Part shown: positions 1-64,000 of the stretch, piece after piece
How the letters are laid out: every line of letters begins with the position of its first letter
Position numbering within the stretch: position 1 is the first letter of the stretch
Assembly (NCBI RefSeq): GCF_000189635.1
Contig: NW_002476216.1
Span: forward strand, 62,001-126,000
Direction of reading: 5' to 3'
DNA from: Tetrahymena thermophila SB210
Taxonomy: Eukaryota; Ciliophora; Oligohymenophorea; Hymenostomatida; Tetrahymenidae
Length of the DNA: 64,000 bases
Notes under the pieces: model-generated
Databases searched by the model: none
What the model saw: only the letters and a program-made list of their open reading frames with translations
Told to the model about the DNA's origin: nothing
Translations under genes and position numbers: made by a program

Positions 1-1863
1 TAAAAACATTTGCTCCAGATAATTGCGCTAGCTAAAGTGATATTGACAACTTTGCTGATGGTGCCTTTACTTCACTACGTTTAAAAATGTTTACTTAATA
101 ATACAATACAACAAGCAAATAAACTTAAGCTAATTTTAAGAATTTTTAAATGTTTCCTTAGTCAGACTAATACATTTTGAATAGGTAATATGTATAAAAC
201 CAAATAACAAAAGTGAAAGATGGTTTTCTCATTTAATCTGAAACTGAGTATAATGCTCCTATTTCGTATTCATATGAAAATCAATATTTTCCAAATGACT
301 AGAATCCTTATATCTAAGTCAGTATTCAAATTGAAGAAGTCATTTACTAAACATCAATTTAGTTTTCAACTTTCCCATCAATTTTAGCATTAGTTAACAG
401 CGCTTTTAGTCTTTTAATGTTTTTAGGAATCTTTTGCAGAAAATTTGCAAATAAGTCTATACTGTAGGATTTTTTTTGTGTCTTCTTGCAAAATATGCAT
501 TAAAATCTTTATGAAGAAGTATTGAAGCAGAATAATCTTTTTTAATCAAATTCTTACAACACTCAAATAGAGACATAATAAAATAAATTGATAATTGGAT
601 AAGAATTAACTGAAAGAGAAGTCTTTAACAGCCTTACTATACCTAATTTCATAACAAAATCTCGAGAATATATTGAACAAAGCTAATAGCTATAAATAAA
701 TACCACCCAGAATGAAAAAGATGAAATTATCGAATCTGAAGAAGGTAGAATGCAGTCATAGCCTGATTAATAGAAAAATAATTAACAATTTCAGTTTAAA
801 AATTAAGCAATAAATTAAAATAAACAAATATAAAATTATTAAATTAATGAAGATAGTAAATTTGATAACAATAATTTATTAGCAAGCAGTCGAAGTGATA
901 TTAGAAATTCAAATGAATAAACTTACCGTGAAATTTTTAATAATTCATCTAGAAGGTAAACAGGTCCTCATAGATTAAGTATTTTTTAAAATTGTAATTA
1001 AAATTAGTAAAGAGATGTTGTACATAACTTACATTCTGATTATAATATTTCTTAAAAACCAAAAATTGAAAAAACCAATCCTATCCAAACTCAAGAAATC
1101 AATCTAAATCTTTCTTAATAGAATTAGAACATTTAACAAAGCTAATCCTAATCATGTTAGTAATAAGATTCCATTAAAATAAAAACTGAAGAGAACAAGA
1201 TGAATGAGCAAAAGAAGAAAAAAATGAATACAATCGAATATTACACTAAAAAGTTGAAAGTTATTTAGGATATAAACATTTTCAAAAAATTTACCTCAAT
1301 CAATTTCGGATATTGGTATCAAAATATATTTCTTTATTAAATGTTACATTCTTTATTTAATTATTAAGGTTTTCTATTTAGAAGAGACTCAAATTCTTCA
1401 AAATCTGCAAAAAGAAGAGTGAAGAACAGGAACAAAAAAAGCTAAGCTTATAATAAAAAACATTTATAGAATAGTAAGTATTAAGGAGTATGAATATCAT
1501 AGATCTATTAAAAGATATCATATTTATTAAGAAGTCAATCATGGTTCTATTAACTAAAGATCAGTTAGCAGCGATGAAGCTTGTTGGTTACTCAGAGAAT
1601 TATATCTAAGACCATTACCTCAAAAAAGCCTCTCAAAATAATGGTTTTCTTATATTCTAAATTAAAAATTTTTTATTTTAATACTTTTAATAATAGATAA
1701 AGGAGGTACTTATTTTGAGAATTAACTAGACATTTTAGATTCAACAGAATTGTCTTGCTAATATATTAAAAAATTCATTCATAAGTGCGCAAATAGCAAA
1801 GTATTAGATAAAGTAGATCAAAGAATTTTATCTTCAATAAATAAAAATCTAATTAATCAATGA
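1..1863 (+). CDS. Ciliate membrane protein, array copy A (5' end outside window)
   Basis: The frame begins at base 3 and runs to TGA at 1861-1863 with TAA/TAG read as Gln. Exons are 1-1315, 1369-1643 and 1697-1863; both introns are 53 nt (GTATCA...AAG and GTTTTC...TAG) and the phases fit, giving 584 visible residues. A probably lumenal segment comes first. A hydrophobic segment follows at about residues 120-140 (ILALVNSAFSLLMFLGIFC), then a Q/N-rich cytoplasmic stretch. Next is a conserved block containing MNIIDLLKDIIFIKKS and KLVGYS, and the C-terminus is VDQRILSSINKNLINQ. The block aligns with DIFYIINKMIEVEKLK...FEYLPRP in the two paralogues at 13-19 kb, so it belongs to the same broad family of two-TM ciliate proteins. 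I infer an integral membrane protein; its function is unknown. It is the only undamaged member of the local three-copy array. Confidence 0.82.
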
Positions 1864-2427
1864 CTTTATATTTTATTGTGTGTCATATGATGGTGATGTG
1901 ATTTCTAGAATTTTAAATTTATTTATATTATCTAAAAAAATTTTTGTTTTCCCAAATTGCCTTTAGCAGCCACCCAAATTTTTAATTTATATGAAATAAA
2001 AAACCAAAAAGCATAGAGTAAAATTAAAATGAATAATGAATTGTTAATATTAATTATTTATTGCTTTAATTTTGTTGTATTAAAAATTAATAAATAAAAA
2101 AGAAAAAAATTTGAAATTATGGTATTTTATAAGCAAGGATGAATTTATGACATTATATTTTATATGGGTATTTTATTTAATCAAAAAATTTTCACTATTT
2201 TGCCATTTTTCTATTTTATACACCTCTTTATTTTCAACAAAAATATCTTAACCATCTATATTCAACATAATCAGGTTCTAATGTATTAATAAATTATTAT
2301 GAAAATAAAATTTAAAGAAATAAAAATTAACATCTATTATTTATTATAAATATCGAAATCAGTGAAATAAATAAATAATATCAACTATTTAAGTTAGTTA
2401 TTACTTTATTAATAATTAATGTTTACC
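1864..2427. other. Intergenic, AT-rich
   Basis: I see no convincing coding frame. It holds poly-A/T runs and the presumed 3' flank of copy A and 5' flank of copy B. Confidence 0.6.
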
Positions 2428-4563
2428 ATGAAATAAAAACAAAACAACTATTAATTAAAAAAAACGTTAAGTCTTGAATAAAAAATAAATAAACATTTGC
2501 ACGTTTAAGATTTTTCTTGCTAAATTAGATCTTATTTCATAACCATTTCATTTTAATCTAAATAATAATCAATTTAAAAAAGGAACAATACAGGTTTTAC
2601 TCTTATCTTTGGGAATCATAGGGGCAATAATTGCATATTTTATTTACTTAGCCTATCTATTTTACGGTAATAAAATAGATCCTATTTTCAGATCACAAAA
2701 CTTCTTCACTAATGAACTAATAGATGTACCGTTCCATGAAGATTTAGTAGCCTCTCGATTCATTCATAATCCTAATTAGACTCTAGAATAATTGGAATAG
2801 GAGATGAAAAAAACTTACATTGTACCTATCGCTTCTTTTGCATTTTAATCATAAACTGGTTACATTTATACTTTACTTAATATCTCTAAATGCTCTAATC
2901 CTGATCTTTATGGCTACTATTATTTAGATTTTTCTACCTTGGCTAATAGCAGTTTAATGATAAGCATAAATAACAATATTTTTTCTGTTATAGTAATCCT
3001 CTTTTATCCTTGCCCAACAAAAGACAACATAAAAACATTCGTTCCAGATAATTGTGCTAGCCAAAATGATATTGACATTTTTGCTAATGATGAGTTTACC
3101 TCATTTCGTTTAAAGCTATTTACTTAATAATACAATACTACTAGCAAATAAAATAAAGTTAATTTTAAGAACTTTTAAATGTTTCCTTAGTCAGATTAAT
3201 ACATTTTGAATAGATAATATCTATAAAGTAAAATAGCAAAAGGGAAAGATAGCTTTCTCATGAAATCTGAATCTGAGTGTCTTATGAAAATCAATTAATA
3301 GAATCCTTATATCTAAGTCAGTATTCAAATTGAAGAAGTCATTTAATAAACATCAATTTAGTTTTCAACTTTCCCACAAATTTTAGCATTAGCTAACAGC
3401 GCTTAGTTTTTTGATATTTTTTGGATAACTTTGCAAAAAATTAGCAAATAAGTCAATTCTGTAGGATTTTATTTGCGTCTTCTTGTAAAATATGCATTAA
3501 AATCTCTACGAAGAAGTATCGAAGTAAAATAATCTTTTTTAACCTAATTTCATAACAAAATCTCGAGAATTTATTGAACAAAGCTAATAGTTATAAATAA
3601 ATACCACATAGAATGAAAAAGATGAAATTATAGAAATTGAAGAAGGTAGAAAACAGTCATGGCCAGATTAATAAAATAATTTAAATTTGAAAAAAATTAA
3701 GTCATAAATTAAAATAAACAAAATTAAAATTAGTAAATAAATGAAGATAGTAAATTTGATAACAATAATTTATTAGCAAGCAGTCGAAGTGATATAAGAA
3801 ATTCAAATGAATAAACTTACCTTGAAAACTTTAATATTTCTTCTAGAGGGTAAATAGGTACTTTTAGATAAAATCTTTTCTAAATTTGTAATTAAAATTA
3901 GTAAAGAGATGTTGTACAAAATGTACCTGCTGAAAATATTGTTTTTTAAAAACAAAAAATAGAAAAAATTAATCCTAAAGAAAATCAAGAAATCAATCTA
4001 AATTTTTCATAATAGAATTAGAACATTTAACAAAACTAATCTAAATCTTGCTAATAATAAGATTCCATTAAAATAAAAACTGAATAGAACAATAAGAGTG
4101 AGCAACTGAAAAAAAAAATGAATACAATTGAATATTACATAAAAAAGTTGAAAGTTATTTAGGATATAAACATTTTCAAAAAATTTACCTCAATCAATTT
4201 CGGATATTGGTATCAAAATATAGTTTTTTATTAATTGTAAAAATCTTTATTAAATTATTAAGGTTTTCTATATACAAGAGACTCAAATTCTTCAAAATCT
4301 GCAAAAAAAAGAGCGAAGAACAGGAACAAAAATAGTTGAGCTTATAATAAAAAACATAAAATTAAGGTTTTTCTTATGTTCTAAATATAAAATTTTTTAT
4401 TTTTAATACTTTTAATATTAGATAAAAGAGGTAATTATTTTGAGAGTTAAATTGACATTTTAGATTCAACAGAATTGTCTTGCTAATATATTAAAAAATT
4501 CATTCTTAAGTGCGCCAATAGCAAAGTATTAGATAAAGTAGATCAAAGAATTTTATCTATAAT
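2428..4563 (+). pseudogene. Decayed membrane-protein copy B
   Basis: This tandem duplicate of copy A keeps the first membrane segment that copy A has lost to the window edge (GIIGAIIAYFIYLAYLFYG, near 2615-2670), followed by the lumenal domain. The region from about 3035 to the end is strikingly similar to copy A at DNA level. Relative to A there is a net 2-nt loss near 3395-3425, just after the ILALANSA segment, which breaks the frame. About 124 bp are missing near 3545, and about 135 bp covering the MNIIDLLKDI block are missing near 4350. The Q/N-rich middle and the GTATCA intron are still recognisable. The start is uncertain: an ATG at 2428 can be spliced in phase to the membrane segment (donor GTTTAA after CAC, acceptor ACAG near 2603), but that first exon has no family support. 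Most likely a pseudogene. Confidence 0.7.
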
Positions 4564-5455
4564 GAATTTATGTTATATTTTTAAATATAATGAATTAATA
4601 ATTTATTAAATTTTAAATTTTTTTTATTTTAACCTTCGTATTCTAATTAAGGTGCAATAAAAAAAAAATTCTTTAAAATGTGTTGACTTAGTTAAATATT
4701 ATGAACTATAATTAGAGTATAAAAATAATAGGCTTGTTTTTAAAAAGTTTTTTAATACAATTTAATACATTTTTATAATTCAACTTATATTATAAAAATA
4801 TGTTTCACTACAAAATTTCAGATTTTAAGTAAAATTCTAAATATTTTTCTTCATCAGATTCATCTATCATATCATTTTATTAGCTTAAATCCAATTAATC
4901 ATCATCATATTCAAGTACTATGATTAAAAGTCCTTTTTTATCTTGAGGTTGTTTGTTGTAAGTAGAAAATACATTAAAACCAGATTTTTTATCTTATTTC
5001 TAAAAAAGTTGGATAAAATGTTTCCGAGGTCTTCTGAAGTAAGTGATCTTCTTTTTTTAACTTCTTTAGTTAAATATCTTTACTCCATCTTAAAATCAAA
5101 TATAAGTGTACACCTGTAAGTTCACTAACTTAATTTTTAGGAAATTGTTCTAAAGAATCAACAATTTTTTATTTATTTATCTTTTTATGAATATTAAGTA
5201 TAATTCACTACCTCTCTTATTAACTTTAATTCTAATTAATTCACTAGTTATATTTTATTATAGCCAAATGCCATTCAAAAATTTGGAGATTTTAGATCAT
5301 TATTTTTTTGAATGGCTTAGCTTGAGTTTGATATAATTTATGCAAAAATAAATAATTTTATCATAGAATTTAATTAATTAATAATATTTATAATTAATTT
5401 TAATTTATATCAATCTTTATAATTTTTCGATCAAATTTTTAATTAATTTTAGCCT
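4564..5455. other. Intergenic between copies B and C, with one hairpin
   Basis: Mostly AT-rich. On the minus strand 4803-5190 is open in more than one frame and one frame ends in an acidic tail, but TGA-only stops make such openings common, so I do not call a gene. A perfect 12-bp inverted repeat (GCCATTCAAAAA, arms 5270-5281 and 5305-5316) lies at 5270-5316. Confidence 0.5.
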
Positions 5456-6882
5456 TTTTAAAATATTTTCTTTAGCAAAAAATTTGCAAATAAGTCAATT
5501 TTGTAGGATTTTTTTTGCGTTTTTTTACAAAATATGCATTAAAATCTTTACGAAGAAGTATTGAAGCAAAATAATCTTTTTTAATCAAACACTTAGAACA
5601 CTCAAATAGAAACATAATAAAATAAACTGATAATTGGATAAGAATTCACTGAAAGAAGAGTCCATAATAGCTTCACTATTCCAAATTTCATAACAAAATC
5701 TCGAGAATATATTGAAAAAAGCTAGAATATATAAATAAATAACGCCTTTTAGAATGGAGAAGATGAAGTAATCGAATCTGAAGAATATAAAAAGCAGTAA
5801 TAGCCTGATTAATAGAAAAATAGTTATTCATTTGAATTTGAAAATAATGTGATTAATTAAAATTAGTAAATTAATGAAGACAGTAAATTTGATAAAAATA
5901 ATTTATTAGCAAGCAGTCGAAGTGATATAAAAATTTCAAATGAATAATCTTATCTTTATAGCTTTAATAGTACATAAAGAAGGTAAATAGGGACTTTCGA
6001 ATAAAATACTTTCTAAAATTTTAATTAAAATTAGGAAAGAGATATTGTACAAAGTGTACCTGCAGAGAATAATGTTTTTTAAAAACAAAAAGTATAAATA
6101 GTTAATCCTAAAGAAAGTCAAGAAATCAATCTAAATTTTTCATAAAAGATTTAAAAAATTTAGTAAAGCTAATCCAACTCTTACCGATAAGAAGATTCCA
6201 TTAAAATAAAAGTAGAAAAGAATAAAATGAATGAATAAATTAAAATAAAAATGAATACAATTGAATATTACACTAAAAATTTGAAAGTTATTTAAGATAT
6301 AAATGTTTTCAAAAAATTTACCTCAATCAATTTCGGATATTGGTATCAAAATAACATTAATCTTTTAAATTTAATAATCTTTATTAACTTATCAAGGTTT
6401 TCAATTTAGAAGAGACTCAAAATCTTCAAAATATGCAAAAAGAAGTCAAAAAAAGCTGAGCTTATAATAAAAAACATTTATAGAATAATAAGCGTTAAGG
6501 AGTATGAATATCATTGATTTATTAAAAGATATCATATTTATTAAGAAGTCAATTATGGTTCTATTATCTAAAGACCCGTTAGCAGCAATGAAGCTTGTTG
6601 GTTACTCAGATAATTTTATATATAATCATTACCTGAAAAAAGACACTCAAAATAAAGGTTTTCTTATATATATTTTAAATATAAGATTTTTTATTTTTAC
6701 TACTTTTAATAATAGATAAAAGCGGTAATTATTTTGAGAATTAACTTGATATTTTAGATTCAACAGAATTGTCTTGTTAATATATTAAAAAATTCATTCT
6801 TAAGTGTACCAGTCAGAAAGTATTAGATAAAGTAGATTAAAGAATTTTATCTTCAATAAATAAAAATTTAATTAATTAATGA
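5456..6882 (+). pseudogene. Truncated and frameshifted membrane-protein copy C
   Basis: This third tandem copy begins abruptly inside the second membrane segment (homology starts at ...KFANKSILQDFF), so both the first membrane segment and the lumenal domain are missing. The Q/N-rich middle is open and close to copy A (SKFDKNNLLASSRSDI). The intron at 6343-6396 (54 nt) is conserved. Just after it, 14 nt are missing relative to A, shifting the frame; the shifted frame stops at TGA 6515-6517. The original C-terminal frame is still readable beyond this, from an ATG at 6504 through NIIDLLKDIIFIKKS, a GTTTTC...TAG intron, and LINQ with TGA at 6880-6882. The damage looks more recent than in copy B because the sequence is otherwise well kept. 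It could still make a short protein, but I favour a pseudogene. Confidence 0.7.
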
Positions 6883-7760
6883 ATTTATGTTTTATTTTGA
6901 AATATGGTTAATTTATAATTAAGAAAATTTTTAATTTATTTATATTTTATTTACATTTTCTCAAATTACCTTTAAGGTAGCCATCAATATTTTTTTAAAT
7001 TGAAAAATATAAGTAATTCAAAAAACATATTTTAATAATAATATGAACTAAGAGCTTTAATTTGCATGATAAACAGTTAGCAACTTCTTGTTTCATCTCG
7101 TTGCTTAAAATTTAATGAATAAAAAAGAGAATTTTTTGATTTTAAAGTATTTTATAAATAAAATATGATTTCGAATGCAAAGTATTAAAATAAACAAAAG
7201 ATTATTTATCAATTAAAAATTTCCTCCTTAAAAAGTAAAAAATCTAATTCAATAAAATTTGCTTAATTTCTATCCTCTTCTACCTTTTCAACAACTCTTT
7301 CTTTACATATTTATTGCAACTACTTATCTCTCCACAGTTTTATTTCTCATCACTCAATGGTCCTTCAAATTATGAGAAATATTTTTGAGTTAAGATTAAC
7401 AATTCAGTTAAAATAATATTAATTAGAAATTTTTTTTTATATTAATAAAAGTCTTTAATATATGGTTATAAAAAGACTTATCGATAAGATTATTGGTTAT
7501 CATATTTTTATTTACTTTTTATTGGATAAAAAATTTTTTATTGTTCAAAATAAAAATAAATTAATGGATGATATTTAATGTATGAGAACATATTTCATAT
7601 CAATAAATAATATAGTTTTAATAAAGTAACAATAAAAAAGCTTATTATATTACAATTAATATAAATTAAGCGAAAGAAAGACATACAATTTATATAAATC
7701 AAAAAAATTTAATTATTTTTTATAAGAATAGTGATGACAAAAATAATCAACAAGTTTCTT
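6883..7760. other. Intergenic
   Basis: AT-rich region between convergent genes (copy C on plus, the Kelch gene on minus); it must hold both 3' UTRs. No gene seen. Confidence 0.6.
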
Positions 7761-10700
7761 TCATTTTATTCCTAGCTCCTTCCAAGTTCTGCAATTAAAT
7801 ACAAATAATGTTTTTTTACTAAAATAATTCATTTAGCAGTTTTCCATCTTAATATTTTATACTGCAAAGACAACATTTCCACCAATAATTGGATTCTACC
7901 AGAAAGTACCAGATGATGGCATACTTTTAGATTTATAGAAAACTAAAGCATCAGGATTAGATTCGTCAACTCTGGCTATAATAGCTTACTTTTAGTTTAT
8001 TTCTCCTATCTAGCCTCCTAAGATCAGCATTTCATTATCATTTATTTAGACAGATCCTGCATAAGAAGGTATTGCTTCTGTAAATTGGAAAGGAATGTAT
8101 TCCCAAAAGTCTTCTTAAATATTATATCTTTCAATTGTATTTGTCATGTTGTTCAAGTATGTTTTACCACCATATCTATAAATATATTTATCATGGAAAT
8201 TGCAAAGGGAAGTTCCAGCAACTCCTTCTTACAAATCTGCAATTTAAATCCATTTCTAAGATTCAATATCAAACCTTATTTATTTTAAAATAAAAGTTAA
8301 TTTACTTTCAATAAATTTAATTTTACCTTTCGCATGAAGTCAAATATATATCTTCATCATTGTTGTTTAAGCCACCAACGACAAAAATAGAATCTTAAGC
8401 AACAACTAAAGAGTGAGAGTTTCTTTCGTAGTTCATATTAGCACATAGTTCAAGTGCATTTCTATTCATGTCTAAGAAATATGTTGAATTTATTGATTTG
8501 TTCTTATGTAAAACATCTATGCCACCTACTAAGAAAACCTTTCCATTTGGAGTTATAATACTTCTGTGGAACATTGGTATTTTGAATGCTATATTTAATT
8601 CTACAGTCTGCCACTCTTATGTTGCAGGGTCTCTAGAAAGTTAGCTTAAGTCTAAGAAATGGAATAGTTTGCTGTTATCTTGGAAGAAATGAACAATATT
8701 TAAGAGGCAATCAGGATTAAAGTAATCATAAATATTAATATTTGCTCCTCTGTCATTTTCTCTCTGTGAAGCATAGCTGCCATTGAGAGGTGATTAATCA
8801 CCATCTAATCCTATTTTTTTTAACATTTGAATATTAATTTAAGTCAAAAAAAAATTTTACCTCGACTTCCAACATTAACATTTTATACCTCTTAAATATT
8901 ATTAGCTTGATAAGGATTTAAATACTCACTTTTCGGTCTACTCTTTGACTGCTGATTTTTAACATTTTTGCTAACCCCGTTGTCATAAGGCATCTCGTTT
9001 AAGTCATAGACGTCACTCTGATTTGCATTAGCCTACTGAGTTTACTAAGTAGGAAAACTCACAGTATTGTAATCAATTGGTTATGGAACAAGTTTTTTTT
9101 AGTTAGATTCGAATAAATCTTGCATGTTATTTTCTTTGTCTTAAACATTATTGTTTTAGTTTTACTTTTTAACAAATAAATTGCTATGTAGAACTTCATG
9201 AGTTACTTACTATTATCCATCTCTCCATTGGTAATCACTCAAATCTACTTTATCTGTTCTGATATATTTTTACATTAAATCGTCAAGTTCTGATAAAATT
9301 GATGTGTCAACCTACACTTTAAATAGCTAACTTAAATAATGCTCTATTCCATAATCTACATCCTATTGTATTCTTTCAAAGTCTATGTTAAAATCGTCTG
9401 AAAGTATCTATTTATTTTTAAAAATTAATTATTATTTTTTATCTATTTATCCTCCAAACAAAAAAAAATTTTAAATAATTAAAAAAACAATCTGTGAATT
9501 TTATTTAAATATTAACTTATTTAAAATTATTGAATTCATTTTAAAAAAATTATTTCAAGCAGCAAGTACAGTTTCTTTCTTAAGTTTTATTTTTAATAAG
9601 AATATTTCAAGAAATAATTATCTTCTTATATCTTAAATTATAATATTTTGACTTTCTAATTCTTTGGTATTAACTTATTTGTATAAATTTCTACTCTTAT
9701 TTTTTAAATTATTTTATTTTAAGGTAATATCCTTTTGTTAACAATATACTTTGAGATAATTATTCATTTTTAAAAAATAAAATTTTATGTAATTATGCTT
9801 TATGATTCCTTTGTGTTTAAAATATTTGATTGAAAAATAATTTATTTTTTCTGTCTTTTTCTTAATTACTCCTTAAACTTTCTTTAACTTTGAGAATATT
9901 TATTATAAATACATACTAAACTCTTCTTTTCAAACAACTTTGAATTGCTTTTTTAATATTTCATTTTTATTTATTTTCTTTGCCATATGTGCTGTTTCAT
10001 CCATTCTTATTGTATTTTTTGCTTGCTTGATTTATTTATTTACTTATTTTTTTGTCTAATTTCTTTCGCTTTTACTTAAATATTAATAGATTTAAACACC
10101 TACTTGAATAATATATTTCACATATTAGGAAGATTCTAGCTTTGCTTCCATATCAGAAACGTCACGGACCATAGCTTAAATTTTAGAGTGAATACTTCCG
10201 AAAAGGTGAGGATGATTTTGTCTTATTTCGTTGATTCTTTGTTTAACTTTGAGCTCAAAAGAATTGAAGTATGAATTTAAATTTTAGAAAACTAAATCCC
10301 TAGCTTTTTAAATTTAATCTAAACATTATTAGAAAATATCTCCCTTCTCGATGTCGCCTATTTTATTCAATACAGTTTACTCTTTGAAAAAGTTTTCTCT
10401 TAATTCTCTCACATACTCAATGCACTACTCTCTTTTGCATAAAATTGTGTCGATATTTGTAGGAGTGTCTTTTTGATTATGCATATAAGTATGGATTTTA
10501 ACACATTCAGGACAAAGAGGTTCTATGCAAGTCTCTGCAACACATATATTGGTGATGTCGTATTTAGGATGAGATGGACATGACTAGTATTGCTGATTTA
10601 AGCTATACTACTGTTGCTATTAAGTACTCATGCCATTAAATGTCTGAAGGTTTGGGTTCAAACTAACGAAATTATTCAAGTAATTTGGATTTGCAGAAAC

Positions 10701-11256
10701 AGAAGCTTTCTAGTTTGGTGGCATGTGAGTAGTAGGGATAAAGCTCTAAGGATCTACATTCAAATAATTTTAATTTGTTTACAAGTTTCTACTTTAATTG
10801 ACTTGCAATTGATTATCCATCATTGGATTGCTGATTTAAGAAATGTGATGATTTTGAAAATTGGAAGCAGCTTATTCATCATGAGAATCTGTAAATACTT
10901 TATTTTAACTTGGACCATTTAGAGCCGAATTAAACGATTGCTTTACATTCTGAGCATGGGAATTGATGAATTCATCAATATGTCTTTAATTGCTGCTACT
11001 ATTTAATTTTTATAACAAAAAAATAATGACTCAAATTGCATTAAACTTTTATTCATCTTGTAATCTTAATTTAAAAAGACATAGATTTTGATTAAATAAT
11101 GACTGCTTTTTACCCACTTCTTTATACTACGTTATTTGGGTAGTTTAAGGAACTTAAAGAGTATTGAGCTGACTCCTATTTAGCTCCCTCAAACTATCCT
11201 CTTCTGCTTTGCTTAGAAGAAGAATGAATGAAATTCTATAAAACGTCTTAATTCAT
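7761..11256 (-). CDS. B-box / coiled-coil / Kelch-repeat protein
   Basis: The model starts at ATG 11256 and has introns 10999-11080 (82 nt), 9408-10103 (696 nt), 8811-8860 (50 nt) and 8275-8326 (52 nt), ending at TGA 7763-7761; it is 871 aa with consistent phases. Order: a Q/N/S-rich N-terminus; a B-box-type zinc finger at about residues 199-232 with C199, H202, C211, C216, C221, C224, H228 and H232; a helical coiled coil to about 330; a second Q-rich linker; then Kelch repeats from about 560 to the end, with typical glycine pairs (VFLVGGIDV, IFVVGGLNN, MLILGGQIG). The layout resembles TRIM-like B-box plus beta-propeller proteins but lacks a RING in front. A scaffold or substrate-adaptor role is inference. 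The weakest points are the start exon, supported by frame and splice phase only, and the 696-nt intron. Confidence 0.85.
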
Positions 11257-13015
11257 TTTAATATAATTTGATGGCTAATTCACCTTATTTAATTCAAAAA
11301 GCTTAAAATCAATTAATAATTTAATTAGTTTCTATTAATCAAGATATTTTTTATTTATCGATGTATCATGCAAATCTTATTATATTGTTTCAAAAAATAG
11401 GATTTAAATTAAATTTTATAATTTCAAAATCAATACATGATAATCAAGTTAACTCTTACTAACAAACACATACTTAGAATTTTAAAATTATAAATGAAAA
11501 TAATATCAATGAAAATTCATCTTTTTATAGCTATTATTTTATAAAATAACCAGTATACTTTTGCCAAACAAAGTAATTAATAAATAATTAGTAGTTATCA
11601 GATATTGTCTTGAATTCTTATTATTTTTTTCAATACAAGTTCCTTTATTTTTTTTTAATTTCTACAAAGTGATAAATATATCTTGCTATGTATGTATAAA
11701 TTTAAAATAAAATAATTTAATCTTTAAAATCATTAAAAACATTTTAATTTCAAATTATTCCAATTTAATTATTGCTCAAGTAAAAAATATGCCTTAATAC
11801 AAATAAAATAAAATTATTTTGTTAAGCATATTTAACTTTAATTAAAAATAATAATTTTTTTTGTCAAAGCTTATTTCCTTGATAGATATTACAGTATAGC
11901 TATATATTAAAATTGGTGATGAATATTTGCCAAAAGGTAAAAAGTGAAACAAGTAATTGATTTTTGCTAAATTCTGTAATTAAAGTCTAAATTTTCTTCT
12001 AAAAATTAATAAAATATTAATAAATTGAAAAACTTGAGAAAAAATATAATATTTATTTTTCTCTCCCATAAAAAAGATTAAAAAAATAAATTATTAAGAA
12101 TTTATAAACAGTAAATTGTAAATCAAAAAAATGATTATCTTCAAGTTTATTGTTTTAAGGTTTTATGGTAATTATTTTTACTTATATAATCAAGTCACTC
12201 TTTAACTTATAGATTTTTTTAATTTTCACTCACTTATTATAAATTTAGTAATTACTTTCTTTAACTGAATCTTTTTTGTTTATTTTTCTGTTAAATTTTA
12301 TAACCTAATTAAATTGAGCTCAGATTTCTTCATTTAATATCTCAAAGGTTCAGACTCTTAATTTCAAAAAAACTCAATCCTTAGGACTGAGGGCTGATTA
12401 ATAAGAAGATTTTATTGCATTTATCATAAATAATTTTTTTTGAACAACTTTTTTAGAAATATGAGTATTTGATGATAATTGCTTTGGAATGTTTCGGATT
12501 TTTAGAATTTGATGATAGAATAGTTTAAAAATATATTTCCTTGTTCATTTTTCACTTTTGATAATAATCTATCTATCATTAATATAAACATCTAAAATTA
12601 TTAATTATTTATAATCAAATAAAGAATTAGTAGAAAATTTTAGGTAAATATTTAACATAAATTTAAATATTTTTTATCATAAAAGTTTTATTTATGCTCT
12701 AAACAATGTTTTAATTTAATAACATATATATTTTTTCCTTAAAATATATTTTTTTATAGTACTACAAGATTTTTATTCTGATTAATTGATAATTGTACTG
12801 ATCAAATTTTCAAGGTTTGTAATAGTTAATTAATTAAGATTAGAATTTAGGATATATTATATCAGGCTCACACACAATTACAGTTCAGTTAATTATATTC
12901 TATATGGTTGCAAAATGAATTTAAGAACTATCAATTAACTAGATTCTATAATAAAAATTATAATACTTTTTAAGATAAACACAATCAATAAAATAAAGCC
13001 TTTAATTTTACTTAA
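11257..13015. other. Divergent intergenic region
   Basis: About 1.76 kb between the divergent Kelch gene and the plus-strand membrane-protein gene. It probably contains both promoters. AT-rich throughout, with a small self-complementary patch near 12380-12400 (TCCTTAGGA) that I could not assign. No coding frame supported. Confidence 0.55.
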
Positions 13016-15522
13016 ATGGAGCAAGGTACTTTATAAGTAAAGCAATCGTTTTTAGAGAGGATTGATATGTTTGGTATCAGTATTGCTATAAGGTTTAATC
13101 ATCTTTAAAAACACAAGACACGTTTTGGTGGATTTATAACTTTATCTATCTTAGCGATCATTTTTTTCTAACTAATATAAGTTCTAATTAGGCTTACCTC
13201 TTAAACTACTCCTTAAGTGATTATGTCAGAAGATTATGTTTTCCAGCCAGAACCTTTCTAGATAAGGCCAGAAACTTTCAATTTAGCTATGGGATTACAG
13301 GATACGAATTTTAGCTAATTCATAGATGAAAGTATATACAAAATTAAAGCAACTTAACAAAACTTATAAAAGGTTTTCAATTCAACCACTAATTAATATG
13401 ATCAAATTTGGACTTATGAAGAGCTGAAGTTATAACCTTGCTAGAAAAGCAATTTCTAAATAAAAGAAACACAGGATTATTTTATGGGCCTTTAATTTCC
13501 AGCTATGTATTGTTTTGATATAAATGAGGATAAAGCTTTTATTGAAGGAGAGTACTCAGCTAATATCTTTAGAGCTATCTAGATTGAGTTTTTAGAATGT
13601 GTTGGAGATGGCTGCGCATCTGATGAAAGGAAAGCATAATATTTGAATAATACATCTCTGGGAATATTCTTTTCTAACAATCTCATTTAAATCAAAAATA
13701 AAAGTAATCCTCAAATGCCTGTTGGAAAAAATCTTTACTGGCTAAGTGGTCCTTCTTTTTAGAAACATATAACACTAAATCTAGTAAATAGTTACATCAA
13801 CTCAGATTTTGGATTGTATGGTTAGTCTGAATACAAATAAAGGATTGTCTAATTTAGCTCTTCGTATGAGTCAGTAACTCCAAGAGTAGATAATGTTATG
13901 TTTAGTTTAAATATAGTATATGAAAAAAATAAAAATATAAATTATTACAGAAAATATATGAAGATTGATGAAGTAATTTATTAATTCTTTTCAAAAATAT
14001 TTCATATGAAATTTACGATTAAAAATAAATTTACTTTTTTTTACATTTAAAATAGGCTTTTTCATAACTTGGAGGTATGTTTAATGCTCTATTAACAATT
14101 GGTTTTATAATTTGCTCTCCTTTTTCTAGATTAGAATTTAACAGAAAATTATTGAATTCTATTTTTAACATTTAAGGAGATTAAATAGAAGAAAGTGAAG
14201 ATGCTAATGAAGTAAATGAAAACGAAAACAAAAATAAAAATGCAAAATCAGAAACTTGTATTTAGACTTAAAAAGAAATTATTGCTCCTAAAAAGGTGCT
14301 TTATCAGTAAGGTAACTAGGCCCAAAATAACGATAATTTAATTAAAAATACAAGAATCTAATAAAATGTAAGCGGAAATTTAAAAAGTAAAAGTGTTTAA
14401 GAAACGATTGAAGATATAAAATTAATGTCCTTTTCATAAAATAACTAACTAGAGGCTAATAAATCCATTAAAAATTTTTTCAAAACCTAATTTTCATAGC
14501 TTTAAATAAAATTCAAAGACTACTTTTTTAATTATTTTAGGTATTTTAAATGTTTCTAAACAAAAAAATAAAAATTGATAAGCTATGGTACAAATAAATT
14601 GTATAATTATTTGGATATTTTTTACATTATTAACAAGATGATAGAAGTTGAAAAACTAAAGCATCTGCTTTTGAATGAAAATCAAATAAAGATCTTTGAA
14701 TATTTACCTAGGCCTGTTCTTAAAGTGAACGAAATAAACTTAAATGATGGCAACGAGCTAAATAATATTTAATTAAAATAGAAAAAAGACAAAAAATATC
14801 TTGATAAAAATGAAAACAAATTATCTAATAATTAATAAACATCAATCACATTAAAAAGTGAATAAAAATTTGAAAAATTTTAGTGTTCTTATTTCGGATA
14901 AGAAGAGAAAACTTAAATTGAAAAAGCTAAAGATGCTTAAGCAGCTTTCAATGAAATAATAAATGGTAAATAGATGTCTATTTTAGATGAAAAAATTATT
15001 TAGATGCTCGATATTAAGCTATTTAATTTGTTTAAAGAAAATACTTTTGATTTTTAGAAGTAATAAGTAGAAGATGGAACAGAAAATAATTAAATAGTTT
15101 TTAGCCAATAAAACATAAATTAAGTTCAATGTAGTACAAATAGAGATTTTAAAAAAAGTTTATTTAATAAGTGCGAAGAAATAAACTCGCAATTATAATT
15201 AGAAGATGATTGCAGGTAATCTAAAGAAGTTTTATCTTAGTGCATTATACCTAATGATGATAATACAAATTTAGCTTTATCAAATAGTTTTTAAATTGAA
15301 AAAGACAAAAATTAAATAGCAAAATATAATTTTAATTTCAAATATTCTCCTTCCTATATTCAAAATAATAATTAGTAGGAATCAGAATTCAAATAAAAGC
15401 TATTTTAATTAAATTAAGATAAAGAAGAATAATAAAAAGATCATTTTATCAACAGGAGTCTCCCTTTTTAGCCTTAAAAATCATATAAAATAGAACCAAA
15501 AAACCTTGAAAGTGAACTTTGA
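13016..15522 (+). CDS. Ciliate two-TM membrane protein, paralogue 1
   Basis: ATG 13016, exons 13016-13972 and 14056-15522 (83-nt intron GTAATT...TAG), TGA 15520-15522, 807 aa. The short cytoplasmic N-terminus holds IDMFGISIAIRF and HKTRFGG. TM1 lies at about residues 39-60 (FITLSILAIIFFQLIQ). A lumenal domain of about 260 residues follows, with conserved cysteines in the AMYCFD and FLECVGDGCAS segments, several N-glycosylation motifs, and the NLYWLSGPSFQ motif. TM2 is at about 324-342 (GGMFNALLTIGFIICSPF). The long Q/N/K-rich cytoplasmic tail includes the family block YLDIFYIINKMIEVEKLK and FEYLPRP. The layout matches a lineage-expanded ciliate family usually called putative transmembrane protein; its function is unknown. 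The intron falls exactly between lumenal domain and TM2, as in the next gene. Confidence 0.9.
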
Positions 15523-16444
15523 TTACATTTGTGTCTATGAAATGATAAATTTACAAATTTTAATCTTAAAAAGATTATAAAATATATATTAATTAATTGA
15601 AAATTTGAATTATTTTATTTTAAGAGTACAAAATCAATAAATAAATAATTTTTGATTGCCATCAAAAAATATAAAATATACCCACTTGTTCCACTCATGA
15701 CTTTACAAATAAATTATAATATATTGACAAATCATACATTCATTGCATAATATATTGATATATTTTATTGTAATATTTTACTTACATTGTAGTTATTTAA
15801 TTAAAATTTTACTTTTTAGAATTAAAAGCATGATTAGCAAATAGTTATAACCATACCACTTGTTATTTATAAAGCGTCTTATTATAATTGATCTTAAAAA
15901 ATACATATTGTGTTGAATAATTGATTGATTTAAAGTAAATTTTTATAAAAGAATTCTAACGGCCACTCAAAAATTTACTCTACCAGCCCTGAATTTTATT
16001 TATTTATTTATTTATCAAAAAGCAAAAGAAATGTACTTATCTAATTTAATTTTTCTGATCCTTAAACAAACAACATTTATTTCAAAAGAATAAGAAAATT
16101 TAACTGTTAACTTATCTTTAGACAAGAAGACATTTTTAAAAAATAAAATATTTTTGATATTACTGTATAATTATTTCTACTTTATTCTAATATTTATTTT
16201 TAAATTTTTTCAGACAAAAAAACTGTTAGTTAGTTACTTTATTATTTGTCAGAAATAATACAGACATATTATACATGGGTAATATCATTATTATTTATAA
16301 TGATGGTATTTTTTAATAAAAAAAATTATTTATTTTTTAACTTAAGATTGTAAATAAACAGAATTTATTAATTTATTACACAAGTCAAAAAATAAATATA
16401 TATTTTTGATAAAAAAATTAATTATATCTACTGGAATAAATAAG
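15523..16444. other. Intergenic
   Basis: About 0.9 kb between the tandem paralogues; it should contain the downstream gene's promoter. AT-rich, no gene seen; a slightly GC-richer patch lies at 15957-15995. Confidence 0.6.
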
Positions 16445-18972
16445 ATGTATTAAGACTCAAGTAAAAATTAAAGCTTTTTAGAGAAAGTTGACATTTTTGG
16501 AATAAGCATAGCTATAAGATTTAGCCATTTACCTAGGCATAATACTCGCTTTGGTGGATTAATAACTATTTCCATATTAGCTATCATTTTATTTTAGCTC
16601 ATATAAACTCTAATAAACATCTTTACTTATAATTCTCCCTAAGTAATATAATCAGATGATTATGTATTTGAGCCAGAGCCTTTTGAAATAACACCAAAGA
16701 CATTTAACCTAGCGATGGGACTTTAAGATGAAAATTTCAACTAGTTTTATGATGAAAAAATATACCAGGTTAAAGCGACTTAATAAACGCTGCAAAAAGT
16801 ATTTAATTCTACTTCTAATTAATATGATCCTATTTGGACTTACGAAACTTTGAATATATCAACATGCTCATAAAATAACTTTCAAATCTAAGAAATCAAA
16901 AGTTATTTTCTTGGTATTTCTTATCCAGTCATGTATTGTTTCGATGTAAATGAAGATAGAGCCAAAATTTAAGGTGAATTTTCTGCTAATATCTATAAAG
17001 CTATAGAAATTGATTTTATAGAGTGTGTAGATAAAGATTACTGTGCATCAGCTGAAGAGAAGGCAAAATATCTAACAAACCCAACACTAGGGTTGTTCTT
17101 TTCTAACAAAATTGTATAGATTCAAAATAAGGACAATCCATACAATTCTGTAGGAAAAAATCTATACTGGCTTAGTGGTCCTTCTTTTTAAAAATACATT
17201 ACATTAAACCTAATGAATGCATACATTAACTCTGATTTTTCTTTGTTTGGTACTTCAAAGTCTACTTAAAGGATAGTTTAATTTAGTTCTTACTAAGAAC
17301 AGGTAGTCCCAAGAACAAATCCAGTAATGTTCAGACTTTTATTAGTCTATGAAAAAAATAGAGAAGTGAATTACTATAGAAAATATATTAAAATAGATTA
17401 GGTAATTTTTATATTTTTAATAATCATTATCATTAAATTCAATATTTTTATTTTATAACAATTATTAATTTTTTATTTATTCAATTTAGTTTATTAAAAG
17501 TAATAAAATTATTATTAAACTAATAATTTTTTGATTTAAATTAAATAAAAATAAAATAATAAAGTATTTATTTCTATTGATATTTGCTATTTAAAGGATG
17601 TTTTTTATTAAAATTATATTAAATAAATATTTTAATAATGAATAAAAAGGCATTTTCTTAGATTGGAGGTATGTTTAATCTTCTATTAACGATCGGATTT
17701 TTAATTTGCAAACCTATTTCTTAGTTAGAGTTAAATAGAAAGCTACTAAACTCTATTTTCAACATAAGTGACGGGAAAAATAAAGAAGATCAAACAAATA
17801 TTAACCAAAGAAAAAGTATGGACTAAAAAAAAATTTCTTTTATAGAAGAGTAAAAAGAGAAAGAAAGAAATCTAATACTCTATAAAAGTGATTCTAATAT
17901 CAGTAAAAGTATATAAATTAGCTAAAAGAAATTAAAAAATTAACTACAATTAAACACAATTTTCAGTTAAAAAAATCTGATTAAAGAAAATAGCGAGGCA
18001 AACTGCTATATAAAATCATTCTTTAATATATAATTTTCTGAATTGTAGATTTATATCAAAGATTATCTACTTTATTATTTAAGCTTCTTTAAATGTTGTT
18101 AGACAAGAAAGTAAAAGCTAATTAAATTTGGAACAAGTAAATTATATAGCTATTTGGATGTGCATTACTTAATTAATAAGATGATAGAAATTGAAAAATT
18201 AAAACATTTGTTGCTCAATGAAAATTAAATTAAGCTTTTTGAATATTTGCCTAGGCCTGTTCTTAAAATTCATGAAATAGATAAATAAAAAGAAAACCTA
18301 ACCTAAAATATCAAAAATAATTTGGAAAATTAGTAAACATTAGAAATTTAAGAATAAATAAAAGAGTTTAATCCTAAAAATAGAATATAGTAAACTAAAA
18401 GAGAGGAAGTTAAGTTTTGTTATTTTGATAATGAAGAGAAGACTTAACTTGAAAGGGCATATGATGCTTAAAAAGCTTTCAATATCATTATAAATGAGTA
18501 AAAAAAATCTAAATTAGATGAAAAACTAATTAGAATGCTAGATACTAAACTAATTAACTTATTTGCTGACAATTCATTTGATGCAAACTCTGCTAAAGAA
18601 ACTGAAGATCCCAACAAGCATTCAGAAAACAAAGATTTCGAAAATTTGAACATATCTATTCTGACAAGAGCTAAAAAGAAGAGTATTTTTAACAATAAAT
18701 AAGCAACTAAGAAATCATATAGAGAAGAAGTATTAAAATTAGATTATTCTTCAGAAATGTAAGAACAATAGTTTTAGAAATTGAATAAATTTCAAAGCGT
18801 TCTTTACAATTGCGATGAATAAGAAGAGGAGTAGTAATAATGTTAAATAGAATATGATAAAAATGAAGCAAAAACAGATGATTTATAGGTGAAAAAAACT
18901 ATTAAACCAAAAATACCATACCACTAGGAAATTTCTTTTAAGATTTTACAAAAATAATTGGATGATGATTGA
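16445..18972 (+). CDS. Ciliate two-TM membrane protein, paralogue 2
   Basis: ATG 16445, exons 16445-17401 and 17650-18972 (248-nt intron), TGA 18970-18972, 759 aa. Exon 1 is 957 nt, exactly as in the gene at 13016, and the two proteins align along it: VDIFGISIAIRF, TRFGG, TM1 (LITISILAIILFQLIQ), MYCFDVNED, NLYWLSGPSFQ and YYRKYIKID. TM2 (GGMFNLLLTIGFLICKP) opens exon 2. The tail keeps YLDVHYLINKMIEIEKLKH and FEYLPRP, then diverges and is acidic and Q-rich. The pair is a clear tandem duplication with an old divergence, since tails and introns have drifted while lumenal motifs remain. Function unknown; it should be an integral membrane protein with the tail in the cytosol. Confidence 0.9.
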
Positions 18973-19056
18973 ATATATAAATATATTTATAAAATAACAT
19001 ATAATTGTTGTAATAATTTTTATTAGAATTAAATATTTCAGTAATAGATTTAATAT

Positions 19057-19281
19057 TCAATTTTTAATTAAATATTTCTTATTTATTTAAAAATTTGATT
19101 TGATACTGACTTGTTTAATATGAATATGGTTACTTTTAGAAAGTTTAAATTTATTTACCTTATTTGCTTTATCTAAGGATAGATTTATCCCATGAAATTA
19201 TATTTTAAATAAGTAAGTTGATCCACTCAAATTGGGATAGATTTTAGATAAAATATTTCCAGCAGGAAGATCGTTATCACC
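19057..19281 (-). CDS. Possible extra 3' exon of the CBM20 gene, or orphan fragment
   Basis: This 75-codon open stretch follows a good acceptor (TTTACAG before GGTGATAAC) and reads GDNDLPAGNILSKIYPNL with richer base composition than its surroundings. A donor-like AAG|GTAAAT also follows 19159. It could be an alternative last exon of the CBM20 gene, whose final exon has an in-phase GTTAGA donor-like site just before its TGA, or a leftover of a lost gene. Low confidence. Confidence 0.3.
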
Positions 19282-19630
19282 CTGTAAATAACAAGAAAAA
19301 TAAAATTGTTTTTTATACTAATAATAAAAATAAACAAAAAAAATTTAGATTGAATAAATTTATTATGAAAATATAAGATAATATGTTTAAGAAAAAAGAT
19401 TTCCTAATTAAAATAATAGTAAATAGGAGTTTTTAATAATTACCATATATTTATTGTAATTTAAAAGTTTATATGACATTAAATTTAAAATAGTTAAAAA
19501 TTAATTAAAATTGGAACAACACATAAAACATAAATATAATAAGTCGCAATTATAACTTTCAATTATGTTTTTATTTTAATGTTAATTTAATTAATTAATT
19601 TTAGTAAATTAGAATTTCTTTATATAAAAT

Positions 19631-20877
19631 TCATTTATTATAAGATCTAACTTAGCTAACTTATTATTAAGTGGTATTCTTTTGACTCATTTTGCAATTT
19701 TATGTGCTCATTTTCTAAGAAGATTAACTAGCTTATACGCTAGGACCAGGATTGCATAAATTTTAAGTGGGTTAAACAGTATGTTGTACTATTTATTTAT
19801 AAAAAAAATATTTTTATAAAAAATGTGTTTTTTTAAATTTTAAATCAATCGTATAACATTGTAAGAATTATTTAAATTATTTTTGATGTAAATTATAAGT
19901 TTATTATCTTAAAGTATAAATACGATAAAATTGCGTTTACCTCTTTAAGGTAATTCACTCTTTTCAGGAGAAGAAAGGTTTTTCTCACTATTACAAGTAG
20001 AGCTAGACATTATTGATGATCTTTCTTAGCCATTCACCTAATCTTCTAACCTTTCTGAAGATTATTATTTACAGCTTAATTACTGGTTAGGTGTTTCTTG
20101 AGCTGGTACTAGGCATGGAGTTTATTCACATCTTTCTGTTTCAACGCAATTTTGGCTTTATGGTTGATTTTAAGCAAAGTTCTGATCCAACACATCTTCT
20201 ATTATATATTTTCAAAAATTAATATGTGATTAATTTTATATTTATTTATTTATTTGAAAGTATAAAATTTTAAGATTCTTATTTACATCTTAATTACTGA
20301 TGAGACATTTATTGAGCTGGTTCTTAGTATGGAGTTTATTCGCATCTTTCCGTTTCAACCTGATTTTGGGTTTCAGGTAAACCTTAAGCAAAGTTATGAT
20401 TGAACACATCTTCTATTATATTTATTCAAAAATTAATATGTGACCATTAATTTTATATTTAGTTATTTGGAAGAATAAATTTTACAAATTTCTTTAGTTT
20501 AACACTCTTAAGATCTAAAAACTCTATTAGAAATCTGCTCCCAACATACTTCATTAGTCATATCTTCATAATCTGCTACGTAGTATTTGTATTCTACTTC
20601 TACATCAGTAGGTAACGAGATATCACACCACCATAAATTACCCTAAAAAATAAAATTTTGTAATTTGAATAAATCAAAAGCTGGGATAGATATTATTAGA
20701 AAATATTATTGGAATAAATTATTTATTTATTACTTCAGACCAATTCATACGAGTAGCTTTTTCAGTGTTCCAGTTTCCCAATTAATCGCAGTTTCCTGAA
20801 ATATAGACAGCTTAACCAAAATAAGTTGGACAACGAACAGAGAATGCAACTTAAGTTTCAGGTGTTTGGAAATCCAT
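19631..20877 (-). CDS. CBM20 starch-binding domain protein with Q/S-rich tail
   Basis: ATG 20877, introns 20643-20733, 20413-20503, 20199-20286 and 19789-19940, TGA 19633-19631, 274 aa. Residues from about 8 to 105 form a CBM20 domain: AFSVRCPTYFGQAVYISGNC, then LGNW, then VEVEYKYYVADYED and WEQISNRVF. These contain the aromatic starch-contact positions and the family's closing WE...NR signature. No catalytic glycosidase domain and no signal peptide are seen, so it is likely a cytosolic glycogen/starch-granule binding protein or adaptor; this is inference. The rest is low-complexity Q/S/T-rich sequence encoded partly by two duplicated exons (see the repeat entry). One donor (GTTAAA at 20503) is unusual, so the join after the CBM is less certain than the domain itself. 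Confidence 0.8.
20070..20503 (-). repeat. Duplicated exon-plus-intron unit inside the CBM20 gene
   Basis: Two direct copies of about 215 bp lie side by side (roughly 20287-20503 and 20070-20286). Each contains an exon starting (Q)DV and holding NFAQ, VETERCEQTP and QQLxCKQ, and each exon is preceded by a near-identical intron end (...TATAATAG). Both copies stay in the same phase when spliced, so the protein gained a repeated segment without losing frame. The second copy reads further, because the GTAAAT used as donor in the first is read as coding in the second. Confidence 0.75.
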
Positions 20878-22479
20878 TTTTTCAATTTAAAAGTTTTTTT
20901 TTAGGTTTATTTTTTGTTATTTTTTAATTTAATTAATTTTTATAATTCGTTTGCTTATTGAATATTTAATATATAAATCAAATAAGCACACAATAAAAAT
21001 CAAATTAGAATATCTAAACAAATTATAATTGCTGAAACCAAGAATAGAATAAAACCAAATTAGAATATTAATATTTTTGTTTATAAGATCATTTTGTCTA
21101 TTCTTTGCAAATAATGCTTTTAGAATTTGAAATAAATACTTAAAATATAAATAAATAAATAAAATTTATATTATAATATGATTTTTTTATTTATTTCAAT
21201 AAGTTCAATTCAATCTTGAAATAAAAAATAAGTTTTTATTAACAAAATCATTCTCTAAATAAAATACTTTTTTCAATAAAGCTAAATATTTAGAATATTT
21301 AGTTAATATAATGCTCAATAAATTTCCCGATAACAAGTAATTAAAATTCTAATTTGAAAAATTGACGTATTAAAATTGATAATTAGTCATATTTTATATT
21401 TAAATATTCTAAATTTAAATTTAATTATATTAGAATATATTAAATTTTCTCATTTAATTATTTTATTCTATTCCTAAATAAAATGTGTAATGCATAAATA
21501 TTCCATATTATTTTATTCAAAAATAGAGTAGACTTAGTTTATTAGCAAACACAAATATAATTGAATGTGTGTTTATAACCTTATCTACTTTTAAATACTG
21601 AGGATGTTTTTGAATAAGACATTTAAAAAGTATTTATTTAAATATTCTTTTATTGGTATATTATAAAGCATAATGTTAAATTACTTAGCTTGATTTTGTT
21701 AAGCATAATTAACAAATATTGCTAATCCTGTAATTAAAATATCACGAACTGTGCAGGTACAGATGGTGATATTTCATTTAATTTTTATGATTTTAAGCTT
21801 ATTTTACACTTTATATTTTTTAATTTTTTTATAAACCTATTTTTATTAAATTTTGAAAATTTAATGCCTTTTCTCAAATTTTGAAAGTAAAAAATGAAAA
21901 CAGAGAGTGAAAAATTCTTTTTACACATTCATTTATTAATTTTCTAACAAGATGTAAAATGTGAGGAAAAAAATTACAATCTCTACAGTATTTAATTTGA
22001 ATAAATATTTGTATTTATATTTTGCTAATTAAAGATGATATCTAAAAATTATATAAACTGCTTAACCAAAAATTTAGAAATACTTTAGTTATTTAGAAGA
22101 AAAATCAATTCGGAGCATTTAATTTTCAGATTGCTGAGGTAAAAATTAAATAGTAAAATTAAAAATGAAAAAGACTAAGAAAAAATAAATAATTATATAA
22201 TAGAAACTATGTTATTCTAGTAAGCAAAGATTATTTTGAATCTTTGCTTGAATTCAACTTCTTAAATTCAATTCAATTCAATTTAGTTTAGGAGAGTGTT
22301 AAATTTTAAATGGTTTATTTGATAAATAAAGATGATAAGAAATTGACCATATTTTAATATAGATAGAAATTTGAATAAGAAGTAACTAATTATGGTTTTA
22401 TTTATATTTGATAAATGTATAATATAATAATAATAATTTATCTTTTTTACACTCTAATTTTAATAAACTATTTTAAAAC
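20878..22479. other. Intergenic with one dispersed hairpin repeat
   Basis: 1.6 kb of AT-rich DNA, 5' flank of the CBM20 gene and 3' flank of the carboxypeptidase gene. The only structured item is the repeat at 21717-21813. Confidence 0.6.
21717..21813. repeat. Dispersed hairpin repeat, copy 1
   Basis: About 97 bp nearly identical to 52651-52757. It starts TATTGCTAATCCTGTAATTA and contains an imperfect inverted repeat (AATTAAAATATCAC against GTGATATTTCATTTAATT) around a short loop. It could be a small non-coding RNA, a MITE-like remnant or a regulatory/replication element; neither strand is clearly coding. Confidence 0.75.
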
Positions 22480-25400
22480 TCAAATATAAACTATTTTAAT
22501 TGGTTGGAAAACTGTTTATTGATTAATATTTTTTTCATCAACAACTACAGTATTGCCTCCATTGTTATTTATGTTGCTTCCTTCGAAATCTCCTTTTGAT
22601 TAATCTTAAAACAATTTAATTCCATTCATTAAATGTTAATTTGTTGTTAGTTGTTTACGAACTGTTCTAGATGCAGATTGTGGTTTTATTATTTTTTGTT
22701 ATTTACTTAAAGTATTGTTTATTGAAGCAAAACTATTATTTAGACTGTTGGTGGTAGAGTTAGCAGTAGGAGGTACTCCTGTGAAAGCTTAATCAAATTT
22801 AGTTTTTTAAAGAGATTTATAATCACAAAAGGTGGGCTAGTAAAACTAATTCTCATGCAAGCTTCTATTAGATTACTTATTTACATCGCTTTAATCTGGG
22901 AGATTTGTGAATGTTCCATTAAATATATCATATTTTTACATCTTAAAAACATATTAAGATATATCATTAGACTTTGATCTCTGCTACTTTTCTACTATGT
23001 TTGACTAAGGAGGCGATTAATTATACAGCTGTTATTGTTGCTTCATGTTTTTAGAACCACCTCTTGTTAATGTTTAGCTCCCTTCTTGCACTAAAGATTT
23101 ATTTAAGGTGTCGTACTAAGAGTTATTACCAGAATATCCATAAATCCAGTCTGGAGTTTGAGTATTCATAATTGTTCTTAAAATTCTTCCCAGCTAAGAT
23201 TTATTCGTGTTATTAATTGAATCTCTGATGCCATTGTATACAGGTAAGGAAGAATCTATAACTGTGTTTTCTATTGGTTAAGGAATAGCTTAGTTGAATT
23301 TGAATTCTCTAGGAGAGATAAGCTGTGGTTTCTTCTCTATTTTAGATTGATTTTCAGCAGCTCCGTTATTATAACTTTGTCGTAATTTCATTTAAATTAC
23401 TCTATGCGTCTGCTAAGGATTTCCCATTTATTGCCTTACTTAGCTATTTTCTCTTAATTTGCGCAGTTTTGTTTCCCTCAAACTGTTTTTATATTTATCA
23501 ATATTTGGGAAAGCATCTGGAACTTTCAGAGGAAAGTAAACGAACTTAGGCTCTAGTACAGTCATATTTTTCATTTAGCTTTAGCTCTCTTTTTCAGCTT
23601 TTTAATTTTTCTAATCTTTAACAAAGTTGTATCCAGTTTGATGAAAGCTATTTCTATTTATATAAAAAACATTTGTTAGGTAAAGTAAAAGTATTTCATA
23701 AAGATTATTTAAATCATAAAAAGATTAATCAATTTTAATTTAAATATTTGGTTTTTTAATTAAAATTATATTGCTTGTATTCATTCATTCATATTGCCTG
23801 TAAAGTTAATTTTATTTAATTGCAATTATTTTTTCTAGATATATTAAATTATCAGATGATATTTACTTTATGACGGTCCTTGAGCGTATGGGGGAAGGAG
23901 CTTTATCAAAGTTGAATGCTTTTGGTTTCACTTCGCTAGAAGAAGTACCTTACTATGAATTTATTTTTTTTTCAGGCGATTTGGTCATGAAGTTAGATTG
24001 GGTTTTTCTTTTTAGAATTGTCTAAGTTTGACTCATAGGATCTTTAATTTATGATTGAGGCTAAATAGTAGCAACTTCTTTTGTATTTTTGTCAAGGAGT
24101 TTCTTTGATTTTTTTGTTTTACTTGTGAACATTTTTTTCAATTCATCATCACTCATATTATCTCCTGATGGCTCACTATCTGAACCACTATCATTCTTCA
24201 TACCTATGTCTATATTTTCAGGATTCTCATATAGTTCATCAAGGAATATTTTATTAGATGTTAGATTTTATTAACTACATACTTTTGAGAAAAATGATGG
24301 TATTTCTATTTTTTTCTGTTAAGTTTTATTTTCTTATTCTAAATTTTATTACTACTACTACTAATTGTCTTGCTATTCTTCTTGTTAATTTAAATATTGC
24401 TAGAAGTTTGCCATTTAAAACTTCATTAAAATTGATTAGCAAATAGAATGTCCCATTTCTTTTAAGTGTTCAGCTGTAAAGTGTGTATTCAAATAGCTAG
24501 GTCCACAAAAAGAGGATTCAATAGTGTAAATATTTGGTATTCCCAGTGATTTATACAAAGCAATTCTTGCAGTTCCTTCTCTGTTTTTTTATACTTTGAA
24601 ATTGCAGTCCTTTTAATTTTAAATTATTTATTATTTTTACTAAAAATAAACTTTTTAAAAATATTTTTTACTTTAAATGAGAATGAAGAGTTTAACTTAG
24701 AAATAATAAATGGAAATTCTCTACATTCAAAAGGTTTTTTTTTGTCATGGCAACCATAGGCGAATACATTCATTTTTCTAGAGTGCCCGTGGAGATCAAT
24801 GACCATAGCGATATCATTTTTTTGTTTAAAATCAAAAATCATTTATTTTGTGTAGTAAATTTCAGGATGCAGAGTTTAATTTGGATTTTTCCATCTTCTA
24901 TTAAGATCGCATCCAGCTAAAGAACAACGATAATTTCCATGAATAACTCCATCAGGGTTCATCATAGGAATGATCTTAAAGATAAACTTTTCTCTAAGAA
25001 AATGTGCTTCTTTTGTATTTTCTAAATAATTATTAAATAATTTTATTTTAAATACAAATTAAATTTTTTGTTGAGTTCTCATTATTTATTTGAAAAAAAA
25101 AAAATTTAATTCAATTTAATCAATTATAATTTCCATATTCATTTTATTTTTAATTTAAAAAGATTCTTTAAAAATAAATTACATAGTAAAAATTCTATAA
25201 TTCCCTCCATAATATAGCTTGAAACTGTTTCACCTGGATGTACACGAGCAGATATAATAACTCCTTTCCTTTAGGACATTTCATCTTGAATATTTTTGCA
25301 TGGATTTGTAATAGTGATTAAATCTAACTTGTTCCCTATCAAAGTCCTGCACAATATTTTTTTATAAATAAATTAGTTTTTATATGGATCCATTTCGCAT

Positions 25401-26932
25401 TTATGAAGAAACTAATTTAATTAAGTGTAAGTGTAAGGTATATTGTAAGCAAAGAAAACCTCATCGTCATTATACTCAAAAGTATATTTAAATGTAAGCG
25501 TGTAGTAGTAGTTATCATTTTATTTTACTATGTTATTTTTAACGTAACCGATATCGGTGGCTCCTTTAAACCAACCAACTTTCGTCAGGTCATACTTCTT
25601 TTTAGAAAAAATAGAGATCTTCATGCCTTCATTGAAGAGAGATCCATTTTTATAGAAGTTAACTATATTAAATTTAACTGATTGATTCCTATGAGTTTTC
25701 TTTACACTAAAAAAGAACCATTAGGTGTATCCCTTGGTATTTATATCATTTTGCAAAAGCAAATTGTATTCATCAGATGATTTCATTGAGACTATTGATA
25801 GATTTCCGCTTTCAAATTTACTGTCGAAATGCAAAACTTTTTATTTCTTTGTTAAATTTTCTTTAATCATTTATTCAAGTCTCTCCTGTTAAGTAATTTC
25901 TGAGGCTTCTTTTGACTTAAAATCTGAATAAGGCTCACCATTCCTGATTGCACTCATTTTGTATAATGTACAAAGAACCTAATTATTGAGCAATGGATTT
26001 TTCAAGTAAACAATATTGTTTTCTTCTGTAAACATTTAGTATATAAATTATCTTGTCTAACTGCCATCAGAGTTAACAGAAATTCCAGGGTTGTTGTTTC
26101 CTAGTATGTAGTTTGTATTGATAGCATTTATATTTCTGACTCCAAGAGGTTCTTTTCTTTACACTAATTTTTGAAATTCTTCTGGATTTTCAGTAGCCAT
26201 ATGAAATGATTCTAAATATGAATTTACAATTTGCTATTCCTTGAATTTTAGAGAATAATCATAAACACTCTTGAGCTGCTCAATTCCTCTTAACTCCCTT
26301 TTTGCTATTGGATTTGCTTCAGGTAATTAATCTAAATATGTTTTTTTTACTCTTTTTATTTTCTTTACTTGCTAGTTAGTACCAGTTTAGGAGATATAAT
26401 TTAATTCAAAATAACTTAATTCATCTCCTTCATCCAGACTATCATTATCATAGTCGTCTACTGCTAATACGCTTGCTTCCTCTTTGCTGAAGAGCTCCTT
26501 ATCAATTTATCCAGAATTAAAACCCTTCGATATCATAAATGTATTATTTAAAACAGTTAGATTTGACTTATCATTTCGAGATTCTATTTATCCTCTCGAG
26601 CTGCAAATATTTCTATTAAAACTAGCATTCTAAATGACATCTTCTGACTAGTTCAACACTTTTTTCCTCATTGCAAAGCTGCTATTTGCACTATTCTTTT
26701 ATTTCCTTTATTAAGCAGTGTTCTTAGCAAATTCCTCCTCATATTTTAATGTATTATCACTTTTAAATTATTCATTTAATGCATCTTTATTTTGTTAATT
26801 AGTCTCTGTATTTAATATTGGAGATTCATTGTTTTTGCTGCTATTACTACTCTCTTTCTCTTGCATTTCAGTCTTAGAAACTGCATCTTAATTCTAATTG
26901 CTAATCAAGAAATTGTTAATATACAAATCCAT
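22480..26932 (-). CDS. Cytosolic carboxypeptidase (CCP/Nna1-like, M14 family)
   Basis: ATG 26932, exons 26932-25183, 25021-24672, 24609-23867 and 23653-22480, TGA 22482-22480, 1338 aa. A disordered acidic N-terminus of about 250 residues precedes the CCP N-domain ([19 protein letters not shown], then [20 protein letters not shown]) and the zinc carboxypeptidase domain. Zinc-site motifs are visible: HPGE at about 565-568, then [20 protein letters not shown] with NRRW, and [10 protein letters not shown] with H at about 661. [17 protein letters not shown] and [10 protein letters not shown] follow, which carry the family's catalytic glutamate. CCPs remove glutamates from tubulin tails and side chains, which suits a cell with many cilia; the exact substrate is not readable. 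A 550-residue Q/N/S-rich C-terminal tail is unusual and may localise it. Confidence 0.93.
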
Positions 26933-29067
26933 TTAATATATATCGATGTATCCTAATCTATCTATTTAAATATTGATTGATTGATTAATTAAACAGCAGC
27001 TCTTTTTTTATAAATCAGCAAATTGATTATGTAAAATATTTAATAAATTTTCAACAAATGATAAAAAATTAAGCTTTTGATCAAGCAAGAACCAGTCTGA
27101 ATTTCTACAATTGAAACAAAATCTGCTAAAGTTTCTTCAAATTCAAAGACTAGCACTGAATATCTCTCTCTATTTATCAAACAAATTTAGATTTTAGAGG
27201 GGAATATTAGTAAATTAGTTAAACCCTCTATTTATTATTTGTTAATTATTCTGCTAATACTTAAAGTAATTAGAAAGAATTCGTTTAATACAAACAAAAA
27301 AAAAATTGATTAATTATTTCTTTTTTTATCAACCCAAAAGATTCTGCTTGCTGCTCACTCTTTACAAAAATTATATGGTGAATAATTGGATAAAGTTTTT
27401 TTATTTTGAAATGACCATAACATTTATATAAGCACTAAATATTAATAAGATTTATCATTCATTCACTTGTTATTTTACAGACTACTAAATAAATTTGATT
27501 TCTATTACTTTTCATTATAATTGTTAAAGAGTTCTAAGATTTTTATCTATTCGCACTAAATGTAATCTCATACATTCGCTATTAACCGTAACTTTCTGAA
27601 TCATTAATTTCATATTGTATATTTATATAGCCATTTATTTTATTATTATTATTTTAAATTAAATTGAAAAATTGTTAATACCACTAAAAACCATATTAAC
27701 TAAATATTTCTTATTTGCTATTTGTTTGATATTTATTTATTCATTAATCAATCATATTTCTATTGAAATAAAATAAAAATATATTTCTTTCAATTTTCAA
27801 TCAGCTAAATTGACATTAAATAAAAACAAATCAACTCAACAATATCAAATAATTGTTTTGTTGATGTACTTCATATTTAGAATATATATTGTTGCCTTTC
27901 ATTATTTATTTAAAATCAAAATTTATGAAATGTTTATTTCTTTATTAAACTAAGAAGGAGTATAAAACTATTTTTTTTAAACTAAACTAATAAAAATATT
28001 CATTTTATTTAATAAAGAAAAGCAAGAATTTATAATTTGACTTTGTTGTTTTCTTAAAATAATTTATCATATTAAAAATAGATCATAAAATAACAAAATT
28101 ATTTTACCAAATAAAACAATAAACCATTTAAAAAATTTGTATGCACTATCATAGACTAAAATATTTATTTTATCAATCCTACATAATAAAAATACAACTT
28201 ATTTTTTTAGAAATTATATTAAAACATATTTTTAAAGATGGCAATATAAATTTTATTTAAAAATAATCAATTTAAGTAAATTTTACTTTTATTTTATTTT
28301 TTCTTATTGCATTATATAGTATTTTGAGATGATTTATTACCATAATATCTCGATTTTATGGTTCTAATAAATATTTATATATTTACCTAAACCAAGTTAT
28401 GAATAAAACAAACATTTCCTCATCTTCTTACATACCAAATAAATTTTATAAAATTATTCAATTATATTAAATAATATTAAAAAAATATAATAACTAATTT
28501 TAATAAGTGAGTAATAATAAGGCTAAACACTTTAAAATTATTGTAGATAAACATCTAATTTCCTAAATTTGAACAAATGGTAAATTATGATTACCATAAA
28601 TTTCAAACACAAAAATAAATAAATAAATAAAAGCTAATTTTAAAATATTAATAAGAATGATAAAATAATATGAGACATTTATTGTTTGTTGCTTGCTTTC
28701 CAAAGGCATCAAAAATAAAAGTAAAGTATAAAATAAATTTATATTTATTTATAAATATTAACTTATTGTGAAAAGAATTAACGAATTAAAAGACAATAAT
28801 AACTTACTTAAAGAATTCAAACTAATCATGAGAATATATCAAACATATTTCAGATAGTTTCAAATAATTTATTAATTTGATTTCTCTGATAATATAAAAT
28901 TTATAATTAAAATATGCTTATTTTATTAATAAAGAATATTGATTTTGTAGGCAGGCCTCTGCAGTAAACTAGCTAGATCCATCCATTCCAACATTTTTTT
29001 AATAAAGAGAAGGAAGCTAAATAAATGTTTTATTATTTTTTTCGTTTTTGTTTTGTTTATGAATAGA
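26933..29067. other. Intergenic
   Basis: 2.1 kb, the 5' flank of the carboxypeptidase gene and 3' flank of the coiled-coil gene. AT-rich, with short TTTA/AAAT repeats. No supported gene. Confidence 0.6.
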
Positions 29068-32000
29068 TCAATTAAAATCTTCCATATCACCGTCATTAGA
29101 AATGAAACTTGCATCGACAGCTATTTTATGAATTTTCTTAGAAACATTTAAACCTTTTCCTAATTTAGATTTTCCATCAATAATTACACTCATATCAATA
29201 TTAAATGGACCACTTAAACCTTTATCTAAGTTTACTGCTATTTCTTAATCATCGTCAACTGCTTGTTGATAATGATGATTGTTAGCATTTTAATTTCCAT
29301 CACTGTGTTTCTTGAACTGCAATCTAGATTTTTTAACTATTTCATTAAAATCTACCTAGTAGTTAAGTGAGTACTTAGTCTCCTCATTATCTGATATATA
29401 GTCCAAAGGGTTACTTAAAGATCTCTTAGCCCTTCATTTATAAATTATTTTAAAAAATTCATTTAAAAATAAAATATTATTTTAAGCATTGATTAAATAT
29501 TTTAATTAACAAAAATTTAAGAAAAGAAAAGAACTGAAACGAATGTTTGTTTACCTAAAAAGACTAATAATTCCTGTTTTATAGCCACCTATTTCTATTT
29601 ATTTGAGAACCTGGCGAGTCAACCCTGAGCTCTTTATATTAGTGTTGACATATAAATCTTTAGCTAAATTTAGCAAATAGATCTTAGCTTGGTCTCTGGT
29701 TAAGTTTGTTACTTCTTCATTTATGTCACCTAAGATATTATTGGTATCAGATTCATTCTAGTTATTCTTTTAAGCAAGATCAGCTCTAATCGTTTCGTAT
29801 TTCTTTGCTCCCTTTATGATTAAATCAAAGAAAGATTAATTTAAGTTAAGTTAAGTTAATTTAAGATATTTTATTATATTTATTTAATTAATTAGTTACT
29901 GTTGTCTGTTTTCTGTAGGATTTAGAAGGTTTTGATTCTTCCTCTTCTTCAAGAATACTTACATTTACTTCTTTATCGTTTGTTTTTTAATTTTAAGTTG
30001 CAGTGCTTTCAGATTCTCTTCTTTCGTGCAGCTTTTTCTTGATTATTTCGTCAATTTGGTTTGTGATACTTTGATTTGGTAAGCAACTTTTATTACGTTT
30101 TCTGTGATTTCTAAGTAGGTGGAAATACTTTTATTAGAATTCTTTGTATGTTTTGACTTAGTTTTGCAAATTTTCTATTTGTTGCTGATAATTTATATTA
30201 GAATTAATCAGCAATTCATTATTTTAAAAACATTATTCGCATTCTTTCATTATTTCTTCAATTTTAGATACCAAAATATTGTTATTTTCTACTTCTCTTC
30301 TATACAATTTGTTGATCTTTTTGAAACTTTCTTCTAATTTCTATATCTTATCATTAAGTTTATCTGTTTGAAGATTCTATGCGTATTAATTATTATATCT
30401 TTGAGTCTGAGGTTGATTATTATTCCTTGAAGGGCGCAGAGGTATATGCTATTTCTCATATTGTTCTTTTTAATACTACTATTATAACATCTATTGTTAT
30501 TGCATAAGTTGTTAATTTTATTCTTCCATCTACTAGTTTTCTACTTATTTATAAAATGCACCACACATAAAAGCATCTTCATCTCCTTTTTCAGCATAGT
30601 TATGCATCAAAAATCCTAATAATAGAAAAATTAAATTAGAATATCAAAAATTTTCACTAAGAAAAATATTTATTATTTATTTTGATTCTTCGTTTTAAAT
30701 TAATTTGATGAAATTATTTAACTTTTTTGAAATATTTTCTTAAAGTTGAAATTTATTTATTAAAAATTGATATGAATTGATACTAATAAAATTTAAGTAT
30801 TTGTTCATAGAATTAATGAATTTATTTATTAATTTATATGCTGTCAGTCAATTTTATGATAATTTTTGAGAATGAATTAGATAAATTTATTTATGGAATA
30901 AAATTGATTTTCCATTTTGAATGCATTATTTAGTGGATTGTGAATATAGATAGATTCTATTAAGTAAAGAATTGCAAATTCGATTTAATTGATGTTGATA
31001 AATTTTTAATTTGATTTATTTTAAAAAATACTCCAAGCAAATAAATCTGAATATATATTTTTCTCTCTCTCTCTTTCTTATTTTCTTTCTTTCTTGTTTG
31101 CTAAAAATAACATTTAATCTTTTTTTTGAATCGCATTTAATATTGTATTCAATTACAGTTTACATTTTTAGAAAATACTTATTTCTACTATTCTTAAGAT
31201 CAAATATTTTGCTTTATTCTTTTATAATTTATCCACGAGAACTACATTTAATTAAGATAATTTTTACAAAAGCATATTTAAAACTAATTTCTTTTTGTTT
31301 ATGCTTGCTGCTTTTAAATTAGTTTAAATTTGAAAAAAGTACCTTTCATTTTTTAGTAATTTACTGGATTTAAAATGACGAGCCTCAGCTTTAATATTTC
31401 TTGCTTTAATACCTAATATTAAGAAATAAATTAATTTTAAATCAAATTATAATTAATTTAAATTAATACCCTTGAATGCTCTTCTTTCTATTAAATTTTT
31501 TCGACTAATTTTTGATTCTCTTCTGATAGCTTTTGAATCATTCCCTTCAAATGTTCTATTTCGTTATGTAGTTTGATGCTTTGCTCGTTTGGAGTTGTAA
31601 TCTAATTAGTAAATTAAATAATTAGTTAAATATTTAGCTAATTTTTCTTTATTGAGTTTAAAGTGCTTAAAATAGATTGTCTGTAAAAAAATTTATCAGA
31701 ACTACCAACGCCAACGCGTTTAAGTTTTGTTGATTTATAAGGGCAATCAATTAATATATTTATCTTTCATATTTAAAAAGCCTTATTTAGTTGCTTGCTT
31801 TCTTTGGAATATGCATTTAAAAGCTGCAATAGATTTATATACAGGTTAATTGTTTTCATCAGTTGCTAAATGAAATGTATCCAGAAATGCTAATAAATAA
31901 ATAAATATCAAAATTACATCACGAATCCTGACTAAAACATTTGACCCGTAATCATAATATCCCTTTGCTTTTTCAAAATCTTAAATGACAAATTCTTTAT

Positions 32001-32622
32001 CCTAGATTAGCATTCTCAATTCTTTAATTTTATCTTCTCGTTCAGCTAACTATTCTTGGTAAAAGTTAGAGTTTTCTTCAGCTATTTGTTCTTGCAATAG
32101 GGCCTATTAATAGCAAAGTAAAAAATTTACCATAAAAAATTATGAAATGCGTTATTTTTAAAAATTAATTATGGTTGAGATTATTGTGCATAACTTTGAT
32201 AAGAAATTAGATATTACAATGCTTTATGCCTTATTGCGCTCTTTTGCCATTACAGTTATAGTTCCTAGCAGTCTCTCATTCTCTTGAATTAGCTTCAATA
32301 CAAAATCATCAATTGTTTTCTGATTGGATGCATAGGTAGACTACAAATGTTGCTAATTCTTATTTGAGCTTGTTAAGTGAATAATTTTGGATTATTAAGA
32401 GGGAATAGAATTAAAAGAAGTGCTTGCTGATTCACTTAAAAATGTGGACTAGTAAGAAATTCTTAATGCTTCTTTATTAAGCTTTAAAGCTTCTTTAAGA
32501 TCCTCGTTTTCCTACAAAAGCTATTCATTTTCTTTTTGAAGATAAATCATCTTTGCACTCTGTCTATTGCTCAGAGTTTCATTAATCATCTCCGTATTCA
32601 AAATTTGGTCTCCATACATCAT
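29068..32622 (-). CDS. Coiled-coil protein, 743 aa, seven introns
   Basis: ATG 32622, introns 32104-32217, 31866-31917, 31681-31842, 31413-31469, 30616-31342 (727 nt), 29812-29899 and 29432-29554, TGA 29070-29068. All phases agree and the total is 744 codons. Residues 1 to about 340 are largely heptad-rich helix (for example LQKENEQLLQENEDLKEALK and LKGMIQKLSEENQKLVEKI). A segment GFLMHNYAEKGDEDAFMCGA opens the second half, then a Q-rich spacer, another coiled coil, a basic stretch, and a C-terminal region with GGYKTGIISLF and an acidic end. I do not recognise a family. A structural, cytoskeletal or basal-body role would fit but is a guess. The joins at 31681-31917 are the weakest part of the model. 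Confidence 0.75.
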
Positions 32623-33809
32623 TTTTTATAAACTCTATTTAAAATAATATGCTATTCAGTTATTATATCGATTTTTTTCGATAGCTTCAGTTTAATTTTA
32701 ATGTCAAAACAGTCTCCGTAACAAAACACACTTTTTTTTGCTAGCTTGCTTGATTGATTATTGCTTAAAATTGATATATTTATATTTTATTAATTAATGC
32801 TTTATAATTTTAAAGGCAAATTATTTCTTTTTAATAAAATTTTTGCTTGATTGTTTGTTTTTTTGTTTGTTTGCTTGATTATCTTGTGTTTTTTTGTTTG
32901 TTTATTCGCTTACCTTTTAATTAATAAATTTATTTTTTTAAGGAGACTGACATAATATTACCAATTTTTAATTACTTCGTGCTTAATTCATTCATTAGCT
33001 TCCTTCCTTCCTGCTCTGATGCTTATAAAAAATACAAATAAACAAACTAGTATTTGTTTATTTTTAATGAAATAACCCTGCAAATTATAAATTTACTAAT
33101 TAAACTCTTCAGTTTTTTATATAAAAATAAAGTTAAGAACAAATAAAAAAGTATATTAAATTTTCTAATTTATTTTCTGTCATTCAAATAAATAAATAAA
33201 TTAATTAGATTAAACGCAGCAAAAGTTAAAATTTTTTTTCTACTTCTGGTTTTTAAAAAAGGAATCAAATAATATTAGAAAATTCTTTGTTTCTTCCTAC
33301 TTACCTACCTACCTATCTACTTTCTTAATTTTAATTAATAAGAAATAATATTGTTTGCTGTAGAGTTTTTTTTTTAAACTAAAAAAAGAAGAAGTTTTTA
33401 TTTAAATAAAATAATAACCAAATATATTTGTTATGATGAAAAGGCAATGAATTATTTTTATAGCATTATTTGACATTAATGTTCTATTTTACTTAAGAAT
33501 TACTGTTTTGATAAATAAATAAATAAATAAATATTTTTTTATCAGCCTGAAATAAATTTTGGTAAAATCCTGTATTATTAAAACAATTATATCAAATTTT
33601 TAAGTTTTATTTTAGAAAGTAATAAAGCGATTATAAAATTATTTCATTCGAAAATAAAAATTTTTATTTAAAATTATAACAAAAAAATGAAGTTTTATTA
33701 AAAATTATCAATTACAACCAAATAAACGAAATAGAATTTAAAAAAATATATTGAAAAAAATAATTTATTAAAGTTTTTAATTAATTATATAGATGGTTCA
33801 ATAGATATT
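32623..33809. other. Intergenic with simple repeats
   Basis: Contains TTTG/CTTG-rich tracts at 32830-32910 and a CTAC tetranucleotide run at 33296-33320. No gene seen. It holds the promoter of the coiled-coil gene. Confidence 0.6.
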
Positions 33810-36199
33810 TCATTATGGTGGAATGGTAGTAACATATATTCCATTTTATAGATCTTCAAAGCCATATTCATTTTATTCATCTGGATTATTATCATTAAAT
33901 TCGTGATGCTTATTTTCATTATATAAGTATGCCATCATATGTTTAGCATAAATCTAATTTAGATAGTCAACCCTCTTTCTATTTAGCCTTTTGACACTTA
34001 CATCTAACCTTTTGTTTTTGTTGAATACAATTTTAAGAGGATATACACACTTTAAGTCAGGTTTCTATTATTCGACTATTCCTTTAGATAATCTTGATAT
34101 TTTTAAGTTCTATTATCCTTTCATATAACTCGAATAATGAAGTTCATCAAAGTTACCATTAACCTCATTCCAATTTTAGTTTACTTTATCTCTTTCCATT
34201 TTTTTCTCATAATATATCTAATCTTTATATTTAGTTACTCTCAGGAAATCGTCTCCTGGTCTTCCGAGTGTGATAACTCTTTTATTTCTTTTATAATTAT
34301 TATTATAAATATAAATTTTATCTCCAACAAAATTGAGTATATTTTTAATAAAAAAATTAGATGAATTATATTTATTATCTATCAATTTAAATATACACTA
34401 AAACCTAAGTGCGCTTTGCAGCTAGCTATATTAGAAAAAAAACATATATTTTTTATGAAATTATTAATTAATTTTAGCAATTTATAATTTAAAAACTGAT
34501 TTTTTTACTCTTTTTTAAGTTTAATAAAAGGATTTATTTTGTAATTTATAAATTTAAGATTATTTATTTTAAATGAATGAACAAACAAATTAATGAAATA
34601 ATTTTTAATTTCTTTCTACTGACAAAGAAAAAAAAATTTTCTAATTAATAAAAAATTGATTGAAAATAAATTGCTTTTATTCAGAATGAATTCTAAAATT
34701 ACTTGATTAATTTTAATACATTTTGTTTCTAATTATTTTTGTAATTTATATTAAGAATTTTCTTTGCTGGATTAAATTTATTAGAATTAATTTCATTTTA
34801 AATTTTGTTTTGAAAGATTAAGTGAATTTATAACATTTAATTTTTTTAAAGACTAGCTTTAACTAAAAGTATAGATGGTAGATAGATAGATTATATCTCA
34901 ATATTTATTAATTGCATAATTTTTAATAGAAAAGGAAATATTTTGTTTGATTGAAAAATAAATAATTTTTTTTACTTTAAATTCGATGGTGAATTGTTAT
35001 GGGTTAGGATTAAACATTTAGCTATTTGGATTATGTGATCTTGGTTTGTTATGTTAGAATTATTTTTATAAAAATGATTTTAGGATGTACTCCTGCTCAT
35101 ACCTTTTTAGGTTTAGTTTTACCATTTTAAGAATTCTTAAAACTCTTTTTTTAAAGTTTCATTGTTATTAAATTATTCTTCAAGTTCTTTTCCTATTTTT
35201 TGTGTTATTTCTTCATTATTATTGATCTAATTTCCAATGAACTCATTTTTGAATGGAGTTTTAATATTTTTTACTTAAATGTTTGCTTTCTTTACTTCCA
35301 AATCTTCTTTATTTTAAGTTGGATTCGGAACTAAATGCAAAGGGTTCATTGAAGATCTGGGAGGCTTGACAGAGTCAACCCAATTTTCCTCTTCTATTTA
35401 AAATTTATATATACTTTTAACTGGTTTTGGATTCTACTTATTTTCAAAGATTTTCATTGAAGGCTTCTTTCCTACAACTATCTACTCCTCATCCTTCTTA
35501 TCATCATTTTTTATTTTTCTAGGGCGAAGCACATATTGCAAAGGCTAATAAAAATCTTTGTTTGTTAAATTCATTTTAGGCTTAAAATTTAGATTCTAAT
35601 ATTGTCCATCTTTTGGTTTGAAGACTATTTAAATTAAAATTAAATTAATTTTATTTCAATCAAAAAGCTAATTTTTTTTGGTTGAGTTAGTTTTTCATTC
35701 TTTTTATTAATTAATTAAAAATAAATTTATATTTTTAATCACAATTTTATAAAATTATTTTTTAATATTATAAAATTTATCTATTTATGTTATGTTTAGT
35801 TATTTTTAAAACTAATTTGCTTTTCATCTTTGATTTATGATTAATTAAAAGTTTATTCTTAACAAAATTTGGTTTAATTAATTAAGATTTTATCTAAATT
35901 TTTTACAAAATGAAGAGTTGTTTTTCCTTCAAAAAGAATTGATTTTTTAAAATTTAAAAGCCCAAATCTAATAAATATCATTTTAAAAATTATTTATTTT
36001 ATATACTGTCAACTGGTGTGTCCTTTTTTAGATTATAAATATCAGGCAAATCATTCTTTTTTTATTTAGATAGCTTTGTAAATGTGCTTCTAAATTGATT
36101 TTATGTGATGCTGTGTTTAAAACTTTGTTCTTATCTTTAGAGAATATCAAAAGCTTATTTTTGATCTTACAGATTTAATTCACTTAATGTTCTACTCAT
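33810..36199 (-). CDS. Uncharacterised ciliate protein, 439 aa
   Basis: ATG 36199, exons 36199-36007, 35624-34976 and 34287-33810, with introns of 382 and 688 nt; TGA 33812-33810, 440 codons in phase. No domain was recognised. It starts MSRTLSELNLQDQKQAFDIL, and the middle is lysine- and proline-rich (LQYVLRPRKIKNDDKKDEEQ; NWVDSVKPPRSSMNPLHLVP). The end contains RVITLGRPGDDFLRVTKYKD and a basic stretch, then an acidic N/D-rich tail. There is no signal peptide or membrane segment. The unusually long introns relative to the gene and the short first exon make the model moderately certain. The coding bases are clearly richer in G/C than the introns, which supports the exon calls. Confidence 0.7.
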
Positions 36200-36976
36200 A
36201 TAAATATCTTTGTCCAATCTCGCTGTTCGTTTTAGTTGTAAAAAATGTTTAATTTCAAATATTCAAAATGAAATGCATCTTTTCTCATAATTAAACAATA
36301 CAAATGAAAAGATATCTTTTTAAATAATTAATGATGCATGTAATTACTTAAAATTATATTGGTGTATACACTTATTTTGTATATTACAAGTTTTTATCTG
36401 ACAGATTTGATAATTTTGAAAATAATTTAGCTTTAATGTCCTTTTTAAGCTAGCACCGCTTTTAAATTATTTGTTACAATAAGCAGAAACTAAAGAAAGA
36501 ATTAATTTACTCTATATATATTTTTTATATTATATGTATAACTTATCTAAGCTTTGGAATATTGATTGATCAATAATCCAAATGAATTCAAATTATATAT
36601 GATTAGATCTTGAAATAATTTAGAAAAGTCTACTTAATTATAAAAACGTTACTCTAATCCATTCTTGGAAACAAGCAATCTGATTAAAACTGTCAATTTA
36701 TGAAAATTGAAAGGAAAATATTTAATACTTAGTTATATATTAAGTTGGTATAGATAATATTATTTAAATTAAACTATTTAATCTGGTTAATACTTATTTA
36801 TATATCCAAATTTACCTTAAAATAAATAGCATTTATTTTTTGGAAAGTTTTTATCTATAAGTAGAAGAATTATTAATCATTAATAAACAAACATAATATT
36901 CCAAAAAAATAAAACAAATTTTAAAAAGACCAAAGACAGACAAAATAAAAAACACTGAAATAAAGAAACTCTGAAA
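36200..36976. other. Divergent intergenic region
   Basis: About 780 bp between two divergent genes, so it should contain both promoters. AT-rich; no motif recognised. Confidence 0.6.
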
Positions 36977-37847
36977 ATGTCAAAAATTTTTAGATAACAA
37001 ATAATCTAGGTTGGCTAGATGATAAATGAGAACGTAACTTTAGAGAGAGTTTAAGAATACAACAAAGATGTTTAAGTATGTTTTGATAAATATTTTTGAT
37101 TTTTTTTGTAAACTAAATGAAGTTCCATTTAAACTATAATAAATTAGTTTAGAAACATGTCAAGAAGTATAGCCTCAGGTAATGTATCAAGTTTTATTGA
37201 AGCTGCGCATAATCTAGAGAGTGAATTTCCAGAATTTGATTACAAAACTGAATATTAAAAAAAAGATGTAAATAAACTTATAACTTCTTAAAAAGAAACT
37301 AAACTAGTTATTTATTTATAATTAAAGCCAGAGCTAAATACTATGCTACATAATGCCTGTATAAATTACAAATACTTCATGATTAAACACCTTCTTTAGA
37401 ATGGGTTTTTAAGTTAAATCAATTCAAAAAATAATGTAAATCTTTTAATTAATAAACAAATATAAATACTTATTTAAAAAAATAAAGTAAGGTCGTACAC
37501 CTTTAATGAACTTAGTAATAAATATCTGCACTAACAGTAGATTCAACTAAGGAGCATTTGATCTACTTCTTAGAAGTGGTGCAGATATTTTAGTTAAGGA
37601 CAACTTAGGTAGAACTATTATGGATTATCTATAGTTACTTGGAGATAAATTTAATGGAGCTGACTACATCAAATAAAAATATGCCGAAATGAGTAATTAA
37701 ATTGTTACAAAATGTTATCGTTTAAAAAATTTTTTATTATAGAAACCAGAGAAAGCAGATTAAATTTACTCTATTGTATTAACCAATCTACTCAAAACAA
37801 CGAATATATAAAGAAGCTCAATTTTTACGAAAAGCTTTCCATCATGA
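36977..37847 (+). CDS. Small ankyrin-repeat protein
   Basis: ATG 36977, introns 37076-37147 (72 nt) and 37413-37491 (79 nt), TGA 37845-37847, 239 aa. At least three ankyrin-like units are visible. One has LNTMLHNACINYKYFMIKHL and LLQNGF; the next has RTPLMNLVINICTNSRFNQG, FDLLLRSGADILV, then DNLGRTIMDYLQLLGD. These carry the expected G-RTPLM and LL-SGAD signatures. The N-terminus is a short helical region and the C-terminus a basic Q/K segment. Ankyrin repeats bind proteins; no partner can be inferred. The repeat is split by the second intron, whose acceptor (TAAG before GTCGT) was chosen because it keeps the repeat in frame. Confidence 0.8.
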
Positions 37848-39085
37848 AATACATGTGATTTTAGAGAGTTTTTAATTCTTGAAAAATAAATTGATAAATA
37901 AATAAATAAACAAATTATCTCTATCTAAAAATAAAAAAACTTATAAAATTAAAAAAATGAATAACAAATTATTAAAATGAAGTACTATTATTATAAAAAA
38001 GTTTAACAAATATTTAAATTTATATCTTTATTTCATACTTTATTGTATCATATAATTTTATTGTAATGTTAATACCTATAAAATAATTAATTAGCTCTAT
38101 CTATTTTGCAAATATTTATAGAAAGTTGTTAATTACTTAGAAAGAAAGAAAGAAATAAATATATTTTAAAATTAAATAAAATATGCAAATGAAAAATTAA
38201 TTGATTAGTTAAATAGAAGCATGCTTACTTTTTAATAGTAATACAATCAATCTAAAACAATATTCTCAGGGAAAATTAAAAATTAAAACTGTCTGAAGAC
38301 TAACTTTTAAATACAATTATTATTTTTAGATAATCTTTTTATATAAAATTATCCCTTAAATTATTAAAAATTTTAATTAATTTAAAAAATTTTTTGGTTA
38401 AAAATCTAAAAAAAACTGTTTTGAAATTTACAAAATTAATTTATTGATAATTTTATTCAAATTTGTAAAACAAATTTTTATTTATAATAAATAAATCCAA
38501 TTTTCTAATGAAAAGTTTAAGAGTTCTTGAAAAAACTATCAAAAACGAGCAACTAAATTATAAAATATATAAAAGTATGTTTAGTATATTATGAAGAATA
38601 CTAAAAAAATAAATAGATAATTGTTTAAAATTTAGATAATTAATTTAAGTATTACAGATAGTAAAATATATAGAGAGATAGATAAATAAATAAGTTTTAA
38701 GTTAATTAAATATTTCAAATTAATTTAAGGTTATTTTGAAAAAGAAAAAGTAAAATAATTATTGGAATTCTCAAAAGATAAATTTAGTTTATTGATTTTT
38801 TAAACAAATTAGATATATTTATAACATTAGAAGTAAGTAGCTTACTTTTATCAATTAAATTGAAATTAAACTATATACAAATGCTAATATAATTTATATA
38901 AATTACAGTTAAAATTGTAAATTCTTTATTTATTTATTTATTTTTTATAATCGAAAAATTTAATAATTAATGTAAATTTTTATCTAAAATAGGGAAAAAA
39001 TAAGTCAAGCCAGCCAGTAAATAAGCAAGTAAGTAAGTAAATCAGCCAACAAACCAATAATTCAAATAATTAACTATTCAGTTAG
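37848..39085. other. Intergenic
   Basis: Between convergent genes, so it holds two 3' UTRs. Very AT-rich, with degenerate AAGT/CAGC-type tetranucleotide tracts at 39000-39085. Confidence 0.6.
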
Positions 39086-42000
39086 TCAGTCTTGAAAGTT
39101 AATTGTATTTAGCATACTTTCAATATCTTTACTGTTGATAGGTATTTTTTTAGCATCTTATATTAAATCACTCCATTCTTTTTCTTCAGAATATTGTTCG
39201 TTTGCAATTTAGTTGTTCTTTTATGTTAAAATTTCAATTGAACCCATCGGATCTTGTTCCAGTATCAATTATTTTTATTCTATCATATAGCTTATCACGA
39301 ACTTATAGAAGAAACTCCAACCTTCTTGGATCATGTTCTCATAGAATATATCCTAATTTTATTTATATATTATTTATTAATATAAAATTTATTTAAATTT
39401 AATATTACCAAGTATTTAAGAGGTATCATCATGCCAAATTAAGAAAATAGCCAAGGAGTTATATACATATCAGGCTTTATTCCACTTTCACTCTAATATA
39501 ATTATTTATTTAAAATATTAATATTAAATATGATTTCTATATTAATTACTAAATGGGAATATAATTCAGGATCAATCTTTTCAAGAATTTTCTCTAGAAT
39601 GTAGGAGTGTTTCTTCAACCCAGGCAAATCTTTTTTTATTTTATTTGAAAATTTTAATAATTAATTTATGATTTTAATGATTATAATTTTACTTGGAAGA
39701 TAGATGTCTCTCAATTCGAATCTCTCAAATGTATTAACAAGAAGCCAAAAGGCAATATATTCTTCTGAATGATACAAAAAATGTGCGGCTATAAAATTTA
39801 TTCCTTGAACATAGCCAATTTAAGGATCATATGCAGCAAATGAATAAAGAATACTCTCTAGTTACTCTAATCCAGAGCTAATTTTATTTTAATTGTTCTC
39901 TATTTTAGAAGGAAGACTCTGACCTTAACTACTCTAGGAATCATTCAAAGGCTAGAAAAACTTTAAATGAGGATAAGTTCTTGTAATATCTCTCCTAATT
40001 TACTGTAAAACTGAAGGATCAACTACACTGCTTCTGGTTTCTTTTATTTAATTATAGAGGGTTTTAAGGCTATCTAAATTTTCAGGGTAATTCCATTAAA
40101 GCCATTTTTAAGCTCTACTGCATGTTTAGTAATCTTCTAATCCTTCATCACAGTTGCATTAATCTCTTTTATCTCCTCCTCTAAAAGTCTTTACAACTAA
40201 ATTAATAATGTTTGTTTTTATTGTGTCCATCAATGATTTTTATCCGCTACCATTTTAGATGGCGTTCATATAATTAATATTTTCTTTGACCTTACTATTG
40301 TTATTTGCTTCAGATTATTAAATCGCTTGAGCAACATTTATGTTCTTTATTTGCTATTAATTGGTATTCTACGCATCTGCTGTTTAGCTACTTTAAACAT
40401 CTTTCATAAAGCCATTTTAAGATGCTTTTATATTATTTTAGTTTTCTTTTAAGCTTTATTTTGAATCTTGAATTTTGTTGGATTAAAATTATATTGTGTT
40501 AGTTTAAAATTCATTAATTGTCTTTGTTTGAGTTTCGCTAATTGTGTTTGGTACGGATTGCTAAGTTGGAATTCTTTCTAATTTAGAAATATCTTCTTTT
40601 TTTTGCAGGAGTATTTCAGTTTATTTATTTTCTTTTTCAAATTATTTTGGCAAATTTATTGAAAGCCTTTAGTCTTTACCTGCTGTTGTATCGTTTGCGT
40701 GAGAAAGAAAATATTTTTTATCATTATTAATGTTTATTTCATTTTGAGTAGTTTAATATAAAGCATTTTTACTATTTTTTGGAATTGTATTGTTGGTTTT
40801 ATTAAAGGAATAATTGTAGTGTAAGACAGTATCAATATCATGTTTGAATTAATTGGATAGACAATTAAATGCATTTTGTTCTGGTTAATATGATTATTAT
40901 ATTGTTTAGTGATGGGTTTAATAATTGTTAAAAGATTCATGATTATTAAGCTACTTGCTATAGTCATTTTTTACATCAGATATACTTTTTTATGCTTTGA
41001 TTAAGTCTACCTTGTTACTATTTTTTACATTTAATCCAGCTCCTTAATCTTTAGAAGTTATTTATATACTATTTTTGGTTGATTAATTTTTTTAATTCAA
41101 ATTCTTTTTAGAATATTTTCCATTTTAGTAGCTTGTGTTGCTCGCTTGAGATAGACTTTAGTGTTTTTTGTTTTAAATTATTAGATTTTCTTATTAGTAA
41201 ACAGAGTTTTTGTTTGTGCTATTTCGCGAAGAGTGCATGCTAATGTTCTTGTTGGCATTGCTTAAATAAATATTCGATTTAGTTGAGTTTAATGAATTAG
41301 TGTGAGAAAGAATATTGCTATTTTATTTTTAACTAAGTACTTAATTATAATTTTTACAAGATTATTTCTCTTTTGAATTACTATGAGAAATTGTTTTATT
41401 TTGGTTATTAATCACATTTAAGTTATTACAATTTATTTTAGAGTTATTTTAAACTAAGACATTAGTGATTTACTCTTATAGGTTTTATTTATAAATGTAA
41501 TTTTAATTGTTTCCACTCAGATTGTTATGATTATTCTGCTATGATAAGCTACTTTACTCATAATTGTTTGTAGAAATTCTTCTAATGCTACTGTTGGCTA
41601 ACTACGGCGCAAGAACCTAGTCGTAGTAATTTAATAAATCCTTATTATTTTAACTTAGGCCAGAATTACAATTGTATCTAAGTCTAAACAGGCTAGATTC
41701 TCTTCTATTATCTTAACTTACTTCAGTGATTTAATGAACTCCAGCTTCTGTCTTCAAGGGAGAAAACTAAGTCATACAGGTACTATGCACACCATTGAGT
41801 TTTTTACTTTAATATCCCCACTATGAATGATACAAGTAATCTTCTTTATATTTATCGCTTAAATGAGTGTGTTGTCTTTCATTTAGAGAACTAATATTAT
41901 TTTATTAATTGAAATACCTAGTCTGATCATATATATTTCTGGGAGATATGACCTATTTAGAGTTTGAATAAAGCTATTATTCAAGATGATTTTCTACTTG

Positions 42001-43332
42001 TTCTTCTTCTTTCTGTGTAATTTTTTGCAAATTTAAATATACTTATTATTAATCTAATATAGACTACAGTTGTTCGTTTTGAATTTTTTGCTAAGGGCGA
42101 CAATATTAATCTTAATTATTCATTTATTACTCTGATTATAATTTTAATTCTGCTTTTTCATTTTAATTAAACTGAAATTTATTATAATTTTACAATAATT
42201 CATTTTAATTTTGCAGACATTTATTTTAATTTGAAAGACATTCATTTTAATTAGACAGACATTCATTTTACTTTGGCTAGAATTCATTTTAATTAGACAG
42301 ACATTCGTTTTTATTAATTTATGTTTAAACTTTGTTAGCTTTATCATAATTTTTGCACATATCTTACTGATTTTGATGAATCATTTGTTGTTCATCTTTA
42401 TGAGCTTGCACTTAATTGATATTAAGATTCTATTAATTTGAGTTTAAAAAATATTCACTTTGCTGAATTTGTTATTACTAACTTTTTTAATTGTTAACGC
42501 TGCTTAAGGATTTGTTAATTATTTTTCTGCTTATTTACTAGTTGTTGATTTGCTAGTTTTCTTCACAATTTGCGACAGTCTCGCATTTAAAATCAAAAAC
42601 TTAGGATTCTTCCCCTCTGCAGGTATTCATAGTTAAGAAAGTATCAGAAAGCACGTTGCTTTGAATATTTCCTATTATTTATCCTGATTATTCATTAGCA
42701 TTTTTATAGCCATCAATGCTTATCTTTTAATGAGGTAGAGAAGTGTGAATTATCTTTTTCTTTGAAGGAAAAAATTCTAACTCATTATTTATCTTGTACT
42801 TTTTGTTGGGTGAGACAGGTATCATGTTAACTACAGTTTATCCTGGTATCAAATGCAAGTCATCGTCTTCCCTGCAAAAAAAGCTATCATTTTAACCTTC
42901 TTCGAAATCATCATCACTTATATTTGTAGCATGCGCTTAAGTCTAAAATCTTTCACTGAGTTTAGGTTTAAAATCTTTGCTTCGTTGCGATAGCTTCGAA
43001 GCATTTTATTGAGAACTTAAGCTATTCCTTACCTTGCTTTATTTGACTATTTTACTCATGACAGAGTAGCTATTGGTATAATTTATATTTTTTGAGAAGT
43101 GGAGTGAAGATGAAGGCTGAGTTTTCATCCTTGTTTGCAGTTAATCTATTTAATTTAAAGGAGCATTCTTTGAAAGAGAAGATATGCTTTATGGCTTTTA
43201 TTTATTTTAGTGGCAGCTCTTTTCAGTTAGTAAGTAGTTGGAAATGGAAGATTCTGTGCAATTGATTGTTTTAACATGCACATCAGAATCTGCATTCAAA
43301 GAGCTATAATGCTGCTTTTTTTTTGAAAACAT
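39086..43332 (-). CDS. TBC-domain Rab GTPase-activating protein with giant Q/N-rich N-terminus
   Basis: ATG 43332, introns 39630-39692, 39493-39549 and 39353-39408, TGA 39088-39086, 1356 aa. A TBC domain fills about residues 1085-1330. IRRDITRTYP supplies the arginine finger motif, YVQGINFIAAHF the glutamine finger (YxQG), then IAFWLLVNTFERF, KPDMYITPWLFSQF and EGWSFFYKFVISYM. These are the ordered TBC signatures, and both catalytic residues are present, so Rab-GAP activity on membrane traffic is expected. Everything before about residue 1050 is low-complexity Q/N/S sequence in a single 3.6-kb exon, with a heptad tandem repeat near residues 340-400. The unusual feature is the size of this tail, about four times the catalytic domain. 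All three introns lie inside the TBC domain. Confidence 0.92.
42167..42320 (-). repeat. 21-bp tandem repeat coding for NECLSNQ-type heptads
   Basis: Within the TBC gene about seven imperfect 21-bp units encode heptapeptides such as NECLSNQ, NKCLQNQ, NELLQNY and NKFQFNQ. The two NECLSNQNE units are nearly identical, which suggests recent slippage or unequal crossing-over. The cysteine every seven residues is lost in the outermost units. Confidence 0.8.
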
Positions 43333-44428
43333 AGCTATAATATTTGTATTTCTTCTACTATCAAATTTGTTTAAAATATGTTAAAAGAATTTCGCTTAAT
43401 GTTTGTTAAATCAATTTTGTTTGATAATTTTCAATGAATTTGCTTAGTATTTGTTAAAAAATTATATTTGTTTGTTTGTTTATTTGTTGTTTTATAAAAA
43501 ATTTCAAATATTTATCACAATCAATTAAATTTTCATATTAAATTAATTAGCAGAATCGATCCAAGTTAGTTATAATTGAAATTTCAATTATCTTTGAATT
43601 TTGTTAAAAAAAAAATAATCTACGCAAGACCTTTTAAATCACAAGAAAGAAAAAAAATATATTCATTCATTTATTTATTTATTGTTGTCATTCATTTTAA
43701 ATAAAGAAAAGAAAATAGGTAAGGTAAGCGGAATGAAAAAGTATTCTTTTGAAAATTAAATTATTTACTATTATTATTTATTTACTTATTCATTTATATC
43801 TTTAAATTTTCATTTATAATTATACTAATTTGATATATATATATATATATATATTCTTTCATTTTTATATCTAATTTCTTTGTCAAAAAATATTCAAATC
43901 TCCACTTAGCCTATTTCACAATAAAAATATCTATAAGACAATTTAGCAAACAAACGTTGGGCTTTAAATTAATTATAAATTAATTCATATTATTTCTTAT
44001 TTCTATTGCAACAAGTTTGAATTCAAAGTAAATTCTATGATTTTTTATTCATTTTACATTAATAATAAAGAATTATTTAATATAGATTTAATCACTTGAC
44101 TTTTGGCTAATGCTAACAAACAAATTTATTTAAATAAAAAAATGTTTTCTTATTAAAAATATCTACAATTTCTAACATTAATAACCTTAATTTAAAAATT
44201 ATTAAATTTCAAATAAATATTAGTAATCTCATATTACAAATTTAGTTTAATAAAAGACTAAAGCACAAAATGATATAATTTTTAAAGGCTATTTTTACAA
44301 AGATAAGTACTTACTATAAATACCTAGATTAATCTTAAATATAATTATCTACAATCAAATTATTTATTGTGATATTTTATATAATTTGATTAATGACTTT
44401 TCTTTAATTTTAAAGATTATATTTTTCA
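43333..44428. other. Intergenic with an (AT)n tract
   Basis: Promoter side of the TBC gene and 3' flank of the next gene. An alternating AT run lies at about 43832-43853. No gene seen. Confidence 0.6.
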
Positions 44429-46330
44429 TCATGCATGCTAGTTTTTATCTGTTCTAGTGTTTTAGCTATAAAATAAGCATTTCCTAACACTTTGTAACTA
44501 TTTTATTGAATTTTTTGTACCTAAGCTAATATAAATATGAATATTTTTTAAATTTTATATAATATTGAAATTCTTTTGAAAAATTTACACTGGAGATTAT
44601 GGCTTAAAATTATTATTTTATTATACGAAATCCTCTTTTGTTTAAGATAATGTAGATTCATTAAAAATTTTACACTAGTTTTCAGATTTTAATCCTCTTT
44701 CTAATGGGTTTTTCTAAGGAGATTAAGTAGCACTCAAATTTAAATGGCTTTTTTGATCTTTAGGCTCTTTGCTAAGGTTTTTTTGTCCTAGTTAATCTTT
44801 AATATATTTAATTATTTGATTTTGTCCATCTGTGTATTTACGAGCACATGATGCCTTTTCAATTTTAATATTTTTTTAAACTTGTTCAACCTGTAAGAAA
44901 GAGTGTTTCTTTTATTTAATTTGTAGTTTATCTGTGCTTTATATTTTGCATGTCATTTGGTTATTTAAATGAAAAAGAGATAGTTTAGTTTTTTCTTATG
45001 TAAATTAACTCTTTTTAAAATCAACAGTTTAGTAAAATTTGTCTCTTTAGTGGCTTTAAGGTCTTATCAGCCCTTGCTTTAAACTACACATTTAATAAGA
45101 CTGCTTCTCAGTCTCAGATTAACTGCTATCATTCGTATTTATTGAGTTTATTTGATTTTATGAATCTTTTTCTATTTTATTTTTTTCTTAGTTTAGCTAA
45201 TAAGTAAAATTAATTAATTAATTACGTTTTAGACAAGCTTAGATATTTTCTGAAGAAGAAAAAGATGAAAGAACGCTGTCTACCTGAGGGTAGGGATTAA
45301 ATTATTTATCTATAAAATTTTTATTCAATATTCCATTATCAGTTATTTCTATTTCATGTTTATGCTCAGTTTTAACAGTTTCAGTGTTTGCTAAAGAACA
45401 ACAAGATAATTTAGAGAACACTTTGCATTTTAAAAATAAAATTAAAACTAAAAATCAAATAATTAATTAATTAATCTTAAATTTATTTGATTATTATTAG
45501 TAAGAAAAATTGCTATAACTTATTTATTTATTTATTTTAGATTTTTATTTATAAAAGATGAAGCTAAAATGAATTTAAACAATTTAGAATAATTTTACAT
45601 GAATTAATAGAGTTTGTTAATTTATTTTACTTGAAGATTTAATCTAACTCATTTTTTTTCAATCCACTTCCACCAAAATACTCCTTTGCATCAAAATGAT
45701 TTTTATCTTTTAAAAACCTCTACTTTAAGATAATTCGATTAAGCAAGTCTTTATCTTGGTAGATTTCTCTCAAACTTATATATAATTAATTAAAATATTT
45801 TTGAATGCTTAAATGTATGTATTCATTAATTACTTCATATTGCCTTATATGTCGCTAGTCAGAAATATTTTAATGTCCATTATTTTTTTCAAGTTGTTCT
45901 GATCATCAAAATTACAGTCATCCTTAATCTTTTCTTCATTCTTAGACTAGATTAATTCGCAATGATCTTCTTTAGATTATTTTGGTTATGATTTTTCTGA
46001 ATTATCTTCTTTAGTAACCTTCAACTAAGAAAGAGATAAAGTAACTTATTTCACTTGTTCTTACTTAGCTATGGAGACCTATTTATTTTCTTTTTATTCT
46101 ATTTTTGCCAGGCTCTTACTCACAACCTTCGTTTCATCTTCCTTGACTTTTTTATTATTACTCAAAGTGATTAAATAGAAAGTAGAATTTTTTTACTCGC
46201 ATGGTCTTTAGAAGAGGTTTAAATCACACTCTCGTTCTCCTAATACATTAAAAGATAAATAAAAAAAATATTTTGATTTATCTATTTTATCTACTTTAGT
46301 TTTTTGAGGCCTCAAACATATTGCAAACAT
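44429..46330 (-). CDS. Uncharacterised Q/K-rich ciliate protein
   Basis: ATG 46330 (MFAICLRPQKTKVDKIDKSK), introns 45775-45833 (59 nt), one ending at 45598, and 45172-45225 (54 nt); TGA 44431-44429. For the middle intron two acceptors give equal phase (starting at 45421 or 45448), so the protein is 536 or 545 aa. No domain recognised. The N-terminus has CDLNLFQRPCEQKNSTFYLI, then a charged K/E/Q-rich region, a helical segment (LREIYQDKDLLNRIILKQRF), FDAKEYFGGSGLKKNE, and a long basic Q-rich tail. Coding-like base composition and in-phase introns support a real gene. The last 60 residues are low-complexity and could be untranslated if an earlier splice were used. Confidence 0.65.
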
Positions 46331-48722
46331 TATTCTTCAGCAACTTAATCTATTAAATAATATAATGAAGTGTTTAATGAAATAGCCAGTATTTTTGCTA
46401 ATTTAATTAATTTCTGAATTTATTCTAAAAATTTTTAAAAGATAAATTTTTATTATTAGTCTTTCTTAAAATTAAAATTTATAAAGTATAATTTTTATTT
46501 CAACTTCAACCATAAATTCTATTAAAATAATTATTACTTTCTTCCTATAAAATATTTAATTCATATATATTTTTTACTAATCTATCAATATTCACTAAAA
46601 AAGTAGTAATTAATAAGTAATAATTTAATTAATTATTTATTATTTATTTATTTGTCCAGTCTAAACTTTTTTTTCTAAATAAAGACTTTAAATCTTTTTA
46701 CTATAAATAATTAAAATATAATTTTAAGAAGTATCAAAAAGCTCCTTATTAAAATAAAAATAATCTTCCGAAAATTAAAACTATATTTTATACAAAATAA
46801 AACAATTTCTTATTTAATATATATCATATTTAATTCATAAGTAGTATAATAAGTTTCTTTATCGATCTAAAATTTAACTTTACAAATATTAAATTAATTC
46901 TTATTTTAAATTAATAAAGCTCTTCTTATTTCCAAATTAAAAATTTTTTTTCTATATTAGGTAAATTAAATTTTAGCAGAATTTTAGATAAATAAGATTT
47001 TTAAACCATTTAAGTATTTATTTATTTATTTTATTTGTATAAATTAATTCTTCAATTGCCTCAGATTGTAAAATTTATATTAAAACTTAGATTAATAAAT
47101 ATTAAATGCTAATGATTTATTTAATATGACATGAAAAATTTGTATGATTAAATGAATATAAAATTTTTTAGTTTTGAGATTAATAATTTGAGGAGGTGCA
47201 AATTTCATTTTTAAGACTTTATAACAATTTATTTTATTTGATTTACATAATTAAAATTTTGATATTCTACATCAGATTATAAAATTTTATAATAAATTAA
47301 ATTATGTCAAAATTCAAAATGAAAATAATTTAACATGATCTAAAAATTTTATATTTTTCAATGCAAGTAAACTTTTTTGAACTTAGTAATTTATCATATT
47401 AGGAATAATCCATTAGATTTTTAAGATTTATATATAATCTATTTATTTACATAAATAAAATTGTAAAACTACTTCTTCGTGTTTTATAATTTCTATTATA
47501 AATTTGATTATGCATAAATAAATGTCAAAAATGAAAATAATTTGATCAAATCTAAAAATTTTATTTATAAAATGTAAATAGAGTTTTTTTAAATTAGCTA
47601 TTTAACTTTTAAGGCGTAGAATATTAGATTTTTTTGTTATTTTTATAAATCTTTAATAGAAGGAGTAAATGAATATTTAATCACAACTTTTTTTAGATTT
47701 GATAAGTGCTGCGTCAACTTATAGCTCATATCATAAAATATATCATCATTTATATAAAATTTCGTATAAGGAAATAAATGAGAAGTTATTATTAATACAT
47801 TTATAAAAGAAATAATAGGCATAGTAAAACAAGAAAGAAAATTTGCTAATCAAGATTATTTTTGAAAGAAATATTTCTGATAAACTTTGTTTGTTTTTAA
47901 ATTCTGAAAATTCTTCAAAATTTAATTAAATTTCTCAATTTTTTTTTGTATAAGTTGTGTTATTTTCTTGAGTTATAGTGAGGAGCATGATAAAATATAT
48001 ATAAAAATAATTGGAAGTAAGTAACTTTAATAATGAAGATAGTTTATTCTGATTTTAGCTGTTTACATACAAATTTTTAGATATATTTTTAAAGGCAAAA
48101 CATTTTTTAGTTCTTTTTTAGTTTATTTCAAAATTCTTCTTGAATTTTTTTCCATAAAATCTTGCTTAAAGTGACAAAATTAAAAATTTTTATTAAAATA
48201 TTTTTAAGATAATTTATAAATATTTGTTTGATGCTAATGCTTTTTATGTTGCTTGCTTTGCTTATATTTTTTATTTAGAAATTTTAGTATTTCTATTTAT
48301 AAATGATTATACACTCTTTGTTCTAATGGCTATTTTCTTTAATAATTTTCTTTCTAAAGCAATTTATTTTATAAAATAAATGGGCTAAATAAAAGTATTC
48401 TTCTGTTTCTCTCTTAAACAAACTCTATTATAGCTTTTTTTGCACTAGATTATATAAATTTTTATCAAATTTAACAGTTTAGACATAATACAACAATTAG
48501 CTTTTAGGAGTTTTATTTGACTTATATTTATTTGCTTGAAAATTTAGTGTCTTATTCGAATAATTTATTTTCTAGATTATTTCTTTTTTCTTATTTTAAA
48601 GATATAAATTGCTTTTTAAATTCTAAAGATATTAAATAATTATTAAAAACTGAAAAAAAAAAAATTAAAAAAATTTATCAAAAATTCAGCGTTTAAATTA
48701 AATAAATTAGCACATTCCTCAA
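46331..48722. other. Long intergenic region, promoter of SOD gene
   Basis: 2.4 kb between divergent genes, with no coding evidence. The decayed tandem repeat at 47040-47660 is the only structure seen. An A-rich leader immediately precedes the SOD start. Confidence 0.6.
47040..47660. repeat. Decayed ~215-bp tandem repeat, three units
   Basis: The two later units share ATGTCAAAA...ATGAAAATAATTTxA followed by ATCTAAAAATTTTAT (47305-47350 and 47522-47563). Similar sequence precedes each in the same order, including a xCTTCxTC/TACATCAGATT-TATAAAATTT block near 47055, 47270 and 47470. The spacing is about 215 bp. Divergence is high. Confidence 0.5.
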
Positions 48723-49551
48723 ATGGCTCAACACGCTCCCGTATACGCTATCTGCTTATTGAAGAACGAAACTAACACCGTCTCTGCTGTTGTTAGATTA
48801 GTTGAAAAGTTCGAAAACAACAAATTCGTCACTCACCTTAAGGCTACTTTCAAGGGTTTACCTGCTGGTCTTCATGGTTTCCATGTTCATCAATATGGTG
48901 ATTTGTCTAACGGCTGTGCTACTGCAGGTAATTATAATTGAATTAAACCAATACTTAATCATCTAATGAACTCATCAATATAAGCAGAAAATAATAATAA
49001 CTCATAAATCAACTAACTACATTCTTTCAAAAACTTTATTAAGCATAAATAAATATTTTTGTTTTAGAAGCTTTTCTTACAATGACCTTAAAGTTGAATT
49101 AAATAATTCGGCAGCAAGATTATTTTAAGTAAATAACAAGGATTATATAGGATTGAATACTTTTATTCATTTCTAATCAAGCTTTTAATAGAATTCTTTT
49201 ATTCAAAAATTGTTTTTTTCATTTATAATTAAAATTATTCATGTAAAAAAAATAGGTCCTCACTTCAATCCCTTCAACAAATAACACGGTGGCCCAAATG
49301 ACGAAAACAGACACGTTGGTGATCTTGGTAACGTTACCGCTGTTGATGGTCAAGATACTAACTTCGAATTCTAGAGCGATTTAATCAGATTATCTGGTGA
49401 AAACACTATTGTTGGAAGATCTTTCGTCATCCACGCTGATGAAGATGACTTAGGAAAGGGTAACTTTGAAGATTCCAAGACTACTGGTCATGCTGGTGCT
49501 AGACTTGCTTGCGGTATCATCGCCCTCGCTGCTCCCTTCGAAAATTTCTGA
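48723..49551 (+). CDS. Cu/Zn superoxide dismutase
   Basis: ATG 48723, exons 48723-48927 and 49256-49551 (328-nt intron), TGA 49549-49551, 166 aa. It converts superoxide to peroxide and oxygen. All active-site residues are in place: copper ligands H54, H56, H71 and H128; zinc ligands H71, H79, H88 and D91; the C65-C154 disulphide pair; and the electrostatic-guidance arginine R151. [28 protein letters not shown] and DDLGKG match the family. There is no signal peptide, so it is cytosolic. The codon use is notably richer in C/G-ending codons (AAG, GGT, CTC, GCC) than in neighbouring genes, typical of highly expressed Tetrahymena genes. The intron splits the glycine just before the bridging histidine loop. 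Only the two Gln codons TAA and TAG in exon 2 show the ciliate code. Confidence 0.98.
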
Positions 49552-51070
49552 AATCAAATTAAAGAAATATAAAAAATAAAATAAATATATTCATTTTTAG
49601 ATTTAAATAGTTGAGTTTGTTTGTGTCTTTATGTTTTTATTAAATATCAAGATATTTCTTTCTCACTCAATATAATCTGCTATTCTTTCTAAAAAATAAA
49701 AATCACTTTAGATACATTATTAATTGTAATTAATTAGATGATGCTACATTAAAAAAAATATTTATACTTTGTTTTAAAGAAATAAATAAATAAATAAAAG
49801 AAAATTGATTTGAAATTTATTCATTTTTTTAATGTATTTATTTAATGATATCAGATACGTTTTATAACAAAATAAATTAGTAATAATAAAAAAATTAAAC
49901 AAATTATTAAGCAAATAAAAAGACAGAAATATATAGGAATATTGTAGTTTTAATACCATTTTTTTGTTATGTTTTTTTTTAAAACATAATTTTTAATTTA
50001 GTTATATTCAAAAAGACATAATCCAAGGATTCAAATTGAAATTCATATTCATATATATATATATATATATTTAGTATTGCATTTTAAGCAAATTATATAC
50101 CATATTTTAGATGACTATTTGTCTATGCATGATTATTTTTTTATGTTTATAAATAAAGGAAAAAATTTAAAATGAAAGTTCTTATTTAGGAAAATAATTA
50201 ATTAATTAGCTTAAGATAATATAATATCTCTAGATTTAGAAATATAAACAAAAATCTTAATTAATAAAACACGCATATATAACTAACTTATAAATATTTT
50301 AAAAAGGTGAAAGCTAATAACAGAAATAAATAATTAAATTAATTAAAAGTAAAATATTTTATATTTTTTATTAATTTTGTTTTGAATTATTTTAATTTTA
50401 GTGAAAATAAATATTTTATTTATCTCCTTTAAAATAAAATAATGTTTGAAAATAAATTAAAATGAAAAAAATTATTTACTCATTTTATTAATTGAATTTT
50501 TGAAACTGTTTTATTGTCTAATCAAAGATAAGTTATGAAAAAGAAAATAATTAAGCATTTATTTGATTAAGTTTATACTTTTAAAATACTTTGATAGATT
50601 TTTCTATCTTGTATAATTTTTATAAAAAGTATTTTATTTATTTATTAATTAATTATTAAAAATTTGTTTCATATCATCTTTTTGAAAGATAAATCTTATG
50701 ATTCCTGATGAAGTTTTAAATTTGTATTTTAATGAAAACAAAACTACTTTGAGATAGAAATAGCAGAAAATTTAGTCAATAAGGTACATATATTATGTTA
50801 GCTTATAAATATAAGAGATAGCTTCATTATTATACAATAAAATATTCTCTGTTAGGTATTTAAGAATGTTGTGTAATAAATTTTTCTATTTTAACAAAAA
50901 TTAAAAATGTATTTAGAAGGAAAATTAAAAAAAAAAGTATTTTATTTAATAAGTAATTAATTTAAAAAATACTTTAATAATAACGAATATCTTATTATTA
51001 ATTAATAATTAATTAAGATATTTGATAAATATAGATAAAAGCGCACAAAAAACAAAATTTGAAGTTTAAA
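49552..51070. other. Intergenic with an (AT)n tract
   Basis: 1.5 kb, 3' flank of SOD and 5' flank of the zinc-finger gene. An alternating AT run lies at 50051-50071. No gene seen. Confidence 0.6.
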
Positions 51071-52231
51071 ATGGGCAATAAAAGACCTTTAGAAGATTAA
51101 TTTTTGGATGAATCATAAATAGACCAAGACGACAGAAGTTCTAGCGATTAAAACAATAAAGCTGAGATTTTTAAAAACTTTGAATGTAAATGTGGCAAAG
51201 TTTATTGCTTACAATCATCCCTATTCAATCACATAAAAATAAAACATGATAATAATAAATAAGATTTTGTCGTACCAAGAGGTATACCTACAGGAAGACC
51301 TAAAAAGTAAGATTGCCAAAATAATGGAATAAAGAAATATGAATAAATAAAAAATTAAAAACCAAAGGATGTAGATTAAAATACATGGGATAAAATTCAA
51401 ATTTACAGAAATCCTCTCTTCCAAAATCTAATCATAGGATTTAAAGATAAAATGAGAAGCGATTTCATTGAAAGTGAAGAAATTATGTAACAAAACTGGA
51501 GCGAATATGAAAAAAACAGGTAAAAACTCTTTAAAATTATATAATTCCCTGTAAGAGATGTGAAATAAATATGTAATACAACTGACTCTATACTTCAGGC
51601 ATGGGGAATACTTCTAAGACCAGATTATTAAGTAGGCCTTTACCAAATATTTATATCTTAATATCTCTTAAAATTTTATGATCTTCCAGATTAAAAAAGA
51701 GATCTTATTAAAAGTCAGATATAAAATAATCCTAATAATCAACGAGCATCTAAAATTATAAAAGAAATACTAAATTAATAATATGAAATTTAATAAAATG
51801 ATGATAAATAATAAAATGAAGAATAGAAATAAGATGATAATGAGCCTGAGAATCAATAAAATCTCTAATAAGTACCTCAAATTTAAGATGAAAAATAATA
51901 TGAAAAACTTGAAGACCATGTTTAAGATAGTGAAGTAAAATATGAAGATGATAAAATGGAAAAATAAAACATAGAAAACACATATGTCTTCGATCCTAAT
52001 GAAATTATGCAATAGATTAAAAATGACGATTAGTCATGTAATAGATAAGATTTATAATAAAATATCAGCTATTTAAATAATCAAGCTTTTAATGTACCAT
52101 CCTTTAGATTGATTTATGATATTTCATAAAAAAGCTTTGCTCCAACTTTATAGGAAAGTTCTTTAATTAGTTAATTCATGAGAATTAATGGCAGAGAATT
52201 TTTAGATAATGATGATGAGGATTTTTAATGA
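51071..52231 (+). CDS. Single C2H2-type zinc-finger protein, intronless
   Basis: An uninterrupted 386-residue frame from ATG 51071 to TGA 52229-52231. One finger lies at residues 39-59: C39-x-C41, then YCLQSSLFNHIKIKH with H54 and H59 as the histidine pair. The first ligands are only one residue apart, unlike the usual two to four, which suggests a divergent finger. A glycine-proline-lysine stretch (RGIPTGRPKK) follows and resembles an AT-hook, so DNA binding is plausible. Next comes a helical domain (IIGFKDKMRSDFIESEEIMQ; AWGILLRPDYQVGLYQIFIS) of unknown type, then a Q/E/D-rich tail. It is probably a nuclear regulator; this is inference from the finger and hook. No intron is needed. Confidence 0.8.
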
Positions 52232-53225
52232 AATTCTAAATTCATTTTTAATTTCTTTCTTTCTTTGAATTAAATTGTCTTGTTTGATTTTATGTTATAT
52301 AAATTACTTTATTTTTTAACAAAATCAAAAAATTTCAATTAAAATGCTAATAAATAAATAAAATATTATTTGTGGAAATATTTATTTAATAATTACTATA
52401 TAAAAATATCAAGTTCTTTTAAATTTTATTGATGATATCTATCTATCTATATTTAATTTAAGCTTCTAAATTAATAATTACTAAGAGAAAATTTGAATGT
52501 TTTATAAAATCATAATTAAAAAATAAAGAGTATGTGTGTTAAATAAAATACCTATTTAACATATTTATAATTTAATATATTTATCATTAATTAAAACAAC
52601 AAATACTTTTCATTTTTTAATAATTCATTTTAATTAATTTAAATTCATTATATTGCTAATCCTGTAATTAAAATATCACGAACTATGTAGGTATGTAATG
52701 TACAGATAGTGATATTTCATTTAATTTTTATGATTTTAAGCTAATTTTACACTTTTTCTTCTTATAAAATTTTGGGCGAATCACCCTATTTTTGCCATTC
52801 ACCTCTTTCACCTAAAAACCTGTATATTAAAAATTAATCAAATGTATAGTTTTTATAAATATTTCTGATAAAATAATTAATTTTATAATAAGCATCTTAA
52901 ATTTTAAATAGGTAAAAATGAATGATTTAGTTGTATTTAGTTATTAAAAAGCTTTGAACTGTATGCCGTTTAAAGGCACTTAACTGAAAAAAAAGGCAAT
53001 TAAGCAAAAAATAAAAAATTAGCAATTATTTTGTAAATATGTTTCTATATAACGAATGTATGAATGAATATATATATGCTCGCATGTATGAATGTATATA
53101 AAAATGTTTAAATATAGTTCTACTTACAATTTAAAAAAATAACATTTATTTTAACTAAGCAATAATTTTTCAGATTTTTAATCTAAATTAGGAGAAAAGT
53201 AGTTGTTTTATATTATTCAAATATA
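52232..53225. other. Intergenic with dispersed hairpin repeat
   Basis: Holds the second copy of the hairpin repeat (52651-52757), followed by a GC-richer patch at 52770-52820 (GGGCGAATCACCC). TG/TA-rich ATGTATGAATG tracts lie at 53055-53100. No gene seen. Confidence 0.6.
52651..52757. repeat. Dispersed hairpin repeat, copy 2
   Basis: Same element as 21717-21813 in the same orientation, with a 9-nt insertion in the loop (copy 1 GTGCAGGTACAGATG against copy 2 ATGTAGGTATG...TACAGATAG). Both stem arms (AATATCAC and GTGATATT) are unchanged between copies, whereas the loop differs. Confidence 0.75.
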
Positions 53226-56200
53226 ATGAAGACAAAGCAAATTTAAACTGAAAGGAGCTAATAGGTGAAAGCGAAGGCTTAAATTAATGAAACAGAAAGA
53301 GGATAAAAACCAACCAAAAATTAAAATGTTTTAACAGAATATCAGTATGATGAGGACTTACCATAGGATCATTAAAAAGAATCTTTGATTAAATTGTTTT
53401 TTTGCCCTGACTAAACTTTTAGACAAAGCATGAATATGACCTCAAATGCAAACAACTTTTTAGACAGCTCTTACATCACTCATTTGGACATGAATACTAT
53501 CCTATAAAGTCCTAGGAATAAATTAAAGAATATATATAAACAAAAGCTAGACTTGGATACCTCAATTAATTTTCATAATAATCGAAATAGTGGTCTTACA
53601 TCAAGTTAAAATTTTGGAGGCTTAAACTAATCAATTACAACTCAATATCCTAGCCAAGGTGGTTGTTTTGTTTCTTTTGATTCCCTATAAAAGACAAATT
53701 AACTATGAAATACAATCACCTAGGCTTATTACACTAATAAAACAGACTAAAAGAAATATTTAAAAGAACAGCTTGACTTCAACAAAAATTAAAGCTTACA
53801 ATATTAAAAACAAATTGATTTAGAATAAAAAATGGCATATAGTACTTTTATATTAGAGCACTAATATGATATATAGAGAAAGCATGCTCCAGGTTTGAAG
53901 ATAAAAAAAATAGATTACAGTTCTCTTCAACAATAATAGAGTGGTATGTAAAAATTCAATGGAGTATAAAGCTAATTAATAAAACAATAGGTTTTACATA
54001 AATCTCCAACTTAAAAAAATCTTAAAACCAATCATTTATCTCCTCTCTAAAAATGTCCCAGCAATTATTTTAAAGCTAATCCTAATAATTTTTAAAAGAG
54101 AAATCTAGAAATAGATATCTAATTGCAAGAGGAAGAAGAGAATTAGCAGCAATTACTTAGAAAAAACTTGAATTAAAAGCTAAGAAATTTAAGATTCTAT
54201 ACATATATCATGAATGACTCTAGATGGAAGCCTGATTCTAGAGAAAATCACACTTTAGTCAACAACAACGGTACTCTATTCTTGTATGGAGGTATAGGAT
54301 GTGAAATTTACAAAGAAGTAAGCTTATTTTATTTAAGTACATTAATAAATTGATAAATTGTTAAATTACAATAAATAAAATTTAGAGCTATTCCAATAAA
54401 TATTAAAAACGGTTATCCAAATAATTATAAATATTTAGATTATCTTTTACACACAAAAAATTTATTTATTTCAAATTACAGTTTTTATTTAATTTTTATA
54501 AATTTTAGTTTATAGTTGAAATTATCTAAAATATTAATTCCATCTATTAGTCCTTAATAATATAAAGTATAAAAAATTAGCAATATTAAAGATAGATTTT
54601 TACATTTGAAAATAATTCAGAATAATTATTTTTTTCATTTTTTTCAACTCTTTTTTATTAATAAATTTATTATTTTTTGAAAATGTTTTTCAATAACTTT
54701 TTATTATCTAAATTATTAATTAAAAAAAAATAATATTTAGGTTAGTGCTCTCAATACTGAAAACTGGTAATGGTTTGATTTAAATTAAGATGGTGATTAA
54801 CCATCTGAGGGGAGATAAGGACATTCTTTAGTTTGTTATAAGAATTAATTGGTTCTTTTCGGGGGAGAGAGAAAATACAATAAGAATGTAAGGATAAGAG
54901 AGTGTTTTAGCGATTGTAGAATTTTCAACTTGAATACCAGATAATGGACTCTTGTTAGATAATTTGGGGATTTTCTTGAGAGTAGGAGAAACCACACGGC
55001 TTGTTTAGTTGGAAAATTTTTAATAATAATCGGTGGAGTAGATTCTAATGGAAAATACTTAAATGATGTATGTTCTGTTAACTTAGAAACTAGCAAATCG
55101 TAAATTTTTTATTGTAAAATAAATAATAAAAATTTAAATTGATAAGAATACATCTAGATTAAATCGATGGTTATGCAGATGGAATAGCTTTTAGTGCATG
55201 CTGTTCGGTTTTCAAAAATGAAACCAAAATCGAAAATTTATACCTTCCGTTTGAGAAAGCATAAGCAAAATAAAATAAAGGAATCAATTAATCTTACTTG
55301 CAAGGTATTTATGTGTTTGGAGGAAGACAAGAAAATGGAGATGCTTTAAATAACTTAAGGGTACTTCAATTAGGCAGAAAACCTTTGAAATGGATTGATC
55401 TCGAATTCACAGGTTAATAGCCTGAAGGTAGATTCAGTCACACTTTAAGCTACTATAAAGAGTTCAATTCTTTAATTTTAGTGGGTGGTAGAAATGAAGT
55501 TTATTATTCAAAGTAAGGTTCAAACATATTTTAGGATATTTATATGTTTTCTCTTGAGTTTTCTGAGTGGATTAAAATTGACATGAGAGGTGGTGAATAC
55601 TAAGCAAGATGTTCTCACTCTGCAGCTATCATTGATACCAAAATTATTATATTTGGCGGTATTTCTCATCAAGGAATATGCAGCTCAGATTTGTATAATA
55701 AATTTATTTTATTGAATGAGTTAAAATTTATATTCTAAACAGGTTAGTAATCGAATTAGATCAGAAAAAATGTCAATCCTTCTTAAAGGAGCACAACCAG
55801 CGAATTCAAGAAATAGATAATAAAAACTAAAAAAATTCTATGCAGCTGAAACATTAATTCTCAATTGATGGGATTATTTCTAATGAAAATTATATATTTT
55901 AGGTACCTTCTTCATGCAGACAGAATAAATACTTAACAGTGAAAAATAAAATTAGCTCAAATCGCAATTAACTAAATTTTAAGAGTGAATATTTTCCTGA
56001 CAATAATAATTAATAGTATGAAAATACAAAAGAACACGAACATCAATAGGCTATTATCTAAAGTAGGCATAACTTAAATCATCATATTAACAACCATTAA
56101 AACTCAAATACAAATGATAGAGTACATGCAAAATTTGAAAAGTGTAAAACATTTCTACCTTTACCATTAGTACCTAAAAGAAATACTCTTTTGTTTGGAA

Positions 56201-56352
56201 ATTTAACTTATGAATCTTAAAAAAGACTTTCAATATAAAAAATATTCTAAGATAAAAAACTCACATAAAATGTTTAAAAAGTAGACTAAAAAAGTAATTT
56301 GTCTGAAAGTAGCAAGATTTCTAGCAACATTTCTTTTGGACAAGATATTTGA
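53226..56352 (+). CDS. Kelch-repeat protein with disordered N-terminus
   Basis: ATG 53226, introns 53670-53723 (54 nt), 54318-54740 (423 nt), 55100-55146 (47 nt) and 55693-55742 (50 nt), TGA 56350-56352, 850 aa in phase. Residues 1 to about 320 are Q/N/K-rich with a coiled-coil part (KKYLKEQLDFNKNQSLQYQ). A Kelch beta-propeller covers about 320-650. Its units include NHTLVNNNGTLFLYGGIG, GHSLVCYKNQLVLFGGER, NHTACLVGKFLIIIGGVD, IYVFGGRQENGDALNNLRVL, SHTLSYYKEFNSLILVGGRN and CSHSAAIIDTKIIIFGG, each with the paired glycines. A basic, Q-rich tail closes the protein. The propeller is a protein-interaction platform; the role is unknown. The 54-nt intron is inferred because the unspliced frame contains TGA at 53706-53708. 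Confidence 0.88.
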
Positions 56353-57960
56353 CTTTTTATTACTTAAATATAAATTTAACTAAAAAAATTAAAATTGGCA
56401 TTCACTCAAGAAAAAAATAAATAAGTTTTGTTAATCACTTTTATAGTTAAAATGACAAAACTATAAAGAGCGAATAAGGTTGATAAATTTAGCTGATTAG
56501 CAAAGACAGACTATAAAAAAGTTTACATTAAAATATTGAATTGTTTTAAAAGAAAATATCCTTGAACTATATTAATTATAAAAGAAAAAAATATTTAACA
56601 AAACTATAAAAGAATAAATTATTTCTTTCATTAAATTGACAATTGTTTATCAAAAAAAGAGGGAGATTAAACAATTGTTTTGAAAAATTTTGATATATCT
56701 TTAATGCAATCTTTATTTGTATTAATCTTTTTTTAATTTAGTTCATGTAAATTAAGATTTGTTTTTTAATTAAAATATATATTCAGAAGATATTCTTTTT
56801 AAAAAGGTAAAAATTGATTGATGCTATTCCATTAAATTTTTCCATTTATTGTGACTGGCCTCTTGAACTTTCTGCTTTTTTCTATTAAATAAAATCATAT
56901 ATATGATTTTTTATAATTAAAAAAAAAATAGAATTTTTTAAAAGAAAAAAATCTTTGAACTATTTTATATAAAAGAAAAAAATATTTAACAATATTATAA
57001 AAGAATAAATTATTTCTTTCATTAAATTGACAATTGTTTATCAAAAAAAGAGGGTGATTAAACAATTGTTTAGAATAATTTTGATAAATCTTTAATACAT
57101 GCTTTCTAATTATTTGTAGTAATCTATTTTTTAATTTACTTCTTGTAAATTAAGATTTGCTTTTTAATTGAAATATCTATTCAGAAGATATTCTTTTTAA
57201 AAGGTAAAAATTGATTGATGCTATTCAATCAAATTTTTTGATTTAATGCGACTCATGAACTTTATTATTTTTTCTATTAAATAAAATCATATATATGATG
57301 TTATAAAATTAATAAAAAATATTGAATTGTTTGAAAAGAAAAAATCCTTGAACTAACTATATTTTTTATAAAAAAAAATATTTAGCAATATTATAAAAGT
57401 TTAAATTATTTCTTTGATTAAATTGACAATTGTTTATCAAAAAAAGAGCATGATTAAACAATTTTTTAGAATAATTTTGATAAATCTTTAAAGCATGCTT
57501 TCTAATTATTTGAAGTAATTTTTTTTTTAGTTTACTTTATGTAAATTAAGATTTTTTTTTAATTAAAACATATTCAGAAGATATTCTTTTTAAAAGGTAA
57601 AAACTGATTGATGCTATTCAATCAAATTTTTTCCAGGTAATAAAACTAACCTCTTGAACTTTATGCTTATTTCTATTAAATAAACAAAATAAATCATACA
57701 TTTCATATGAAGTTATATAATTAGTAAAAAATTCTTTCCACAAATATTCTTTTTTACAATTATTAATAAAATAATACTGATAGAAGATTTCAAATTATTA
57801 TTTTTTTTGATATAGTATTTTACTCATAATTTAGTTGTTATGCGTATCTTTTTACTAAATACTTTAAAAATTTATAATATCAGAGATCAAATTGATAATT
57901 AATATAATTATAAAAACTTCAATTAATTAAATTAAGTAAAAGTAAATAGATATTATCAAA
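56353..57960. other. Intergenic with a three-unit tandem repeat
   Basis: 1.6 kb between the Kelch gene and the dehydrogenase gene. Most of it is the repeat array described separately. The last 230 bp before 57961 are the likely dehydrogenase promoter. Confidence 0.6.
56533..57730. repeat. Tandem array, three units of ~390-395 bp
   Basis: Units are at about 56533-56924, 56925-57319 and 57320-57730, all in direct orientation and clearly similar throughout. Landmarks in each: TTGAACTA, AATTGACAATTGTTTATC, CAGAAGATATTCTTTTTAAA, GGTAAAAATTGATTGATGCT (AAACTGATTG in unit 3), and a TTGAACTT or TGAACTT before TTCTATTAAATAAA. Units 1 and 2 carry a perfect 11-bp inverted repeat (ACAATTGTTTA / TAAACAATTGT) around an 18-nt loop; unit 3 has one mismatch. 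No shared open frame was found. Confidence 0.85.
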
Positions 57961-59029
57961 ATGGCTTAGTCTGCAATTAAAACTATCGGTTGGATTGGAA
58001 CTGGTGTTATGGGTAAGTCTATGTGCTTACATTTGTTAAACGCTGGTTTCTAGCTAAATGTTTACAATAGAACTGCTAGTAAGGCTGACGAATTAGTCAG
58101 TAAAGGAGCCAAGTTTTTAGCTCCTGAAGATTTAGCTAAAAATTCTGATGTAGTATTTTTGATGCTTGGTTATCCTCATGATGTCTAATAAATGGTATTA
58201 GGTGAATAAGGAATTTTAAAGCACATGAAAAAAGGTTCCTTATTGATTGACCACACTACATCCGCTCCTTCTCTTGCTGTAGAAATTGCAGCCGAAGCAT
58301 AAAAGTATGGAATCGAAAGTATTGATGCCCCAGTTAGTGGAGGTGATATCGGAGCTAGAGAAGCTAGATTAGCAATTATGTGTGGCGGTTCCCAAGCTGC
58401 TTTTGATCTTGCTCTTCCTATTTTATAAAAGTATGGTGCAAATATCTAATTATTAGGTGGCGCAGGAGCAGGATAACACACCAAAATGACTAATTAAATT
58501 TTATTAGCTAGCAATATGTTAGGTGTTGTTGAAGGCTTACTCTATGCTCATAAGGCTGGATTAGATTTAGATTAAGTAATTAATCTTATTAAGACTGGTG
58601 CTGCCTCATCTACTGCATGGCACGTTCTTGGCTCAAGAATGGTTAAGCGTGACTTTGAAGTAAATTCTTTAATAATAAACATTCTAAAATTCTATTAAAA
58701 TACAAAAAAAATAAGATATATTTTAACAAAGCTATAATTTATAAAATATCTTTTTTGATGATAAAAATTTTGTTTTTTAAATCTTTGTTTTTCTTAGTTT
58801 AATTATTTTTATTAAATAATAGCCTGGCTTCTATGTAGAGCATTTTATTAAGGATATGGATATTGCCTTAGAAGAGGCCAAAAGAGCTAACTTATGTCTC
58901 CCTGGATTAGGCTTAGTAAAGTAATTTTATCATGCCTTAGTTGCATAAGGAGGTGCTCGTAATGGAACTTAAGCTATCATTAAAGTTTTAGAATAAATGA
59001 ACAATGTTTAAATCGGAAAGAAATAATGA
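57961..59029 (+). CDS. 3-hydroxyisobutyrate dehydrogenase / beta-hydroxyacid dehydrogenase
   Basis: ATG 57961, exons 57961-58659 and 58823-59029 (163-nt intron GTAAAT...TAG), TGA 59027-59029, 301 aa, the usual size. The Rossmann motif GWIGTGVMG sits at residues 10-18. [12 protein letters not shown] follows, then [12 protein letters not shown], the substrate-binding block DAPVSGG at about 122-128, and the catalytic lysine K175 in GAGQHTKMTNQ. These define the NAD(P)-dependent beta-hydroxyacid dehydrogenase family. Within it the choice between 3-hydroxyisobutyrate (valine breakdown), tartronate semialdehyde reductase and glyoxylate/succinic-semialdehyde reductase cannot be made from motifs alone. 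The N-terminus (MAQSAIKT) lacks an obvious mitochondrial targeting helix, so a cytosolic reductase is quite possible. It uses many GGT/GCT codons, suggesting good expression. Confidence 0.93.
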
Positions 59030-60440
59030 ACAAAATAAAATATTTTATTAATTTGTATGTATATTTTTTTATATATATTTTGAAAAAAATATAATCTATT
59101 AATACAAATTAATTATAATTTTCTATCTTTAAATTTATATTTATTTCTATTGTGTGAATCTTTTTTAAAAAAAATATTATTCTTTTTTTTTTAAATATTA
59201 CTATTCCTAAACTAAATATATAAATTGGGATATTTGTTGAACATCGAATTAATATTTATTTATAAACAGATCTTAAATATAGTTGGTATTTTTGAAAAAT
59301 TGAGTATATTGCCCGAACTCATTAAAATTGTTAGGTGCAAGATCCATATTCATGAAGTATATATTTTTTAAATATTTAACAACAATGATGTTTATTTTTC
59401 AAATTTGTGGTATATAAAATATAAATGTCCCTGTAAAACTTTTATTTAATATTATGATTGAAAATAAAAACTGTATTACGAAAATTAAAATTTTATGCAT
59501 TTATTATGAGAGTAAAATAATGAATGATTGAGTTATTGTAGAAAGATAGAATATGGATAAAATATAAAACCAAGCAAGAATACTTATTTATTTTAAATAG
59601 CTTTATTATAAAACTGATTGATTGATTATTGAAGGAAATTTAAGGAATTAAAATAGTGGTTGTTTAGTAATAATAAAGGAAATTCAATCTATCTAATTTG
59701 GGACAATTTAATGGTTACTCATGCTGATTCAATCAAATGATTCAGAGTAAATGGTACAAAATGAGATTGAAAGACTGACTGTCTATCTATCTGATTTATT
59801 TGGTTAATGGTTGGTAAACAACTTAATTACTTGATTGAATATTGAGTAGACTTGTAATTAAATTCCTTGTATTAATTTTAGGCAAGTAGAATGATAGGAA
59901 TTTATTTATAAGTATGTATATATTATTATTTATGATCTATATTACATTATAAAATTACAAAAATTAAGAGAAATAAAAGATTTTTAATCATAGATTTATT
60001 TGATCTAATGCTATTAATTCTTTTTCCAGAATATAACTTAGTTATTAAATTTAGAGTCTTCGAAAGTTTGCTCCTTTTTGATAGATAGATAATTAGACAG
60101 ACTTATAAACATTGCACTATTAAACACTTTGCCTATTATTTAAGTTATTTTCTGTTTGATTTAATTATTTCTGCTGTTTAAAATGTTAAATGAGTCAGTG
60201 ATTGATTGATTGATTTATTGAATGAGTAAGTCAGTAAGTATGTATGTTAGGGTTGAAGCAAGCAAACAAATATCTCCAGATGGCATTAATTTAGTATAAG
60301 ATATAATTATATAAAAGTTACTTTTTTAGGATTATTAATTTATTATAATTACTATTACTATGAGAGTATTTTGATTTTTATTTATATTTATTATTATTTT
60401 ATTTATTTATTTATTTTTTTATTTTTAATATTTGCTTGAA
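59030..60440. other. Intergenic
   Basis: 1.4 kb between convergent genes. It contains GATT/GTAT tetranucleotide tracts at 60200-60250 and TTTA repeats at 60385-60425. No gene seen. Confidence 0.6.
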
Positions 60441-63400
60441 TCAAGATTGATTTTGGATTTCAATCTTTGAGTTTCTTGCACTATTAAACCTTGTACTCAC
60501 ATTGGTAGAGTTATTAATCATATTCAAAGGATTTTAATTATTGAAATTAAGTTTTGTGCAATCATATTCGTAGCCATCAAACATGCCTTTTTTAAATAAG
60601 TATTTTAATTATTTTTTATTTCCAAATAAATTTACTTTAAACAGAATTTCTTCTCAACATGAGCTCATTTTATCCATTTATATCAGGGTTACTATCTTTT
60701 CTATCAACATTTGCATGATAATTTTCTTCAGTTTGCTGTTTTAATGCCAAAAAACATTTATTTTAAGTATAATTATTATTTTTTATTACACTTGGTACAT
60801 AAGGAGGCTCTATTTCTTTATTTATAAGTTTTTACCATGGGAATCCTTTGAACCAAGGATGGTTTTTAACTTCTTCTGGGCCATTTAATCCTAATCTATT
60901 CATAGGTTTTCTTTGGATAAGCTATTTTTAAAAGAAATATTTTTATTTATCTTGATAAACTTGTAAATTCTTTCTTACTCTGTTGCAAAAATCAGCAGCT
61001 TCGAGCGACCATTTATCAGGTACTTCACTTTTTTTTATTTGAACTTATCTTGCTAATATTTGATCTCTAATTTCTTGTCTAGTTCTACCCAAGTATGGAC
61101 GTCTACCCATCATACATTCATAAACAATAATTCCTAAGGCATAGTAGTCAACTGCGACACCATGATTTTATCTGCACATTACTTCTGGCGCTGTTGATAT
61201 TTTAATATTAATTTAAAAGAAAAAAATTAAAATAACTAAAAAAATACCCATATAACCTGGTGTTCCTGAAGTATCACTGCTATTCTCAGGTTTCCATATT
61301 CTAGCTATACCCAAATCAGTAATTCTAAGGTAGCCTTTAAATTAATTAATATAAGTTATTTATCATGAGTTAGTAATCTTTTATCTGTGGGAATTTAGAT
61401 AGAATTTCATAAATTAACAATCATACAAATAAATAAATAGAAGTACTTACTGGATTTATTCAAAATTAATTAAAATTTAGAATTAAAATTTTATTTACCT
61501 TTATTATCAAAGACCAAATTTTCTGGTTTTATATCTCTGTGGAGAATTCCATTTTGGTGTAAATACTCTAGACCTACTACAATGCAAGCTGCGAAGAACT
61601 CTAAATTTGTATAAAGTTATAAAATAATTATATCTTTAGTTCAATAAGAACAAAAAAAAGTGATATCTTTTAACTTAAAACATAAAAAGTATCTGGTATA
61701 TTTCTTTAATTATCTCATCCCTAACGCAAATTGTGGTCAATTATAAATTATTTCGAAATTAAAATTAATATGTGGGTGAATTTAGGCTGGCTTTTTTAAT
61801 CTAGAAATCTTCTATGGAAAAGTAAACCAAAATATTTTTAATGTAATCTTTACTCTTGAAAATTTATTTTATATAATGCAAATTTGTAATTTCGCTCGCT
61901 ACTTACTTTTTAGAATAAATTGGAAATTATAGAAAATAAAATGCTTCGTTTAGCTTATGTTTTTATTTTTAATTGTAATTCTCATTTGAAGTTTTGAATT
62001 AACAGCAGCAGTGCTTTATCTAAGATCTAATTAGAAGATTAGATAATTTGACTATTTTGATTTGATTTTGTCTATTACTGCAATAAAATTTCTTCCGTAG
62101 ATGAATGTAAATTAGCTAGCATCTTATTTATTAAACCTATTTAGCTACTTGTTTGTATTGATTTACTTGAATAAAATTCAAATAATTTTTTCAAATTTTA
62201 TCGGAAGTATTTTGTTTTGTTTTTGTAATAATTAGTCTACCTAAAAATAATTCAATAAATGCATTCATTTTATTTGAAGTTTTTATTTTTTTGATGAGAT
62301 ACTTTTTATTTTTTAGCTAGAAGTTTTTTATAGTTGATTTATTACTTGTTTGCTATTCTGTAAATCTTCTATGGCGAGATATGTGAAAACGAAGATCTCC
62401 TCCAGTAAGCAAATCCATAACTAAATATAAATTTGAGCGATCTGAAAAGGCATAAATCATATTAATTAGAAAGCTGTTTAAAATAAAATTATATTTAATT
62501 GAGTATGATAGGCATTTTTAAAATTTAAAGGTAGCTGAAGCTAGCTTTTCTTTTATGCTCGTTCAGCAGAGAAAAGCTCTTATAATTTTTAACTCAAATA
62601 ATTTAAGCTATTTATTTACTCATGTCTCAGGGATGAGAGAAGCTGCTTTTCATTCATAACCGATTGGACACTGCGTTTAGAAATAATCCTATTTAATAAT
62701 GTGAATAGATTTAAATGGATTTTAATTTTCAACTATGAATTTTATGATTATAGATAGTAAAATAATAAATAGATAGAGTTATTTGATCTGAAGCTATGAA
62801 TAAAATAACTTAACTCTTTAACTAAGAGAAGAAAATAATAACTATTGTAAATTTTATGATCAGCTATATTTAATTCCATGAAATATTAAAATTGACATTG
62901 CTTTTATTGGAAACTATTCTAAAGTTAATTTTTGGTTTGTGCCTTATTCTAATTTTAAAGTAATTTGCAATTGTTCTAATGAAAAATGAAAATATACTTT
63001 GATTTTGACATTTCTTTGAGCGCGTATAGCTGCTTTTATTTCTTGCTTTCTACTTTCCAAACCTATTAAAAAATAGAAAGAGATTCAACATATATGCTAT
63101 GATTTGAATTAACAAAATATGAAGAAAGAAAACTCTTTTTATTTAAAAGCTTTCTTTGTTTCTTTTTGCGTTTGCAGCGTTTATAACTTAATAGATTTCT
63201 CTATATACCTTTCCAAAACCACCGCGGCCAATAACAAAATGGAAATAGAAATTTTAAACTGAGAGACCTAGTTTTAAAATGATATTTTAATGATTTCAAT
63301 AAATGAACATTGACATTTAGGTATCAATCTAAATGATAAAGCTAAAACAAACAATGAGAGTGAATGATATAAATTAAAATAAACTCAATTTGTTTCAAAT

Positions 63401-63523
63401 ATTTAAACAATAATAGAGTTGTTGCTTTTAGATAAAAAATTATTCATGATGGTACTTAAAAATAAAATATTTTTTACTAGAAACGTCATTCTATTCAACT
63501 GGTCTTGGACATGTTGTTCCCAT
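60441..63523 (-). CDS. YANK/STK32-like AGC protein kinase, predicted N-myristoylated
   Basis: ATG 63523, introns 63268-63477, 63063-63208, 62689-62997, 62474-62619, 61601-62345 (745 nt), 61335-61498, 61191-61247, 60922-60978 and 60587-60635; TGA 60443-60441. The total is exactly 400 codons (399 aa). The N-terminus is MGTTCPRP: Gly2 fits N-myristoylation and Cys5 palmitoylation, so membrane attachment is likely. The kinase domain has GRGGFGKV at 29-36, catalytic lysine K51 (YALKEMSK), and [20 protein letters not shown] has D145, followed by TDLGIAR (D163, DLG in place of DFG), then APE and [26 protein letters not shown] and the myristoyl start point to the YANK/STK32 branch of the AGC group. 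All catalytic residues are present, so it should be active. Confidence 0.95.
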
Positions 63524-64000
63524 CACTAATTAAATTCAAATATTCTCTATGGATTTCTAATTTTCGTTGCCTAGTTAAGACTCTTACTTATTGCTTTTTT
63601 CTTAATTTTAATATTGGTGTTGAAGTAATGCTCTAAACTCTATAACTTTTGAGCTCGCTTAATAATTTGCTTTAATATTTAATTTCTTTGCTTCTTATTT
63701 GTTTATTTATTTTTTTCTTTTTTTTTGTTTGTTTTCAATCAAACCTTTAGAAAACTATTAAAAAAACAATCAATATGATGTTTCTTTTGAAAAATAATTA
63801 AAAATAAACAAATAAATAAATATATTAATTAATAAATTAATTAATGAATGAATGAACGATAATGAATACATTTTTTTCTATCATTCTCATTTGTTTCTTT
63901 GCTTCTATACAAGTTTTTTGTTTAACAATCAGCCAAAAATAATAATAAAAAACAAATAAATCAATTAAATGCAGACTTAATTATATTTCTTAATATTTTT
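63524..64000. other. Kinase promoter side, simple repeats
   Basis: Upstream of the kinase gene. It contains AAAT/AATGA tetranucleotide tracts at 63795-63860. A T-rich tract at 63700-63735 lies within 220 bp of the start codon. No gene seen before the window ends. Confidence 0.6.

Follow-up and report, generated by a model that had tools for sequence, protein, structure and literature searches.

A hairpin shared by two intergenic regions of Tetrahymena thermophila: probably a transposon end left in the macronucleus by programmed DNA elimination

A hairpin-forming sequence that occurs twice in the window (the stretch analysed here: 64,000 nucleotides of T. thermophila SB210, contig NW_002476216.1, positions 62,001 to 126,000) is probably the outer end of a DNA transposon, left in place by programmed DNA elimination of the remainder; judged from sequence, this reading is given a probability of about 0.7. 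The proposed course of events has three steps: 1) a TA-bordered DNA transposon with terminal inverted repeats would move in the germline (micronuclear) genome; 2) programmed DNA elimination would cut out most of the insertion while the somatic nucleus forms; 3) one transposon end would stay in the soma, next to the excision junction. The hairpin belongs to a repeat family whose outer border is sharp and whose two types of end share a single terminal repeat; both ends occur together in a ~560-bp unit at two loci with unrelated flanks, and most other copies stop abruptly on the inward side.

Two copies in the window

The first-pass annotation had reported near-identity over about 97 bp between 21717..21813 and 52651-52757, two regions said to have nothing else in common, with unchanged hairpin arms and a loop differing by 9 nt. 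Aligning 21716-21844 with 52650-52793 bears this out: the near-identity is there, the arms (ATATCAC/GTGATAT) are unchanged in both copies, the 9-nt alignment gap sits in the loop, and beyond the element nothing is clearly common to the two regions. Single-base mismatches lie between the arms and toward the inner end. Chance is excluded by the 81 genomic places that match a 29-bp left-end pattern with at most 3 mismatches, against none for the reversed pattern. The 97 bp do not form a unit: they belong to an element that extends further inward and has a sharp border at one side only; copy 1 (21717-21929) is longer than copy 2 (52651-52755). The features are these:

21717..21929, + strand: left-type transposon end, probably retained; copy 1, covering element positions 1-228 in an alignment with the both-ended unit at locus L007
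21717..21728, + strand: terminal inverted repeat TATTGCTAATCC, copy 1
21731..21780, unstranded: subterminal palindrome, copy 1 (inverted repeat, arms 21731-21752 and 21759-21780)
21929..21930, unstranded: abrupt inner stop, copy 1, from the alignment; putative excision junction
52651..52755, + strand: left-type transposon end, probably retained; copy 2, covering element positions 1-96 in the alignment, its loop longer by 9 nt
52651..52662, + strand: terminal inverted repeat TATTGCTAATCC, copy 2
52665..52723, unstranded: subterminal palindrome, copy 2 (inverted repeat, arms 52665-52684 and 52704-52723)
52755..52756, unstranded: abrupt inner stop, copy 2, from the alignment; putative excision junction
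52774..52826, unstranded: C-rich stretch, then TATA at 52823-52826 (~68 bp past the copy 2 stop); candidate boundary signals read from the sequence, their types and distances as given in passages of PMC6547420

The 12-bp terminal repeat has just these two exact matches in the window. As to the surroundings, the outer flank of copy 1 (21300-21654) has a 76% paralog on a different contig, at C334:115791-116148. Elsewhere in the window, ciliate-code open frames on the minus strand match a TBC (Rab-GAP) domain (39331-43332) and a cytosolic carboxypeptidase-like protein (25139-27088).

A dispersed family with two kinds of end

The genome searched (101 Mb in 445 contigs) is macronuclear; one contig listed, C4, carries GGGGTT arrays (telomeres) at both ends. 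An initial whole-genome search yielded 115 candidates, 40 of which were scored, all of them matching at E <= 1e-30. A right-end pattern matches 83 places (control 0), and 35 of these, ending in TTAAAATA, represent a third palindrome type. The exact terminal 12-mer TATTGCTAATCC occurs 207 times, against 14 for its reversed pattern. Among the first 22 of these places listed, two were already-known copies and the other 20 were judged by eye: ten are element ends (including L080 and L065, where the third palindrome type stands behind an identical terminal repeat) and ten are chance matches or gene sequence. A preference for insertion beside tRNA genes was considered and rejected, one tRNA gene having been found among 47 loci.

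When 30 loci are compared together with as much as 1.5 kb of surrounding sequence, homology begins sharply at the 12-bp terminal repeat TATWGCTAATCC, with the palindrome next; outside TATWGCTAATCC no sequence is common to the 30 flanks. The second, right-type end has the identical terminal repeat with a different palindrome beside it. Two loci, L007 and L015, hold both ends in a ~560-bp unit that is 99.8% identical between them, lies in unrelated flanks, and runs from TATAGCTAATCC to GGATTAGCAATA, exactly between the inverted terminal repeats; the TA at both of its borders falls within the common sequence. A relative at 72% identity (L053) also has both ends, and L037 keeps most of the interior at 94%. 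The unit is a short non-autonomous transposon, MITE-like. The first-pass annotation had named identity with a known MITE as a finding that would count against its own proposal; in anatomy the family is MITE-like, and no named family matched it.

Pairing of ends was surveyed at all 164 places found with the left- and right-end patterns. Within 6 kb there are seven inward-facing pairs, no outward-facing pair and two tandem pairs. Spacings of 530-555 bp account for four of the seven: L007, L015, and two third-type pairs (C158:135777/136317 and C176:249792/250347) that make up both-ended units of their own, ~0.56-0.58 kb long. Three are spaced 3.6-5.4 kb apart. In one of these, on C220, a left-type and a third-type end 3.6 kb apart enclose an open frame of 626 residues. 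It matches no transposase (its best Pfam match, ERGIC_N, falls below its cut-off) and looks like a host membrane protein; as the frame is apparently a host gene, this pair is probably two independent ends.

Solo ends and abrupt stops

The majority of the copies examined consist of one end alone, with an abrupt stop on the inward side. Among the first 30 loci an inverted partner (at most 1 mismatch) was found in the fetched flank only at L007 and L015; none of the copies seen keeps both ends around one junction; and the remainder of the ~560-bp unit was not found within ~2.5 kb past either stop in the window. L008, L010 and L011 match L007 without a single difference over 107-117 bp, after which unrelated DNA follows. 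The remaining left-type copies of the first comparison stop at positions 92-228 and six further ones at 64-193; the inward homology of left-type solos is variable and reaches ~230 bp at most. Right-type stops fall at 197-208 in all 11 of the 38-copy set; those found later fall at 189 (L061), 178 (L072), 202 (L073), 159 (L074), 194 (L078), 120 (L083) and 115 (L108), and the right-type stop is therefore not fixed. In one right-type copy, L107, divergence starts inside the palindrome. Four solo ends have an unrelated repeat in their vicinity, about 75% identical and apparently tandem (L010 19-527, L026 2-506, L027 5-574 and L062 221-546).

From the sequence of these copies we infer that the stops are excision junctions and that the missing part is present in the germline. 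The most serious alternative makes the solo ends ordinary decayed copies: germline deletions would have shortened them, and micronucleus and macronucleus would hold the same shortened form. A+T-rich intergenic DNA often undergoes deletion, which suits such decay, and so does a truncated copy shared by two paralogs; against it, copies that are 97-100% identical to L007 stop at many and different points. This, together with the concentration of boundary-type words at a published distance (below), makes ordinary decay distinctly unlikely. Some observations count against the elimination reading: both ends around a junction were seen in no copy, later right-type copies depart from the stop at 197-208, and there are the ~145 bp at L072/L073 and the words common to the two borders, both described below.

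The paralogs in question, L072 and L073, carry the same truncated right-type copy. They belong to a tandem gene family of nine copies (C15:11484-116243) with a right-type end upstream in two and absent in seven. Compared with the seven insertion-free paralogs, the insertion starts approximately where the right-type end stops, and on the side of the terminal repeat another ~145 bp pass before homology is regained; the family should be useful for dating the insertion. A second pair of loci, L013 and L018, has a common outer flank and different inner stops. Paralogous C59 loci, compared with them as candidate empty sites, align as far as the terminal repeat and differ in the other flank. Elimination explains the different stops; recombination might do so as well.

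Boundary-type words beyond the stops

According to passages of PMC6547420 (Lin et al.), the eliminated segments of T. thermophila have boundary signals on their outer sides, arranged as inverted repeats: TACCNT lies ~62 bp away and a TATA group ~65 bp away. An exploratory look at 39 copies, 50-80 bp past the stop, found GGTA in nine, namely five of the 12 right-type copies and four of the 27 left-type ones, and the opposite orientation, TACC, in 1 of 39. Twelve copies outside that set (including L073, which as a paralog of L072 is not independent) have no ANGGTA at 50-80 bp, a negative result that favors germline decay.

All 1024 5-mers were then counted in the interval 45-85 bp beyond the stop and compared with the far sides at 100-215 bp together with the outer flanks. 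(A technical note: the 50 copies counted are 53 minus L073, L107 and L066, they include the exploratory and 12-copy sets, and the interval was chosen after the exploratory look and PMC6547420.) In this unrelated DNA the top words are ACGGT, TACGG, GGTAT, TATAT and ATATA, with ACGGT observed 5 times against 0.06 expected, GGTAT 9 against 0.97, and TATAT 32 against 12.3; all nine far-side occurrences of ANGGTAT fall in the 40-100 bp bins. The enriched words are inverted forms of the TACCNT (~62 bp) and TATA-group (~65 bp) signals as those passages of PMC6547420 give them. The enrichment is good but not conclusive support for reading the stops as elimination junctions; the TACCNT-type signal is missing from most copies. 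Within the window, ACAGTAT, one mismatch from the boundary word, lies at 21984-21990, ~55 bp beyond the copy 1 stop.

Two further comparisons bear less weight. On the element side, ten of the 12 right-type copies have TACC at a distance of 61-70 bp from the stop, a post-hoc pattern that is not relied on and that counts as one observation because the right-type copies share ancestry. All-against-all BLAST of the far sides is swamped by A+T composition, the outer-flank control being equally noisy. The far side of L013 ends in TATACCGTAATTCC..., which belongs to a second dispersed family, found at 23 places with at most 3 mismatches (control 0). That family starts TATACCGTAATTCCTCATTAATTAAGGAC, with TACCGT, a boundary word known from print, among its opening bases. 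One junction can therefore join the ends of two repeat families, and TACCGT is in this case the terminus of a transposon-like repeat.

What kind of element?

Ciliate TA-bordered eliminated sequences have the consensus TAYAGYNR, which we take TATAGCTA to fit. These two features, the TA border and the consensus, point to a mover of Tc1/mariner type; the assignment rests on them because no match to PF13358 (DDE_3) lies within 18 kb of an end, for all 164 pattern places and the first 100 listed of the 207 12-mer places. DDE_3 has eight matches in the genome, six of them above the cut-off. The best (Tc1/mariner-type; C116:487051-487479) is in the somatic genome and has no TGA; it is, for that reason, perhaps a domesticated gene.

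Truncation at variable points behind one constant end would also be produced by target-primed reverse transcription, the solos being 5'-truncated retroelement copies with GGATTAGCAATA as their constant 3' end. The target-site duplications expected of that process are absent at the solos, where 4 of 38 copies have at least 4 matching bases abutting the element and 3.0 are expected, and the same terminal sequence stands, inverted, at both ends of the ~560-bp unit; the mechanism is rejected, and a retroelement is highly improbable. (Words of at least 7 bases common to the 15 bp adjoining both borders are slightly too frequent: 6 of 38 copies have one, where 1.9 would be expected.)

Helitron ends are 5' TC and 3' CTRR and lack terminal inverted repeats. 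Here both ends are inverted copies of one 12-mer and neither has 5' TC or 3' CTRR, so that a Helitron-like rolling-circle element inserted between A and T is scarcely to be believed in, even with hairpins adjoining the ends and an A just beyond the terminal T in 33 of the 38; a TA target accounts for those borders equally well. Fragmented Helitrons do occur in the T. thermophila germline, according to a portion of PMC5182062.

There remains the RNA. The first-pass annotation had offered a structured RNA gene or a hairpin-forming DNA element, citing a conserved stem with a variable loop; its second term holds, as a dispersed transposon end, and its first finds no support in Rfam, upstream sequence or covariation. 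Every Rfam family stays below its gathering score in the window (the best sub-threshold match, mir-317, scores 14.9 bits against a cut-off of 56). Nothing upstream is common to 30 copies, and no common promoter is therefore visible. The covariation check that had been proposed, made on 27 distinct copies (34 of 35 copies used) and 21 pairs, gives 2 double-change cells, 7 single consistent changes and 20 that break a pair; the other strand gives 2, 9 and 18. Stem changes are not compensated, and in other copies the palindrome is mutated or deleted. Copy 1 does fold better than its shuffled versions (z -2.3 on one strand, -2.6 on the other), which would suit an RNA; copy 2 hardly does (z -0.75 and -1.1). 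In one right-type copy, L048, the palindrome loop runs the opposite way from that of L007 and L038, as though recombination or the resolution of a hairpin had turned it round; this flip is a DNA-level event and not one of RNA. A multicopy structured RNA gene with a varying loop is thus very hard to credit. On the preferred reading the palindrome belongs to the transposon end as subterminal DNA, perhaps as a site for a transposase or a boundary protein.

Known systems and meaning

Retention of transposon ends has been described in T. thermophila. In portions of PMC5182062 (Hamilton et al.), 95% of putative transposon sequence is said to be removed from the macronucleus, and the retained sequence to be biased, in some instances, toward the ends, a bias attributed there to incomplete excision. 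Passages of a review (PMC5666084) repeat the end-retention finding and list Tc1/mariner among the germline transposons. The hairpin family is probably a new example of this published phenomenon. Literature searched as text did not show the family, which may be unnamed in print. One can think of it as an apparent orphan RNA hairpin turned elimination marker, readable from somatic sequence alone, with its inner stop the likely excision junction.

In part of PMC6698652, Ltl1, which controls boundaries, is described as having a Tc3-like DNA-binding domain, and its authors speculate on that account that boundary sites descend from transposon termini. The retained ends may themselves be elimination boundary signals, and Ltl1 or other domesticated, transposase-like proteins that bind ends may be their readers, a suggestion we offer as possible and rather doubtful. 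If it were true, the inverted repeats which in Tetrahymena set where an eliminated segment ends would be the terminal repeats of the very transposons removed; the published TACCNT would be one such terminus, its far-side form TACCGT starting (TATACCGT...) the second family of 23 places. The 81 left-end and 83 right-end-like places make the speculation testable on a defined family.

How closely does the family resemble what is known? 1) As a non-autonomous, MITE-like DNA transposon it is recognized by the terminal inverted repeats that flank a short dispersed unit at L007 and L015, most copies being one-ended. 2) Tc1/mariner-type MITEs are likewise short, with terminal inverted repeats that start with TA; the present family differs in having unlike palindromes at its two ends, no linked transposase, and partial somatic retention. 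3) In the T. thermophila case of PMC5182062, as here, ends and not interiors stay in somatic DNA; the bias is described across curated families, and the portions drawn on name neither this family nor its palindromes and stops. 4) The flanking signals given in passages of PMC6547420 (TACCNT, TATA, G-rich) are inverted and lie ~62-65 bp outside the junction, and the same words are enriched beyond the present stops; there they flank mapped eliminated segments, whereas the junctions of the present family are putative. 5) For the boundaries controlled by Ltl1, a descent from transposon termini is speculated on in part of PMC6698652, and the present family would be a concrete candidate.
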